Assembly: GCA_029834535.1 (NCBI GenBank)
Contig: JAQMWT010000081.1
Span: 1 to 64,000 of the forward strand
DNA length: 64,000 nucleotides
Origin: Chrysophaeum taylorii
Lineage: Eukaryota > Sar > Pelagophyceae > Pelagomonadales > Pelagomonadaceae
Reading direction: 5' to 3'
Shown piece after piece: positions 1 to 64,000 of the stretch (within the stretch, counting starts at the first letter, position 1; the number at the start of each line of letters is the position of its first letter). The notes beneath the pieces are model-generated. The model saw only the letters and a list, made by a program, of their open reading frames with translations. It searched no databases and had not been told where the DNA came from. Made by a program: the position numbers and the translations under genes.

Positions 1-1
1 T

Positions 2-1012
2 TTGAGCTCAGTGCAGAAGGCGTCTCCTTCTGCCGATACGAAGAAGAGTTCTCGTCAAGAATCGCTCGGTAACGACGATTTCGACCGACGAACTGACGAG
101 GAGGAAAAGAAATGCCGAGAAGTTACAGAATGCGAGATTCGCCGAAGGTTTGAAAAGGTCCACTGGGTGCCGATCACGTATCGCAAGGTTGTGATGCTCT
201 TCAGCGGCGCCGGAGGAAGTACTTTAGGACTGCAACGAGCGAACGAGTTGTGCGGGACGTCGTTTCGAGTCGTCCTTGCTCTTGTCGTCAACAGCTGCCA
301 ACAAGGTTCATCAGAAGAATTTTCCGAAGATACCTGTGGTCAGCACGCTCTGTGGACGATATGACTCAACCCTCCGGTTGATCAAGGCTTATTTGCCTGA
401 AGCGGAATGGTCATCGTCGATGTATAGCGTCTCACCCTGCGTTCATTCCGCACTCTGCAACTTGACATCCAGAGATGTTGGCAGGGTGTTACGGCCACTA
501 ACTGGACGATGAAGTTGCGCAAGATGGCTGGCTTCCTGATGTGGCTGATTGAACAGGAGGCGTCCATTATTTCGTATATAGCGCTTACACCCTTACGTAC
601 GTCGTCAATTTTCATGATATCACACCTACTCTGATGAGCTCTCGCGTGCGATTGTTGGTTTCCAGTCACCCTGCACTTGCAAGAGGCTCGAAGACATGTG
701 TGAACATGCAACAAAAATTTGCTGCAGCTTTAGGTTATGCTCATGAACGCCACCTTCTCCAGCTGAATAATCTTGGCTCCCGAGAAGCAACAGATACGGC
801 TTACACCGTTACGCGGGTTCCTCTTCGTTTGGGACCGCATCGCTCGGACACTCAGCCTTTGACTCTCAAGATGACGGCCGAGTTGCTCACGATGCCGGTG
901 GATCATGATTGGGCTAGCTTGTCTAAGACAGATTCGTTCAAACATTTAGCGTCTGTCGTCCCTCCAGATACTCTTGCGATTTTAGCAGTCGATCTGCACA
1001 ACTCCGTGACCA
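2..1012 (+). pseudogene. Degenerate C5-cytosine DNA methyltransferase domain of the Gypsy-like element
   Basis: Pieces in three frames line up in the order of C5-MTase motifs. Motif I is FSGAGGSTLGL (200-232), the canonical SAM-binding loop. Motif IV is represented by SPCVH (432-446), the catalytic-Cys region. A motif V/VI-like stretch (WLIEQ, near 540-560) follows, but the ENV tripeptide is not visible. Motif VIII resembles SSRVRLLVSS (near 637-666). Motifs IX and X appear as PLTLKMTAELL followed by FKHLASVVPPDTLAILAVDL (about 855-1002), closely resembling the family's final 'GN-VPP' helix. At least two frameshifts are needed to connect them (between motifs I and IV, and again before VIII), so this copy is probably inactive. 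The 60 codons before motif I are charged and unrecognised. The domain sits immediately upstream of the element's reverse transcriptase. Confidence 0.75.
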
Positions 1013-1381
1013 GAGGTTTCCGCCAAAGTGGAGATCTTCTGCCGACCGCGTTGAGCCCGACAGATCGATCCTTTGAGCAGTATTTACGAATCTCCGACAC
1101 CACCTTTCGTCACGTAGAGATTCCGCTGTTAAATGCGCGTACTCGTGTCGTTAAGTGGGTGTCAAAGGATGATCTCAGGATCCCACTAAATGGGAACCGC
1201 CAGAAGTTCCTATGCTTCCGCTTCCAACAGATGCGCCGGGGACGGCTCATGCTTTTCTGCTGCCCCCCCGACAATCAAAAGTGTACTTTCCGCCGGATCC
1301 TGAACCTGAACAGGAGCCGAGAGTAAGGAGCGAGCCGAATGTGCGCGTCAAAGGTGAAAGATCAATAAGAGCCACCCTGAG

Positions 1382-3010
1382 GTGAGGTTCAAATACGAAG
1401 CTAAGTTCGATGTGCCATGGAAGGATGTGCCGCGCGATGCGGACGGTGTACCGTTACCGCAGACTCCCGAGCACGTCAAGGACAATGATGCGATGAAAGT
1501 CGTAATTCCGACGAAGGAAGAAGTCGAAGGTTGTTCGAGATCTAGGAATTCCCGACAACCCGCATCTGGATGATGATGCGAAGATGATGTTGAGCCATTG
1601 CGTGCAATACGCGTGGGCTTTCTTTGATCCGATTATGAGACCCGTGGACTCGCCACCGGTTTCTCTACGCTTTAAAGACGCAAACCCACGACCGATCAAG
1701 ATGACGCCTTATAGGTTGACGCCAGCAAAGCTCGAGTGTCTCAGAAAGCAGATCACTGAGTGGTGTCGCGATGGAGTCATCCGACCGGCGAACTCTCCGT
1801 GGGGATTTCCTGTACTGATGCTGCCTAAGAAGGAGCCGAGGCCGGGACGTCGAATGCTTTTCGTGCTGCCGTTGACTTGCGTCAGCTCAATGATCAGCTG
1901 GTCAATGACAGTTGGCCGAATATTCGTCAAGATGATGCTTTGGCTTTTGCCATGCGCCGTTGGCGGACGTGCATTGATATTCGATGGGGTTATCATAACT
2001 TACGTTTGGACGCCGCTGCTCAGGACGCTGTTACGATGGTTAGTCCACTTGGAGCCCATAGTTTCTTGCGCTTGCCTCTAGGAGTAAAAACAGCAGGAGC
2101 TCTCTTTGTAAGCAGATGGCTAGCGATTTGTCCACATGGATGTATAAGGACTTGGTCGCGTTTGTCGACGATATTATGATGGGATCGGATGAACTCCATC
2201 GACATTTACAAGTTTTGATTGAAGTGTTGTGCCATTTAGCACAGCGAGGATATAGTGGACGAACTTCGAAGTTCCACCTCCTCAAGGATGAAATCGAGTT
2301 TTTGGGACATATTTCGACTCCGGAAGGCTTGAAGCCGAATCCCAAGACGTTAGAAGCGCTGCAGCAGATGCCGATTCCCGGTACGTTGTATGAGCAACTA
2401 TTGCCGCCGATATGTGAAGAATTATTCGAAGATTGTGGAGCCGCTTAGGCGATTGTGTCTTGAAGGCGCTAAGTTTGAATGGACGCCTGAGTGCCAAAGG
2501 CATGGGACACGATCATCGAAGCTTTGGTGGATTCTCGTGGAGTTTATCATCCTGACTACGATCTTCCTTTTCAGATCCGCTCGGATGCTTCCAAGGATGG
2601 TCTGGGTGCGTATCTTTTTCAGCTCGTGGAAATCAAGGACGAAACCGGCAAGGTGACACGAGAGGAACGAGTAATTGAGTATTGGAGCCGAGCTGTGCCG
2701 AAAGAGATGCGGAACTATGAGCCTCGCCGGCTAGAGCTCTGGCAGTTATTCTTCTCTTGAGCATTTCCGCTCTTATATTGAAGGTCACAAGACGATCCTT
2801 GAAACAGATCATCGCAACTTGACGTTTTTACGAAAGGCGAAGCACTCGTCTGGGCAGTTGGCTCGATGGGCGATGCGGCTCGCCAATTTTGATCCTGAAT
2901 TGGGTTACAAGCCAGGGAAGTCGCCGGGAATGAGCATCCCTGACTGTCTCTCTCGCAATCCTATAGATCATGTCATCGAGACGGACGAGTTTGGTGAACC
3001 CTTGAACCAC
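1382..3010 (+). pseudogene. Frameshifted Ty3/Gypsy reverse transcriptase and RNase H
   Basis: The RT begins around 1640-1850 with the typical N-terminal block (PYRLTPAKLECLRKQITEW, then GVIRPANSPWGFPVLML). It continues in another frame at 1877-2110 (a CIDIRWGYHNLRL block, equivalent to the palm aspartate region) and in a third frame from 2116, where FVDD (2161-2172) is the catalytic box. The thumb follows (EFLGH, about 2297). RNase H is seen at 2560-2760 (FQIRSDASKDGLGAYLF) and, after a further shift, at 2761-2960 (ETDHRNLTFL). At least four frame changes are needed. This shows loss of function unless a spliced or recoded product exists. The order and motifs leave little doubt about identity. 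Confidence 0.85.
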
Positions 3011-3021
3011 GCGTATCTAGT

Positions 3022-4977
3022 GTGCCAAGAACTCCTCGTTCTGTTGATGATGAAGGAGTACCTTTACCTGGGTGCCATGTTACCCTGTCGTTTGTTACGA
3101 CTGAGTTGCCTGTGGAGAAGAAAGACCTCGATGATCCGATGCAATTGGTCACGTCTCATGCTACGAAACAACGTCAGAAGCAACGACTGCAGACCCAGCC
3201 TAGTATTTTCCGTGATGCCGATGATTACCAAGAGTACATCGACAAGATTCCGGATAATTTGACTTTGGAAGAGATAGCCAAAGAGCAGATCACTGATGCT
3301 ACTTGCGAGGACATTCGTTATCGCATGGCTCAGGGCCATTCTCTTCGTCGGTACGGAGCCAATTATCGCTATCAAGTGGTGAAAGGAGTTCTCTACCGTG
3401 CCGCACCCGACTTGCACCCGATGATAGTCGCACCCCGAACTTTACGGACGCGCATCATCCGATTGTACCATGACACACCTCTCAATGGTGGTCATATGGG
3501 TCGTCAAAGTACAGTGCAGTCGATACTTGAACGTTTTTGGTGGCCTCATATGTCTAATGAGGTGGGTGCTTACATTGCTGGTTGCATAGTGTGCAAGAAA
3601 GCTCGTACGCCTGAACCAAAGAGAGCAGGTCTGCTTCAGCAACCGGTGTATGATGGTGATTGTGTCGTCCTTTGTATGGATTTGTTTGGACCTTTGCCCA
3701 GTGCTGGTCCCGAGACATATCTCATCGTTTTTTATCCATTTTCTCATTTCTTGATTCTTGACGTACTACACCATAAGACTGCTGAGTCAATCCTCGAGTC
3801 TTTTGTCGCGAATATATTACTCAAAGGTTATCTACCTCAGAGGATTCGTACCGACAATGGGAAAGAGTTCGTCAACAAGTTGATGGAAGAGTTTTGTCAT
3901 CTTTTCAATGTTCGGTATAGTACCACGATTCCGTATCATGCTCAGGCTAATCCTGCGGAAAGGGTCAACCGCTTTATCAAGGCTTTCCTCCGTGCGTGCC
4001 TTCAAAACCGCAAGATCACGGAATGGCCCGAATTCGCGGAGTACATTGCTTTCTGTTACAATCGTAAATTTATTCCGGGGACTCAGATCTCACCTTTCAT
4101 GCTTCGTCTTAACCGGCAGCCTTTATTGCCAACCGATTACACGATCATGGATCTTGATGTCCGCCGCCTGCCGAAAACTCGCTCCGATGTTGTGGCAGAG
4201 ACTCGCGAGAGGCTGAAGTTCTATACCGCTACGGTGAACGAAGCTCGTGAGAAGGCTCTTCGTAAACAACGTCTCGCCTATAATGCGGACCATGTTGATG
4301 TGGAGTATGAAGAAGGTTCACATGTTCTGCTCTACATCCCTTTTCTTCAGAACAAGCTTCGACCGGAATGGCGCGGTCCATTCGTTATTTTGGAACGCTT
4401 GTCCCCGGTCACTTACAGGATTGAGTCTCTTGATTCTCCTCCCGAACGCCGCTGTGTTCATGTTAGCCAGATCACCCCTGTGATGGTTTCTCCAGTGGTC
4501 GATCGAGCTGTGCCCAAGCCCAAGGAGACCTTTCGGGATGATTACAAGCATGGTAAGTTCGTTATCTTTCGGATTCCGGATAATAAACGGTCCGATTGGC
4601 GAAAGAAGATTTACGTCGCTGAAGTTTATGAAACCTATGATTTCGTGAATGATCGAGTCGCTCTGCATTTCTATGCTGATCTCGGTCCCCATGACAAGGT
4701 TTCTTATTACAAGCCTACTTCACATCTCTCTACTCGCAAGCTTAAGCCGGAATACAAGGACGTGGACGGTCGCAGTTTTACCGACAAGACCAAGGTCAAC
4801 AACAGTACCACTCCTTGTGTCACCGACTTCGCTCCGCATGAGATCGATGTGTTGATTCCTAAGTTCACTTTACGTGGTGGACGCGTTCCTGAACCTGTCG
4901 TTGAACGTGCCTACAAGAAGATTCGTTCTCGAGATGCTCATTCAGCCAAGGCTCGTGCTTCTCGCCGGACTCGCTGA
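3022..4977 (+). CDS. Integrase region of the Gypsy-like polyprotein
   Basis: This open frame of 651 codons would normally be the C-terminal part of Pol; the GTG at 3022 is only where the frame can first be read, not a convincing start. An HHCC zinc finger is visible (H150, H158, C188, C191), followed by the catalytic triad D220, D278, E313. The last two are 35 residues apart, as expected for a DD35E retroviral-type integrase. A GPY/F-like block follows (WRGPFVILERLSPVTYRI, near residues 455-472). The C-terminal ~150 residues contain an unassigned, possibly chromatin-reading, segment rich in aromatic and basic residues. Integrase inserts the cDNA copy into the genome. Unlike the upstream RT this part has no frameshift, which suggests relatively recent decay. 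Confidence 0.85.
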   Translation: MPRTPRSVDDEGVPLPGCHVTLSFVTTELPVEKKDLDDPMQLVTSHATKQRQKQRLQTQPSIFRDADDYQEYIDKIPDNLTLEEIAKEQITDATCEDIRYRMAQGHSLRRYGANYRYQVVKGVLYRAAPDLHPMIVAPRTLRTRIIRLYHDTPLNGGHMGRQSTVQSILERFWWPHMSNEVGAYIAGCIVCKKARTPEPKRAGLLQQPVYDGDCVVLCMDLFGPLPSAGPETYLIVFYPFSHFLILDVLHHKTAESILESFVANILLKGYLPQRIRTDNGKEFVNKLMEEFCHLFNVRYSTTIPYHAQANPAERVNRFIKAFLRACLQNRKITEWPEFAEYIAFCYNRKFIPGTQISPFMLRLNRQPLLPTDYTIMDLDVRRLPKTRSDVVAETRERLKFYTATVNEAREKALRKQRLAYNADHVDVEYEEGSHVLLYIPFLQNKLRPEWRGPFVILERLSPVTYRIESLDSPPERRCVHVSQITPVMVSPVVDRAVPKPKETFRDDYKHGKFVIFRIPDNKRSDWRKKIYVAEVYETYDFVNDRVALHFYADLGPHDKVSYYKPTSHLSTRKLKPEYKDVDGRSFTDKTKVNNSTTPCVTDFAPHEIDVLIPKFTLRGGRVPEPVVERAYKKIRSRDAHSAKARASRRTR

Positions 4978-5330
4978 GGGCAGCTCGTGTTCTCACCAGA
5001 GGAGTCCTGTGGCGGCAACTCCTGACCGCTAAGGCTTACCCCCCCCTCTCTCGAGGCTTGATACCCGTTCAACGGGACACCTTTCCCGATCTTCTTAGTG
5101 ACATCATACCTCTCTATTGTGAGAAGCATTCTTGCTGTATTCTTGTAGTTTCCTTGCTATCATATACCATCTCTCCATCTTGTTGAGAGGCTTGGTGAGC
5201 GTGAGCAAGGTGTGTGGCGAGCATACCCGACCCCGAGTCCGTGTTTTCCTCGTTAAGTGAGGTCTAGGATGAGTCGGTGAGCACCCCCTTTGTCACAAGG
5301 GGGTCGGGAAGGTTTTTCTGTGTCACCATA
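4978..5330 (+). other. 3' flank of the Gypsy-like element; no gene seen
   Basis: This noncoding stretch follows the integrase stop codon and may contain the 3' LTR. No partner LTR is present in the window for comparison, so that cannot be shown. The only structure seen is the short inverted repeat at 5284-5303. Confidence 0.4.
5284..5303. repeat. Inverted repeat (7-bp stem, 6-nt loop)
   Basis: CCCCCTT and AAGGGGG flank TGTCAC and are followed within 10 bases by a run of T. In RNA this would form a strong hairpin. Its position after the integrase ORF would suit a 3'-end or LTR structure, but no function is shown. Confidence 0.5.
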
Positions 5331-5425
5331 AGGCACATCCCTCCTACCCCACAAAACCACCCACATCCTTCATGCCCCACACACACACATTGCTCTTAGC
5401 AGTCGACCTTTAAAGACACACAAGT
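5331..5425 (+). repeat. Dispersed repeat 1, copy A
   Basis: The block begins with AGGCACATCCCTC, continues with CCACAAAACCACCCACATCC and TTCATG, and ends with TTAGCAGTCGACCTTTAAAG. It matches copies at 15366-15500 and 21856-21990 (same strand) and 47171-47245 (opposite strand). This copy lacks the 5' extension (GACTAGGTCCCGC...) shared by the second and third copies. Confidence 0.85.
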
Positions 5426-5430
5426 GCAGG

Positions 5431-5852
5431 CCAGTAAGTTCACCTAGTCCCAATCTCTAAACCCAGTAAGTTCACCTGGTCCCAGTAAGTTCACCTGGTC
5501 AGTAAGTTCACCTAGTCCAAATTTCTAACCCCCGTAAGTTCGGCGTAAGCCCACTCGTGCTCACACCCACTCCTTTGAGCTCGTCGCTCTCACCCCCGCC
5601 AATCCAAGCTGCTTTGATCCGCACGCGCCGCCAACCCTTGAGTTTACTCTGAAAACCCCAGTAAGCTCACCTGGTCCCAGTAAGTTCACCTGGCCCCAGT
5701 AAGTTCACCTGGTCTCAGTAAGTTCACCTGGCCCCAGTAAGTTCACCTGGTCCCAGTAAGTTCACCTGGTCACTCAGTTCACCTGGTCACTCAATTCACC
5801 TAGTCCCAATCTCAAACCCTAGTAAGCTCACCTGGTCCCAGTAAGTTCACCT
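5431..5852 (+). repeat. Minisatellite, ~19-bp unit AGTAAGTTCACCTGGTCCC
   Basis: About fourteen direct copies of a 19-bp unit occur in two clusters (5431-5540 and 5660-5852), with variants such as AGTAAGCTCACC and CACTCAGTTCACC. About 120 bp of unrelated sequence separates the clusters. The array lies between the Gypsy-like 3' flank and the Helitron fragment. Each unit contains GTAAGT, which resembles a 5' splice-site core, but no exon context supports use as splice sites. Confidence 0.85.
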
Positions 5853-6386
5853 ACAGTGCGCGTGTAGACGCCGGGAGGGGGCTTATCGGTATTGCGCAGC
5901 ACGTGTGGGGTAGGGTGGACGACTCAGAAGAGCATATCCTCGGGGTTGCCGATCGACAGAGAGCCACGTAGAGCTGGACGTGACAGAAGACGGGCTTGGG
6001 CAAGAGGACGCCGACCTCGCGGGGCGTCTGGCCCTGGCTCTTGTTGATCATTTGGCGTCGGCGATACAGGTTGGAGGAGCCTCGGTGACACGACACGATC
6101 GATCATGTATCTGGTACCGTTGCAGTGGCCGTGCGACGGGTCGAGGTTACGAAGACTTTAAGCTCGCGATCAAAGTCAGCATGCGGTTGGTTGTCAGGGA
6201 GTCGAAAACTCGACTGCAAAGAGCGAGGCATCGTCTTCCGACCCAACCTAGTCTGCCGAAAAGAACTCCGACGCCTCGTCTCCGGGGAAAAAAGGCCGCG
6301 GTCATGCGCGCGTTGTCAGCATCGACAACATCGTTTCGACGGGGCGTGAGAATGGCGCGCTGAAAGAGCCGCCGCGGGTCGTGCAA
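5851..6386 (-). pseudogene. Fragment of Helitron-type PIF1-like helicase
   Basis: On the minus strand three blocks in different frames match the C-terminal third of PIF1-family helicases of Helitrons. They are QRAILTPRRNDVVDADNAR (near 6350-6300), LRNLDPSHGHCNGTRYMID (near 6155-6095), and MINKSQGQTPREVGVLLPKP followed by VFCHVQLYVALCR (near 6050-5960). The last is the helicase motif VI region, normally INKSQGQ...HGQLYVALSR. At least two frameshifts separate the blocks, and no Walker A region or Rep domain is present, so this is a broken remnant. Helitrons are rolling-circle transposons whose Rep-helicase protein drives transposition. The fragment directly abuts the truncated RNase H end of the Copia-like element. 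Confidence 0.85.
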
Positions 6387-9300
6387 ATAGTCTGTGAGGT
6401 CTAGTGTAATCCACCATGGTTGCCATATCAGTACGACTGCCGATAAGAAGTCTAAGGTGGTCCATTAGAGCGGAAGAGCCAGAGTAGTACCATAGTCGAA
6501 GATTGCGATTTTCGGGCTTGCGCAAATAGCGGAGAGTTCCTGTTAGTACTTGAACATGCAGAAATGCTGGATTATGCATTCCTCGGGAACAACGACTAAG
6601 GCTTTGTGATAAATCAGGGCGACAGGCCAACTGTACAAAAGTGAGCTTGCCAAGTAAGGTGGAGAAGGTGTGTAGAATGAACTTGTCCATATCAGAAGAT
6701 GGCTCTCCAGTTTTATAGGTGGTTGATGGTGACATCGGTGTAGAGGTAGGACGTAACTGCATTAGAATGGGGTACTCTTCAAACAATGCATCAAGTTTAG
6801 CTTGACAGTCAAGTGAGATGGAACCATCAGTAGTACGCGTTATGCGCATGCCTAAGAGAGTATGAACTTCTTCAAAGGTGTCGACTGAGTATTCCTTTTT
6901 CATGGCTTGCTGGAATTCACGACGTAGAGTTTCCGAGGTGCAAGTGATAACAACATCATCCACTGAGAGCGTGCAAAGTAAAAACGTAGCGTCAGCTTGG
7001 ACTTTAGCGTAGATGCATGTATCTGTTCGAAAGCGTGTATAGCCTAATGAGTCAAAGAAACCATTTATGGTTTGATTCCAAAGGGCAGGACTCTGTCGTA
7101 ATCCATAAAGAGATTTAAGTAGTTTTGGGAGACGACGTCCTTGATATTTTGTATCTTCAGGATCGAGTAGGTAAATACCTTGTGGCAATTTAACATAGAC
7201 ATGAGAATCTATGGGAGCTTGAACAAAAGCGTTAGGTACATCGACGTGGTAGACTGGAAGTCGTAGATGAGCTGCTAGCGCCAGAACACAACGGATGCCA
7301 GTAAGCTGCGCCATAGGACTAAATGTGTTGAAAAAGTCAGTGCCCAGAGAAGCTAAGAATCCTCGTAGGACCAGGCGCGCTTTATGTTTGATGTATTCAC
7401 CGGCAGCATTGGTTTTTATACGTAATACGAGGCGGGTATCAATAGGCTTTGAGTTGACCATTGGCAACGCGAGTTTAAAGCAGCCAAACTTAACAATATC
7501 AAAAATCTCTTTGGAGATAGCGGAGATATAAGCTTTACGATCAGCGTCTGAGAGACCTTTGAGGCAGTTCAACTCATATTCATCAATCTTGATATCTTTG
7601 GCTTGAATTTTATATTCGTCCGGACCAACAGTGCTGGGGTCTTGAGCCGTAGTAAGATGGGTGATTGCGTAAGAGGCGACCTTATCGTTAGTGTGAGCGT
7701 GATCGGGGTCTTCGACAAGTTGAACAACTAGTAGAGGATCATCTCCAAAGTGGGCCTCAATGTAATGAGATTGCACGGTGATGTAGTCTTCGATGGCGGA
7801 GAGGTGAGGCTCGGAGGCACCATAAGAAGCATCATTATGATCCAAAATGGAATGGGGTGTGAGCAAAGCATAAGCATATTGAGCGGGAGGAACTTGAAAA
7901 GCTTGAGAGTGTTCAGAAATAAGATGAACGAGAGCACGAGGAAGGTGAAAGTCTGCAAGGCTGAAGTCGTCGAAGAGATGAACAGGAGTGGCATCCGTCG
8001 ATGGATGGCTAAGGCTCCTATGACACATAGCGGAAGAAGATTGGGAAAGCGCTTGGTGAACATGATGATGAAGGGATGGTGTAAATTCCCCCTCTGGAGG
8101 TATAGCCGTCCAGTGGATGCCATGAGCAACATGAAGGGAGTGGAGGGTGGGGTCGCAGAAAGTGATATACTGCTTGGAGAGGTCATACTTGAAGTCAGCA
8201 AGCGTACCACCAGCTTGTTTATAAGCGGCAACAGTTGGCGAAGCAATACGAGTAAGAACATCCTTGAGATTAGTCTTGCGACGAGGTTGAGGGTGATGAG
8301 GACCACGGGTGAGACGAAGGACATCCTGGGAATAGAGAGACCGATAAGACGGTAAAAGGGGTAAAGTGTTGGAGGACACTTCAGATGTGGGAGGTGTGGT
8401 GACAGAAGCAGCGGGTGCAGAAGCAGCTGGAGCACATGCGGGAACGGGAGAAGGAGCATGGGCAAGAGAAGAAGGAGTCCCCCTCTCGTGTTCAATGTCG
8501 GTGGACATAGCATTCCCCCTCTGCGCCGCATCATTGGGGGTGCTGTGAACAGAGAAGGGGATGTCGGGTGAAGGTGCGGGTGGGGGATGTTGTTCATAAT
8601 CAGGAGGGGATTTAGAAATAAGATGAGGAAAGGTAAGTTTAGAAGAAACACGGACTTGGCCGTTCTCAGGATTAAGGACAACATCAGCTAAATGATTGAC
8701 ATGGGGTGTTATTAACGGGTTTATAACATTAGCACCACATAAGTAGATGTAAGGACGACATCGAGGTTCATATTTATGAAATTCGTTGGGTTCCAAATGC
8801 AAGTAACAAACAGAGCCAAAAGGTTTGAGGTAGTCTTGTTGGGGAACATTACATTGATCCAACAAAACTTGTTGGGGGCTTAGGACTTTATTATAAATAC
8901 GTTCGAGGGAAACGTTAGGAAGGAGATTATACGATTGGACAGCATGTATAACAGCCCACGGGTAGTGTGGTGCCGGATCTGTTAGGGGGTGACCTTTATA
9001 GGATACATTAAGCATATGCCGGAGTCGTGTAGACGCGGCAGTTGCTATATGACCAACAGCGGCTTCTACTTCATGATTAAAAACATGTAAGTAAGGGGGG
9101 AAAGCAGACATATTAATACCGTGTTCAACACGAAAGGGAGTAGTAACATGTTGAGATAAGTAGGGTTTAAAAGAATCACAATAAATTTGTTTTAGTTGTA
9201 CATGAACATAAGTAGAGCAAAAGTTGCGAACAAACTCGAGGGCATTACAAAATTCGCTAGAATTGGTGCTACGACAAAAGTACACTAACAAAAATTTAGA

Positions 9301-9756
9301 AATGAGACACTTAAAGACAATGATATGGCGAAAGGATCCCCATTCCGAGAGGACAGATACGTAACCACCATCACATGCCCAGGCTTCACCAGGTTGAAAA
9401 ACTTTTTCGAATGATGGTTGCTTGGTAAGATGATGTGGATGAGGAAAGCGTTTTTTATGTAAAGTACAATCCACACAGAACTTACGGTAGGGTACATCTG
9501 AAGGATGATGTCCCGGACTGGCAATAACCTGAACAGCTTTTATAGCTTTGGAAAAACTGGAATGATGTATATTGTGAAAATTGGTAGCACGTCGCTGAGC
9601 ATCTCGAAACGCGAGGGTGCCTCTGGCATGAACTTTTCTGTCAAAGGGTGCATGTTTCTCATGTAACTGTCTTGGAGTTATGAGAGGAATATGGTTGGTT
9701 TTTGTAGGAGATGATATATCTGCGGATGGAGTGTTAGAGAGGAAGATGTGAGCCAC
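6316..9756 (-). pseudogene. Copia-like Pol: integrase, reverse transcriptase, truncated RNase H
   Basis: This 1146-codon open frame is clearly Copia Pol. The integrase lies at about residues 40-260, with a His/Cys zinc-binding region (HNIHH... CVDC) and candidate catalytic acids in WACDGG, YCDSF and NHEVEA. The RT lies at about residues 735-1000. It has the N-terminal block (RLVLRIKTN, HKARLVLRGF), the first catalytic aspartate in VYHVDVPNAFVQAP, and SVDD in place of the usual YVDD. RNase H starts after the LTGTLRYLRKPENR block but loses homology near residue 1125, where the frame enters the Helitron fragment. The first codon at 9756 is GTG. The frame is open up to a TGA at 9805, so the true Pol is translated from upstream or no longer expressed. 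Confidence 0.85.
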
Positions 9757-9867
9757 GGAATCGAGATGAAATAGTGGAAGTTCGTGGTTAGAAGCGAGAT
9801 TATCTCAACATGGAAAGATTTTATTAGAGATGTGTAACATTCATTGTAATGGAACTCTTGTGTAATA

Positions 9868-11718
9868 TTAAGGATGTGTCAGCAGGAAAGATGTTTGTGC
9901 TTTTGTGTGTGAAAAGGTTGACCTGTAGTTGTTGGTTAGAGAGGCGTGATCAGGGTAAAAGGATGGTGATAACGTTAATTTACGCAAGTCATAGACAATC
10001 CGACACAAATGTTTATAGATTACATGATAGGTTCCAGCCGGAATAGCATTAGCGATTATGTCACAGCATAGGTCCGGGGACAAAGACAGAAGAAAATTAA
10101 TTTGGTACGCTGTGAAATTATTGGCGCGTGCCAATTCGCGAGTTGAGTAATGTCGAATGCGATCGAGCCGTGGATCGTAAAGGATCATGTTAGCAAACCC
10201 ACGAATAGTAGGAGTTGGGGTGTATATAGAATGAACTTTGGCGCCCATCTTCCTATCGCTGGATGTGATGAAGCCAAGGTATCTGCTTTGAGACAGATGC
10301 ATGTCACTTAAAGCAAAAATTTTATCGATGAACTCGAGACGATTTTCCTGAGGGTAAAAAATGAAAGAATCGTGAAGCACAGGTGAAGTGTAGGAAACCA
10401 ATGTTTGTACTAGACGACGCGTGTCTTGATTTTCATTATGATGGTGATAAGCTTGGCATAACCAAAGAAAACCGGTAACAGGAGTAAGAGAAGTAGTCTT
10501 ATCGATTCCTGTATCATGTGTTTGGAAGATGTAGGTTTCGCCAAATGCATTTATGTGTGCCTGGTATTTAGAAGAAGAGTTAGAAACTATGATGTCTCCA
10601 CCTGTGTGTCTTCCACCAGTGATGTAAATGATGGAGGAAGTAGAAGATTTATTTAAGAATAACCTGTGAGATGGTTGGTTAGATTCGATAGTTGTAATAC
10701 GAAAGGACACAGGTAATGTGGTAGAGTTTGGGAACAAGCGTCCCATAATATTATAGAGGAGCACAAAAGCCTTGAGTTCAATAGGAGAGCTCATACAAGA
10801 GAGGGGCTTTCTTGAATTCGTTAAGAATCCTAAGCGAAAGTTAGAAATGCCCTCCATTTCATCTTGACTTGGATGTTCGACTGTTTTGTTTGAGTGCAGA
10901 CGAAGAAACAACATGGTTAAAGTTTCGAGCTCAGTAACTGTTAAGCGAACGGATCCTGTGCGACTGAAATTGCTGTAAGTTTTGGGTATGGACACAAATG
11001 GCATGTCAGAGAAAACCTGCGTCCAAGGTTCGTCGACAATTAACTTGCGACTGATGGAGTTAGCGTGATCTGCAATGTCCAGGAAGGAAGTGACTCGTTT
11101 ATTAGGCCAGGAAAGCAAATCTAGATGGCCGGTATTATATTTGCGAGCAACAAGGATCCATCTTTCTCTGGCTTGATAATCTCCACACAAGTAACATGGA
11201 AATCGATCACATATATCCACCGTATAGTTCATCGTAGAGAAGATGAGATTAGCAACTCGTATATGATCTTCATACGATGCAGAGTGTGGTGGCGTCATCT
11301 CCATAAAAAGAATGAGGGGCTTTAAAAGCTCAAGTACACTTAGAGCACTTGGAAACAAGGAGTCGTCCATATCGCGCTCGAAAGTTGAAATGGATCTCCC
11401 GTTGATTATGTTGCGATTGGTGCATGGAGATGTCAATTCCACTATATCAGTATAATATCTTGCACGTTCAGTGTCCGATGCTCGATGTAGATATGTAAGG
11501 AACTTGGGTAGTGACGGGAAAACTTCGATGGAATTACCAAAACGTCTTCGTAGCATATGCGTAAGATTTTCGTCGCTCTCAACAAGAACTTTAACGTTGA
11601 TGTTGATTTGCAAGTCATTGGAAGCGCAAGCCAAGAAGGCAGGAGTGGACATCCCGGAGCAAAGTAGAGTTACAGTAGGTGTTCGTGAACTTGGAGACGT
11701 AGTTACCGTATGGAGCAA
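9868..11718 (-). CDS. Retrotransposon-encoded C5-cytosine DNA methyltransferase
   Basis: This 616-codon ORF shows the motif order of C5-cytosine methyltransferases. Motif I is VTLLCSGMSTPAFLA (residues 16-30, divergent from FSGxGG). Motif II is VLVESD (44-49). Motif IV is TSPC with the putative catalytic Cys99. The motif VI Glu is in LFMEMTPP (E140, where most enzymes have ENV). Motif VIII is YQARER (Q182, R184, R186). A long target-recognition-like region (~200-500) precedes motif IX (STRELARANNF, from ~525) and motif X (IIANAIPAGTYHVIYKHL, from ~554). These enzymes transfer methyl from SAM to cytosine C5. The ORF is in frame with the protease ORF upstream (one TGA at 11737) and with Pol downstream. 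The degenerate SAM loop leaves activity uncertain, but the length and retained key residues argue against old decay. Confidence 0.82.
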   Translation of the reverse strand: MLHTVTTSPSSRTPTVTLLCSGMSTPAFLACASNDLQININVKVLVESDENLTHMLRRRFGNSIEVFPSLPKFLTYLHRASDTERARYYTDIVELTSPCTNRNIINGRSISTFERDMDDSLFPSALSVLELLKPLILFMEMTPPHSASYEDHIRVANLIFSTMNYTVDICDRFPCYLCGDYQARERWILVARKYNTGHLDLLSWPNKRVTSFLDIADHANSISRKLIVDEPWTQVFSDMPFVSIPKTYSNFSRTGSVRLTVTELETLTMLFLRLHSNKTVEHPSQDEMEGISNFRLGFLTNSRKPLSCMSSPIELKAFVLLYNIMGRLFPNSTTLPVSFRITTIESNQPSHRLFLNKSSTSSIIYITGGRHTGGDIIVSNSSSKYQAHINAFGETYIFQTHDTGIDKTTSLTPVTGFLWLCQAYHHHNENQDTRRLVQTLVSYTSPVLHDSFIFYPQENRLEFIDKIFALSDMHLSQSRYLGFITSSDRKMGAKVHSIYTPTPTIRGFANMILYDPRLDRIRHYSTRELARANNFTAYQINFLLSLSPDLCCDIIANAIPAGTYHVIYKHLCRIVYDLRKLTLSPSFYPDHASLTNNYRSTFSHTKAQTSFLLTHP

Positions 11719-11736
11719 GCGTGTAGTAACCTTGCG

Positions 11737-12519
11737 TCATACAGGAGGTGAGAAATGCTTGCGTATGTAAGGCAACTGCGAATGCATTGACTCCAAGATG
11801 GTTTTGAGCCACGGGACGTAAATTACACGTTCCAGAAGGTTGGAGTATAGCTTAAGCATTTCGCGTTGTTCGTTAAAAGCACTTAGTCTGAACTGTAAGG
11901 AGCGAAGTTCCATTTTCCGAGCTTTAGCTTGTTGTAGCGAATAAATTGGGAGAGTAGGTAATAAGTTGTTTAATCTAAACAAAGTAATCTTGACATTGTC
12001 GTCAATTTTACTCTGGATAGATGATTGTCCTTTAAACTCAACCCCGTAAAGGTGTATACCAAGTTTATCTTCTCCCCATTGAGTCATGCTGATGATGTGC
12101 AGATCAGGATCGTTATGTTCGTTTTGCTTGGGTAGGAAAAGTGCAACATCTAGCTTTACGTATCCCACGTTCGGATGCTTTGAGAGAGCGGGAATGACGG
12201 TTCTTATTATCATGGCATGAGTGATACTTTGAGTATCAGTAGCCGTCTGGATAGCGGGTGACAAGGACTCGGGTAGTTTAACGATATGTATTGGATCAGC
12301 GTAACGTTTAAAGTTAATCACATGTTGAGAGGCACACGTATCAGCATATCCTGGCGTAGTCATTAGCGGTAAATTGTACTCATTGTACAATTTAAGCATT
12401 GTTGCATAACAGGCATGTGTAGAGCTTTGACCAAACACATACTGTGTCATGAAACTTTGCGTTTGTTCGGAAGGTACTACGACAAGTGTAAAACCATTGT
12501 TTAATTTCGGTAGCAACAC
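11737..12519 (-). CDS. Copia-like aspartic protease region
   Basis: The open frame runs from just after the TAA at 12709 to a TGA at 11737; 12519 is only the first possible start. A retropepsin-like active-site box is seen as YADTCASQHVI near residues 57-67. Copia proteases normally show D-S/T-G-A in a very similar setting followed by a His, so the third triad position here is Cys instead of Gly. The remaining ~190 residues, including a GVEFKG segment and a basic stretch near 195-215, are not recognised. In an intact element the protease would cut the Gag-Pol polyprotein. It sits between the Gag-like ORF and the methyltransferase in the same frame. Confidence 0.6.
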   Translation of the reverse strand: MLLPKLNNGFTLVVVPSEQTQSFMTQYVFGQSSTHACYATMLKLYNEYNLPLMTTPGYADTCASQHVINFKRYADPIHIVKLPESLSPAIQTATDTQSITHAMIIRTVIPALSKHPNVGYVKLDVALFLPKQNEHNDPDLHIISMTQWGEDKLGIHLYGVEFKGQSSIQSKIDDNVKITLFRLNNLLPTLPIYSLQQAKARKMELRSLQFRLSAFNEQREMLKLYSNLLERVIYVPWLKTILESMHSQLPYIRKHFSPPV

Positions 12520-12708
12520 AGGGGGATCTGTACCATCCTCATTTTCTTCGTTAGGTTGGTTATTGGGGAGCTCGGAGTGCGAAGAAGTTTCCCGAGCTTG
12601 ACGACGAACGATGGCATTCTGGGCTTTAGCATTTATGTGCTGCAGTAGCGGTTGAGGAATGTTATCGATTTCATCATCTTTGATAGATAGAAAAGTATGA
12701 TACGTCTG

Positions 12709-14085
12709 TTATGTTTCAGCAGTCCCCCTCTGCTCCGCATCACTGGGAGACGCTGCAGGAGAGGAAATTTCGGCTTGATACTTTTCTTCTATAACATGAG
12801 ATTCTTTATTGGCTTCTAAGAGGCTCGAGATGGTGTTGGACATCGTATCAACTCGTGATAAGTATAGATGAACTTGAGTAGCTTCATCAGGATCTAGAGA
12901 CTGTGTCGAAGCTTGGGAAGCGGTTGTCCAAAGGGTACTCAGTAAGCTCTTCATTTCCTCCTGTACCATTTTAGAGTCGGTAGAAGGATTGGGATTCGCT
13001 TCCTGTAATTTACCAAACAGGTGGCGAAGACGGTCAACTTGATAAGTAGCCCTGTCCATGAGTGACATATTGGAGCGTGAGTTGCGGTTAGAGGACTGTG
13101 AGTAGACAGGACGGTCGAAACTGGTGCCTTTGACATTATAATTTGAAGGTGGACGATAGTAGGACGTATCACGAGGTGAAATTGTCGATGCTTTATCTTT
13201 TGCATTACGAAGCTTACGAGCGTTAAAACCAGACTGTCCAGCAACAGTAGCTAACAATGAGTAAGCATTGTTTAGAGAATCATGAGATTGATGAATAGTA
13301 TCCATCAATAATACCTTAGGTGGCTTGGTAGCGGTAGTACCAGGGATATATGGAATCCATGATGCGGGTTTATCCAAGCGTCGGTTAGATGAAAACTTTG
13401 TCTCATTATATATCTTTAACAAGAACTCCAATAACGGACGAACATCGTTGGGATCAACTAGCTTTAAAATTTCAGGATCGTGAGTCGAGTTGTTAGCAGA
13501 GCGTGTCTCATGAAGTTTGCACCATTCCAATAAAGACTGAGAATAGCGTTCGTGATCAGAGGGATTAGCATATAGACGATAGATCTCCTCGTGAGCTTTA
13601 AGTGCGATTATGGAATCATTAAATTGAATTGATGCTTCGTCATGGTTTAATTGATTTGCCTGAGTTTGGAAAGCAAGGAGTTGTTCGACAAATACATGAG
13701 CATACCAATTAACATTTAAGGACATTCGATTAAACTGAGATTTAAGTTCAGTGACATCTGTACAAGATACTGTTTCATAGTAATGATAAGCTAAACGCGT
13801 TACTGCACGTAATTTATTAGGGTGTGCAGTAAACGAACAAATCTTCTTTAACTGCGGCCACATGGCGAGGGCAGGGCGTTCTTGAGATTCTAGGTTGAAG
13901 AACGTGTACAGGAAACCGGCGTAAGTTTCGCAATGTTTAATCCAATCGGCATTAGAGAGACCTGTGAAGGATATGTTGGTTAGAGATGAGTCATACACAA
14001 CTGATTTAGGGAATCGGGTATCTAATAAAGTGAGGACACGCTTGACATCCTCATTTAATTCGGGTCGAAAAAAATTATACGACTC
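12709..14085 (-). CDS. Copia-like Gag region
   Basis: The frame is open from just after the TAA at 14086 to a TAA at 12709 (about 458 codons; a start-codon-based reading begins at 13998 with GTG). It is largely helical and rich in Ser, Asn, Gln and Thr in its second half, with repeated Tyr-Arg-Ser segments (near 13200-13050). No CCHC zinc knuckle is present. Its place immediately upstream of the protease, and its composition, are what make Gag the best reading; sequence identity to a known Gag was not recognised. Gag forms the virus-like particle in which reverse transcription takes place. Confidence 0.55.
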   Translation of the reverse strand, partial: ESYNFFRPELNEDVKRVLTLLDTRFPKSVVYDSSLTNISFTGLSNADWIKHCETYAGFLYTFFNLESQERPALAMWPQLKKICSFTAHPNKLRAVTRLAYHYYETVSCTDVTELKSQFNRMSLNVNWYAHVFVEQLLAFQTQANQLNHDEASIQFNDSIIALKAHEEIYRLYANPSDHERYSQSLLEWCKLHETRSANNSTHDPEILKLVDPNDVRPLLEFLLKIYNETKFSSNRRLDKPASWIPYIPGTTATKPPKVLLMDTIHQSHDSLNNAYSLLATVAGQSGFNARKLRNAKDKASTISPRDTSYYRPPSNYNVKGTSFDRPVYSQSSNRNSRSNMSLMDRATYQVDRLRHLFGKLQEANPNPSTDSKMVQEEMKSLLSTLWTTASQASTQSLDPDEATQVHLYLSRVDTMSNTISSLLEANKESHVIEEKYQAEISSPAASPSDAEQRGTAET

Positions 14086-14477
14086 TTAATAGAAAAGTCG
14101 TTCGAGATCATTGCGTGCATCAACTGATAGTTGATGGGTAGAGTTAACGTGCCAAGTCTTGAGATGAGCAGGCAAGGCATCTTCATTGGGTAACTGTAAT
14201 TCATTAATCTTTTCAGCTTTCCATTGAGCGAAAATGATATCAACTTCGTGTTCGAGAAGTTGGTCATATTCTGGGGCATTTCGTGTATATGAGTCATAGG
14301 AATCATATATGAACGACGCATCCGCATATGGGCTTTTCATTGCCTGCGAAGCATCTCAATTTGTAAACTCACCTTGGTCGAATTGTCTTGGAAGCGTAAT
14401 CCACCGTTGAGTTTATCAACGAGGATTTGTTCCTGCTTATAAATATCCGTGGTGGATATTGGTTTTGGTTTTGACAT
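14086..14477 (-). CDS. N-terminal part of Copia-like Gag, with possible 29-nt intron
   Basis: The first ATG (14477) opens 35 codons that end at AAG before GTGAGT. The sequence 14344-14372 (GTGAGT...TTCGCAG on the minus strand) would be a 29-nt intron. Removing it joins these 35 codons in frame to the ORF 14343-14089, which ends at a TAA at 14086 that is again in frame with the main Gag ORF. Without splicing, the first ATG frame stops at once after the acceptor. The tiny intron is inference from matching splice signals and frame restoration; a simple frameshift is the alternative. Confidence 0.45.
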
Positions 14478-15365
14478 AGTCGTGACCTATTGAAAATGAG
14501 TTATAGGAAGGATAAAAGAAGTTGACATGTTTGAATGAAGGGCTTCTAACATGCGGAGGAATATGTACAGTTCGCTATTTTAAGCGTGAGCTTATATACA
14601 GGACCAAACAAATCATTATGCCATTTAAGCTTGATACTTTTGAGACTGAAGAATGTATTAATTCTCGAGCAGTCAGTCTTTTGTCGGGGAATAGAAGGAA
14701 AAAACCCGTACAAGTTTCCGCGGCTTGTGTAGGAAAAATTTTAATTTTATTGGCTATGCGAGTGCATAAGACCAGTGGCCGACCCAACTCGGTCACAAAC
14801 CAAATTAACTGGTGGTCAAATACCGTCACACAACAAATATGTACAGTAGACCACCGCCATACCCATTGTCGCATTGTACTCGTAATCAGGCGCAAACTGA
14901 TCACTCCATTATACGCACAACACAGTTGGGCTGACACACCTGCGCATCTGGGCCCATAACCTGGAGAGATTTGACCCTCTCCGGGTACATGGTAGAGACT
15001 ACGTGCAGTCTTAGGCGCGTACAGACCATTCCGCTTGTCACATGCTACTACACAAGGTAGGGACTTAGGCCCTAACTCCTTAAGGACATTAAGTCCCATA
15101 GAAGCGTTTACACTGACAACGAGGAACGAAGCCTCTGTTAATTAAACAGAAAACACCGTACCTAACGGTACGCACCTGGAGACCTACTCCATGTTGGAAG
15201 AGAGCTTCAGACTGTATTCCGCATAGTCATGAATTAGTAATTGCGGAAGGGTAAGGAAGGAAAGAGGGAAAGCCGTAATGCGGAGAGAAAACCCTCTAGT
15301 GGAGATAGGTGTGAAAGGAGTGAGATGTTCCAGTGTCGTACACGTAATAGTGTAGCTCTCTGGAG
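14478..15365. other. Upstream flank of the Copia-like element, no gene seen
   Basis: AT-rich noncoding sequence with only short unsupported ORFs. It is the expected place for the 5' LTR, primer-binding site and leader of the minus-strand element. No second LTR copy exists in the window to prove it, and I could not identify a primer-binding site with confidence. Confidence 0.4.
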
Positions 15366-15500
15366 ACCCCGACTAGGTCCCGCATACTTATCTCCGCCCG
15401 TCAGGCACATCCCTCATACCCCACAAAACCACCCACATCCTTCATGCGCCACACACACACCCCCCTCTTAGCAGTCGACCTTTAAAGACAAACAGACAAA
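15366..15500 (+). repeat. Dispersed repeat 1, copy B
   Basis: It starts with ACCCCGACTAGGTCCCGC, continues through TACTTATCTCCGCCCGTCAG and the GGCACATCCCTCAT block, and ends at CAGTCGACCTTTAAAGACA. It is nearly identical to copy C (21856-21990) over about 130 bp. It marks the right boundary of the mobile-element block, as copy A lies next to the Gypsy-like element. Confidence 0.9.
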
Positions 15501-15592
15501 CAGCTGTCGATTAGTAGTTAAGAAAAAGGAGAAGGACGACTGCTAGGAGGGTTTGGGTTCCAGGAGAACGGGCACGCACACGACACGTGCTT

Positions 15593-15666
15593 CTAACTAA
15601 CTAACTTCAGACCTCTCCCGAGCATGGGAGCCAGGCCGGACCGACAGGAGCCAGTCCGGAATCACG
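15593..15666 (+). repeat. Dispersed repeat 2, copy 1 (hairpin-bearing)
   Basis: The block CTAACTAACTAACTTCAGAC, then CTCTCCCGAGCATGGGAGCC and AGGCCGGACCGACAGGAGCC up to GGAATCAC matches 53460-53535 with a handful of substitutions. It contains imperfect stems (CTCCCG/TGGGAG and CCGGAC/GTCCGG). The sequences diverge immediately after GGAATCAC, which would suit an element end. Confidence 0.8.
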
Positions 15667-15866
15667 GGCCTGTAGACGAGGAGCGCCGAAAGGTCGGTCG
15701 GCGGAGAGTGACCATCAAGCTTGTCGCCATGCGGCGAGGAGGCGCACACGACACGTGCTTCAACAAAAAGGAACAAAAGGAACAAGTTCGGGCGGTCAAA
15801 ACAACAAGAAGGCCACCACCACCACCACCACCCGAGGAGGAAATTGTTAGTCTGGCAACATCCCTT

Positions 15867-18131
15867 TTAGACCTCGGACGCGTCGGGCTGGATGGCGACG
15901 ACGGGGGCCGCTTGCTGCTCCTGCTTCCCTGGGGAGAGAGCGGCGGCCGCCGGCAGCGCCGATGCCGTCGCCTGAAGCTGGGCGAGAATGGCGGCGACGA
16001 GCTTGCGGTAGCGCGTGACCTTGGGGTCTTTGCGGATTGAGGCGACGAGGTTCTGGTCTGCGCACTGGATCGGGAAGCACTCGTGAATCGAGGCGACGCC
16101 GAGCGACAGCGATAGCGTCGACCGCATGCGCGGGCAGCAGTTGTTGCCACAAAACGTCCCGAAACAGAGGCGCGGCCAAAAGGCGTCGCGGCCAGCAAGC
16201 GTCGTGTCACACTCGCTGCCGACGACGTCCGATATCGGCGCCCAAAAAATCTCAAAGTTCTGTTTCTTGAGGCAGTCGGCGAAACACCACGGCGCGTTGC
16301 TCGATTCGTTGAACGCGTAGACCGACTTGTTGGTAAGGACGATGGTCGCCGAATTGAAGAGGGGACGGAAGCCGCAGTAGCAGGCGAGGGCGATGCCGGG
16401 GTACATCGTGCAGTCGTTCGAGCACAGGCTCCCCTCGGGACCGAGGTTCTCGTATATTTTCCCCACGTAGCGCGCGAGGACGACTTCGCCGTCGAGGAGC
16501 GGCAGTACTTGTTTTTCTATCTTCGAGAGCTCCTCGGTCGGCTCCGCCTTGGTGTCATCGTCGGTCACGATCTTCCGGACGGCGCCGGGGTCCAACGTCA
16601 CGGTACCCCGGTTGGCGGGGGAGCTCACGATTTTGAGGAGGTTGATGCGCTTGAGCATTCGCGACTCCCCCGTAAGCACCTCGTCGGGTCCCAAAACTCC
16701 GAGCTTGACGTCGAAGGTGAGGCGGATCGCCCCGGCATCCGTGAGAACCTCGCCGGTGACGGTCTGTTTGGAGACCCGCGATATGATCCCGTTGCGGACG
16801 TAGCCCGGGATGAGCGACCGCACCGAGAGCGCCTTTTTCGTCGGAAACAGGCACATGAGTGCCGACGGGCAGCACATGGACCAGCACGAGTCGTCTCGCG
16901 ACACCTCGATCTTGACGAGGCGGTGCGTCGTGAGGATCACGCCCGTGCGGTGCGCCCGCTTCATCCGGAGCTTGAGGATGTAGGTGATGCCCCACGGAAA
17001 CGTGAACGGAAAGGTCACCACGTAGAGGACGAACATGATCTTGTCGAAGAGTGTGATGATATACATGTTGGACGCGCAGGCGAGGAATTTTTCTCCGGGC
17101 GCGAGCGCAACGAGCTCTGACGGGGCGCGGCACGCGTCCTCCGAGACGACGTCCAGGTCGCCGTACGCGTAGGGCTTTGTCGCGTCGGGAAGCACCGCGC
17201 CTGCCTCGGGAGCCTCCTGCCACACGGGCGCCCGCCCTTGGAGGCTCCAGGCACAGATCTCGCGGTTGATGTCCGCGAGAGACTCGTAGGCGTCCTTGCA
17301 CGTCGGATGCTCGTAGTCGCGATCCGTGTCCGACCGCTTCGACGCGACGATGTCGACGTAGCTCATGTTGACCCCGACGAGGCTTCCGAGCAACGCCTTG
17401 GCATTCCCAAAAATGCCGGCGGATTCTATCATCTGTCCCAAGCTGAAGAACGACCTGACGCGCTCCGAGTATCGCGCCGCCGGACCCGTCTCGAAGCAAC
17501 GCGTCTCTGCCGCGTCTTCGGAGAACGTCGAAAAATTCACGCGCACGGCAGCATCGTAGGTCTCGGCGCAGCAGCAGCAGCCCAGCAAAAATGGCATTTG
17601 CTTGGCCGTGAAGAGCTCGACGTCCCGGATCTGCGCGATCGTGTAAGCGACCGTCTTGGTTCGTGTCGAGTACTTGACCGGAGGCGCGCAGTAGTATCGC
17701 GCGCACTTGCACAACAACTTGCACAAGCACAAAAACGAGGTGCCGCCGCCGAGGCGTTCTTGGACCACCTCGGTGTGCCAGACAAGGAGCCGGCCCGACG
17801 ACGTGACCACCATGCGTCCGCGCACCATCTCGATTGTCTTAGGGACGCAGCATTTTTTCTCGTAGCACCACTGCGTGATGTAGTAGACGCAATAAAAGAT
17901 TCCGAACGAGGTACACGTCAGGAACCAAAACAGCCAGACCGGGATGCGGCCGACGGGAAAGAACACGTCGAATTGCTTGAGAATCGTCTCGCCTGGCAAG
18001 AGGTCTGGACCGAGAGCTTCATCAGGTTTGATGTCATTGTGTTCGACAGCTTCCGCAATGCACGAGTACGTCTCCTTGATCGCGCGCTGGCACTTGCTGC
18101 CCGCTTCCACGTCCGCGTGGACCTGAGCCAT
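15867..18131 (-). CDS. Cys-rich multi-pass membrane protein with three similar modules
   Basis: 754 aa, ATG start at 18131. I do not recognise the family. Three stretches share one plan: a GE-type lead-in, a hydrophobic hairpin or Cys-rich segment, then a beta-rich piece resembling the bacterial PH-like fold (lT..r......). They are at residues ~47-135 (GETILKQF, then VVTSSGRLLVWH), ~345-450 (GEKFLACASNM, then VILTTHRLVKIE) and ~560-660 (GEVVLARYVGK, then IVLTNKSVYAF, ending in I-DVVG). Transmembrane candidates lie at ~62-86 (IPVWLFWFLTCTSFGIFYCV) and ~363-385. Cys clusters (KLLCKCARYYC, LLGCCCC, FCGNNCC) may be palmitoylated or bind metal. Location is probably a membrane with cytosolic PH-like modules; function is unknown. 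Confidence 0.75.
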   Translation of the reverse strand: MAQVHADVEAGSKCQRAIKETYSCIAEAVEHNDIKPDEALGPDLLPGETILKQFDVFFPVGRIPVWLFWFLTCTSFGIFYCVYYITQWCYEKKCCVPKTIEMVRGRMVVTSSGRLLVWHTEVVQERLGGGTSFLCLCKLLCKCARYYCAPPVKYSTRTKTVAYTIAQIRDVELFTAKQMPFLLGCCCCAETYDAAVRVNFSTFSEDAAETRCFETGPAARYSERVRSFFSLGQMIESAGIFGNAKALLGSLVGVNMSYVDIVASKRSDTDRDYEHPTCKDAYESLADINREICAWSLQGRAPVWQEAPEAGAVLPDATKPYAYGDLDVVSEDACRAPSELVALAPGEKFLACASNMYIITLFDKIMFVLYVVTFPFTFPWGITYILKLRMKRAHRTGVILTTHRLVKIEVSRDDSCWSMCCPSALMCLFPTKKALSVRSLIPGYVRNGIISRVSKQTVTGEVLTDAGAIRLTFDVKLGVLGPDEVLTGESRMLKRINLLKIVSSPANRGTVTLDPGAVRKIVTDDDTKAEPTEELSKIEKQVLPLLDGEVVLARYVGKIYENLGPEGSLCSNDCTMYPGIALACYCGFRPLFNSATIVLTNKSVYAFNESSNAPWCFADCLKKQNFEIFWAPISDVVGSECDTTLAGRDAFWPRLCFGTFCGNNCCPRMRSTLSLSLGVASIHECFPIQCADQNLVASIRKDPKVTRYRKLVAAILAQLQATASALPAAAALSPGKQEQQAAPVVAIQPDASEV

Positions 18132-18819
18132 GACGGCGTTGTTGCTTTCGGCCTTTTCTTGTTACAAAAACGACGACGAACGCGTTATTATTATTATCCT
18201 ACGAAAGAAGGTATCCTCCGCCTCGGAAAACCGCCGCCGAAATAATTTATCAATTCATCCAGGAGATATCTTTTTCTTGCGTCAGGTTAACTATTATCGT
18301 TAATTTTGGGTTTCGGATCCCACAACAAGAAAACGGTTGTTGTTGTTCAATAATAATTCTCATCATCATCAGATGAAGTTTGCTTCTATCGACGAAAACA
18401 TCTGGCGGCGACACGTGCACTTTTCCTGGGTCCAGGGAATGCGAGCAGCACGTGGGCAGACCAGCAACGCGAGTGGATCCCTTCCTTCCTTCCTTCCTTC
18501 CTTCCTTCCTTCCTTCCATTGGCGAATAATATTGTATTCGAATTTGGCATAGGGAGTAGGTCACAATGAATGACACACCGCCAGGTGGGTGGGTGCCATG
18601 GGGCGGGCAAGCGCCGATCGACGAAGGCGTGAGCGCGACCGAGACTTTACTACTCAGACGAGCGGGCTAATATCACGGTTTAAAGAAAAACACGCACGTG
18701 TCGAGCGAGCCGAAGATCCCGCAGTTGTGTGCTGTGGTGGTGATAGAGCGATGGTGGTGTAGAGGCCGAACGGCAAAAAAAAAAACGACGACGATCGTGG
18801 AGTTTGAGTGTGATGCGAC
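18132..18819. other. Intergenic region with (TTCC)n microsatellite
   Basis: No supported gene. A pure TTCC tract of about ten units occupies 18479-18519. Small ORFs here are repeat-driven (runs of GRKE or SFLP). The region would contain the promoter of the Cys-rich protein gene (start 18131). Confidence 0.6.
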
Positions 18820-19539
18820 CTAGGATATGCGTGTCCGTCTTTCCTGGAGGCGCGTCATGGCGTGCGATGGTCTGGAGAAAGTGCACGTCTTGGGAAATTC
18901 CGCGTTGCTTATGAAATCCAGCATGTTGGTGTCCATCGGCAGATCGACGATGCGCGTGCCATTCAACGACACGAGCACGCTCGCCGGGACGACGCCGAGC
19001 GAGAGGGCGGGCTCGTCGACGGTGAAGACCACCGGAATCACGACGTCCGCGTAAACGGCAAAGGCAATCCCGAGCCTACCCCACTCCTCGAAAGATACCG
19101 TGTACTCGGCGGGGAGTATCGGGAGAAAGGCATTGAGATAGCAAGCCAACCAACTAGCGATGCTGGCCTTGCGCTTCACCTTGACCGTCCAACGGCGCGC
19201 GTCGCTGGCGATGACGAGCGCGTTGGCATGGCTCGAGAATTTGAGGCCGGGCTCATCCCAGGGGATCGTCGCTTGCGCGCGGACGAGCTTTTGTTTGCCG
19301 CAATGGAGGCCGTCGGGACTCCCCCACAAGACCCCAGCCGTGTTCAAGTCCTCGACCTGTGCAGCAGCAGGTCTTGCGGCGACGACGACGATGCTCGTTG
19401 CATCGATGCCATGTCGAATGATATCGGCCACGAGGGAGAAGGAGCTCGCTGTGGCCGTCTCACGAGTCGGCCTTACTTTCGGCGCACTCGAGGACGACGC
19501 TTGTTTGGATGCCTCTTGGGCCGACGCGCCAGCGCCCAT
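18820..19539 (-). CDS. PDZ-like protein with myristoylation-type N-terminus
   Basis: 239 aa, ATG at 19539. The N-terminus MGAGASAQEASK fits an N-myristoylation signal (Gly2, Ser6). The C-terminal part (~residues 165-225: ALSLGVVPASVLVSLNG, then RIVDLPMDTNM and CTFSRPS) resembles a PDZ fold half (G..p...l.sinG..i...p....l). The middle carries a beta-rich segment (ARRWTVKVKRK, VSFEEWGRLGIAF). Membrane-attached scaffold is an inference; the domain match is weak and the protein could be a lineage-specific family. It is divergently arranged with the glycosyltransferase-sulfotransferase gene; about 138 bp separate the two start codons. Confidence 0.6.
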   Translation of the reverse strand: MGAGASAQEASKQASSSSAPKVRPTRETATASSFSLVADIIRHGIDATSIVVVAARPAAAQVEDLNTAGVLWGSPDGLHCGKQKLVRAQATIPWDEPGLKFSSHANALVIASDARRWTVKVKRKASIASWLACYLNAFLPILPAEYTVSFEEWGRLGIAFAVYADVVIPVVFTVDEPALSLGVVPASVLVSLNGTRIVDLPMDTNMLDFISNAEFPKTCTFSRPSHAMTRLQERRTRIS

Positions 19540-19677
19540 TATGGGTTCAAACCAGAGTAGGTTGTAGGAGCCGTTGAGTGTTGACTTCGCGTCGTAGAAG
19601 TGCTGTCCCTAAACCCTCGTAAAGGAGTGCACCACACAATCACAACGTGGTGCTTGTTGTTTAATGGTGGTGCTCGG

Positions 19678-21558
19678 ATGTGGCGCCAGTGGATAATCGT
19701 CGCGGTCCGTCTCGCAATGGTCATTGGGCGGGGCTCGACCACCGAGCTCGAGGCGTGGGTGTCGGCGCACGTCCGAAGTAGCTGCGAGCTCGGTCTCAGC
19801 TCGTCGTTAGACCTGCGTCTCGTGCTGCGGCCCGGGGAGGTGCTGCGCGAGGCGTCGCAGATCGACGAGGCTCTCGAGGGTCGGCCCGCCCTCTGCCACA
19901 TCCGGTTGCCGGCGGCCCCGCGGACCCCGAGCCGCCACAGCATGCTGTCGTTCGCGACGAGCGCGTCGTATCTCGCCCAATCGCAGCGCAAGAAAATTAC
20001 GCTCTTGAGCGCCCTCGCGAGCCGCGCGCGATGGGCGAACGACTACGGCATGCCGTACTTCATTTGGATCGGCACGCTCAACTCGCGGCCGCCGAAGGAG
20101 TCGATGGCGTGGTGCAACGAGAAAGGCAAGGAATCGGGTCACGTGATCAAAGTTCTGGCGTTGCTCGCGATGCTCGAGCTGCGCGTCGCCGAGCGGCGGC
20201 GGTTCGACGTGGTCATGTACGCAGACATGGACACGATGCCGGTTCGGCGCGACGTGGCCCTCGACGCCTACTTGTCGCTCGCGCCCGAAGCCAACGTAAT
20301 CGCCTCGTCGAATCCTCGAAACGCGATAATCATGAACAGCGGCGTCTTCTTTCTCCGCAACACTCGGTGGTCGCGCCATTTTCTCGAGGGCTGGTGGCAC
20401 CGTCGGTGCGGCTACAAGGATCAGCTCTCGTTGTGGTCGACGCTCTTTTCCTTGTGGGCAGACCACGGGTTCCCGCAGTTCTCGGCGAGGCCCGAGCTCT
20501 TCCACAATTACACCGTGGCCAGAGACTACGCTCTGCGCGCGCTCGTCGACATTCGAAACGCGACGTGGCCCGCGCTCCGCGACGACCGCTGGCCCTGCGA
20601 AGGCCGCTGTGGCCGAATTCTCTCAGCGCACCAGTGCATCATCGAGCCGCTGCGGTTGCGCGAAGTTCTGCTGCTGCCGGTCGCGCCGTTCGCCGACGCC
20701 GCCGGGCGCCTCCTGCCCGCGCTCCAGGGCACGGGCTCCTACGGGCTCTTGTGCCACGGCGCATGCGGCAACCTCTCTCACCTCAGGGAATCCCCGGTGG
20801 GGTGCTATCGCGTCATCCGCGACATCCGCGTGCGCGACGCTCGGGCACCGCCCTCTACGCAATGCGCCGAATGCCCCGACGCGAGCTGCGCGCGCTGCGG
20901 ATATTGCGACGTCGCCTACGGCCACCAAAGGCCGAATGTGGCCACCGCACGCTTCGCCGACATCGACTCGTGCGTGGCCGCCTGGCCCCACACCAAGATT
21001 ATCGGGGTTGGCTGGTTAAAAACGGGTCTTTCGAGCCTACGCGAGATATTTCGACGCGCGAGCCTTTTTCCCGTCTGCTCCGTCAAGAAGCTCGCCAACA
21101 TAGACGGCTGCAAGAGCGTCACCACCACGCGGCTCGGTTGGGAGATAGACTTCGTACGCCAGGCCAAGCAAATCTATCCCCGAGCGAAGTTTATCCTCAC
21201 GACCCGCGATTCCGCAAAATGGAACGCGTCGATTTCCGACTGGTTCGCACACCCCCAAATCCGGCGCAACGCGGTATCTCACACCGTACCTCACGCACCC
21301 GGCACCATCGAGCTCGTCGAGGCCTACCACCGATACAACGATGACGTCCGCGAATTGTTCTCGAGCGAACCGGATCGCTTCCTAGAGGTCGATATCGAGA
21401 GTCCGCAAAAGTCGACGGCCGCAATCTGCGACTTCGTCGACCCGGCAATTTCTCGGACCGTACCTCAGTGCGCCTGGCCCTTTCCGCACAAGGGAGCGAA
21501 CTGCAGACTCCACGGTCATGGTCTCGGTAGGCGCGGCGCCGAGTGTGCTACTATCTGA
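19678..21558 (+). CDS. Glycosyltransferase-sulfotransferase fusion protein
   Basis: 626 aa from the ATG at 19678, chosen because it begins a signal-anchor (MWRQWIIVAVRLAMVIG); in-frame codons upstream have only GTG. The N-terminal enzyme (~residues 100-300) resembles GT34-like nucleotide-sugar transferases: VVMYADMDTMPVRRD carries the metal-binding DxD (D183), followed by IIMNSGVFFLRNTRWSRHF. The C-terminal enzyme (~440-600) resembles the Sulfotransfer_4-type family: IIGVGWLKTGLSSLREIF is the PAPS 5'-phosphosulfate loop and FILTTRDSAKWNASI the 3'-phosphate site. A Cys-rich linker (~395-430, CAECPDASCARCGYCD) joins them. The likely role is Golgi assembly of a sulfated glycan, with one polypeptide adding a sugar and a sulfate. 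The linkage between the two activities is inference. Confidence 0.75.
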   Translation: MWRQWIIVAVRLAMVIGRGSTTELEAWVSAHVRSSCELGLSSSLDLRLVLRPGEVLREASQIDEALEGRPALCHIRLPAAPRTPSRHSMLSFATSASYLAQSQRKKITLLSALASRARWANDYGMPYFIWIGTLNSRPPKESMAWCNEKGKESGHVIKVLALLAMLELRVAERRRFDVVMYADMDTMPVRRDVALDAYLSLAPEANVIASSNPRNAIIMNSGVFFLRNTRWSRHFLEGWWHRRCGYKDQLSLWSTLFSLWADHGFPQFSARPELFHNYTVARDYALRALVDIRNATWPALRDDRWPCEGRCGRILSAHQCIIEPLRLREVLLLPVAPFADAAGRLLPALQGTGSYGLLCHGACGNLSHLRESPVGCYRVIRDIRVRDARAPPSTQCAECPDASCARCGYCDVAYGHQRPNVATARFADIDSCVAAWPHTKIIGVGWLKTGLSSLREIFRRASLFPVCSVKKLANIDGCKSVTTTRLGWEIDFVRQAKQIYPRAKFILTTRDSAKWNASISDWFAHPQIRRNAVSHTVPHAPGTIELVEAYHRYNDDVRELFSSEPDRFLEVDIESPQKSTAAICDFVDPAISRTVPQCAWPFPHKGANCRLHGHGLGRRGAECATI

Positions 21559-21855
21559 ACACACGGACTGTGCGGGTTGCGTGCGCTTTGCGAGTGCTTG
21601 GCCTTTGTGGTCGGTCGGTCGGTCGGTCGGTCGGTCGGTCGTCTTGAGCGTCTCCGCACACATTGGAAAGCTGGATGACCAAGGCAGCACAGCGGTGATG
21701 AAGGCGGCAACCGTCGATATGATATGTTATTTTGGCGATGATGCTGCTGGGATGTTCGGATTTTTGATGTGTCCGTTGACTTCTTCTTGAAGCCCGAAGA
21801 AACTAATAATAATGAGTTTTCGCGTGTTTGACACACACGGTCCTCTCTTCGCCTG
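21559..21855. other. Intergenic region with (GGTC)n tract
   Basis: No gene supported. A GGTC tandem tract lies at 21610-21640. Apparent ORFs read through it as TDRP repeats. Confidence 0.55.
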
Positions 21856-21990
21856 CACCCCGACTAGGTCCCGCGTACTTATCTCCGCCCGTCAGGCACA
21901 TCCCTCATATCCCACAAACCCACCCACATCCTTCATGCTCCCCACACACACCCCCCTCTTAGCAGTCGACATTTAAAGACACACACAGGC
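21856..21990 (+). repeat. Dispersed repeat 1, copy C, directly upstream of a small gene
   Basis: About 130 bp nearly identical to copy B (15366-15500). It ends about 30 bp before the ATG at 22022 and in the same orientation, so its AT-rich end (CATTTAAAGACAC) could serve as a core promoter for that gene. That role is inference. Confidence 0.85.
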
Positions 21991-22021
21991 ACAAAGAAGG
22001 CTTGATCTCGCAACAACAAGG

Positions 22022-22345
22022 ATGAGTTCGCAGGAAGTCACAAAGTTCCTCGCAGGCAACGTGACCTACACGTCGTGCAGTGGCATTGTCGAGCGCGGCC
22101 CAAGCATCGCGCAGAGCATGGGCTACGGCACGTACGGAACGGGTATTGTGAAAGGGTCTCTCGCAGCCGAAGGGATGCGCATCGAGGCCAAAGCCAACGG
22201 CGGTGGCGTGCCCGCGATGAAGAAGAGCGGTGTTACTGCGTCGCTCCAGAGTATTGGCGACACTGGTCGAATCAAACCTGCCGCCGCCAAATCGCTCAAC
22301 AAGGCGCTCGTGCGCAGTGGCATCAAGCGAACGACCAAAAAGTAG
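22022..22345 (+). CDS. Small basic Gly/Ser-rich protein of unknown function
   Basis: 107 aa, ATG at 22022, stop TAG. Not recognised. It is basic (C-terminus GIKRTTKK), Gly-rich in the centre (GYGTYGTGIVKG), with no signal peptide or membrane segment. The third-position GC bias is like that of host genes, which supports real coding. It lies immediately after dispersed repeat copy C. Length and composition leave open a structural or nucleic-acid-associated protein, but nothing specific can be claimed. Confidence 0.55.
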   Translation: MSSQEVTKFLAGNVTYTSCSGIVERGPSIAQSMGYGTYGTGIVKGSLAAEGMRIEAKANGGGVPAMKKSGVTASLQSIGDTGRIKPAAAKSLNKALVRSGIKRTTKK

Positions 22346-22744
22346 GTACTGAAGAAGGGAGACTTCGTATTTGTGGTGTGCTGTGCGGACCACCAGCCCC
22401 GTCACGAATTTGCTCGAGGCCCTCACACGCATTGATTGATTGACTGATTGTGCAAACAAAACATCGGAGTTGATTGATAACCTTTCTTCCCCATACAAGG
22501 TCGTTCTATTGCACCTTGCTCCTCAGGGCGGGTGCATATCGCGGAGCACCTTGCTTGATGCACGCATCTCCCCTGATTCCCCAATAAGAGATGGGCACAT
22601 CCTCTCTCCTGGGCAGGCAGGCAGGCAGGCAGGCAGGCGGGCGGGCGGGCATCTGTCTCTCTCTCTCTCTCTACTCTCTCTGTCTGTCTGTCTCTCTGTC
22701 TAAGGACCAGTTGTTGTCCTTTAGTTCACAACAATGTACATAGG
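22346..22744. other. Intergenic region with (GGCA)n, (GGCG)n and (CT)n microsatellites
   Basis: No gene supported. Simple repeats: GGCA/GGCG at 22613-22650 and CT-rich tracts at 22653-22700. Confidence 0.6.
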
Positions 22745-24205
22745 TCAGAAGGATTTGTGGGTCGGTTGAGGAAGGTCGTTGACGTCGAGGCGCCAGGGAG
22801 TGTGGCGGCGGAGTTCGTCGATGAAGGGCTTTGAGGCGTCGCCGGCCGGCTTTTCGAGAAGCGGGCGGTCCTCCAAGGCAAGCTCCCCGAGGTAGAATTC
22901 CTTGAGGTACAAGAAGGACTGGCGGCTGACGTGGTAGAGCTCGAACATGACCGCGCAGTCGCAGTCGAGGGCTTGGTCGGGGATGATCCTGTCGCCGCCC
23001 GGGTGCTCGGGGAGCCAGCGGGTGATGTCGAGGACCATGTAATCGAGGACGAGGAGGGTCTCGGAGCGGGGCGTCGAGCGTCCGCCGAGGGCGTTTCGGG
23101 CTTTGACCTCGTCGAGGCGGATGGGCACGCGACTCACCCTCTCCTCGAAGGAGCCCAAGACCTGGCGGCAGCGGTCTCGCAACCCAGAAATTCCCAGAAT
23201 TTCGGCAGCTCTCAAGAGATCTGGGGCGAGCAAAGGATCGAACTTGAAGACTTGGGTCGGTCGACGCTCGGCGTGCTCGAGGTAGAGCAAAACGCGGTCG
23301 AAGGTGCAGCAGTCGAGCGGCACGGAGCAAGAGGTCGTTTCGTCGTACTTCCCCTTACCGGCTTGAGCGACGCGGGTGAGCGAAACGCACGGCCGCAAAA
23401 GGGCTCGGCGGACCGGAAATATCTCGTCGTCCTCGTCGCATCTCACCTCGACGCGGTCGGCCTTTTGCTCGGGGGGAGGGATCTCGGGGTTGTTAGAAAG
23501 GTCGAGCAATCTGGCGTCGTCCGAAACTACGAACGTCTCGGTCGTCGCGAGCACTAGACCCCTGTACTCGTCGTCATCATCATCTGCGACGGAGCGAAGC
23601 TCTCGGACGCGAGCGACAATATCGCGGCCGTCCACCCGAACCACAAACACTTCCGAGAGCGTTACGAGACAATCGAAAGTATGACGCGCGAGCGTCGACG
23701 CGAGTCGGACGCCGTCGACGCGAGCCGCGGGCCCTTGCCTCGGCCGCGCTTCGAATACCACAAGATCTAAGGGCGGGTCCGGCCGGATCTCGACATCGGT
23801 CGCGCCGATGGCGGCTTCGCGGCAGTCCATCGCCACGTGGCGCCCTCGATAAAGCGTCCACTCGACGTCTTGGTCCACGCAGACCCTCGAGTTGAGGCGC
23901 TGCGCCTCGTTCAGCGCGATCGCCCCCGCCTCGACCTCCCCCGTCCGCGCGACGACCACCGCGGCAGGGTGTTCGTGCGCGTGCAGTCGCACCCCCTCGC
24001 GCGCCGCGATCGCGGCCAGTTTTGGGGGAAGCGAGGCTAAAGCGACGCGACCGCAATTTTCGCCGTCGCGGGCGTCGACAACGCGCAGCCTCACTTTCTC
24101 GTCTCCCTGCGCCGTCGCATGGGAGGACGGCAGCTGGAACTCGACGATGTGACCCTTGCGAATCTCCTTCGCCTGCTGATTCTGCGTCCCCCTCCGCCAC
24201 GCCAT
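22745..24205 (-). CDS. NSF-N-like / BTB-SKP1 / cytochrome b5 fusion protein
   Basis: 486 aa, ATG at 24205. Three modules can be read. Residues ~10-225 resemble the double-psi and beta subdomains of the NSF/CDC48 N-terminal region (GAIALNEAQRLNSRV, then RLASTLARHTFDCLVTLSE and VFVVRVDGRDIVARVREL). Residues ~250-355 resemble a SKP1/BTB fold (VEVRCDEDDEIFPVRRALL, then CTFDRVLLYLEH, then APDLLRAAEILGISGLRD). Residues ~365-455 are a cytochrome b5 domain with the heme-ligand motif EHPGGDRI (near 400) and a second candidate ligand in ELYHVSRQSF. BTB proteins often act as Cullin adaptors and cytochrome b5 domains bind heme, so a heme-responsive adaptor is conceivable. I know of no family with this combination, and that functional idea is inference. 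Confidence 0.7.
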   Translation of the reverse strand: MAWRRGTQNQQAKEIRKGHIVEFQLPSSHATAQGDEKVRLRVVDARDGENCGRVALASLPPKLAAIAAREGVRLHAHEHPAAVVVARTGEVEAGAIALNEAQRLNSRVCVDQDVEWTLYRGRHVAMDCREAAIGATDVEIRPDPPLDLVVFEARPRQGPAARVDGVRLASTLARHTFDCLVTLSEVFVVRVDGRDIVARVRELRSVADDDDDEYRGLVLATTETFVVSDDARLLDLSNNPEIPPPEQKADRVEVRCDEDDEIFPVRRALLRPCVSLTRVAQAGKGKYDETTSCSVPLDCCTFDRVLLYLEHAERRPTQVFKFDPLLAPDLLRAAEILGISGLRDRCRQVLGSFEERVSRVPIRLDEVKARNALGGRSTPRSETLLVLDYMVLDITRWLPEHPGGDRIIPDQALDCDCAVMFELYHVSRQSFLYLKEFYLGELALEDRPLLEKPAGDASKPFIDELRRHTPWRLDVNDLPQPTHKSF

Positions 24206-24607
24206 CAACTCCTCGATTTTAATCCTTACCCTTGCTGGTTGGTCCCTTCTTGGTCAACCAACCAAGGGTTTTTATTTAGGCTCGGGTAGACAGACAGACA
24301 GACACGCGGCGACAACAATCAATATATATATCCCCTCCGGCGCGCCTTCCGCAACAATAAATGTCGTCTCTACCGCCGCCGCCGCCGCCGCCGCCGCGAG
24401 GTCTGGTCCGTCCGATTAATTAACTCTCTCGAAAGGCGAAACATCATGATCATCATCATAATGCACAAAGAAACGAAAACGACGAGGCGAGGCACCTTTA
24501 GAAGAAGAAGAAGAAGGAGGAGGAGGAGGTCACGGGGGAAAAAAAAAACAACGGGGAGAAGAAGTGAGCAACGAAACTTTGAGGGGATCCAGACTGGCCT
24601 ACAATTC
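24206..24607. other. Intergenic region with short repeats
   Basis: Contains a CAGA tract near 24285-24305, a CCG tract at 24370-24398 and a (GAA/GGA)n tract near 24499-24530. No gene supported. The sequence up to 24608 is probably the 3' UTR of the ABC transporter. Confidence 0.5.
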
Positions 24608-27600
24608 TTAATCGGTGACGGGCGGCGGGCGGAGGACGCAGCAGCAGCCGACACAGCCCCAGATACCTGGGGGAAAGAAAAAAAAAAAAAATCATCAGCT
24701 CCGAACGGAAAAGGAAACGCACTTATGATGAGGAAGAGGATGAGGACCGTGGAGGCTTGGATGACGAAGATGGAGGCGGCGACGCAGGCGAAGGCGAGGA
24801 GGCCGCCGGTCCACGCGAGGATTTTGTGCTGGCGGCGCGTGCAGCCGGTCATTCTCGGCTCGGGGGCCGCCAAGAATTCCTCGACGAGGGCGAAGTTGTC
24901 GTCGGCGTCGTATTCCTTGACAGTCTTGATGAAAACCGACTCGAGGGAGGGCTGGGAGATGGAGTAGTCCGTGATGGATAAGGATTTTTTATTTCTCTCG
25001 AGGTGTTCGAAGGCCGCGCCGAGGCGCATCGCATCTCTCCCGACCTCGAAGACGAGGACGCCGCCCGTCGTGGAGGTGAGGGCGGCTTTCTTGCCGAAGA
25101 GGCCGTCGACGAGAGATTTGACGGCGTCGCGCTGCTTTGGGGGCACCGAGACGGACAGTTCGTAATTTTTTCCGAGGGAGTTTTTGAGATGCTGGATGGT
25201 GCCGAGGCAGCGGAGCTTGCCCTTGACCATGATGCCAACGCGGTCGCAGAGAGCCTCGACTTCCTCCATCAAATGCGAGGTGAGGACGACGGCGCGGGCG
25301 TCCATCGTGGCTCTCAAGACGTTCCAGAGGTTGCGTCTCGAGACGGGGTCCAAGCCGGCCGAGGGTTCGTCGAGGAGGACGAGGCCGGGGTCGCCGACAA
25401 TCGCGATCGCGACGCAGAGCTTGCGCTTCATGCCGCCGCTGAGCCTCGAGGCGAGCTTGAACGCGTGCGGGCGGAGCTCGAGTTGGTCGAGGGCAGCCTC
25501 GACGAGGCGGGAGGCCTCGGGTCCCGGGACGCCGCGGAGCTGGGCGAAGAACTTGAGGTGGTCGGCGCAGGTCAGGTAGTCCCACAACGTGTTTTGCTGG
25601 GAGACGACGCCGAGGACCTTGGAGGCCTCCTCGAAGTCGTCGAGGACGCTGTGGCAGTCGATCCAGACGTCTCCCGCCGTAGGGGCGGCGGCGCGGAGGA
25701 TCATGTTGAGGGTCGTCGACTTGCCCGCGCCGTTGGCGCCGAGGAGGCCAAAGACCTCGCCGCGCGAGACCCGGAAGGAGCAGTCGTGCACGGCGCAGGT
25801 GTCGGTCTTGGTCGGGTCGGGGGCCGGGTAGACCTTGCGAAGGTGCCTGACGACGAGCGCGTAGGCGGGAAAGCCCGTTTCGGCCTCGACGAAGTCGTCG
25901 GGGGTCGTCATCGCGACGACGGCGTCGCGCTCGGCGCGGACGTCGTCGTCGCCGTCGGCGGCGTCGATCACGGCCTGCGTCGGGTCGACGCGTTCGAGGG
26001 GAAGCAACTTCCGGAGGTCCTGGCCGTAGAAGAAGGCGCAAAACGCGCAGAACTCGGCGGCGACGAGAACCATGATGACGTAGAATCGAGGGCAGTATTT
26101 TTGGGGGAGGGGGATCGAGTTGGCGATGTTGTAGAAGCCGATCCAGAAGGCTCCCTGGGGGCTCAAGAGCGTCAGAAGCCACAGCAATACCCCCTGGATC
26201 TGGTCGTAGTCGAATTCGCGATAATACGAGTGGATCACGAGGTACGCGAGGAGACCGATGATTTGGGGAGCTAGAAGCTGGGCGAGCTGGATGCCCGGGA
26301 CCGTCACGACGCAGCGCTTGGCCGACTCGAAGGCGAAGGCGATCGCGTAGGAGTAGGCAATAATGTAGCCGCCAAACTCGAGCACGAAGTAAAAAATCCC
26401 GGCATTCTCGAGCCACCTCGTCATCCCCGCCGAGAGGGCGGCGATCCAGTACGATACGGCGACCACAAGAAAGAGCGCGTAGTCGCCCAAGAAAGATCCG
26501 AGCCAGTAGGCCCGGACCTCGCAGCCCGTGACGCTCAGGAGCGTGCGGAGTTGGCGCTCGCGCTCGAGAACGACGTGCTCGGCGACGAGCGCCGGGTAGA
26601 TCAGCCACGACCCCGCGCATATCGCGGCCGTGATTTCGTCGTTGAGCTTGTCGTTGTCGGTGATGACTTGGTACGAGTTGAGCGCGAAGGCGGCCGCCAC
26701 GCCCGCGATCGGGAGGAAGAGGAGCGCGACCGTCTTGAAGTCGCGGATCGCGACCCTCAACCTCTTCTCGGCGACGCCCGCGACCTGCGTGGCCGCGCTC
26801 GCGTAGAACTTCCTGCCGCCGCCGATGCGGAGATCCTGCTGCGAATCGCGGCTGGTCGTGGTAGGTGCGACCGTCTCGTCGGCCCCGACCTCCAAAAACA
26901 CCTCCTCTAGAGTGGTCACGGTGAGGCCGTAGCTCGAGATTCCGAGTTCTGATTTGCGCGCGTCGAGGGCCGCGAAAAGCAGAGGATACTTAGATTCCGA
27001 TTCGCGCGGAAGCGTCGCCACGACCTGCCGGTGCTGCGCCCCGAGGCGGCGGCGAGACTTAGAGAAAGAACCTTCTCTTTCTAATTCAGAATCGGCGACG
27101 CGGCGCGCGCCGGGGACCGTTTTTTCTAATAGCGAATCCAGAGCCGCGACGTCGATAGACGTCGCCTCGCCGAGCGCCGCGGCAGACCCCGTCGCGGCCG
27201 CGCAGACGATGCGGTACCCCGCCCCAAAATGGCTCTTCAGAAACGCCGAGGTCCCGAGGCACCGGAGCTTGCCGTGGGCCATGATGCCGATCCTGTCTCC
27301 GAGGACGTCCGCCTCGTCCATGTAGTGGGTGGTTAAGAGCACGGTCCTTCCGGGTTTGGAGGCGGCGAGGAGGTCCCAGAGCTCGCGGCGTGCCAACGCG
27401 TCCATCCCCGCCGTCGGCTCGTCGAGGAGACAGAATTTTGATCGGCCGCAAAGCGCGACGGCCGTCGACAGCTTGCGGCGCATGCCGCCGCTGAGCTCGT
27501 GCGCTCGGTGAGAAGCGCGGTGAGACAGGTGGAAACACCCCAACAGCTCTTCGGCCTCCGCGGCGGCGTCCTGGTCGTCCGAGCCTTTCAGAGAGGCGAA

Positions 27601-29115
27601 GAAGTCCAGGTGCTCGCGGGCCGTCAACAAATCAAACAAACAGTCGTGCTGCGGACACAGCCCGATGAGCTTGCGGACGCGGTCCATGTCGCCGCGGATC
27701 GCGTATCCGTACACCGTCGCGCCGCCGTCGTCCCTTCGCGAATCCGAGGGCAGGAGCCCCGTGAGCACGTTGATGCTCGTGGACTTGCCCGCGCCGTTGT
27801 GTCCCAGCAAAGAGAACACGCGACCCTCGAACATGTCGAACCGGAGGTCGTCGACGGCCACGAATTTCCCGAAAACTTTTCGGAGACCGTCGACCGCGAC
27901 CGTCGGCCGCTCGCCCGACGCGTCCTTCTCGAAAGCCTCCGGGTTTTCCTCCTTCTCCTCCTCCTCCGAGAGCGGGTTCTCGACGTCTTCCACCAAAAGG
28001 CGAGCGTCGTCGTCGTCGTCGGCCTCCTCGTGGATGGCGTCGTCCCGCCAATACGAGGGCGCGCACAGAAAGTACCACGGTTTGCGCGCGCCGTACTCGG
28101 ACGGAACGATCTGAGACAAGTACCACGAGACGAGGCAGTAGGCGAGGGCGTCCAGGAAGAGAATCGCGACGATCGTCGGCAAACGGATCCCGTGGTACTG
28201 GGTGTAGGTGTGGTACCGCACGTACGTCGCGTTATGCCACGGAATGGACTCCAACGAGGCGTCGTCCTCGTAGTCGGGGATGCCGGCGGTGGTAGCGCTG
28301 GTGTTGCACCCGATCGTGTAGAGCGCGTGCTTGACTTCGCAGCCCTCGCGGAGGCGCTTGTTGGGGTTGGGCCGCGGGTGCTTTCCTTCGGTCGGCGGTC
28401 CCCGGAACGAGTTGACGCCGAGTTCCAGCGCGACGTGCGGCAGCAACGACCACACCCCCAGCGCGAACGCGGGCTCGTCGTCGGTCGTGATGTCTGGCTG
28501 GAGGATGGCCATAAACAGCACGAGAGAAGCGATCTGAATTCCGAGAGCGACCTGGCCCGCGGTCTGCGCGCTCTCGAAAATGGATGAGACCGCGAACCCG
28601 AGGGCCGAAACAGCCATCGAGAACGCGAGAATCAGCCCGAAAACGTCCTGCCACGAGCCGTGGTTGAAGAGAGTCGTCGCCGACGAGAAGCAGGCGACGA
28701 CGAAGGCTACCGCGACCCCGACGCACGAGGCTTCGATGGCGTGCGCGGCCCAATACACGCTCTCCCGGAGCGACATAATCCTCATCGATTCGAGAAGCCG
28801 CGTCTGCTTCTCCGAGACGACCATCACCACGAGCGACTGCATCAGCATGATGAGCGCTACGGGCACAAATATCAGCTCCAAAAAGCCCGTCGAGTCGCGG
28901 TGCGGCCGATTGAATACATAATAGATAAGCCAGCACAGCAGCAGCCCCAGCAGCGGAACGCCGAACACTTGGAGATTCGCGCCGATCGACCGGCGCCGAA
29001 TTATCCAGTGCTTCTTCCGCACCATCACGACCAGCTGCCGAACGGCGTCGTGCTTCACGCACGACGACGACGACGACGACGCCCGCGGCGTAAGCAACGT
29101 GCGCTCCATGTCCAT
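24608..29115 (-). CDS. ABCA-type full-size ABC transporter (one intron, 24667-24722)
   Basis: Two exons, 29115-24723 and 24666-24608, give 1483 aa. The layout is TMD1-NBD1-TMD2-NBD2. NBD1 has Walker A GHNGAGKST (~residue 437), signature LSGGMRRKLS and Walker B CLLDEPTAGMD. NBD2 has GANGAGKST (~1124), LSGGMKRKLC and LVLLDEPSAGLD. The regulatory tails after each NBD are typical of ABCA. Such pumps move lipids across membranes. The ATG at 29115 is chosen because upstream codons only add an Asp run from a GAC microsatellite. The 56-nt intron (GTGCGT...CCCCCAG) keeps frame and gives a short membrane-plus-Cys C-terminus (WGCVGCCCVLRPPP) ending at TAA 24608. Without splicing the frame continues into simple repeats, which is implausible. 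The gene follows the hydrolase gene on the same strand by ~105 bp. Confidence 0.9.
24667..24722 (-). other. 56-nt spliceosomal intron in the ABCA gene
   Basis: Minus-strand GTGCGT donor and a long T tract before CCCCCAG acceptor. The exon phases match (4393 + 59 nt = 1484 codons). Confidence 0.7.
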
Positions 29116-29130
29116 TATAAATCTTCTCCG

Positions 29131-29166
<36 letters not shown>

Positions 29167-29220
29167 TCGGCTCTCGGCGGCGGCGGCGTCGTCGTCGTCG
29201 TCGTCAGAAAAAGGAGCCAA
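29116..29220. repeat. (GTC)n/(GAC)n microsatellite between genes
   Basis: Runs of GTC at 29137-29166 and 29188-29205 on the plus strand. They inflate the ABCA reading frame upstream of its likely start with Asp residues. Confidence 0.7.
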
Positions 29221-30093
29221 TCAGGTGGCGGTTGCAGGGGAAGAACCGTCTGCGAAAGACGTAGAAGTTAGGAGGGTAAGGACCGCCTGGACGAAGGAGG
29301 CCTGGGCCTCCGTCGAGGAGAGGGCGTGGTCAGCGCCCGGGATGACGAGAGGGACGCGTCTTTTGGTGGGCGACGGCACCATCGCGTCGCAGAGCCGACG
29401 GACCAGGCGGTCCTTGTCGACGGAGGGGGGGCAGTACTCGTCGCTCCCCGAAAAGGCCACGAGGACGCCCTCGAGATCGCCGAAATTGGCGAATTTGGCG
29501 CGGAGCGTGTGATCGTCGAGGTCGGAGGAGAAGTAGTCGTCGGTCCCGTTGACCTCGTAGAGGTCTAAGAAGCGACGCGCGGTAATGGGAGCCCACATGG
29601 CGTCACGCGGGAGCATTTCGTCACCCGGCATATCGCGCGCAACCCCTAGGTACTTGGCCTGGCGGTCCCGATCGGCCTCGTCGTCGGTCTCGCGGTCCGA
29701 GACGCCGGCCTGGAGCACGAGATGCGTGACTTTCCGGTGGCTCGTCCGACGATAGAAGTGACTCGCTATCTGAGCGCCCGTCGAATGGCCGCACAACGCG
29801 AACTGCTGCGTGTTATCGGTGCTTTCGAGGTGTGCGAGGAGGGCGTCGAGGTCCTCGACGTCGTCGTCGAGCGTCCGGAACCCAAACTGGCAATACGAGG
29901 ACCGCAACACGGGTTGAACAATACCCCACTCGATCGTCTCGAGGCCTGCGGCCAACGAAGGGACGTACGGGCAAGCGAGCAACCCGTCCGAAAGACCCCC
30001 AATCATCACCAACACCTTGGCGGTAGGCCCGGATGCGAACGCCTGCAGATTTTGCTTGGAGTACACAAAGAGACGCCCCTCCATCGCGCGCAT
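29221..30093 (-). CDS. Alpha/beta hydrolase of the DUF1749 type
   Basis: 290 aa, ATG at 30093. The nucleophile elbow GHSTG (residues 102-106) follows a beta strand (QFALC), the oxyanion-side loop is IGGLSDGL (31-38), and a C-terminal GADHAL supplies the catalytic His (~261). A candidate acid is in SGSDEYCPP. This fits the DUF1749/UPF0613 family, fungal and algal alpha/beta hydrolases whose substrate is not established. It has no signal peptide, so probably cytosolic. It shares an 84-bp divergent promoter with the sugar-nucleotide transporter gene. Confidence 0.8.
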   Translation of the reverse strand: MRAMEGRLFVYSKQNLQAFASGPTAKVLVMIGGLSDGLLACPYVPSLAAGLETIEWGIVQPVLRSSYCQFGFRTLDDDVEDLDALLAHLESTDNTQQFALCGHSTGAQIASHFYRRTSHRKVTHLVLQAGVSDRETDDEADRDRQAKYLGVARDMPGDEMLPRDAMWAPITARRFLDLYEVNGTDDYFSSDLDDHTLRAKFANFGDLEGVLVAFSGSDEYCPPSVDKDRLVRRLCDAMVPSPTKRRVPLVIPGADHALSSTEAQASFVQAVLTLLTSTSFADGSSPATAT

Positions 30094-30177
30094 CTTCTCT
30101 ATACCCTAGTCTCTCTCCTAAAACCCTAGCGAAAAAAAAAAAAAAATAAACCCTTCTTCGCTCAGACCCGCGCGACG
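30094..30177. promoter_or_regulatory. Divergent promoter with telobox-like AAACCCTAG
   Basis: The 84 bp between the hydrolase and transporter start codons contain two CCCTAG motifs (ATACCCTAG and AAAACCCTAG) followed by a 15-A tract. Teloboxes (AAACCCTA) are known promoter elements of housekeeping genes in plants; use here is inference. Confidence 0.4.
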
Positions 30178-31119
30178 ATGGCGTTCAAAACGATCGACGT
30201 CGGCTTTCTCGCAACGGCGCTTTTTTTCAACACGATGACCGCGCCGATGGTCAAGCTCACGCAAAACGACGACGGAGGCTACGACTTCAACAAGTGGTGC
30301 GTCTACTTCTTTAGCGAATTAATCAAACTGGCCGTCGCCCTCGCCTGGTGCGTGATCTACCACAAACCGAGCCAGCTCAACATCGAGACCGGCGATTTTA
30401 TGCAATACGCCGTCCCTGGGTTTGTCTTCTTCGCGCAAAATAACTTGAGCTTCCTCGCCCTCCAACACATGGACTCGTCGGCCTTCCAGCTTCTGATGAA
30501 CACGAGGATCATTAGCGTCGCGCTCCTCAGCGTCCTCCTCCTCCGCAAACCCATGAACACCATCGAGTGGCTCGCCATCGTCCTCCTCATGGTCGGCGCG
30601 ATGCAGTACCAGCTCTCGGGCTGCGAGCACGAGGGTTACCGCATCGATGCCGAGGGGTTGCTCGTCATGCTCGTCATCGTACTTTGCGCGGCCGGCGGCA
30701 ACGTCTACACCCAGCGTGTCATGCAAAAAAAAATGGACCAGCCCCTCATGCTCCAAAATTCGTACCTCTACCTCTGGGGCATCTTCTTTAACGGAATCAA
30801 CTGGTCCCGGAGCGTCCGGAACGGCGACGTCGCCTTTGGAACCGTCGGGTCCGTCCAGGTCTTCTCGATGGTCTTCTATGCGGTATACGGCCTCTCCATA
30901 TCCATCATCCTCAAGCGCTTCGGCGCAATAACCCGCACCTTCATAAACACTGCCGCCATCGTCCTCACCGCCCTCGTCGACGTCCTCTTCTTCCGCGCCT
31001 CTATCTCCGTCCTCGAGATGACCACCTTCGTCGTAATCTCCATCGCCGTCTTTCTCCACACCGTCATCGCCAAGCAGTTCGTCAACCCCGCCCTACCAGA
31101 CGCGAACAGCAAGGTTTAG
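30178..31119 (+). CDS. Nucleotide-sugar transporter (SLC35A type)
   Basis: 313 aa, ATG at 30178. About ten hydrophobic segments cover almost the entire length. Family marks include VPGFVFFAQNNLSFLAL, the LMNTRIISVALLSVLLLRKP block after helix 4 (short loop then RKP), GNVYTQRVMQKK and the C-terminal RTFINTAAIVLTAL. This is the pattern of UDP-galactose/CMP-sialic acid-type antiporters of the Golgi and ER, which exchange a nucleotide sugar for the nucleoside monophosphate. The substrate cannot be read from sequence. It would supply the glycosyltransferase-like genes seen elsewhere in this window. Confidence 0.88.
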   Translation: MAFKTIDVGFLATALFFNTMTAPMVKLTQNDDGGYDFNKWCVYFFSELIKLAVALAWCVIYHKPSQLNIETGDFMQYAVPGFVFFAQNNLSFLALQHMDSSAFQLLMNTRIISVALLSVLLLRKPMNTIEWLAIVLLMVGAMQYQLSGCEHEGYRIDAEGLLVMLVIVLCAAGGNVYTQRVMQKKMDQPLMLQNSYLYLWGIFFNGINWSRSVRNGDVAFGTVGSVQVFSMVFYAVYGLSISIILKRFGAITRTFINTAAIVLTALVDVLFFRASISVLEMTTFVVISIAVFLHTVIAKQFVNPALPDANSKV

Positions 31120-31321
31120 AGGACCACCCTTCTTCTTCTTCTTCTTCTTCTTCTCGTTGTCGCCGCCATATCTATCTATCTCGCGGCCAAGCGCGGGGGG
31201 ACTCTGTCCTATTTTGTGCACGTCGCTGTTGTTGTTGTTGTTGTTGTTTGTGTTTAACTCTCCTCTCCCAGTCGTTGGCGATCATATCAACAAACTTCCA
31301 ATTAAATAGGGGCTTCACCGC

Positions 31322-32047
31322 CTACTGAAGATCAACGAAGCCGTGTTTAAAGACGCCGATGTTGATGTGGCCGGCGGCGTCTGGCGTAATGCGAAGCGCG
31401 GCCGCCTCGGCTTTGGCTAGCCGGACATCCTCGAACAACGAGGTGGCGGGCGGGCCGAGTTCGCGAAGGAAGACGCCGCGGCCCTTTTGTCTGCCGGGGT
31501 CTGTGACGAGTATGGCCTTGGTCGCGAGGTACGGCCTGAGCGCGGCGCCGAGCTTTTTTGCGAGCTCCGGCTCGTAGAGCATGTCGCTCGCGACCAAAAT
31601 GTCGGCGTCGCGCGCCTTGGCGGCGAGGGCCTCGTGGTCGGAGATGTCGAGGCTCTCGACGCGAAACGTCCCCGGCGCTCCTCGCGCTCTCGCCGCCTCG
31701 AGACCGTCGCGCGCGGCTCGAGTGGCGACGCGCGCGCAGTCCGTCGCGATGACGGCGGCGCCACGGTGGAGCGCGGCGATCGAGGCGAGACCGGGGCCCG
31801 CACCGAGCTCGAGAACCGTCCGTCCTTCGAGAGGGGCTGAGAGGAGTTCGTTCGCCGCGGCCATCGACGAGGGCCAACACATGCTCCCGAAGGGGTCGCT
31901 GCCGTCGTCGATGGCGGCCTCCAGAGCGGCGTCCTGGTCGGACGCCTCGAACACCGTCACGCAGAGGCCCCCTCGGAGCCGCACCTCGACCGGCGCCAAG
32001 TCGACGACGATGCTCGAGGCTGCGATGGCGGTCATCAACGGGCGCAT
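31322..32047 (-). CDS. Small SAM-dependent methyltransferase (METTL21/NNT1-like)
   Basis: 241 aa, ATG at 32047. The N-terminal lead GSMCWPSSMAAANELL resembles the 'G...Wp.s..la..l' block of the Methyltransf_16 group. SAM motif I is TVLELGAGPGLASI (78-90), motif II acid in VIATDCA (D103), and the post-I region ADILVASDMLYEPE corresponds to the 'DxxY' position common in protein lysine methyltransferases of this group (here DMLYE). The probable role is protein Lys or N-terminal methylation in the cytosol. A small-molecule methyltransferase remains possible. The start lies 37 bp from the divergent IQ-protein gene. Confidence 0.8.
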   Translation of the reverse strand: MRPLMTAIAASSIVVDLAPVEVRLRGGLCVTVFEASDQDAALEAAIDDGSDPFGSMCWPSSMAAANELLSAPLEGRTVLELGAGPGLASIAALHRGAAVIATDCARVATRAARDGLEAARARGAPGTFRVESLDISDHEALAAKARDADILVASDMLYEPELAKKLGAALRPYLATKAILVTDPGRQKGRGVFLRELGPPATSLFEDVRLAKAEAAALRITPDAAGHINIGVFKHGFVDLQ

Positions 32048-32083
32048 TGACCGGTCATCAACGGCCCGAGATATATATATATA

Positions 32084-33805
32084 ATGGAGTGGCTTGGGGT
32101 GGTGCACAAGCGCGAAAAGGGGGCCTCCGACGACGCCTCCGACGACGACCCCCCGGAGCGGCGCCTCGCCCCGCACGAGCGGCTCCAACTCCGCAAGCTC
32201 AAATACGCAGAGATTGTCCGGCGGCGCCAGAACGGCGGCGAGTCGCCGGTCCGGCCCGAGCTGCGGTTCGAGACCGTCACGTACGCCAATCTCGACGACG
32301 GCAGCAGCAGGCCTCAAATAGTCCCCTCCGTCGTGGCGCACGAGACGACGCCCGTTGCGAGACGCGTGGTTCAACGAGTCTCGAAAAAAAAACGAGTCGT
32401 CGACCCGCCGCCTCCCGCCGAAAAGAAGCGGCCGAGCGAGCGCGTCGCGGCGAACGCGCGACTCCAGAAGTCCTTGACGCGACGGCGTTGGATTGCGATT
32501 TTGCGCGAGAGAAGCCGCGCCGAAGCGTACAAGGTGGCGCGCGCGCAGCGGGCCAAGCTCGATGTGCTCGAGTGGGAATCGCGGTGGCCCGAACGGCGCG
32601 ACGCGGAACGCGACCGTCGAAGGATGCGCGCCGCGGAGCTGGAGGCGCGCGACCAGCGCCAGCGGGCGTGGTGCCGCGTTAGCGCCGCAGCCCGCGCCAC
32701 AGCGCGGCTCGCGTCGCGAACGAGAAGGGCGCGCCGCGCCGCGGCTGCGGCAGCGATCCGCTGCGCGGCGTCCTCGACGATCCAACGTGCCTGGCGCGGC
32801 TACTTCGCGCGCCAGCTCGCGCCAAAGCTCCTCGCGATGCACCGCGTCGCGGGGCCCCTGCGACGCGCGGTGCGCCGGCGTCGACGACGACGCGCCCGCG
32901 CGCTCTTGCGACGCTTCTGCGCCGACCACGCCTCGGGCCACGCGCGCGTCGTCTCGCGCTACCTCGCGTGCGTGCGGCGGGCGCAACGCGCCGCCACCGG
33001 GATGGTCGCGTGTTGCCGCGCGCGACGAGAGGCGCTTCTCCGGCTGTGCCGTCGCGTCGAGCGCGAACAGCGGCGCGAGATCGCCCGCGCTGCCGTCGAG
33101 GCCCGTCGCGACAAGTTGCGCGCGCAAAGTCACCACCCCACCAAAAAGAAACCCCCGCCGGCGACTAAGAAGAAGAAGATGAAGAAGAATGCGACGACGA
33201 CGACGACGACGACGTTTACCAAGCGCCAGATCGAGGTCCACGACCGGCAACTTCGGTGCGCGTCGGCGACGTTCGCGCGACTCGACGCTATCTGGGCGAT
33301 CCGCGCCGTCCAGGAGCATGATGCCACAGTCCTGCCGTCGGCGGAGGACGTGTGTCGGCAACAGGCGGCCATCACCGACGTCGACGGCGCGCTGCTGGTC
33401 GCGCTGGACGCCCGAGAGCTCGAGCGAGCTATCGAGACACACTTGGTCCTCAAGCGAAAGGCGCACGTCCGGAGGGTTGACGCGCACCGCGCCGCCAACA
33501 GAAAAGACGTAACTAGCGCCGCCGCGAGGGCCCTCCTCAGCGTGGGTGGTGAAAAACAAATCAACAACCCGTTATCATGCTTCTTGCGTCTCTACACGGA
33601 CGACACCCTCGGGCCCGAGTCCTGGAATAGCCTCGTCCGCGGCCTCGTGCTCGAGGACCTCAGGGCGAGGCGCGAGCACGTCGCCCAGCGGCTCTCCTCG
33701 ACACCGACGAGCGAGGCGATCAACCGCCTCGCGGCTCAGGTCATGGGGACCGGCCTCGACTCCTTAGGGTTAAGAAGAAGGAGTAACTTCACCACAAAGT
33801 GGTAG
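32084..33805 (+). CDS. Arg-rich IQ-motif protein
   Basis: 573 aa, ATG at 32084. It is very rich in Arg and Ala. One clear IQ motif (IQRAWRGYFARQ, ~residues 229-240) is flanked by IQ-like helices, the basic block RRAVRRRRRRRARALLRR and a Lys/Thr low-complexity linker (~355-380). The C-terminal ~190 residues are helical (TFARLDAIWAIRAV, ELERAIETHLVLKRK). IQ motifs bind calmodulin or light chains; together with coiled-coil-like helices this suggests a cytoskeletal or ciliary scaffold, but no defined family was recognised. An N-terminal acidic patch (ASDDASDDD) precedes a basic segment. Confidence 0.7.
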   Translation: MEWLGVVHKREKGASDDASDDDPPERRLAPHERLQLRKLKYAEIVRRRQNGGESPVRPELRFETVTYANLDDGSSRPQIVPSVVAHETTPVARRVVQRVSKKKRVVDPPPPAEKKRPSERVAANARLQKSLTRRRWIAILRERSRAEAYKVARAQRAKLDVLEWESRWPERRDAERDRRRMRAAELEARDQRQRAWCRVSAAARATARLASRTRRARRAAAAAAIRCAASSTIQRAWRGYFARQLAPKLLAMHRVAGPLRRAVRRRRRRRARALLRRFCADHASGHARVVSRYLACVRRAQRAATGMVACCRARREALLRLCRRVEREQRREIARAAVEARRDKLRAQSHHPTKKKPPPATKKKKMKKNATTTTTTTFTKRQIEVHDRQLRCASATFARLDAIWAIRAVQEHDATVLPSAEDVCRQQAAITDVDGALLVALDARELERAIETHLVLKRKAHVRRVDAHRAANRKDVTSAAARALLSVGGEKQINNPLSCFLRLYTDDTLGPESWNSLVRGLVLEDLRARREHVAQRLSSTPTSEAINRLAAQVMGTGLDSLGLRRRSNFTTKW

Positions 33806-33961
33806 TAGGGTTTGTAGGAGTAAGTAAACAACAACTCAAAGGTTAGCGAACGCGGTAGTAGGGTTAGCAGTAACCCACCCGCAAGAAGGCTCGATCATCG
33901 CTAGCAACAAAAGTTATTAGTTGTTGCTGCCCAGCCCAGCGAAGCAAACGAGCGGAGGGCG
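33806..33961. promoter_or_regulatory. Upstream region of eL30 with TAGGGTT repeats
   Basis: TAGGGTTTG (33807-33815), GTAGGGTTAG (33862-33871) and a nearby CTTAGGGTTAAG (33765-33776) are telomere-like motifs just upstream of a ribosomal protein gene. Telobox control of ribosomal protein genes is known in plants; here it is only suggestive. Confidence 0.35.
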
Positions 33962-34297
33962 ATGGCACCCGCAAAGAAGTCGAAGAAGTCGGTGGAAAAC
34001 CTCAACTCGCGGCTGCAGCTCGTGATGAAGTCGGGGAAGGTGGCCCTCGGGTACAAAACGTCGTTGAAGACGTTGCGGTCGAACAAGTCAAAGCTTGTCC
34101 TCATCGCCAACAACACCCCGCCGCTCCGCAAGTCGGAGGTCGAGTACTACGCGATGCTCAGCAAGTGCCAGGTGATCCACTATAACGGCTCGAACGTGGA
34201 CCTCGGACTGGCGTGCGGAAAGTATTTTCGCGTGTCGATGTTGACCGTGATCGACCCGGGCGACTCAGACATCGTCCGCACCACCCCGGAGACCTAG
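33962..34297 (+). CDS. RPL30: 60S ribosomal protein L30 (eL30)
   Basis: 111 aa, ATG at 33962, matching the usual ~110-115 aa length. Highly conserved family blocks are seen: [51 protein letters not shown] and N-DLG-ACGK followed by [14 protein letters not shown]. eL30 is an archaeal/eukaryotic large-subunit protein of the L7Ae-type fold located at the subunit interface. The gene is intronless here. Confidence 0.98.
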
Positions 34298-34331
34298 TTT
34301 TTTTCTTCTTCCTATAAGTAGATAATAAAAA

Positions 34332-35096
34332 TCAGGCCGCCGCCGCCGCCGCCGCCGCCGAAACTACAAAGTCGCGAAAAAGCGAAGCCGAGGCGAGGCG
34401 GAAGCGGATCCTCGTGACGTCGTAGTCGTGGGAACCTTCGACGAAACCCCACCGATCGATCTGGACTTGCTCCTCGAGGCGCGCGACCGTCTCCGCTTGC
34501 GAAGCGTCGAGCTTGTGCGCGAGAAGGGCGAGCCCGATAACGAGGGATTTCGTCTCCTGGGTCGCGCTCTGCAACGCGGCGAGTTCCCACGTAGAGAGCT
34601 TTTCGAAAAAAGCTTCGATCGGGCGGAGGGTTTCGTCGTTGGTCGGGCGATGCGCGACGCCAAATCCGGGTTCGAATCGGACGTCGAACTCGGCCCGGAC
34701 CCACTCGAGCAACGGCAAGTAGTGCTCGAGCTGGAGCTGGTGGAGGCGCGGCTCGTCGGCCTCGCCGGCGAAGAAGCACGTCGTATCGTTCTTGCCGTAC
34801 TTGAGGACAGTCCTCGTCGTGTCCTTTCGGTCGACCGCGATCTGGTCCACCGCCGTCGCGGCGAGCGACATCAAGGGCATCGCCGCGGGTTCGATTTTCT
34901 CGAGCTGCGAGTCCCACTCGGCCGCGATGGCGAGGGCGAGGGGTTCGGACGGAAGCACGAGCGCGCGCCGCGCCGGGGATCGGAGCGCGCGACCGTCGAG
35001 CGTGATCTGGTACCCATCGTCGACCGCCGCGATCCCCGTCTCCTTGTAAAACCGCCGCGCGGCGTGCGAGCTGCTGCGCCGGACGGCGGCCAACAT
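34332..35096 (-). CDS. ATP12: ATP synthase F1 assembly factor ATP12
   Basis: 254 aa, ATG at 35096. The basic N-terminus (MLAAVRRSSSHAARRFYKE) looks like a mitochondrial presequence. Family blocks follow: YQITLDGRALRSPARRALVLP, EWDSQ-EKI-PAAMPLMSLAATAVD, the NDTTCFFAGE segment, and LSTWELAALQSATQETKSL. ATP12 chaperones the F1 alpha subunit during assembly in the mitochondrial matrix. The C-terminus ends in an eight-Ala run encoded by a GCC microsatellite. It ends close to the convergent eL30 gene. Confidence 0.93.
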   Translation of the reverse strand: MLAAVRRSSSHAARRFYKETGIAAVDDGYQITLDGRALRSPARRALVLPSEPLALAIAAEWDSQLEKIEPAAMPLMSLAATAVDQIAVDRKDTTRTVLKYGKNDTTCFFAGEADEPRLHQLQLEHYLPLLEWVRAEFDVRFEPGFGVAHRPTNDETLRPIEAFFEKLSTWELAALQSATQETKSLVIGLALLAHKLDASQAETVARLEEQVQIDRWGFVEGSHDYDVTRIRFRLASASLFRDFVVSAAAAAAAA

Positions 35097-35118
35097 TATT
35101 ATTCAAGAGGGTTAGTTA

Positions 35119-36954
35119 TTACGTAATTCCGAGGGCTAGGGCGCGGTAGGTCGATTCGGGGTGGTCGAGGAGGACGTGCTCGATGGTCCCGACGGCCTCG
35201 GGGACGCGGCGGTCTTCTTGGGTCGCACCGAAGGCCTCGAGGACCGACTCGATATCTCGATCGAGGTCCTCGAGTTCGCGGTGTCGCGTCTGCGCGACCT
35301 GTAGCAGCGCGAGGAAGCCGAGAGCCTCGAGTCGCGGACGCAGGTCTGGTTCCTTGACGAGCTCCTGAAGGAGCCAGGTCGAGACGACGGCGATGATTCT
35401 GTAGCGCGACCATCGCACGAGGGTTTCGCGCAGGGCCTCGATGAGCCGCGCGTCGCCCACGAGCATGGGGAGCGCGATTTCCCTCGCCGGGCCTCCGAGA
35501 AGCGCGAGAGCTGTCGACAAGGCCCACCAGTGGAGATCGACGCGCTCGAGCTCCGTGGGCGGCGCGTCGCGCTCGTTCGTGCGAGGCGCGGCGGCCACGC
35601 GCTTGGCGCGGTACAGCACGGCGCTCGAGGGGTGGTCGTCGTCGCTCGGCGTCGAGGGATTCGCGACGGCGTAGGTATAGGACGACGGGAGCGAGCCGGC
35701 CTGGCGATCGGCGTCGGCCGTCTCTTCGCGCAGCGCTGCGCAGTGCGCGTGCAAGACGCTGAGCGCGAGGGCGGCGCCGCCCGAGGCGAGGGGCACGCGC
35801 GCGAGCCCCTTGTCTTCGACGAGGCCGGCGATGTTTGCGAAGAAGCAGACCGCGTACTGGAGGCCGAAGAAGTCGTCGCGCAGCGGGCCGGTCTCATCGA
35901 GGTACCGCAACGCGCGGTCGCAGGCGCCCAAAGCGAGGACGGCCCGCGCTGACTCGGGCTCGAGCGCGGCGTTGGCCATCCACCGGACCGCGCGCCGGAA
36001 CAGGACCCTCGCGTCTTCCCTGGACATGGCGTCGCTGCAGCGCTGCTTGTTCGAGACCTCGATCTCGTCGAGCGCCCGGAAGTACGCCGCGGCGTCGCGG
36101 TCGGGGTCGAGGCACCCGGCGACGAGCTCCTCGCGGGCTCGCTCGCGCGCTTCGAGGAACTCGGTAGACTTTCGCGCCGTTTCAGCCGCGAGCTCGCGGT
36201 CCGCCTCGAGCGATGCTTTTGCCAGGACCTCGGCCCGCGTCCGCGCCTTGGGGGGCTCGCCTTTGATGAGACTTTTTTCGATCTTCTCCCGCGCCGTTTG
36301 GGCATCCAGAGCCGAAGGAACCCACCCGTCCTTCTCGGCCTCTCGGATGGCCTCGTGCAAGTGGGCCCGCGCCGCCGCGAGCGACCCCCGAAGAAGCTCG
36401 TCGCTCGAGGGGGGCAGCTTGTCGTCGTCGTCGTCGTCGTCGTCGAGGATCGCGCCCAACAACTTGTCGGCGTCGGAGGGCTCGATCGCGTAGCGCCCGC
36501 CGTCCTCCAACGAGGCAAAGGTCCACACTTGGCCCCCGCCGGCGTCGAGCACGGCCTCGATCCCCCCAATCTTCAGCGCCTCTTCGACACCGACCAAAAA
36601 CTTTGGCCAGCTGTCCTGCGCGTCGCGAGGCGCGTACTCTTGCTCGACCTCCACGGCAGTCTCGGGCCGCCCGGCGATGTGCACCGTCACGCGCTTCCAT
36701 TTCCGCGCGTTCCACTCCTTCGATAATGATAACCGCTTCTCGAGATCGAGCATTATTGCCGGAAGCTTTTCGTCTTGTCGCCGCCGCCGCCGCATTATCG
36801 TCGTCTTCTTCTTTTTTTTGCTCTGTCGCGGCTTGGCTGTTCCCGCCGCCGCCCTCGTCGACTCCCACAACCCCTCTTTGTACAGGTAGCTGTCGTACCG
36901 CCGAGCAGTCGCCGTCTTGAGGGACCCGCCCGTCTTCTTCGGCTGCGCGATCAT
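35119..36954 (-). CDS. Doublecortin-like domain protein with helical repeat C-terminus
   Basis: 611 aa, ATG at 36954. After a basic leader, residues ~86-163 resemble a doublecortin (DCX) ubiquitin-like domain: KRVTVHIAG, SWPKFLVGVEEALKI, VWTFASLEDGGRYAI. An Asp run (171-178) follows. Residues ~280-600 are mainly helical, with Leu/Ala-rich repeats resembling armadillo-like helices (CDRALRYL, LALSVLHAHCAALRE, ALSTALALLGG, VVSTWLLQELVKEP). DCX domains bind microtubules, so a microtubule or ciliary role is a reasonable guess. Both domain calls are by pattern only. It lies head to tail after ATP12 on the same strand, 22 bp apart. Confidence 0.6.
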   Translation of the reverse strand: MIAQPKKTGGSLKTATARRYDSYLYKEGLWESTRAAAGTAKPRQSKKKKKTTIMRRRRRQDEKLPAIMLDLEKRLSLSKEWNARKWKRVTVHIAGRPETAVEVEQEYAPRDAQDSWPKFLVGVEEALKIGGIEAVLDAGGGQVWTFASLEDGGRYAIEPSDADKLLGAILDDDDDDDDKLPPSSDELLRGSLAAARAHLHEAIREAEKDGWVPSALDAQTAREKIEKSLIKGEPPKARTRAEVLAKASLEADRELAAETARKSTEFLEARERAREELVAGCLDPDRDAAAYFRALDEIEVSNKQRCSDAMSREDARVLFRRAVRWMANAALEPESARAVLALGACDRALRYLDETGPLRDDFFGLQYAVCFFANIAGLVEDKGLARVPLASGGAALALSVLHAHCAALREETADADRQAGSLPSSYTYAVANPSTPSDDDHPSSAVLYRAKRVAAAPRTNERDAPPTELERVDLHWWALSTALALLGGPAREIALPMLVGDARLIEALRETLVRWSRYRIIAVVSTWLLQELVKEPDLRPRLEALGFLALLQVAQTRHRELEDLDRDIESVLEAFGATQEDRRVPEAVGTIEHVLLDHPESTYRALALGIT

Positions 36955-37040
36955 ACTAATATCACCATCGAAGAGATGTCATCAGATCATAATGATGATG
37001 ATACCTAAGATACAGACATACTTTCAATTATGAGGACGTC

Positions 37041-38213
37041 ATGGGAGTAGGAACATACATTCTATGGGTGGTGGTGGTGGTGTTGCTGCGACCGGCGGTC
37101 GCGAAGAAGAAGAAGACCCTCGTGGTGTACGCCTACTCGCAACACACGGGGGAGGCCGTGGAAAACCTAAAGTACTTCCTCCGATTCGGCGTGCGCGAGG
37201 CCGCCGACGTTGACTTTTTGTTCGTGGTGAATGGGTGCCATTCGATCGCATTTCCGACCAACGTGCGCGTCGTGGAGCGGAACAACACGTGCTTTGATTT
37301 CGGGGCGTGGGGGGTTGGGATCGCGGAGGCGGCCTCCTCCGGCACCTACGATTACTTTATCGTGCTGAACGGATCCGTCCGAGGTCCGTTTCTGCCGAGC
37401 TACGAGTTACGGTCTTGGTGGCGCGTTTTCACCGACCAAATTCGGGGCGATGTCGGGCTGGTCGGGACCTCGCTCCACTGCATGAACTACGACGACCACG
37501 CGACGAACAACCTGCTGCACCTGCAGAGCATGTTCCTCGTCTTCGACAAAACGACGTTCGACGACGTCCTTCGGCCGTTCTTTACGTCGTGCCCGCGCGA
37601 CAAGGACGCGGCAATCTACGACGCCGAACTCCCTGTCTCGCGCGCGGTCCTCGCGAGCGGCCGCTCGCTCCAAGCGCAGCTCCTGGCGCTCCCGCATCGA
37701 GGCGTGGTGTCCGGCGCGTTTTCTTCGTCGCTCTCCGCGACCTGCGAGGAGATCAAGGCCAACTCTGCGCTCGGGCTCGGGGACGTCTACTTCCCGAGCC
37801 CGGGAGCCACCAGTCCAGATGTCCAGCCGTTGGAGGTCGTCTTTTTTAAGACGGCGCGATCGGGCGTGGGTCGCCGCGAGCTCGACCGACTCACCGACTG
37901 GGCATACTTCCACGTCGAGGGCGGCCAACTTCGGGATCCAGAAACTCGCCGGCGCGACTTTTTGTTGCCTAGCGTGCGAGGCGCGGGCTGCGCGCCTGCC
38001 GACCATGCCGCCGCCGCAGCCGTCTTGTCAATCGTGGAGGAGACGACGACGACGACGACGAGGCCGCCGCGAGCCGTCGACGACCAGGAGCCAGGCCCCT
38101 CGAAAGTGTCTCTCCTCGAGCTCGAGACCGCGCTCGTCGCCGCAAATCGAGAGGTCGACGCGCTCCGTCGCAAACTCGACCGCCTTCGGGAAGCCTGCGT
38201 CTTCGTATCATAA
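37041..38213 (+). CDS. Secretory-pathway glycosyltransferase-like protein
   Basis: 390 aa, ATG at 37041, followed by a signal peptide (YILWVVVVVLLRPAVA). The body has a Rossmann-like pattern found in a broad algal and stramenopile group of GT-A-like proteins: TLVVYAYSQ, DVDFLFVVNG, ERNNTCFDFGAWGVG, YDYFIVLNGSVRGPFLP, VGLVGTSLHC, LQSMFLVFDK. The 'N-C-DFG' and 'LNgsvRGPF' blocks recall RgpF/rhamnan-synthesis-like families. The C-terminal 60 residues are disordered followed by a short coiled coil (ELETALVAANREVDALRRKL). The likely role is glycan synthesis in the ER/Golgi lumen; donor and acceptor are unknown. Confidence 0.65.
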   Translation: MGVGTYILWVVVVVLLRPAVAKKKKTLVVYAYSQHTGEAVENLKYFLRFGVREAADVDFLFVVNGCHSIAFPTNVRVVERNNTCFDFGAWGVGIAEAASSGTYDYFIVLNGSVRGPFLPSYELRSWWRVFTDQIRGDVGLVGTSLHCMNYDDHATNNLLHLQSMFLVFDKTTFDDVLRPFFTSCPRDKDAAIYDAELPVSRAVLASGRSLQAQLLALPHRGVVSGAFSSSLSATCEEIKANSALGLGDVYFPSPGATSPDVQPLEVVFFKTARSGVGRRELDRLTDWAYFHVEGGQLRDPETRRRDFLLPSVRGAGCAPADHAAAAAVLSIVEETTTTTTRPPRAVDDQEPGPSKVSLLELETALVAANREVDALRRKLDRLREACVFVS

Positions 38214-38300
38214 CCGAGGTTCTTAAAAAAAACAAAAAAGGTACCACGCAGGTTGTTATATTTTCAAAAAAGTGCATGCGGGGGAGCCGCCGCCTCATTT

Positions 38301-39695
38301 TCAGGAGGAGGAGGAAAGGAAGGGGAGTTTGGCGAGGAGTGGCCTGATTGCCGAGTTGAAGAAGTCCACAACGAGGCCGGGGTCTTTGCACGGGAGAGGG
38401 GGGGGGGAGTCGGGCGGCTGTTCGCAGACGCAGGGGGTGGCGACCGTGGCGACGTAGACGCAGGTTTCGGGCTCGGTGAACGCCACAACGGAATCTTCGG
38501 CGCCGCACACGAAATTGACCTTGAGGGAGCGCGAAGGGCCGTTGTAGCAGCGGTCGCCGCCGTCAAAAATCATCGCGCTGCCCTCCATCCTTCTGAAATT
38601 GCCAAGGCGCGTGCGGCCCTGCTTTGCTTTATCGAAGAAGCAGATATCGTATTCGTAACCCGAGGAATCGTATTCGAGGCACGTGCGGCGCAGGACCAGC
38701 AACGCGCCGTCGTCGTCGCGGAAATCGGCGACCATCGCCTCGGCTTTCTCTACCTTTGATTTCTTCTTGGCCACCTTGGCCTCGAGATCCTTGACGCGCT
38801 GCTCGAGCTTCTTCAGGAACTTCCGCTCTGTCTGCCCCAGAACGATCGACAATGACCTCCTGTACGTCGCCAGCTCGAGGGCTTTGTTCTTGTCTACGAC
38901 GACGTCGGCGGCGGGAAGAATATGGTCGTCTTTCACCGCCGAGTCATCGAGCGGCTCCTCTTCGACTGGCTTCTTGTCTTCAGGGAAACCATTGGCGGAA
39001 CGAGCGAGGCGTAAGAGAACGTCCGGGTCGACCTCGACGCGTCGCGCGAGGTCTAAAACTAGACCGCGGAGGCCCTCCGCGTCGAGCGTGTGCAGGTGGA
39101 AGGCTTCGTGCAGGCGAGAGCGCGCGTCCGCCTCCACCGCAGCGTCGGCCTTTTGTCGCGCGCGCTCTAGGTCGGCCTCGGCGGCAGCGAGTTGACCGCT
39201 TTCCGCCTTAATCGACTCGGTTACCTTGGCGAGATCAGCCTCGGCCTCCTTGCGGTCGCGCGCGGCGCGGCATGCGAACTCGAGCCGCTTTGCGTAGCCT
39301 GTTCTTTGGACGGCGGCGGCAATCTCGCGCTCTGCCGCCGCGCGTTTCGCGTCGGCATCGCACGAGTCCGCGCAAGCGCCCGGCCCCTCGTCCGAGCCGT
39401 CGCAGCAGTCGCAGATGCCGTCGTCCACCCGCGAGAGCGAAATCGCGGTAGGCTCGTGCCCGGCGTTCGGGCACCAGTGCTTCGTCGTCGCCGACACGCT
39501 CGCGCACGACGCCGTCCCGGGCTCGTCGGCGCCGTCCTCGCAATCGCAGTACCCGTCGTTGATCATGTTCGCCGCCACTTCCCGCTCTCTGTCGCAGGCC
39601 AGCATGGGTTTGGCGTACCGCGCGTCCCCTACCTCCACGCCGCGGTAGGACCCCACCACCCCCGGCGCCCACCACCACCAGACGATCGTCATCAT
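38301..39695 (-). CDS. Glucosidase II beta subunit (PRKCSH family)
   Basis: 464 aa from the ATG pair at 39695-39690; an alternative ATG at 39722 adds a Tyr run. The start is followed by a signal peptide (MMTIVWWWWAPGVVGS). Two LDL-receptor-A-like Cys repeats (CDCEDGADEPGTASC, CDCCDGSDEGPGAC) are the hallmark of this subunit. A long coiled coil (~120-330) follows. The C-terminal mannose-6-phosphate-receptor-homology domain has CLEYDSSGYEYDICFF and RCYNGPSRSLKVNFVCG. With the catalytic alpha subunit it trims glucose from N-glycans in the ER. No HDEL/KDEL-type signal is seen at the C-terminus (it ends in LPFLSSSS), unlike many homologues. Confidence 0.9.
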   Translation of the reverse strand: MMTIVWWWWAPGVVGSYRGVEVGDARYAKPMLACDREREVAANMINDGYCDCEDGADEPGTASCASVSATTKHWCPNAGHEPTAISLSRVDDGICDCCDGSDEGPGACADSCDADAKRAAAEREIAAAVQRTGYAKRLEFACRAARDRKEAEADLAKVTESIKAESGQLAAAEADLERARQKADAAVEADARSRLHEAFHLHTLDAEGLRGLVLDLARRVEVDPDVLLRLARSANGFPEDKKPVEEEPLDDSAVKDDHILPAADVVVDKNKALELATYRRSLSIVLGQTERKFLKKLEQRVKDLEAKVAKKKSKVEKAEAMVADFRDDDGALLVLRRTCLEYDSSGYEYDICFFDKAKQGRTRLGNFRRMEGSAMIFDGGDRCYNGPSRSLKVNFVCGAEDSVVAFTEPETCVYVATVATPCVCEQPPDSPPPLPCKDPGLVVDFFNSAIRPLLAKLPFLSSSS

Positions 39696-40012
39696 AGCGT
39701 AGTAGTAGTAGTAGTAGTACATTATAGTGATCGAATTTCGCGCACCTGCGGGGGTGGGTGGGTCAGTGATGATGATTGATGATGATGATGTCCGCAAGCC
39801 GATTCTCCGCAAGACATGGGATAGGCAGCAGGAGGAGCGCCCAGCAAAGAGCGGGGGGGTGTTTCTCTACGCCGGTTCAAAAGGAAGGCCCCGCCCCTCT
39901 GGGACGACATAACACGAAGGGCGGGGCGGCAAAGACGGCGGCGGTTTTCGAGGACGAAGACACCACCACCACCACACAACGCACCACACAACGCACCATT
40001 AAAAAAAAGGTC
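39696..40012. other. Intergenic region, no gene seen
   Basis: Contains a (GAT/GTC)-rich start, and a CACCACCACC tract near 39962-39978. Only short unsupported ORFs. Confidence 0.5.
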
Positions 40013-40792
40013 TCACTCGGCGTAGTCGGTGGCGATGACGTGGGAGGCCTCCTCGGAAATTTCGTAGGTAATCTCCTTGATGATGTCGTCGATCTTTTCG
40101 TCGGTAAGATCGCCGTCTTGCTGCCAGTTCCGCGCGTGGAGGACCTTCATGCGGTAGCCCTCGATCCAGACCTCGAAGAAGGGATACATGGGATCGGGGT
40201 CCTCGTCGGGGTTGTGGACGAACTCGATGAGGGGTCCGAAGGCATCTTTGAGAGCATTGTCCAAGGCTCGGACGCGCTCGAAATCGGCGTCCGAACCCGT
40301 CGTGACGCAGGCGACGACGGCGCGACAAATGGGATCGTTGGTCAAGAGGCCAATTCCCCGGGCCTTTTCGTATTCCTCGACCTCGAGGACCTTTTTTCGT
40401 CGACGCGCCTCGAGTTGCTGTTCGCGAGCGACGGTCGCGTTGAAGTCGCGTTCGCGCTGCGCGGCGTCTTCGTCGTCCTCCTCGGTTCCCATTCGCAACA
40501 GGTCTGCGAGGCTATCGGTGCGGTCCGACTCGATCAGCAAGTCGTCGTCGACGTCGTCCTCTTCGTCCACAGCCACATCATCCTCCTCCCCGATGTCCTC
40601 GACGTCGTCGATCAAGAGGGACACATCGCCCTCCTCGTCGAGGCCGCCGCCTCCGAGGTCGCCCTCCCCCAGAACATCGTCCTCGGGATCCTCGGGGTCG
40701 TCGGCGACACTCGCACGCAAAGGCGCCGCCGCCAGCGCCCACCACGCCTCGCGTCGTCTTATCGCCAGCACATGGCACCAAAACGCGAGCAT
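40013..40792 (-). CDS. Acidic secreted or ER protein, unrecognised
   Basis: 259 aa from the ATG at 40792 (the longer frame uses a TTG). The N-terminal hydrophobic stretch (MLAFWCHVLAIRR...WWALAAAPLRASVA) could be a signal peptide or anchor. Residues ~25-100 are dominated by Asp/Glu (for example EEDDVAVDEEDDVDDDLL). The C-terminal half is ordered and distinctive: ERDFNATVAREQQLEARRRKK, DPICRAVVACVTTG, FFEVWIEGYRMKVLHAR. It is not a family I can name. The acidic stretch might bind Ca2+ as in ER-lumen proteins, but that is a guess. It is divergent from the small-intron glycosyltransferase-like gene (32 bp between starts). Confidence 0.6.
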   Translation of the reverse strand: MLAFWCHVLAIRRREAWWALAAAPLRASVADDPEDPEDDVLGEGDLGGGGLDEEGDVSLLIDDVEDIGEEDDVAVDEEDDVDDDLLIESDRTDSLADLLRMGTEEDDEDAAQRERDFNATVAREQQLEARRRKKVLEVEEYEKARGIGLLTNDPICRAVVACVTTGSDADFERVRALDNALKDAFGPLIEFVHNPDEDPDPMYPFFEVWIEGYRMKVLHARNWQQDGDLTDEKIDDIIKEITYEISEEASHVIATDYAE

Positions 40793-40824
40793 CACGCTCA
40801 ACCCTCCTCCTAGAGGCCTGCCCG

Positions 40825-41977
40825 ATGAGGTGTGGCGAAAGAACGGCAGTCGTCTGCTGCTTGGTGTTGGTGGTGGCCGCGCGTTCGGAAAATAGTACCA
40901 GCAGCAGCATCGCGATGTGCGTGAGCGGAGGGTTCCGGACGCTCGCCACCCCCGCGGTCTCCAAGGCGCTCGTCGACCGGATGAAGCGGCCCCTCAACGC
41001 CGACTTGTGAGTGATTCGAGTCTCGAGCGAGACTGTTCAAAACCAGGTTCGTGTTCGCCGGCGTCGGTAGCCTCGAGACGCGGCGGCACTGCCCCAAGAA
41101 AAAATCATCATCGTTCGAGGAGCCGTCGCGCGAGGCGATCGCGCGATGGCTCGGGGACGCGAGCTTCGTCGAGACGGTTCGTCGAACGGCGGCCGTTATT
41201 TCGCCCGTGGCCATGCGGCTCGTCGGGTGCGATGGACTCGAGTCCGAGTGGTGCCTCGACGCCCAAGCCGAACGGACCCTCTACGCGAGGGCCGCGGGCC
41301 CGTGCGTCGACGAAGCGGAGGTTACGACGACTTCTTACGCTCACGGGTACCATCAGTGGGTCCTCGCGGCCGCATGTTTTGGGCTCATCGAGGCCCGCGG
41401 AAGATACGACTTCGTGGTCAGGTGGCGACCCGACGCCGTCTGGAAGGGCTCGATTCTTGCGCGGGGCGGCCGCGGGAGCCTGGACGCGTGGAGATTCGAT
41501 AAAGTCCTCCTGGGAAATCACATCACCGCCTATTGCCCCGCCGCCCAGTCCCCCGACTGCGACCTCATCAACGACGTCTTCGGGGTCGCCACCTGGCCCG
41601 TCGCGAGGGCCTATTTCGTCGGCGTCTTTGAGATTTTTCGGGACGAGGCGTGTCGACGCGACTACGTCGAGCTCGCCAGAGCCGCCCGCTTCGAGTGCGC
41701 GAGAGACAAGTCTTACCCGGAGTGCAAGATGGCGACGGCCGTGCGTCGCGCGGGTGGCGACATCCCCCACATCTGCTCGCCCCTCAAAAACCTTACCGGC
41801 GCCAGACTCGGCTGTCCCTTCAATGGAGCCGGCGGGCCCCGAGGACCGCCATGGGGACTACGAAGGTGGTCCTGCGACCTCGACCTCGGCCGCCCCCCGC
41901 CTTCGGACATCCTCCTCCTCCTAGATTCGGCGCCGCGATCTCGCCCCCCCCGCAGCCGCAGCCTAGGAGGAGGATAA
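40825..41977 (+). CDS. Secretory glycosyltransferase-like protein (one 40-nt intron)
   Basis: Two exons, 40825-41006 and 41047-41977, give 370 aa. A signal peptide (RTAVVCCLVLVVAARS) is followed by MCVSGGFRTLATPAVSKAL, and across the junction NADLFVFAGVGSLE. That phase restoration is why the intron (GTGAGT...AACCAG, 41007-41046) is supported. Further blocks are SYAHGYHQWVLAAACFGLI, YDFVVRWRPDAVW, NDVFGVATWPVARAYF. These resemble lumenal GT-A-like proteins common in unicellular algae, in which 'R.RpD' lies near the donor site. The exact enzyme class is not recognised. It lies just upstream of PMS2 on the same strand. Confidence 0.65.
41007..41046 (+). other. 40-nt spliceosomal intron
   Basis: GTGAGT donor, AACCAG acceptor. 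Removing it changes a 61-codon signal-peptide ORF ending in TGA into a continuous 370-aa protein (codon split 2+1). Confidence 0.75.
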
Positions 41978-42081
41978 CAATAATAATAATACTAACGACG
42001 TTTTTAAAAACACCAACGGATTATTTATTTTATTAATTTATTTATTTATGACGAGGGAGGTGGTTTTTTTTGAAATCAATC

Positions 42082-44901
42082 ATGATCAAGCGCATCGAGA
42101 CCGGGTGCGTGCGGAAGATCTGCTCTGGTCAAGTGATCGTGGACGTGGCGACGGCGATCAAGGAGCTCGTCGAGAACGCGCTCGACGCCGGCGCGACCCG
42201 GGTGGACGTCAAGCTGATGGGGTCTGGGTGCGACGAGATAGAAGTTTCGGACAACGGACGGGGGATCGGTCCTGGGGACTTCGAGGGCGTGGCGCGTCGG
42301 TACGCCACGTCCAAGCTGCGGGACTTTGGGGACCTCGAACGCGGCGTGAGTTCGTTCGGGTTCCGGGGCGAAGCGCTCGCATCGCTTTGCGAGCTCGCGG
42401 GGAGCGTCGAGGTAGTGACGCGCGACGCCGGCGCGTCCGCGGGGACTCGCCTGAAATACGGCCGCGACGGAGGCATCGTCGCGCAGTCCGTGGCGCCGCG
42501 GGCTGTCGGGACCACCGTCACGGCGCGCGACCTCTTCAAACCGCTGCCCGTGCGGCGCGCCGACCTCGAGCGCAACGCCAAACGCCACTTCGCCAAAGCC
42601 GTCCGGCTGCTGCAGGCGTACGCGCTCGTCGCGCGGTCCGCGCGCCTCCGCGTCACCAACGTCCCGCGGAACACCAAGCGCCCGTCCGTCGTGCTCCAGG
42701 CGCAGGCAGGCCGCGCGATGACCGATGCCGTCGCGGCCCTCTTTGGGGCCCGCTTCGCCGCGACGTTGGAGCCCTTGGAAGACGCAAAGTTCGAGGGTCT
42801 CGCGAGCCGCGCGACGGGCGACGGCGTCGGCCGCGCCGAGGGCGACCGCCAGTTCTTTTTCGTCAACGGCCGCCCCATCGACGCCCCGAAGCTCGCGCGC
42901 GCGGCCAACGACGTCTGGCGCCACTTCGAGATGAAGCACAAGCCGGCCATCTTTCTCGACCTCCGGCTCGCGCCGGGAAACGTCGACGTCAACTGCGCCC
43001 CCGACAAGCGCGAGGTCGTCATCGACAACGAGAACGGCCTCGTCGCGGCCCTCAAAGACAAGCTCCACGCGCTCTGGGCCCCGACCTCGCGCGACGCCCG
43101 CGCATTCGTGCCGGGCGGCCACGCGGCGGAACGCGCGATCGACTCCTTCTTGGACGGTTTCCGCAACCCGCGCGCGACGGAGTCTCTGGGGAAGCCGCCC
43201 CGCGATCTGGTGGCAGATCTCGTGTCACCGGACAAAAGGAGACACGACGACGAGAACAACAAGACCCCCGCGGCGAGCACGCCGCCAGACGAGCCAGGCG
43301 CGAAGGAAGAGCAGCAGCACCACTTGGTGCGCGAGGACGACGCGAGTTCGCTGCTCGACGATAAGGATCGCGAGCCTCCTACGGTGAAAGCAGCGCGGCG
43401 TAAGCGCCTGGTGCTCGACGACGACGACGAGGACGACGAGGACGACGAGGGCTCGAGTTCATTGCTAGAAGAGAAGGATCGCGAGCCTCCTACGGTGAAA
43501 GCAGCGCGGCGCAAGCGCCCGGTGCTCGACGACGACGACGACGACGACGAGGACAACAACGACTCGAGTTCAGTGCTAGAAGAGAAGGATCGCGAGCCTC
43601 CTACAGCGAAACGAGCGCGGCGCGAGCGCCTGGTGCTCGACGACGACGACGAGGACAACAACGACTCGAGTTCAGTGCTAGAAGAGAAGGATCGCGAGCC
43701 TCCTACAGCGAAACGAGCGCGGCGCGAGCGCCTGGTGCGCGAAAATCATGACAACAACGACTCGAGTTCACTGCTTGTAGAGAAGGATCGCGATTCCTCA
43801 GAAAAACGAGCGCGGCGCGAGGACCTGGCGCGCGAAGACGAGGAGGGGGACTCGAGTCCAGAGAAGGAACCGCCGCAGGCCGTGGAGCGACGACGGTCGC
43901 CTCCTCGAGAACCGTCGCCGGGCCGCGCGGAGGAAAGATCAGAACGGAAAAATGACGACGATCGAGAAGTTGTTGCGATCATCGAGGACGAAGAGTCCGC
44001 GGAGGATCGCGAGGCTCCTCCTCCTCCTCCGGACGTCGGCCGTTCGAAAGCCAGCAAAAGAAAGGTCAAGACCGCTTCGGCGGGCAAGTTTGGGTCGGTA
44101 GGTCGCTCGCGGCGCGTCAAGCTCGACGTGCGCGCGGCGCTCGAGGTCCCAACCGCGAGGGCGCCGCGGCGGTCCGAGGAAGGGGTCGCCTCGACGCTCG
44201 CGCACGCGTCGCTCGAGGCGAAAGACGAGGCGGCGCGGCGGGCGCTGTCCAAGGTGGTGAAAAAGGAAGATTTCGCGCGGATGCGCGCGGTGGGCCAGTT
44301 CAACAAGGGATTCATCGTCGCGCGGCTCGACGACTCGTTCTTCATCGTCGACCAGCACGCGGCCGACGAAAAGTACCGGTACGAAATGAATTGGAAGTCG
44401 CAGGTCGCGTCGCAACCCCTCGTCAAACCCCTCGCCTGCTTCGAGAACGCGGCCGACGAGCTCATTGTCTTGGATCGGCCCGACGCCTTCGAAGCCAACG
44501 GCTTTCGGCTTCGCGTCGACGAAAACGCGAGCGTCGGGCGGCGCGTCGAGGTGACTGCCGTACCCGTCGCCAAGGGCATCACCTTTGGCGCCTCGGACGC
44601 GCGCGAACTCGCGACTCTCCTCGCCGAGGCTTCGCCCGAGGACAACGCGCCCCGCCTCCCCAAACTCCACACCGTCTTCGCGAGCAAGGCCTGCCGCTCG
44701 GCCGTCATGATTGGCACGGACCTCGACGCGCCGCGCATGACCACCCTTATCCGCCAGCTTACCGGTCTCCATCAGCCCTGGAACTGTCCGCACGGCCGAC
44801 CAACCATGCGCCACCTCACAACCCTGCGCTCCCTGGAGGACAAGGTCGCCAAGGACCTCCAACAACAACAACAACAACAACAACAAGGCCCCCCGCGATG
44901 A
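42082..44901 (+). CDS. PMS2: DNA mismatch repair endonuclease PMS2 (MutL homologue)
   Basis: 939 aa; the ATG at 42082 begins right before the GHKL ATPase (upstream in-frame codon is TTG). ATPase motifs: ELVENALDAGAT, SDNGRGIG, YATSKL and SFGFRGEALASL; the transducer contains FFFVNGRPID. The C-terminal domain has the metal-binding endonuclease motif DQHAADEKYRYE (DQHAx2Ex4E), SKACRSAV and CPHGRPTMRHL. These identify the PMS2 (yeast Pms1) branch rather than MLH1. It nicks the new strand in MutL-alpha during mismatch repair. The linker is filled by ~5 degenerate 31-37-residue tandem repeats (see 43342-43850). It converges on the sirtuin gene with 13 bp between stop codons. Confidence 0.93.
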   Translation: MIKRIETGCVRKICSGQVIVDVATAIKELVENALDAGATRVDVKLMGSGCDEIEVSDNGRGIGPGDFEGVARRYATSKLRDFGDLERGVSSFGFRGEALASLCELAGSVEVVTRDAGASAGTRLKYGRDGGIVAQSVAPRAVGTTVTARDLFKPLPVRRADLERNAKRHFAKAVRLLQAYALVARSARLRVTNVPRNTKRPSVVLQAQAGRAMTDAVAALFGARFAATLEPLEDAKFEGLASRATGDGVGRAEGDRQFFFVNGRPIDAPKLARAANDVWRHFEMKHKPAIFLDLRLAPGNVDVNCAPDKREVVIDNENGLVAALKDKLHALWAPTSRDARAFVPGGHAAERAIDSFLDGFRNPRATESLGKPPRDLVADLVSPDKRRHDDENNKTPAASTPPDEPGAKEEQQHHLVREDDASSLLDDKDREPPTVKAARRKRLVLDDDDEDDEDDEGSSSLLEEKDREPPTVKAARRKRPVLDDDDDDDEDNNDSSSVLEEKDREPPTAKRARRERLVLDDDDEDNNDSSSVLEEKDREPPTAKRARRERLVRENHDNNDSSSLLVEKDRDSSEKRARREDLAREDEEGDSSPEKEPPQAVERRRSPPREPSPGRAEERSERKNDDDREVVAIIEDEESAEDREAPPPPPDVGRSKASKRKVKTASAGKFGSVGRSRRVKLDVRAALEVPTARAPRRSEEGVASTLAHASLEAKDEAARRALSKVVKKEDFARMRAVGQFNKGFIVARLDDSFFIVDQHAADEKYRYEMNWKSQVASQPLVKPLACFENAADELIVLDRPDAFEANGFRLRVDENASVGRRVEVTAVPVAKGITFGASDARELATLLAEASPEDNAPRLPKLHTVFASKACRSAVMIGTDLDAPRMTTLIRQLTGLHQPWNCPHGRPTMRHLTTLRSLEDKVAKDLQQQQQQQQQGPPR
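43342..43850 (+). repeat. Coding minisatellite in the PMS2 linker
   Basis: Five units of 93-110 bp encode S-S-S-(L/V)-L-E-E-K-D-R-E-P-P-T followed by basic KRARRERL-type and Asp-rich segments. Unit starts are near 43342, 43451, 43561, 43664 and 43757. Later units lose similarity. Confidence 0.85.
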
Positions 44902-44914
44902 TGATTGGCTGTGA

Positions 44915-45742
44915 CTACCAGCAGCTGGTCTTGCCCCAGATGAGGGACCGGTGCTTGGTGGTTTTGTTGAAGAGGACGTCCTGGCGACGAGCCTCGAGGG
45001 TGGCCGCGTAAAGTTGGGGGAGCGTGGTAGCGGCGCGGCCGGGGATGAAGGTCTGGAGGTGGGCGACCGGGATCGGCGGACCGACCGGCAAGGCTGCGTC
45101 GTCCGCGAAAGATGGGATTGTCTCCTGGTACTCGGACGCGAGTTCGCGACGAAGGTTGAGCTCTATCACTCGCGCGCCGCGTTTCATCGCGACGTACGGA
45201 AGGGTCGCCGCGGGAGCGACGGAGCAGCTCGTGCCGACGACAATAAGGACGTCGCGGTCGTCGAGGGAATGAACGAGGTCGAGGGCGTCGAAGAAGGCCC
45301 CAGGCATCGACTCGCCGAAGAGGACGACGTCGGGCCGGCGAAACGTCGTCGGATTCGGCGCGCCGGTCCGCGCGTGCCGCTCGGTGAGCGCTGACCCATG
45401 AATTTCCAGAACCTCGGTCGAACCCGCGCGCTGCGAGAGGCCGTCGATGTTTTGGGTGATCACCGGGACCGCGCCGACGAGCGCCTCGAGGTCTGCGAGG
45501 GCGCGATGCCCCGCGTCGGGCGACGCTCTTTCTATCGGTTCTCGCAGGCGATTCGAGTAGACGCGGTACGAAAGTTCGGGCAAAAACAACCACCCGAGCT
45601 TGGTCCCAAACACGAGGAGCCCCAGGCTGCTCGACCACACACCGATCGCATCGCGGTACGTTGGGATCCCGGATTCGGCAGACAACCCTGCCCCGCAGAA
45701 GGCAACCACGCGGTCGAGCCCTCGCGATTCGACGGCCAGCAT
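44915..45742 (-). CDS. Sirtuin, SIRT5-like acyl-lysine signature, no zinc module
   Basis: 275 aa, ATG at 45742. NAD-binding motifs are intact: GAGLSAESGIPTYRD (17-31), ITQNIDGLSQRAGS (95-108), catalytic H115 in IHG, FGESMPG and GTSCSVAPAA. Y62 and R65 in VYSNRL are placed like the Tyr/Arg pair (Y-x-x-R) that gives SIRT5 preference for succinyl/malonyl-lysine. Unusually, only 27 residues separate the catalytic His from RPDVVLFGE and they contain no Cys, so the four-Cys zinc site of ordinary sirtuins is absent. Removal of acyl groups from lysine at the expense of NAD+ is expected, though folding without zinc needs explanation. An upstream mitochondrial-type leader exists only in another frame. 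Confidence 0.85.
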   Translation of the reverse strand: MLAVESRGLDRVVAFCGAGLSAESGIPTYRDAIGVWSSSLGLLVFGTKLGWLFLPELSYRVYSNRLREPIERASPDAGHRALADLEALVGAVPVITQNIDGLSQRAGSTEVLEIHGSALTERHARTGAPNPTTFRRPDVVLFGESMPGAFFDALDLVHSLDDRDVLIVVGTSCSVAPAATLPYVAMKRGARVIELNLRRELASEYQETIPSFADDAALPVGPPIPVAHLQTFIPGRAATTLPQLYAATLEARRQDVLFNKTTKHRSLIWGKTSCW

Positions 45743-45944
45743 CGTCGATCGTCGCCTGCGGCGCCGCGTCCTCCCGCGGCTCGAGTGCGGCGGCCACGCC
45801 AGTCGCGACGAGACGTCTGGTGGTGGCGACGCGTGGGGCCCGCAACATTCGCGGCACTAACTAACTAACTAGTAGTGGGACGACCGAAAGTATTTCGTCG
45901 ACACTATAAATGAAACAAACATCTAGGGGGGAGTAAGTAGTAGG

Positions 45945-47081
45945 CTAGAAGTCGATTATGGACATCCCCTTGGATAATCTTGTCGTGCGCCTCCCCTCGG
46001 ATGTTAATGATGATCGGGGGCGGCCGCCCTTGTCGTCGTCGTCGTCATCTTGGATATAGTGGAAGGCGATTTTGTCGAGCGCGCTCTGGCGCCGCTTGTA
46101 GGTTTCGGCGGCGGCGCGGGCTCTGGTGACTTTGGGTTTCCAGTAGGTATCCCACCAGTCGTCGAAGTCCATCCCCCCTCCGATCTGCGCGTGGAGAAGG
46201 TGCGCATCGAGCCGTCGCCTCGGCGTGAGCCAAAAGTAGTGTCGACGAATGGCGACGAGGATGTGCTCGTCGACGAGATGGCCGCTCCGGAGGGTCTCGA
46301 CGATGTAGTCCGACTCGGTGATGACGACGTCGTCGACGACCCCAGCCGCGGCCTTGTCCAAAAGGCACCTTTCGAGGTCCGGGAGGCCTTCCCCCCGTCG
46401 TATTCTGCGTCGGAGCGACACGTGGACGACGTCGGAGATGGTCTTGGAGGCGACGACGACGAAGACGAGCAAGAAGACGCTCGAGAAGATTCGTTGCGAT
46501 ACGTTGGTGGGACTGACGTCGCCGTATCCCACCGTCGAGAGCGTCGCAAAGGTGAGGTAGAGCGCGTCGATGACCGACAAGTCCAGGTGAAGGAGGTTGA
46601 CGAGGAAGGCGACGGCGAACATAAACAAGAGAGGAAACCACGCGAAAAAGTAGCGTCGCTTGTAGTTGAGGAGGGCGTTGACTTCGGACGGAGGGTGCTT
46701 GGTTACCGGGAGGTCCGAGATCGAGACCGTCTGGATGCCGAGAGCCGCGAAAAACCGACGCTGAAAAACTGAAATGCCGGCGTGCAACAGCGCCGCGTAT
46801 CGGGCGATGCGATCGAAGATGAGGTAGATGCCCACGGCGATCACCACGCACATCACCAAACGCCCCGCCTTGGTGGACGGCGACACGTCCCCGTACCCCA
46901 CCGTCGTGATTGTGGTCGTGATCATGTATACCGAGTCCACGACCGATATGTCTTCGAGGTAGCACATGAGACCCACGCTCGCCACGTAGAACACGACGAT
47001 GGCGACCCAGTTCTTCGTGTGCGTCCACCACCACTCGACCCGTTCCATGCCGCACGACAAGATCATCATCATCATCATCAT
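45945..47081 (-). CDS. Two-pore potassium channel (TPK type)
   Basis: 378 aa. The ATG run (from 47081) comes from a CAT microsatellite, so an internal Met (MERVEWWW, residue 12) may be the real start. Two pore loops with the K+ selectivity filter TVGYGD occur at residues ~60-65 and ~183-188, each between transmembrane helices (TKNWVAIVVFYVASVGLM, LVMCVVIAVGIYLIF, WFPLLFMFAVAFLVNLL, FLLVFVVVASKT). That is the four-helix, two-pore plan of plant TPK and animal K2P channels. The C-terminus is cytosolic and basic; no clear EF-hand is present. It would set membrane or vacuolar K+ conductance. Confidence 0.88.
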   Translation of the reverse strand: MMMMMMILSCGMERVEWWWTHTKNWVAIVVFYVASVGLMCYLEDISVVDSVYMITTTITTVGYGDVSPSTKAGRLVMCVVIAVGIYLIFDRIARYAALLHAGISVFQRRFFAALGIQTVSISDLPVTKHPPSEVNALLNYKRRYFFAWFPLLFMFAVAFLVNLLHLDLSVIDALYLTFATLSTVGYGDVSPTNVSQRIFSSVFLLVFVVVASKTISDVVHVSLRRRIRRGEGLPDLERCLLDKAAAGVVDDVVITESDYIVETLRSGHLVDEHILVAIRRHYFWLTPRRRLDAHLLHAQIGGGMDFDDWWDTYWKPKVTRARAAAETYKRRQSALDKIAFHYIQDDDDDDKGGRPRSSLTSEGRRTTRLSKGMSIIDF

Positions 47082-47151
47082 CGTCGAGTCGGCGGCGCCA
47101 GGTTACTATACTAAGTTCTCGGCAATATTTTCATCGTCTCAGAACTTTTCT

Positions 47152-48156
47152 TCAAGCACACGGCCGTTTGTTTATTGTGGTTAAAGGTCGACTTCTAAGA
47201 GGGGTGTGTGGTGTGTGAAGGATGTGGGTTTGTTTATTGTCTTGGATGACGCGGTCAATGGCCGACGTGAGGTTGGCGTAGATGGCCCGGGCGGCGGCGT
47301 TCATCAAGTCCTCGGGTGTCGGCGGCGAGACTCCACGATCCGTGTGATGGTTGAGGCCAAGAACGAGGTCGTCGGGGTGGCGGAGCTCGGCTTGAACGAC
47401 CCGCTGCACCGCGAGGTCGTCGGAGATGCCGAGAAATGCGAACAACGCGCATTGGAAGTCCTCGTCCAGGAGCGTCGCGAGGTCGGCGATGAGAATGGGC
47501 GGCCAATCGGATGTCTCGTTGCGCTGCGCTCGCACCCACGAGTCAAAATGTGCCTGCACCCCGTAAGCATCGCGACCGAGCGCCGCCGAGCTCTGAAATA
47601 TCGCGCGATAAAGCGCGGACCCCTTCTTGTCGCGCCACGTCGGCGGCCGCTTCAAGCGATTGAGCTGAGTTTTCGATCGCTTTTCCCCAGAGCTCGGCGC
47701 GTGCCAGCACTCCCCGCAGCCCGCCTGGAGGTTGAAATAGTGCTGCAAGCTCGGCCATCGCCGCGCCGTACTCGCGACGGCTTTGGCCGGGTTGCCGACG
47801 ATGTACAGCACGCGGTCGAACGCCCACTCGACGCCTTGGCTCGACGTCCACACGACGCACCGACCCGTCGGAGACGTTTCGCACGCCCCGAGCCGCCGTC
47901 TCTGGACGTTGGCGTTCCCGTGCTTGAGGTTCGCCTCGCGGTTGAACCTGTTGTTGGTTGCAACGCCAGCCTTGTACAGCGCCTCCAACACGAGCGTGCT
48001 CGCCGATCCGCCGGGCGTGTTAACCAGAATGGCGCGCCGTCTTCCTCCGCCTGCCTTCTTGACCGTCATATTGTGGTGCTTTCGGCTGGCCGTATGCAGC
48101 TGGGGGTGACCCGCCGCGAGCGAAACCAAAAGGCAGCGGCAGCAGTGTCTGTGCAT
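47152..48156 (-). CDS. Sulfotransferase-like protein with repeat-derived C-terminus
   Basis: 334 aa, ATG at 48156. After an N-terminal hydrophobic stretch (CRCLLVSLAAG) the P-loop-like segment ILVNTPGGSASTLVLEALYKAG (about residues 43-64) resembles the PAPS 5'-phosphosulfate loop, in a variant form. RVLYIVGNPAKAVASTARRW corresponds to the 3'-phosphate strand with Arg-Asn-Pro replaced by Gly-Asn-Pro. ADLATLLDEDFQCALFAFLGI is the usual C-terminal helix block. Sulfotransferases move sulfate from PAPS to sugars or proteins in the Golgi. The last ~28 residues (from about DNKQTHILHTPH) are encoded by dispersed repeat 1 in reverse, so the C-terminus has been changed by that element. Confidence 0.6.
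   Translation of the reverse strand: MHRHCCRCLLVSLAAGHPQLHTASRKHHNMTVKKAGGGRRRAILVNTPGGSASTLVLEALYKAGVATNNRFNREANLKHGNANVQRRRLGACETSPTGRCVVWTSSQGVEWAFDRVLYIVGNPAKAVASTARRWPSLQHYFNLQAGCGECWHAPSSGEKRSKTQLNRLKRPPTWRDKKGSALYRAIFQSSAALGRDAYGVQAHFDSWVRAQRNETSDWPPILIADLATLLDEDFQCALFAFLGISDDLAVQRVVQAELRHPDDLVLGLNHHTDRGVSPPTPEDLMNAAARAIYANLTSAIDRVIQDNKQTHILHTPHTPLRSRPLTTINKRPCA
47171..47245 (-). repeat. Dispersed repeat 1, copy D (inverted, partly coding)
   Basis: On the minus strand it reads AACCCACATCCTTCACACAC, then CCCCTCTTAGAAGTCGACCT and TTAA, matching copies A-C. It overlaps the C-terminal codons and stop of the sulfotransferase-like gene. Confidence 0.75.
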
Positions 48157-48292
48157 CGCGGGACAACGCCCGAAAGAGGGTAAGCGATAGAGAAATAAAA
48201 CGTTCGTTCGGAACAGGTGGCCTTACGTATCACGGAAACAAGGCAGTTTCTGCGATCAGAAACCGCAGCCCTTCCCATCCAAAAACGAGAGG

Positions 48293-48973
48293 ATGTATCG
48301 CAATGGCGAGCGGCGGTTCTGGTCCATGTCGCGGCTGACGACGCTGCAGCACGTCGATTCGCAAGTCGTCCGTTTCGACGAGTGGCGCCGCGATGCGTCC
48401 AATGCGACACCACAGACGTTGGGCGAACAGATCGCGGGAAAGATCGACAAACAGTATTCCCAGATTGACGGTGACCTGGACAAGCGGAAGGCGATCCACG
48501 CGCGTCTCGACGACGTGAACGGCCGCGTCCAGGCTGCTCTCGAGGACACAACCAAGACTGTAACCAAGACGGTCCGTTTTCATCCAGACGTAGTCGTGCG
48601 TCGGTCCAAGAAGGCGCGGTCGGTGCCGCCGCGAAGCAGCCCCGAGGCGACGGCGTTTGCCCTCGGCGCTTCGGCGGCCTCGGCGCGCGAGGAACGCAAA
48701 CGCAGGCTGCGCGAACTGGCCGCCCTCGAGCAGCACGCAGATATAGACGACGACTCGCGCCTCGGGAAGCGCCAGGCTGAGATCGGCGATCTCCAACGTT
48801 TCGAACGGAAGGCGGCGAGGGAGCGCCGCCTCCGCGACCTTGAACGCCGCCTCCGCGACGCCGACTCCGAGACCCCTGGCTCCTACGACCCCCGCCTTTT
48901 TGCGCCGCACCCGCGGAAGGCGCGCGACGACTACATCGACTCCTACTGCAGGCCGCTCGAGTGGGCTTGCTAG
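48293..48973 (+). CDS. Charged coiled-coil protein, unrecognised
   Basis: 226 aa, ATG at 48293, stop TAG. Largely helical and highly charged; the N-terminal third reads SQVVRFDEWRRDASNATPQ and GEQIAGKIDKQYSQIDGDL, and the C-terminal half is a continuous coiled coil (AREERKRRLRELAALEQH, ERKAARERRLRDLERRLRD). It ends in a Pro/Tyr-rich tail (SYDPRLFAPHPRK). The pattern recalls small ciliary or cytoskeletal helical proteins but no family can be named. It is divergent from the sulfotransferase-like gene. Confidence 0.6.
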   Translation: MYRNGERRFWSMSRLTTLQHVDSQVVRFDEWRRDASNATPQTLGEQIAGKIDKQYSQIDGDLDKRKAIHARLDDVNGRVQAALEDTTKTVTKTVRFHPDVVVRRSKKARSVPPRSSPEATAFALGASAASAREERKRRLRELAALEQHADIDDDSRLGKRQAEIGDLQRFERKAARERRLRDLERRLRDADSETPGSYDPRLFAPHPRKARDDYIDSYCRPLEWAC

Positions 48974-49039
48974 ACGACGAGTGGCGTCTGGCAATATTTC
49001 TTAACTATAGTTGCGAAACCATCTGACCATCGTTATTGC

Positions 49040-49040
49040 A

Positions 49041-49084
<44 letters not shown>
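49040..49084. repeat. (GGC)n microsatellite
   Basis: About fourteen GGC units precede the BT1 transporter gene. It encodes nothing supported. Confidence 0.85.
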
Positions 49085-49085
<1 letters not shown>

Positions 49086-49216
49086 TGGATAATAATTATC
49101 TAGGGAGGCGGGAGTTGCGGTTGCACTGTAAAAATTTCACCAATTGCACTACAAACCTTTACCCCCTAAAAGAGTTCGGTGACGTCATAATCAATATCGC
49201 GGCCGTCTCCAACAAA

Positions 49217-50917
49217 ATGGAGGCCGAGCCGTTGCTTGCCAAGAAGGGGAAAGGTGTCGTCGTCGTCGAAGCTAGAGTAGTAGTCCCTTGGGGAAAAGAA
49301 GAAGAAGAAGAAAAACGAAAAAAGTCGCGGGTGGGCTTGTATCTCCAGTACTTGGCCGTCGGAATCGTGTACGGCGGCCTCCCCGCGACTTTGTACGGGC
49401 TGTTTCTGGGATATCTCAACGTAGAGGGGTACGTGTATTCGACCGCGGCGACCATCGTGTCCTTGCCTTGGAGTTTCAAGTTCTGCTTTGGCGCGATCAA
49501 CGACTGTTGGCCCTTGTTTGGGTACCGGCGCAAGTCGTACATGGTATTGGGGTGGACGCTATGCTTCGCGGCGCTCGCGAGACTAGCGATCATAAAAATG
49601 CCCGAGCCCTACTGGTGCGTCAACGCGTCGGGAGACGGGTACGTGAAGACGCGCGTGGATTCGTCGGGCGCAACGGTTGCGGCAGATCCGTGCAACGCGA
49701 ACGCGGCGAGCTCTGGCGGTAGGTTCGCGCTCTGGCTCATGGTCGCGTCGCTGGGGTACTGCGTGAGCGACGTCGCTGCCGACGGGCTCACGGTGACCAT
49801 CGCCAGATCCGAGCCCGCGTCGGAACGCGGCACGACGCAGACAACGGTTTATTTCGTGCGCACGCTCGGCAACATTTTGGCCGTCGCGATAGTCGGGCTC
49901 TGCTCGAGCTGGAAATACGAGGGCACGTTTTCCTCGTGGGGTATAGGGTTTCCGACAATCTGCGGGATCCTTGCCCTTCCAGCGGCCATCATGATCCCGT
50001 GCTCCTGGTTCCTCGTCGACGACCGCCGCGTGCTCGAAGAGGAGGAGGAGGACGACGACGACGCTAAGGTCGTCTTTCCGGCGGGATCGCCGCGGCGGCA
50101 GTACGCGCGCCGCGTCTGGGAGTTGCTGCGGAGCAAGGCCATGCTGTACGTCATTCTGTTTGAGATGGGTTATCCCCTCATCGGAGGCATCGCGACGACG
50201 GCGTCCGGCGAGGTCAAGAGCAACTGGGCGAACGTAAAGACGTTTCAAAACAGCCTCTTCTCCGTCTTCGGCCTTGGCCTCTTCGCGTCCGGGCTCTGGC
50301 TCGTCAAATCGCGATTCCTCCACAGCTCCTGGAGACTCATGACCCTCGTCACCACGGTTTTCCTCAATCTAATAGACATGCCCTTCTCCTTCCTAACCAT
50401 CTTCGACGTCGTTAGAAATCAGTACTTTTACCTCGGCGAGACCGTCCTCCTCGAGATTCCTTCCGCCGCCAACTTCGTCGTCGCTACCTTTGTCATCGTC
50501 GAGATGGCCGAGGGCGGCAACGAGGGCATTGTCTACGGCCTCCTCACCACGACGGCTAACCTCGGCTCCCCCTTTGCCAACGCCATCTCCAATCAGCTCT
50601 TCCGCCTCTTCCGACCCTCGCTCTCGAACCCGGCCAACTACATCGACGACACCCCGAAATTCCGACGAACGGTTGCCTGCTCCTTCGCCCTCTCCTACCT
50701 AGCCTCGTTCGCTTCCCTCGTCACGCTCCCCCTCCTCCCGGACCAGAAAGACGAGGCCCTCGCTCGCAAACGTAAGTGGCCGCGACGCGATGCCTACGCC
50801 TACATCACCATCGCCCTCGTCGCCTTCGGCCTCGTCTACTCCGTCACCGTCAACATCCTCGCCATGTTTCCCGCCACCGTGTGCCTGCGCCTGGCGGGCG
50901 GCGACGGCTGCTCCTAG
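49217..50917 (+). CDS. Folate-biopterin (BT1) family MFS transporter
   Basis: 566 aa from the ATG at 49217 (upstream in-frame codons have no ATG). Twelve hydrophobic segments are present. The family marker after helix 2 is FGAINDCWPLFGYRRKSYMVLGW, matching BT1-type 'D..P..GyRRr.Y...g'. Later blocks include LMVASLGYCVSDVAADGLTV and RSEPASERGTTQTTVYFVRT, and FNYLYLGE-like YFYLGETVLLEIPSAANFVV. BT1 transporters move folates or biopterin in kinetoplastids, cyanobacteria and plastids; they are common in photosynthetic protists. A cytosolic acidic loop (EEEEEDDDD) lies in the middle. Substrate cannot be told from sequence. Confidence 0.88.
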   Translation: MEAEPLLAKKGKGVVVVEARVVVPWGKEEEEEKRKKSRVGLYLQYLAVGIVYGGLPATLYGLFLGYLNVEGYVYSTAATIVSLPWSFKFCFGAINDCWPLFGYRRKSYMVLGWTLCFAALARLAIIKMPEPYWCVNASGDGYVKTRVDSSGATVAADPCNANAASSGGRFALWLMVASLGYCVSDVAADGLTVTIARSEPASERGTTQTTVYFVRTLGNILAVAIVGLCSSWKYEGTFSSWGIGFPTICGILALPAAIMIPCSWFLVDDRRVLEEEEEDDDDAKVVFPAGSPRRQYARRVWELLRSKAMLYVILFEMGYPLIGGIATTASGEVKSNWANVKTFQNSLFSVFGLGLFASGLWLVKSRFLHSSWRLMTLVTTVFLNLIDMPFSFLTIFDVVRNQYFYLGETVLLEIPSAANFVVATFVIVEMAEGGNEGIVYGLLTTTANLGSPFANAISNQLFRLFRPSLSNPANYIDDTPKFRRTVACSFALSYLASFASLVTLPLLPDQKDEALARKRKWPRRDAYAYITIALVAFGLVYSVTVNILAMFPATVCLRLAGGDGCS

Positions 50918-50956
50918 TGCGAGCAGCAACCTGCTCACATTCGACGACGACAACGA

Positions 50957-50992
<36 letters not shown>

Positions 50993-51163
50993 AAAATATG
51001 CCCCCAACCAACAACGAAGAGGTGCTGGCGTAACCGTTCGTCCTCCTCCTCCTCCGGTTGTTCAAAGGAGCCCAACCATAATAACCGCCGTGAGAGATTT
51101 CCAAACAATCCGGACCGGTCCGTTATCCGTCCGTTGCAGTTGCCGAAGAGAAGGGTAGGGGTG
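50918..51163. other. Intergenic region with (TTC)n tract
   Basis: TTC repeat at 50960-50991. No gene. Confidence 0.55.
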
Positions 51164-52219
51164 ATGTGGACCCTATTAGTGATCGCAGCAGCAGCACCAG
51201 CAGCAGCAAGGCCCTTGGCAGCAGCAGCAGCTGCCGCCGAGGCGCTCCCGCGGCGGGTTCCGGGGCGCGGCCTCGAAAACGTGACGTATCTGCACATTCC
51301 AAAAACGGGGAGCACCTTCGAGAACATCGTGTTCCGTAGCGCGTGCCGGTGGCAGACGCCGCCCTTCATAGAGGCCGTGACTGTGAGCGAGTTCGCGCGG
51401 AGCCATTGCCCGCAGGCCTTCGAGCACTTTACGAGCGGGCACCGACCCCTCGCGAGAGCGCCGGCGCCGCGCAAGGTGTTTATCACGATCCTGCGCAAGC
51501 CGTGGAAGAGGGTGTACTCGGGGTTAATGCACAACTTCCACGATTGCCGGAGGCTCCAGCGCCGCGTCACGATCCAAGAGAACGACATGTCGCGTCGCGC
51601 CGTTGCGTTTTTTGAAAACCTGACCAACTCGGACGTAGCGGAGTACGCGAGCTGCGTCGGCGGGTGCGCGGTGAATATGTTGGTCGGGAGAACGTGCGGC
51701 GCGCCCGCGGCGAACGGCGAGGTCGCCTGGGCCGTCCTCGCCGAGTTCGACTTTGTGGGGATCTCGGACTTTTGGGATCTCACGTTGCGATTGTTTTCGG
51801 AGACTTTTGGGGTGCCGGTGGTGAAAACCGATCGGCTCCAGCTGCGGTCGCGGACCTACTCCTCACCGCAGAAGTGGATTCCCGCGATGCTGCAAAAGGC
51901 CCACCTCGTCGACAATCACCTCTACGATCGCGCCGTCGCGAGATTTTTGGACGATCTCGAACGCGCGGCCCACGGTGCCTTGGACCTTGGGACGGCGCGG
52001 GACGACTCGATCGAAAAGAGCCGAGAGTGGACGACCGACCTGATCGCCCCGTCGATGCACGGCCCGGGATTCATAACGACCTTCAACGGCTCGGAGGCCC
52101 TCGTCACCTACGGCCACGCCCAGTCTTCTTCTTCTCCTCCTACGACCAAGAAGAAGCAGCGACGACAACCGCCGTCCTCGCGTTTCAAGCAGCGGCTTAG
52201 GAGTCGTAGTTCTTCGTAA
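51164..52219 (+). CDS. Type II membrane sulfotransferase (Sulfotransfer_2-like)
   Basis: 351 aa from the ATG at 51164, which starts a signal-anchor (MWTLLVIAAAAPAAARPLA). The PAPS 5'-phosphosulfate loop is YLHIPKTGSTFENIVF (~residue 42) and the 3'-phosphate strand is FITILRKPWKRVYSGLMH, both close to the carbohydrate sulfotransferase consensus (hIPKTGGT..., lRdP..R..S). A FVGISDFWDLTLRLF block matches the C-terminal part of the fold. The expected role is Golgi sulfation of glycans. The C-terminus is basic and Ser-rich. Its last 23 bp overlap the convergent downstream gene's stop. Confidence 0.82.
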   Translation: MWTLLVIAAAAPAAARPLAAAAAAAEALPRRVPGRGLENVTYLHIPKTGSTFENIVFRSACRWQTPPFIEAVTVSEFARSHCPQAFEHFTSGHRPLARAPAPRKVFITILRKPWKRVYSGLMHNFHDCRRLQRRVTIQENDMSRRAVAFFENLTNSDVAEYASCVGGCAVNMLVGRTCGAPAANGEVAWAVLAEFDFVGISDFWDLTLRLFSETFGVPVVKTDRLQLRSRTYSSPQKWIPAMLQKAHLVDNHLYDRAVARFLDDLERAAHGALDLGTARDDSIEKSREWTTDLIAPSMHGPGFITTFNGSEALVTYGHAQSSSSPPTTKKKQRRQPPSSRFKQRLRSRSSS

Positions 52220-52661
52220 AGGCGGCCCGGAGCTGGGCGCTCGCTTCCTTTTGTCGCTCGCGCTCGTGACGAACAATGTCGGCGAGCTCGTGCTTGGCGC
52301 GTTTGAGGTCGCGCTTCGGGCGCGCGTTCGTCTTTGCCAGATCGGGGGGGCCGCCGACGATCCACCAGGGCGAAAGAGGCGAGCACGGCGTCGACATACG
52401 AGGGGCTGGGGCGAGCCCGAACATCGTCGGGCTCTTGCGTGGCGCCTCGGGTGACGCCTCTTTTTTCGGAGGAGGGGGGGGGGGCGGCGGCGGAGGCGGC
52501 GGGGACGCCTCCACCGACCTCCGAGGATCGACGTCTACCGAGTACAGTTCGAACGGCGCCGCCGGCAGAGGCGCGGGCGCCATCGCCTCGCTGAGCTCGT
52601 CGGCCGTAAGCTTCGACAGCTTCCTTGGCGTGCGACCTCGCGACGACCATAACGGCTCCAT
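52197..52661 (-). CDS. Pro-rich protein, unrecognised
   Basis: 154 aa, ATG at 52661. The N-terminus is MEPLWSSRGRTPRKLSKL; a run of 12 prolines (~residues 54-65) precedes a segment with WWIVGGPPDLAKTNARPKR and a helical, charged C-terminus (HELADIVRHERERQKEASAQLRAAF). No domain is recognised. The converging 3' end overlaps the sulfotransferase gene by 23 bp. Codon bias fits a host gene. Function is unknown. Confidence 0.5.
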   Translation of the reverse strand: MEPLWSSRGRTPRKLSKLTADELSEAMAPAPLPAAPFELYSVDVDPRRSVEASPPPPPPPPPPPPKKEASPEAPRKSPTMFGLAPAPRMSTPCSPLSPWWIVGGPPDLAKTNARPKRDLKRAKHELADIVRHERERQKEASAQLRAAFTKNYDS

Positions 52662-53459
52662 TTTCTCGGCCTCTTACTTTTAGGCAGGGTTTAAGAGTAA
52701 ACCACTCAAAGGTTAAAGGCAGGGTTAGGGGGTTCGCCTGCACCCCCTCCACTGAATGAATTGAATGCCTGGGGAAAGTCGATAGACGTCAAAAGGGGCT
52801 TCCAACTGGCCAGTTCGCCGCAACTGAGGCCACCCCAGTAGCTCCAGCAATCGTGATACTATGCTGCTCCCCCCCCGGCTGATGAGCGTGAGCAGGAACA
52901 GGCTGCTCGAGTGTACGTAGAAATCCTCCAGGTAAAATCGCGTGAAAGCGAACCCAACCCACCCGACAATGTGGTTCCTCCGAAGAGAAATCCTGTCCAG
53001 CACACGGTACGCCGTTTAGGCGGCTGGTTGGCCGTCGGCGACAGTCGGCCCGTCGTCAATCGGCGAGCTCGTCGGTGAAAACGCCCATGTCCTCTGGGAA
53101 AAAGGTGCCTCCCGCCATTTCTTCCTTCCTCATATTTTCGTAGGCGTCGAGCTCGAAGCGCCAGGAGCCAGGTTTGGTGCCTTGAAAAAAAAATTCGGAC
53201 GATGTACTTTGAGCTAACCGGAGATGCCGTCGTCGTGGCCGATGAATATTCATCCAGTCCAAAGTTTTCTGCGGCCATCCTTTGCATTCGCATCCGATAC
53301 GGCCTCAATCTCGCCTGGGATCCAATAGGCCCCACGTTTTCCCTCGAGCTCCCACAACATCTCGACAACTCGCTGGCCAACAAGAGAGTCGACAATCGAA
53401 GGCAGCAGCTGGTCTCGCTTCGCCACTCGCTTGCGCTTTGCTCGCTTTGTGGCCAGAGC
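52662..53459. other. Degenerate region, no intact gene
   Basis: Several short minus-strand frames (52725-53003, 53056-53262, 52859-53395) look protein-like in pieces, for example WVGFAFTRFYLEDFYVHSSS and SWRFELDAYENMRKE, but are separated by stops and frame shifts. I could not place them in any family. Near 52690-52730 GCAGGGTTTAAG and GCAGGGTTAGGGGG are TTAGGG-like. Confidence 0.4.
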
Positions 53460-53535
53460 TAACTAACTAACTAACTTCAGACGTCTCCCGAGCACGGGAG
53501 CCAGGCCGGACCGGCAGGAGCCGGTACGGAATCAC
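53460..53535 (+). repeat. Dispersed repeat 2, copy 2 (hairpin-bearing)
   Basis: Matches 15593-15666. In this copy CTCCCG AGCA CGGGAG (53485-53500) is a perfect 6-bp stem with a 4-nt loop. It ends in GGAATCAC, after which similarity stops. Confidence 0.8.
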
Positions 53536-56340
53536 AGAGGAATATCACGCAGTTGGGGCAGAGGCGAGGGACGAGGACGGACTTGTTGATGGTGGACCGC
53601 CACTGCGGACCGCGGTCTTGTGCGAGGTCGTGTAAAAGCGTCGCAGGCCGCGGACGTGTTCGTCCACGAACAATCGACCTGTCCGTCGCGTTCTGCCCAA
53701 CCGAGCGAACCCCATCCCAGCGCGAACTTTCCGGGTGCTAACCGGCCAGCCCGGGAGGCGAGCAGGCACCGTCTCACTCCGGGACGGCCGGGGCCGCCGC
53801 AGGGAGCAAGCGTGTTAGGCGCCGTCCTCCATCGCAACCAACGGTTAGCGAGCGATCGCAGGGTTGTGGCCAGAGCAGCCCCGGCTTTTTCCTTGAACTT
53901 GGCGTCGCGTACGAGGCGCCGAGCGTCCAGGGCCCTGCGCTTCTGTGTTGCCGTACCAAGCACCGGCGGCGGCCGTCGCTGCGGAACAAGAGGCTCATCC
54001 GTCAATGCCAGCCTCTCCATTTCGATCTTGCCGTAGATCCGCTTGAGATGCTTGGTTTAAAAGGCAACATTCGCTTCTGAGCCAAACTGCCCGACCAGTT
54101 CGTCCTTTGTCGAAGTGCAGGACTTGGGCTTGAGGTCACCCAGGCCCATTCCGTGGGTGTAGCGAGCAACGTTGCTGACGAGCGTCTTGCATCGACCACT
54201 GTTGCTACAGAGCCTGGCGAGTTCGGCGTCGAGCTTTCTTTCCAACTCTGCGGCGTGGTTCGTCCCTCCAGCTCCTGGTTGCTGACAAGGGGCACCTTCT
54301 CGAAGGCATCCATGGCCCTCCTCATGTCGTTTACGGCTCGATCGAGCGCCGCCGCGATCCTTTCGGCATTTCACGCACGGTGCCGATCGATCGCTGCTTG
54401 GCGACGAGCGGCGGCTTTCGCCATGTAGTCCAGCCGCCGCCCCATTCGCGCTGCTTCAATCACGGCCGCCACAGTCTTGTCGTCGTGCCGGTCGAGACGA
54501 CCGGGGGCGGAAATTCCTTCCACCACTACCACCACTGTCTGTTCCTTCGGCAGCGGCGGTGGCTCGGTGCTGACGCTTTGCGACATGCGCATCGGCCCGC
54601 TCTCGGACGCTTTCCAAGGCCGCCGCTGCGTTGTCGGTCGTCCCGACAGCACCTGCAAGACTGCGAACGTCACCAATCGCTGAAATTCCGTCCGCCGAAC
54701 CATGAAGCTTCACGTACACGCCACAGAACACTGATCGAGGGTGCTCTGGATGTCGCTGAAGCGGGCTGAAAAATAGCCTGGGATTCGCCGTGTGCGGTCT
54801 GCTCGGCGAGCTCGGTGGTGCCGATGGTCCAGTCTCGAATTCCATGGTCGCCTTCGATTCGGAGTTGCGTGCCGATGAGCTCCTTGCCGTCGAGCGGCGA
54901 CGCGTTCGATTGGAACGCGCGCACCTCGCCCTCGCTGAGGTCGAGGGCTAAGAGGAGCTCGTGCAGACGCCCCATCTCGCTTCGCAGGTTGCGGACGAAA
55001 CGCAAGGACGGGAGCTCCATCTCGGCGGCGCGCTCTTCCCAGATGAACGCAATGACGATCGAGGCGTTGACTTCAGAGACCTCGGACGGTGCGACGCGCA
55101 ACGCCAACAGACGCATACAGAGGTGTCGCACCCACGGAGGCCAGGCCTGGCCCTTGCCAGCACCGTGTCGGCCGCGGCATGGAACTCTGGCGACTCGCTT
55201 CTCGAGCTCGGCGACGCGCGCCCGTAGTCGATCGATCTCCTCGTCCCGCGCTTTAAGCTCGGCCTCGGCTTTGTCGAGCTCCAGGGCGAGCTGCTTCGCA
55301 TCCCTGTTGACGTCGGCGTAGCCGCGCTGGAGCGGGCGCGTCTACGCCGGGTTGCATTTTTTAGCCAGCTGTGCCTTGGTCCGCTCCGTCGCCGCTGCCG
55401 CCGCCTCGGTCGCTGCTCGCTTCACTTTGGCGCGGGCGTCGGCCGCCGCCTGCTTCTCTTCAGCCGCCGCCTGCAGAGCGCGCTTCCGCTTCGCCGCAGC
55501 AGCCTCCTCGCTCCGCAGACGCTAGACCACCTTGAGTTGTTGCTCTCGACGGGCCGCCTCCAGGGCCTCGGCATCAGCTCGGTCAGCGACAGCTGCCGCA
55601 GCCTCCATGGACTCGGCCTTCTCGACCTCGGCCTCGAAGGCCTCTTCGCTTGCCACCATAACGGCACTTTCGGCCGCGGCGGCGCAGCGTTGTTGGGACG
55701 CCGTTGCTGCATCGAGCTGCAGGACCTTGAGCCGTTCCACTACCACAACTGCCTCCGCAGCTCAGGCGACTGCGATTGTGCTGGCTGCAGCGCAGGCGGT
55801 CGCCGGTGTAAAGCGGTTGATCGAGCGCGACAGGCGACGGCGTTCTCCTTGTCCGACGCGGACGCCGCTCAAGGAGCGTGACGTTGGAGACGCCGTTGGC
55901 CACGAGAGTGACCGAGCTCGTTGCCGCGTCGTAATTGAAGCCTCTGGTCGGCAACCGCCTCAGCGTAGACTACGACGCCCGCCGAAAGGTTGCCAATCGC
56001 CTCGACTCGATCGCCGGGCCGGATGTCCGTCTTCGAGCACGTCGTCAACGCAGCCGAGATGCGCTTCTTGATCTCAAGAAGCACAGGCCGAAGGTCGGCG
56101 TGCTTCTGGGTAAAGTCGTTGCAGCAGCAGGGCTTACTGCAGACGAAGAATTGAAGGGGCAGCTTGCCCTCGATGCCGAGCACTCGTTCCAGGTGAATCG
56201 CCTTGCCCGGATCCTCAGCCCCAGCAACACTCTCCTTCCGACGGAGGTTGGACCGGCGTACGCGCCGCTCGGTCGGTTTCCTTGACCGGTTCTGCGAGCC
56301 TACAGCCTCGGGGGGTTCGGTGACCGTATCAGGCAAGATC
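53536..56340 (-). pseudogene. Decayed Ala-rich coiled-coil protein, possibly element-derived
   Basis: Minus-strand frames in sequence from 56336 down to 53540 look like parts of one protein broken by at least five frame changes or stops. They are: a region around 56336-55869; an Ala-rich coiled coil (EAFEAEVEKAESMEAAAAV, 55640-55540; then KRKRALQAAAEEKQAA); a second coiled coil (ELDKAEAELKARDEEIDRL, near 55290-55220); and a block with WPPWVRHLCMRLLALRVAPS and FVRNLRSEMGRLHELLLALD (55140-54930). It ends with AAVIEAARMGRRLDYMAKA (near 54470-54420) and further helices. The conserved-looking WPPW block after a coiled coil is distinctive, but I cannot name it. It is bounded on the left by dispersed repeat 2. 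A decayed mobile-element protein is one possibility. Confidence 0.4.
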
Positions 56341-57347
56341 TGAACGGGGCAGCCGGGGCCGCAGCCATCGTCCTATTCGGCTAAAAGTGCCAAAACTTGA
56401 TTTGAGCCTGGCGCCTTTCGATTTGAGCAAGGGTTTCGCGCTCATCAGTGTCAGAAAAGTACTACCTACTAATTTTGCCCCGTAGAGGACACCAAATGCT
56501 TACCCTCATCACAAGTTCAGCGACGAGAAAAGAAAAATCGGAACTTCAAATTGATCCCTTCTGATTGCTGACATTTTTTTCTTCGCCGTTAGCGAGCCAC
56601 GTACGTACTTTAAACGGCGGAATCCAAACTTCTCGTATTGGTTTCAGAAAGGTGTTGAAGAAGGGAATGTCTTTAAATGTCGACTGTTGAAGGGAATGTC
56701 CCTTCTTCTTCCTTCTTGATTCGAAGTATAGTGGGCATAACGGCCCACAAGACCAAACCACAACTTGACAAGGAGGAAGGAAGGAAGGAGCCTTCCGTTT
56801 GCCCCCACCAGTACCAAGCAGAAAGATTGTAGTTGGTCGTAAGTTTGAGTGACGGACGGACAGACGGACGGACAGACACAAGGCGAAGTAGTAGCATGCA
56901 CATGTGCGAATGAAAGATCCCCCCCCCCCCCACCGACGAGGCGCGAGGCGCATCGGAGAGGCTCGGCTCCGGGAGTGGCTCCAGGAGTGGTGAGGCCGGG
57001 GTGGACGAGATGGTCTCAGAGCGAACACAATCGAAAGAGAGACGAGAAGGACATACGAAGCACAAAGGACGAGGTGAGAATTTGGCGGACGGACGAGAGC
57101 GTCGCTCAGCATAGGGTGCTGGTATCATCACGTACACGGGATAGTAGGGCGTGGGTATTCCCCTTGTTGATGACATTTTTTCGGTCAGGGGCGTGTGCGA
57201 TACCACACAGATTCCGAGAAGTGTGTGGGACCGTGGCTTGGGGGGTTGTGCACGGCGTGATGCGTCTTGGGAGGTTGGGAGAGACGACGGGAACGGGAAC
57301 GGACTGGACAAAATTTATGCTTGGGTGGTGGAACTTTTTTGTTTTTT
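56341..57347. other. Intergenic region, nothing supported
   Basis: Contains GACGGACAGACGG-type simple repeats near 56852-56878 and a poly-C run near 56921-56932. Open frames on both strands read through these and carry no recognisable domain. Confidence 0.5.
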
Positions 57348-57896
57348 TCAGGCCGTCAAGGCGATGTTGGCTTTCTTCAAGGCACCACTAGACGACGAAG
57401 AAGCAGAAGACGACGTTTCTTGGTAAGAGGTGAAGCACCACTTGGGGAGGAGATTGCAGAACAACTTGAGGAGCCTCGGCGTGGGCTTGAGGAGGTCGAT
57501 AAGCTCGAGGATGATGCGCTTGTGGTCGTGGATACCGCTCGAACAGCGTTGCGCGCAGACGAACTTCTGGAAGAGCGCGAAAACGGGCGAGCCGGGCGGG
57601 TGAGTCGCCTTGAGCGCCGTAGTAAACTCGGCGCACCGCTGCACCAGATCGTTCCTTGGCGCGGGCCGTCGGTCGTCCTCGCGCTTTCGCTTCTTGGGCG
57701 GGAGCTTCTCCGAAACAGCCCCGGCCTCGACACGCTTGAGAGACATCAGCGCGCTCGTCGCCAAGTCCATCGACCTGTCGGCAGCGTGTCCCGCGTGTTC
57801 GTCCCGCAAATCCCGGGCGCACTGGTCGAACACGCATACGTCCGACCCGCAATTCTTGATCGTCGACGGCTGCTCGATCGAGACGACCCGTGACAT
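57348..57896 (-). CDS. Orphan PAH-like (Sin3-type) domain protein
   Basis: 182 aa, ATG at 57896. Residues ~82-155 (RNDLVQRCAEFTTALKATHP, PVFALFQKFV, KRIILELIDLLKPTPRLLKL, FCNLLPKW) follow the paired amphipathic helix pattern of Sin3: F...lk..., Fl..., V..Lf...p.Ll..F..fLP. A basic KKRKRE patch (~69-74) could be a nuclear signal. Sin3 PAH domains recruit repressors to histone deacetylase complexes. A free-standing PAH domain without the rest of Sin3 is unusual. The similarity is moderate and unverified. Confidence 0.5.
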   Translation of the reverse strand: MSRVVSIEQPSTIKNCGSDVCVFDQCARDLRDEHAGHAADRSMDLATSALMSLKRVEAGAVSEKLPPKKRKREDDRRPAPRNDLVQRCAEFTTALKATHPPGSPVFALFQKFVCAQRCSSGIHDHKRIILELIDLLKPTPRLLKLFCNLLPKWCFTSYQETSSSASSSSSGALKKANIALTA

Positions 57897-58485
57897 GCCG
57901 TCGGTTCTTGGATTCTTGTTGGAGCCTTTCTCTAAGAGCTTCGTGTATGCTTGACCTACTCCAAATACCAGGCAAGATATCTAAAGACACAAAGATATAT
58001 ATAATTTGACCGTACTGTTCGCCTCTTCGCCGCGAAGCGTTGCGCGAAGAATCAATAGAGAACCAAAAACCCGCCGCCTAGCCCCGGCCAGGCCTTTCCT
58101 TTTCTTTTCGCACTAGTTGGAGGAGGAGGCCCCCCCGCGCAAAGGCAAGGCGTCATCCGCCGCCGCGGCATTCATCACATCACACCGTATCTATCACATC
58201 GCAGTGGTAGTGAGAATGACCCCCCCGGCGGCCGCCGTCACATCATCATAAAAGAAAAAAAGAACCTTTCATTCGTATTTCGTTCATTCGAAAAGTGTTT
58301 CGGGGTGGGGACCGTTGGGGGGTGTTGAAGTCGAGAAATATCGCTGCGATTCATCACTCGTTCGTAACACGGTTCGCCGCGTGGCAAAACGGCGAGCTTA
58401 CATCCCAGCTTCAACCCAAAATGCAAGATAAAAGGAACCCTCGAGATGAGATGAGATGAAATGAGATGAAATGAGATGAAATGAG
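57897..58485. other. Intergenic region ending in ATGAG/ATGAA repeat
   Basis: No gene. The last ~45 bp (58443-58485) are tandem ATGAG and ATGAA pentamers in which the next gene's start codon lies. Confidence 0.6.
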
Positions 58486-59358
58486 ATGAGCTCACACGAG
58501 GACGAGAACAAGGCCGAGAAAAAGCGCTATAAGCGCGCCCGGTGGGGGGCCCGGAATCTGATCCACGAGGCCTTTGAGGACGGGTTTCCAGCGATGCGGG
58601 ATCGGTTCGCGCGGGAGCGCATCGCCGCCGAGCAGAAGTACGAGTACAATCTCGGAACGAGGACTTTTGAGACCGTTGAAGCTGCCGACGACGGGATGGC
58701 GTGGTTGCGCGCCTTGTTCGTCGAGCTCGACAACCAGTGCGACAAGCCCGACGACGACGACGAGGAGGAGGACGCCGTACCCCCCGACTATGCTCGCGCG
58801 ACGTTGCGAGAGTGCCTCCAAGAGGAGCTCGTCCATTGGCGTATCCAGCCGTCGGCGCGCGTCGGCCGGAGCAACTCCAACACGATTTCGATTACGCTCG
58901 ATAATCATCAGGTTCCGGACGCGCGAGACACGCTCTCCTTTAACTTTGACGTTGAGGGGCCCCTCGGCATGGACGTCAAGCCGTGCGCGCTCGGCGTCAC
59001 GGTCGTTGCCCTTCACAACGGCGGTCTCGCCGAGGCGAAGGGCATCAGGACGCACGACGTCATCACGGCGATCAACGACCTTAAGGGCGAGGACCTCGCT
59101 GCGCTCCCCAAGGCCCAGGCGATGGCTCACTTTCGATGCCGGCCCCTGCGCGTGGTCCTCGCTCGACCCAAAGACCACTCAAACCCCCGCCCCAGGCCCT
59201 TCGCGCCGCGCCACAATCTTTCGATCAACGTCGGGATCCGCCACCCCCACATCGCCGGCGACCAGCACGAGCCCGACACTCCAGACTCGGTGGCCACGAT
59301 CGAACGATCTGCGGCCACTATCGAACGGCCCTGCTCTCCCGCAACGCCCACCGCCTAG
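58486..59358 (+). CDS. PDZ domain protein
   Basis: 290 aa, ATG at 58486 taken as the last in-frame ATG of the pentamer repeat; upstream ATGs in the repeat fall in other frames. The PDZ domain spans ~residues 148-228: FNFDVEGPLGMDVKPCALG (carboxylate-loop strand with G-L-G replaced by PLGM), TVVALHNGGLAEAKGIRTHD, VITAINDLKGEDL and RPLRVVLAR. An acidic run (DDDDEEEDA) is at ~86-95. The C-terminus is disordered, rich in Pro and Thr. PDZ domains bind C-terminal peptides; this is likely a small scaffold. It is next to, and convergent with, another PDZ-bearing gene. Confidence 0.72.
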   Translation: MSSHEDENKAEKKRYKRARWGARNLIHEAFEDGFPAMRDRFARERIAAEQKYEYNLGTRTFETVEAADDGMAWLRALFVELDNQCDKPDDDDEEEDAVPPDYARATLRECLQEELVHWRIQPSARVGRSNSNTISITLDNHQVPDARDTLSFNFDVEGPLGMDVKPCALGVTVVALHNGGLAEAKGIRTHDVITAINDLKGEDLAALPKAQAMAHFRCRPLRVVLARPKDHSNPRPRPFAPRHNLSINVGIRHPHIAGDQHEPDTPDSVATIERSAATIERPCSPATPTA

Positions 59359-59367
59359 TTCGGTCGG

Positions 59368-59410
<43 letters not shown>

Positions 59411-59924
59411 TCCGCCGCGCCGATGACCCTTTAATGCGCCTATGTATGTATGGCGAATGCATGGACCGACTCCAGTATGATGGCCTGACTGACGGCCTGC
59501 TGCATGTTGTTGTCTCTCGGTCCTCCCGGCCGTGCCGGCCTTGATGAGTGAGGGAGGACTCCAACCCCGCGTCGTTGAAGTCATCATTAATAGTCCGTTT
59601 ATTATTATTTATTCCCCTCATTACCTACATTCTACTACTACTAGTCGTACAGAAAACGGTCACCGCCCGCCGGGGCCACTCATCCTCAACGGTCGCCGGC
59701 GTTCGTCGTTATCGGCGATCATGGGGTCCGTCGGTGGTCTCGACCACGTTCTTTTTCTGCAATTTCTCGAGCCGCACGCCACGCGCGTGTCGTGACGTTA
59801 CCGTCACACCCCTACCGCCGCCGCCGCCGCCGGCGCCGCGCTTTTTCACTTTGACGGCCGGTTTTATTTTTCTAGCTAGCGAGCTACTAGAGAGTCATAG
59901 TCATTTTAAAGTCAGCAGCTTCAG
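59359..59924. other. Intergenic region with (CT)n tract
   Basis: CT dinucleotide run at 59371-59403, followed by a T run. No gene supported; probably the 3' UTRs of the two convergent genes. Confidence 0.6.
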
Positions 59925-62900
59925 TTAGTAGACGGTTTTGTCGGTGCGCATCTCGAGGGTGGCGGCTTGGAGGAGCGAGGCGCAGCCCGAGACGACCGCG
60001 TCGTAGGTGTCCTCGAGGAGGGTCCCGTCGACAGCCGTTTTTTGGTTCGTCCGACGGTCTCGCGCGGCGGCGGCCTTGGCGGCGCGTTTGGTGTAGTCGA
60101 GCGTGGAGGCTGCTCGGGAATTGTTCGTCGATGAGAGGTTATCGCGTTGGAGGAGGCGGACGCGGACGTCCCGGACTCGCCAGCGGGTTCGTTCGATTCG
60201 AACGAAGCGGCGCTTGCGGGCAGCAGCCATGGAAGCGGCTCTTTTGAGGGCCTGTCGTCTGGCGAGCTCGCGGCGCTCGGTCTCGGCGACGGCAGCGTCG
60301 TCGAGATCGATGTCCAAGTCGTCGTATTCGAGCCGGAGGTCGAGGAGGTCGCGGTCGCAGGCTCGGACGTCGCGTTTGCGCTGGAGCCTTTCCTCCGAGG
60401 CCATCCCGACCCGCGCCGAGAGGCAGGCCCACTCTCCCTCGAGGGCCTCGCCCCAGCCAGCGTCGATTTCGGCGACCTCGAGGTCGTCGATCTCCTTCTC
60501 GATCTCGGCGAGCCGCGCCTCGGCTCCGAGAAGGAAGGCGTCCAGGCTCTCGTACTCCTCGAGAGCGTGCGTGCGCCGGAGCCGGAGGTCCCGCATGTCG
60601 GCGAGGACGTCCTCGAGGTCGCGTTTTACGTCGTCTCTGAGGTTGCGGATATTCTCGAGTTGGAGGGCAGCGTTCTCGAGCTCGCTCGCGGTAAGGAGCG
60701 CGTCGTAGCGCCGGAGATATCGGAAGCGGTGCCAAGCGCGGAAAATCAGGCGCGCAGCGCGGATTCGGCGGCCCGCAACCGCGCGCCGGAGCATGGAGTA
60801 TCGGCGCCGCGCGAGGACGCCGCGGACCAGCCGCGCGACGGCGTTCGCGGCCTCGAACCGCTCGACTCGGGCCGCGTAGTCGCGCGCGCGAATGGCCTCG
60901 CGCGCGGCCGCGTAGGTGCGCCACGCCCTTTGGACGCGGATCGCGCCGACGCGGACCCGCCGCAGCCTCGCGACGTACGCTTTTGCCCGCGCGCGCCGGA
61001 TGTTCGCCTGTAACGCCGGGACCAGGCGCTCGCGCGCGCGCTTCCGGGTCGCCGCGCGTCGCCGGAGACGCGCGACGCGTCTGTCGAGGTACCCGCGCGC
61101 GCCGCGCTGGATCTCGCGCGCGGCGCGGCGTTGGCGTCGCGCCGTCACCACGCGCAGGCGCCAAAGTCTCGCCCTTTTGCCGCGAGAGATTCTCTGGATG
61201 CTGGCCGCGGCGTCCCGACGCCCGCGGATCCGACGAGCCTCGGCGCGGCCGAGGCCGCCCCGAATCGCCCGCTGCACCGAGAGCCGCGCGGGCTGCACGA
61301 CGCGCTCGTCGCGCCGCAAAGCAAACTTTTTTTTCGCGGAAACGCGACGCGCCAACGATTGGAGCCGCGTCGCCGCGAGCCGCCGGAGCACGGCTCGAGC
61401 CGTTCGCGGCAAGTACTCTCTGCTCGAAAATCCGAGCGTCGAGGGGAGGATCGCGCACCGGGCAACAAAGCCGCGCGCGGCCGCGTTTATGATCGTCGCT
61501 TTCGCCCACACAGACCGCGCCCACGTCGCGTAGCGGCGGCACTTCCGGCCGCGCGCCGCGCTCTGGATCCTAACGCTCGCCGTCGAGTATCTCGCCCGCC
61601 TCTCGCGAGCGCGCCGCGTCGCTTTCGTCGCGCGGTACCGCGAGGCGATCCGCGTGGCGGCGAGTTCGGCGACGCGACGATGAACGGCCGCGTATCTCGC
61701 GCCGAAGTACCTCCGCACCGCGCGCTCGAGGCGCGTCGCCGCGAGGTGTCGCCGGTTGCGCCGCCGGAATGCCCGGGGCACCACCCGCCGCCGGAATATG
61801 CGCTGGAGCCGCCGCGCGCACTCGGCCTCCACCTTGAACGCGGCCGCGAACTCGCCCGCCGCCAGCTTGGCTCTCCGTTGTTGTTCTTGTTTGTTCCGCG
61901 GCGCCGCCAAACAATACGTCGTCGTCGTCGTCGTCTCGGGTCGTCGTCTCGGGTCGTCGACGAGCGTCGTCGTCGCCTCGTCGCGCGCGGCGACGAGGTA
62001 CGCCTCGTGGCGGGGCGGGAGCGAATGAAAAAAGTGACCAATGCGATGCTTCTGGTCGGTCTCGGCCGCCAAGAGATCGCGGAGGCGCTTGGCGCTCTGC
62101 GCCTCGTGCATGCGGCGCTTGCGGCCGTCGTCGACCCCGACGACCCGTCGCTCGAGGCGTCTAGCGTCGCGCTTTTCGACGGGCGCCGCGGCATAAAGTT
62201 TCGGCTTCCACTGCGCCGGCGTGAGGAGCCGCAAAGCGAGCGTCGAAGACCCCAGGAGGTCGAGGTCGAGCCGCGCCGTAAAGGGGAGCTTCCCGGCGGC
62301 GGGACCAACCGCGAACCCGCGCGGGATCCTCTCGGACCGCTCGTCTTCCGTCTCGTCGAGGAGCGATTCGACGACCATCTCGGACCGGCTCTGGTGGTCG
62401 AGCCCCACGAACGCCCCGGACACGATGGTCGCCGTGAGGTGCGCGTGGCCCTCGGCGACCGCAGCGTCGCGCGCCCGGCACCGCGCCTCGGCGAGGGCCC
62501 AGGCCCGCGCGGCCGTTGGCGCCGTCCCGGCGCTGATTCTTTTCGCGACGAGCGAAAGTCCCCCGAGCTCTTCGTCGGGGACCGCGTCGTAATACCACGC
62601 CTCGTACCCGCCGCGGCCCGGCTCGACCTCGCGCGCCATGTGCCGGCGTCCCCCGACCAGTCGGCGTGCCTCGTACCACGAACTATCGTCGCGGACGCTC
62701 GCCTCTACCGCTTCCAATCGCGACGACGCCCGGAACCTCCGTTCGAGCCGGGACGCCGACCCGCGCATAACCTCGAGAATGTGGTGGTCTCCGTCCCGGG
62801 GCTCCTCCTCGAGCGCTTCCCTCACCATTCTGGCGCACGCATCGAGGCTCTCCCCGCACACCGAGGTCCCGTCGACGCCCACGATCAAGTCCCCGGCGCG

Positions 62901-63035
62901 CAGCCCGGCGATCCCGCGCTTCGTCACCGCGTCCTGCGCCTTTCTCGGGCTCGCGGACACCACGCACAGAGCGCGCTCGCTCGAATACTCCAACTCCAGC
63001 CCCAGCGCCCCATGACCCACCTCCACCCGCAGCAT
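59925..63035 (-). CDS. PDZ, multi-IQ, coiled-coil scaffold protein
   Basis: 1036 aa, ATG at 63035. The N-terminus is a PDZ domain (~1-92: GALGLELEYSSERALCVV, AGLRAGDLIVGVDGTSV, HILEVMRG). The middle (~410-790) holds about ten IQ-like motifs, for example LQRIFRRRVVPRAFRR, IQSAARGRKCRRY, IQRISRGKRARLWRL, IQRGARGYLDRRVARL and VQRAWRTYAAAREAI. Residues ~790-960 form a long coiled coil (YDALLTASELENAALQLEN..., DLRLRRTHALEEYES, EKEIDDLEVAEI). This plan fits a calmodulin-binding cytoskeletal or ciliary scaffold. It lacks a motor domain, so it is not a myosin. Very Arg/Ala-rich, in keeping with the high GC content. Confidence 0.75.
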   Translation of the reverse strand: MLRVEVGHGALGLELEYSSERALCVVSASPRKAQDAVTKRGIAGLRAGDLIVGVDGTSVCGESLDACARMVREALEEEPRDGDHHILEVMRGSASRLERRFRASSRLEAVEASVRDDSSWYEARRLVGGRRHMAREVEPGRGGYEAWYYDAVPDEELGGLSLVAKRISAGTAPTAARAWALAEARCRARDAAVAEGHAHLTATIVSGAFVGLDHQSRSEMVVESLLDETEDERSERIPRGFAVGPAAGKLPFTARLDLDLLGSSTLALRLLTPAQWKPKLYAAAPVEKRDARRLERRVVGVDDGRKRRMHEAQSAKRLRDLLAAETDQKHRIGHFFHSLPPRHEAYLVAARDEATTTLVDDPRRRPETTTTTTYCLAAPRNKQEQQRRAKLAAGEFAAAFKVEAECARRLQRIFRRRVVPRAFRRRNRRHLAATRLERAVRRYFGARYAAVHRRVAELAATRIASRYRATKATRRARERRARYSTASVRIQSAARGRKCRRYATWARSVWAKATIINAAARGFVARCAILPSTLGFSSREYLPRTARAVLRRLAATRLQSLARRVSAKKKFALRRDERVVQPARLSVQRAIRGGLGRAEARRIRGRRDAAASIQRISRGKRARLWRLRVVTARRQRRAAREIQRGARGYLDRRVARLRRRAATRKRARERLVPALQANIRRARAKAYVARLRRVRVGAIRVQRAWRTYAAAREAIRARDYAARVERFEAANAVARLVRGVLARRRYSMLRRAVAGRRIRAARLIFRAWHRFRYLRRYDALLTASELENAALQLENIRNLRDDVKRDLEDVLADMRDLRLRRTHALEEYESLDAFLLGAEARLAEIEKEIDDLEVAEIDAGWGEALEGEWACLSARVGMASEERLQRKRDVRACDRDLLDLRLEYDDLDIDLDDAAVAETERRELARRQALKRAASMAAARKRRFVRIERTRWRVRDVRVRLLQRDNLSSTNNSRAASTLDYTKRAAKAAAARDRRTNQKTAVDGTLLEDTYDAVVSGCASLLQAATLEMRTDKTVY

Positions 63036-63433
63036 CCCGAGGATTCGACGTTAGGGACCTCCCTGTTAGTTAGTTAGTTAACGGTCTGGACCATATTGAA
63101 ACTAGACCCTACTACGTCGTAAAGTCATGGCACGAGGATGAATGAAGAAGAGTGCGCGGTGCCTGTCGCTACCCGCGACGAGGAAGTGGGCGCGGACGAC
63201 AAGTTTGCGGCCACTCGAAGCTACGGACAAATTGACGCGGCATTGGTTGGGGGTCGCGCGTCGATGTTCTCTGGGAGTTGTTCGTTCAATAGCGTCAAGT
63301 TGGTTTCCCATCATGAAAAAAGCAGTCGCCATCTTCAATGCCGGCTTCCTTCCTGGCGCCGCTTCGTGTCCGAGGACAACGAATACCAGGAGGAGAAGAG
63401 AAGGAGGAGGACGCCATGGACGTTAACCACGAC
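63036..63433. other. Intergenic region, no clear gene
   Basis: Contains a GTTA tract (63064-63080). A plus-strand frame from ATG 63138 is open for 102 codons but shows no recognisable domain. Confidence 0.4.
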
Positions 63434-64000
63434 GACGACTGACTGACTGACTTCGCGCGGCTGCGTTCTTGTTCTTCCCGGAGGACGGACACCAAGCGGA
63501 AAGACCAGGACGATAGAAGTGGCCCCAGCAAGCAAAAGGCGCAGCCTCCTCAAAACATTCTCGATGCGCCGGATGTTGTATTTGGGGCCGATGGCATCGT
63601 GGAGCTCCCGGCTCCCTCCTCGAGGGGCCCAAATACTTCACTCCCGAGTAACGACGAGTATACGAAAAGTAGATTCTTTTGCAAATCGGCAGCAGCTAAC
63701 GACATCTCTCTCGATCCAGAGGACAAAATCGCCATCATTTTATGTCAACTCGAAAAAAGGGTCAGCACCAACGACGATGACGATCCTGGGCGGCCGGCCA
63801 GCCACCAGCGCGTCTGCACGGCACCACGATTATTTATGATGATAATAAGAAGAAGAAGGCTCGGCTCGGTTCTACGGGGGAGTAGGGGCAGTCTGTCTGC
63901 ACGCAGCAGCACAACCGGAAAGTCAGGCAGACACGCAATGTGCGGCAACACGTTGGTGGGACGCGCGTGCCCAACAACGCAACCCGATGCGCGAACCCCG
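63434..64000 (+). CDS. Possible gene or exon running off the window
   Basis: From just after a TGA near 63431 one plus-strand frame stays open to the end of the window (~189 codons). It includes a protein-like part NILDAPDVVFGADGIVELPA and SLDPEDKIAIILCQLEKRVS. It has no convincing ATG at its beginning, so it could be an internal exon. Nothing is recognised and chance in GC-rich DNA is possible. Confidence 0.25.

Follow-up and report, generated by a model that had tools for sequence, protein, structure and literature searches.

We found that an LTR retrotransposon of the Ty1/Copia (Pseudoviridae) type, present as a defective copy in the 64,000-nucleotide stretch of DNA analysed here (the window), carries in its Pol region a full-length open reading frame (ORF) that profile comparisons and conserved motifs identify as a divergent protein of the C5-cytosine methyltransferase (MTase) type. 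The same genome holds three divergent groups of MTase-bearing Copia elements in many copies, named A1 (the group of the window copy), A2 and B. Taking all parts together, we consider it probable that this domain would be dosed by readthrough of a UGA codon, would methylate the element's own DNA and would go back to a single capture. The features of the window element, from its 5' end, are as follows.

14962 to 15364, minus strand: 5' LTR of 403 bp (TCCAGAG...CTCTCCA), which recurs with 89% identity as the 3' LTR of copy G000:C546
14943 to 14961, minus strand: PBS GGTTATGGGCCCAGATGCG, immediately behind the LTR and present in both other A1 copies with an available 5' end (L042 and L066)
12709 to 13998, minus strand: gag-like ORF (partial gag), from its position and a homologous ORF in L042
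11737 to 12519, minus strand: protease-like ORF with a DTCAS motif, as seen when two A1 copies are aligned with one from A2
11737 to 11739, minus strand: in-frame TGA separating protease and MTase, a TGA in 32 of 32 distinct A1 and 6 of 6 distinct A2 copies
9868 to 11718, minus strand: C5-cytosine methyltransferase-type domain with motifs I to X, from profiles, copies and the family alignment
9868 to 9870, minus strand: stop codon that ends the MTase frame ahead of the integrase in this copy; several other copies read on into the integrase
6316 to 9756, minus strand: integrase and RVT_2 reverse transcriptase, from Pfam matches, followed by the beginning of RNase H
6402, minus strand: end of similarity to other copies, a 3' truncation within RNase H, from blastn against L049 and L050

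The ORF of 616 codons (9868 to 11718, minus strand) is flanked by the protease-like ORF and the integrase/RT ORF, which is the location within a Copia element given by the original prediction. In the integrase/RT ORF, Pfam RVT_2 matched at 6772 to 7458 with an E value of 8.4e-42, and N-terminal to it there were matches to SH3_retrovirus (6e-5) and rve (0.008), both below their own cut-offs. We assigned the backbone to Ty1/Copia because of this RVT_2 match with the integrase (IN) upstream of the reverse transcriptase (RT), together with the LTRs, the PBS and the PPT. The Pfam search gave no family at its cut-off for the gag-like ORF and no match for the protease-like ORF; in L042, the gag coding sequence extends further upstream than the gag-like ORF of the window. 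The TTG "start" of the 616-codon ORF is mechanical, as the frame extends back to the TGA at 11737 to 11739, and no ATG precedes motif I in the window frame. Of the set formed by two LTRs, PBS and PPT, the window copy has only the 5' LTR and the PBS, and no second LTR was found between 5000 and 16500. The copy had been described as near-intact, which holds for the MTase ORF but not for the element, which is cut off in RNase H at 6402, has no detected 3' LTR and carries the stop behind the MTase. In L041, the MTase continues into the integrase as a 1,173-aa ORF.

The ends of the element could be followed in copy C546 (A1), with both LTRs, a PBS behind the 5' LTR and TTGAGGGGG, the likely PPT, ahead of the 3' LTR; the 5' and 3' LTRs of this copy agree on the LTR ends. 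It measures ca. 12.8 kb in total, including an insertion, and because its LTRs are just 84% identical and no target-site duplication was seen, it appears to be old or recombinant. LTRs were also looked for in A2 and not identified. We take the PBS GGTTATGGGCCCAGATGCG to resemble the complement of the anticodon arm of initiator tRNA-Met; one search pattern did not find a host initiator tRNA in the genome. Drosophila copia uses a half-tRNA as a primer (PMC5371799). At the protease, the motif reads D-S/T-C-A-S/T in A1 and A2 and DGGAS in B, compared with D-S/T-G-A in the aspartic protease of Ty1/Copia elements.

Several observations concern the sequence around these elements. A 97-bp direct repeat, 91% identical, occurs in the window at 5326 to 5422 and 15398 to 15494, just outside the 5' LTR and again past the point where the 3' part of the element is cut off. 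Arrays of CCAGTAAGTTCACCTGGT-like units were found at 5429 to 5852 of the window (an A1 copy) and at 9256 to 9560 of L040 (a B copy), both adjoining truncated element ends. A 229-bp piece is inserted in L050 (1205 to 1437, reverse complement) at the RNase H position that matches the window break at 6402, and L049 has the same piece at other places (6154 to 6165 and 6843 to 7071); this RNase H position is possibly a hotspot for breaks or insertions. The pol of L049 (A1) also contains a 300-nt direct repeat (3170 to 3469 and 3629 to 3928) with a spacing of 459 nt, a multiple of three, and the frame stays open. Finally, an A1 copy has an additional ORF behind RNase H and ahead of the 3' LTR, and in A2 such an ORF follows pol; env-like genes occupy this position in sireviruses. 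No Pfam family matched its pieces in L050, L049 and L048. Its coordinates are as follows.

L050, 1622 to 2860, minus strand: additional ORF
L049, 7222 to 8001, plus strand: additional ORF
L048, 6058 to 7110, plus strand, with L052, 2 to 646, plus strand: additional ORF

We searched the genome (70.8 Mb in 697 contigs) for further copies; the counts are lower bounds derived from the best candidates scored, and matches may not equal separate insertions (C10 and C297, for example, are apparently one locus assembled twice). For the window MTase, at least 78 matches were found in the same genome, so that the motif-bearing ORF does occur in other copies of the element, and 64 of them cover at least 500 of the 616 residues at 75 to 100% identity. 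A search with PF00145 gave at least 57 matches, of which two are the host proteins L001 (1498 to 2577, 4.1e-19) and L002 (1006 to 3537, 7.9e-18), C5-MTases that are not retrotransposon-like; by reading, one is DNMT2-like and the other a long protein. The six read among the other 55 (L003 to L008) all belong to group B, a second, diverged retrotransposon MTase with at least 78 matches, 45 of them covering at least 500 of 705 residues. In L039 (B), the DNA_methylase, rve and RVT_2 matches all fall within a single long ORF, and L040 looks similar. Group A2, found through the most repeated RVT_2 type, has an MTase 47% identical to that of the window; when the N-terminal half of this MTase served as query, the 150 candidates scored yielded at least 151 matches, 150 of them listed, and in L057 MTase, IN and RT form a single ORF of 1,691 aa.

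The order in the copies read was protease (PR), MTase, IN and RT. All four loci chosen by their RT (L048, L049, L067 and L068) contained the MTase. Among the 150 RVT_2 matches listed, which are the best-scoring ones, 59 were preceded, at 2.9 to 6.3 kb and in the same orientation, by an MTase match among those listed for A1 and A2, and 91 were not; the three of these 91 that were read (L049, L067 and L068) do carry an MTase. MTase-free Copia elements may nevertheless exist in this genome. As for the host, it is apparently a chlorophyll a/c alga, because there are 84 matches to PF00504 (chlorophyll-binding protein) and, of two such proteins compared with the PDB, one best matched fucoxanthin chlorophyll a/c types; the other had mixed light-harvesting matches. 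The light-harvesting genes at G000:C88 (35406 to 41267) and C539 (24843 to 30127) form close-spaced, equal-scoring runs, apparently tandem arrays.

Identification of the MTase depended on its relatives and on profiles. The window ORF alone scored weakly against PF00145 (E=0.079, 12.8 bits, under the cut-off of 22), as did family A, with E values of 1 or lower in only 3 of 16 alignment rows and a best value of 4.4e-4, under the cut-off; the same profile did not match the A2 polyprotein piece, NCBIfam gave no match for family A, and the PDB sequence search returned nothing meaningful. Thus, the PF00145 test proposed for the ORF failed on the single sequence and succeeded on a relative, since group B, with its MTase in the same element position, reached 9.8e-8 and 32.2 bits, above 22. 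When 5.8 billion proteins were searched by shared words, a single one was found for the window ORF, the MMETSP protein P0001 (41% identity over 59% of the ORF, E=1.1e-78), which itself missed the PF00145 cut-off (4.4e-4, 20.2 bits). A PHROG "DNA methyltransferase" profile matched P0001 at 3e-8, B at 1.4e-7, the window ORF at 0.006 and the A2 copy at 0.059, and phrog_116 was the top profile match for the catalytic half of family A. In profile-profile comparisons with six C5-MTases (four from phages and two from the host), family A (16 rows) gave E=7.6e-5 and a probability of 62%, spanning motifs I to VIII, and B gave 4.3e-10 and 97%. The controls failed: IN/RT of the elements scored 0.54 against the same C5-MTases and 0.17 against family A, and the element protease scored 0.42 against the C5-MTases, each with a probability below 1%. 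Because relatives and profiles score well while the controls do not, we regard the window domain, judged from sequence comparison, as a C5-MTase homologue.

The motifs point the same way. With the numbering of the original prediction, they were examined in an alignment of family A made up of 14 A1 copies (window included), one A2 copy and the MMETSP homologue. Family A has motifs I, IV (PC), VI (E), VIII (QxRxR) and X in order, with the catalytic residues retained, and the positions named by the original prediction proved to be conserved. Gly22, Glu47, Cys99 and Gln182 are invariant across all 16 rows, Pro98, Glu140, Arg184 and Arg186 are each present in 15 of the 16, and Asn557 and Pro560 occur in all 15 rows that extend that far. 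A long stretch (approximately residues 190 to 525) separates motif VIII from IX. There are also departures, such as EMT in motif VI of group A, where ENV is usual, and RC, D140, QGR or QRT in single copies, and motif VIII of group B is degenerate, with no clear QxRxR.

The MTase of A1 is under purifying selection (dN/dS of ca. 0.08 to 0.2). Median pairwise values (Nei-Gojobori) fell from between 0.14 and 0.16 in close pairs to 0.065 in distant pairs in a first set of 32 A1 sequences, made up of L043, L044 and 30 loci that include the window copy; these 30 are the best-scoring of the 78 matches, 24 of them free of internal stops, and are therefore biased to intact copies. Over matched regions, for which L031 was dropped beforehand, the medians in bins of rising dS were 0.20, 0.12, 0.09 and 0.08 for the MTase (23 stop-free copies), 0.03, 0.24, 0.08 and 0.08 for the protease (16 copies, leaving out 13 of 29 loci, 11 for stops and L017 and L029 for a shifted junction) and 0.40, 0.29, 0.20 and 0.14 for the IN stretch following the MTase (10 copies). 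Given such similar medians, the MTase is conserved about as strictly as the protease. A chance ORF was ruled out by the genome copies, the purifying selection and the profile scores.

A UGA is strictly kept between protease and MTase in A1 and A2. All 32 distinct A1 copies whose junction aligned have it (34 loci, with two places represented twice; the junction of L044 was not alignable), and so do all six distinct A2 copies (seven loci, one place represented twice), the A2 scan having required a stop at that place, which each copy had. Altogether, TGA occupied 38 of 38 junctions, with no TAA, TAG or sense codon, despite saturation at synonymous sites between A1 and A2. Throughout A1, the TGA is in frame with the MTase, the one exception being L017, in which a deletion close by has shifted it. 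All three stop types occur among the 14 long ORFs of the window that were checked. The next codon varies, being CGC or CAC in A1 and, among the distinct A2 copies (L057 and others), ATG in four of six, TTA in one and CTA in one; TGA CTA is a classic leaky stop context. The A1 copies read had no in-frame ATG from the TGA to motif I, and no stable RNA structure was detected 3' of the UGA in five copies (z of 0.05 to 0.53). This lack of structure, the variable next codon and the shifted frame of L017 count against readthrough. In group B (L039), the gag and pol frames overlap instead. We infer that recoding would take place at the UGA, with less MTase-IN-RT than Gag-PR being made as a result.

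We also looked at CpG composition. The observed/expected ratio was 0.92 in the window element (GC 0.43) versus 1.37 in the host part (GC 0.62). CpG transitions exceeded other C/G transitions 1.47-fold in pairs less than 3% apart and 1.35-, 1.11- and 0.97-fold with growing distance, and the transversion control gave 1.06, 0.92, 0.74 and 0.98 in the same classes. This mutation signal is slight and no proof of methylation. The idea that the element silences or masks itself found no direct backing in these values, and a strong CpG decay as a methylation footprint was ruled out, the excess being only slight.

In the mechanism that we favour, translation up to the UGA would yield Gag-PR, and a minority of ribosomes would read through it (or reinitiate) to produce MTase-IN-RT-RNH, so that the MTase would enter the particle at the same low dose as the RT. 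There it would methylate the newly made DNA of the element before integration, methylation of element cDNA being the likeliest role, and the methylated DNA could resemble host DNA, be protected or set the chromatin state after insertion. The readthrough step has its own competitor, in which the UGA is a plain terminator and MTase-Pol comes from independent initiation or from another RNA. This is rather unlikely in our judgement. In its favour, an ATG stands right behind the TGA in four of the six distinct A2 copies, P0001 begins with Met at about the same place and RNA structure was missing 3' of the UGA in the five copies examined. It fits poorly with the A1 copies read, which offer no in-frame ATG ahead of motif I, and with a TGA that was never replaced by TAA or TAG in 38 junctions, even though synonymous sites have reached saturation between A1 and A2.

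Other alternatives concern the protein itself. It may be a true MTase that acts on RNA, its target being the element's genomic transcript or the tRNA that primes at the PBS, which we consider improbable. The PBS resembles an anticodon arm, DNMT2-type C5-MTases modify tRNA anticodon loops, and the weak CpG signal does not require DNA methylation; moreover, the relevant sections of de Mendoza et al. propose RNA as a substrate of the Symbiodinium LINE enzyme (PMC5890265). Against it, the MTase did not group with the host DNMT2-like protein in a small tree, and the long segment that separates motif VIII from motif IX may serve to recognise a DNA target. We give just as little weight to a catalytically dead MTase retained as a nucleic-acid-binding or structural part of Pol. 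The non-canonical motifs (EMT for ENV, and the single-copy RC, D140, QGR and QRT) would fit such a protein, and purifying selection is equally compatible with a structural role, but Cys99 and Gln182 persist in every one of the 16 rows and Glu140 is missing from just one, although the A2 copy and the MMETSP homologue among these rows share only 47% and 41% identity with the window MTase. That the ORF is no MTase at all, with chance motifs in an unrelated retrotransposon domain, is very improbable and already largely refuted: the weak single-sequence scores (E=0.079, 3 of 16 rows, nothing meaningful in the PDB) would agree with it, but the motifs come in order, relatives and profiles reach 3e-8 and 7.6e-5, and the controls fail.

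Regarding origin, the MTases of A and B share the location between PR and IN, and an alignment of the two families covers 471 columns, reaching from motif I as far as motif X, with 21% identity (E=1.5e-4, probability 52%). In a tree of 13 sequences, whose reference set was small and included no DNMT1 or DNMT3, ultrafast bootstrap support of 99% set A and B together apart from the seven other C5-MTases, and the two did not group with the host DNMT2-like protein. The co-linearity, the same place and the joint split in the tree lead us to favour one ancestral capture for A and B, after which, as the co-linearity suggests, MTase and Copia would have co-evolved for long. Longer A1 and B queries had no homologue among the best 7,994 and 7,989 word-sharing candidates, respectively. 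A viral source was not supported: a search of IMG/VR, sensitive to close relatives only, gave no confirmed relative of the A1 or B query, and the phage matches were at the general C5-MTase level (the best, to B, covered 31% of the query at 25% identity, E=5e-6). As a broader and more tentative picture, possible although we would not rely on it, the C5-MTase would be a standard ancestral domain of Copia Pol here, captured once before the split of A1, A2 and B, kept since, dosed by the UGA in A1 and A2, and acting during replication, inside the particle, on the DNA, RNA or primer tRNA of the element itself.

The precedents named in the original prediction, Symbiodinium and Klebsormidium, are real: de Mendoza et al. 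(2018) described DNMTs in LINE and DIRS elements of Symbiodinium and in Gypsy elements of Klebsormidium (PMC5890265, relevant sections, as for the comparisons that follow). KnitGypsy-Dnmt3 of Klebsormidium nitens is likewise an LTR retrotransposon with a C5-MTase in Pol under purifying selection, but it is a Gypsy element with a DNMT3-type enzyme and fewer copies, whereas here the backbone is Copia (RVT_2), the MTase lies between PR and IN, and the enzyme is divergent (PMC5890265). SymbioDIRS-Dnmt3 and SymbioLINE-Dnmt comprise hundreds of intronless MTase copies in retrotransposons, with selection keeping the MTase, although these are DIRS and LINE elements, while ours are Copia, with the MTase in four of four loci picked by RT (PMC5890265). 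In Symbiodinium, the Copia elements are reported to have no DNMT, MTase-free forms are said to coexist, and the DIRS enzymes performed CG methylation in yeast (PMC5890265). None of these published backbones (LINE, DIRS or Gypsy) fits the Copia elements found here.

With the Ty1/Copia elements of the Pseudoviridae profile (PMC8515867), in the parts of it used here, our elements share the LTRs, a PBS that resembles the initiator tRNA-Met type, the PPT and the order gag-PR-IN-RT-RNH, and differ from it in the extra MTase domain, in the ORF downstream of pol in A1 and A2, and in size (ca. 12.8 kb with an insertion in C546, versus 4 to >9 kb). The phage DNA methyltransferases of phrog_116 are similar in the catalytic half but stand outside any retroelement. 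The Sola1 element of Ectocarpus is likewise an algal transposon with a DNA methyltransferase, yet, as presented in the portion of PMC12477816 concerned, it is a DNA transposon whose enzyme is predicted to be 4mC or 6mA rather than C5. One sentence of a 2025 paper places some DNMT3 members in "LTR Copia and DIRS" (PMC12344493); it credits the 2018 paper, whose relevant sections give Gypsy, DIRS and LINE, and the section of the 2025 paper that contains the sentence describes no Copia element, so that the wording "LTR Copia" may be a slip. Apart from that sentence in PMC12344493, the main texts of the open-access literature searched contained no description of a Copia MTase element.

A Copia lineage with an MTase as an apparently standard Pol domain therefore appears to be new relative to the published LINE, DIRS and Gypsy cases. 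Many hosts silence transposons by cytosine methylation, and transposons that encode the writer of a silencing mark are a puzzle. The Copia case would mean that a further class of retrotransposons captured such an enzyme independently, and its intact domains and diversity suffice to test the action of the enzyme and its signature in the host methylome.
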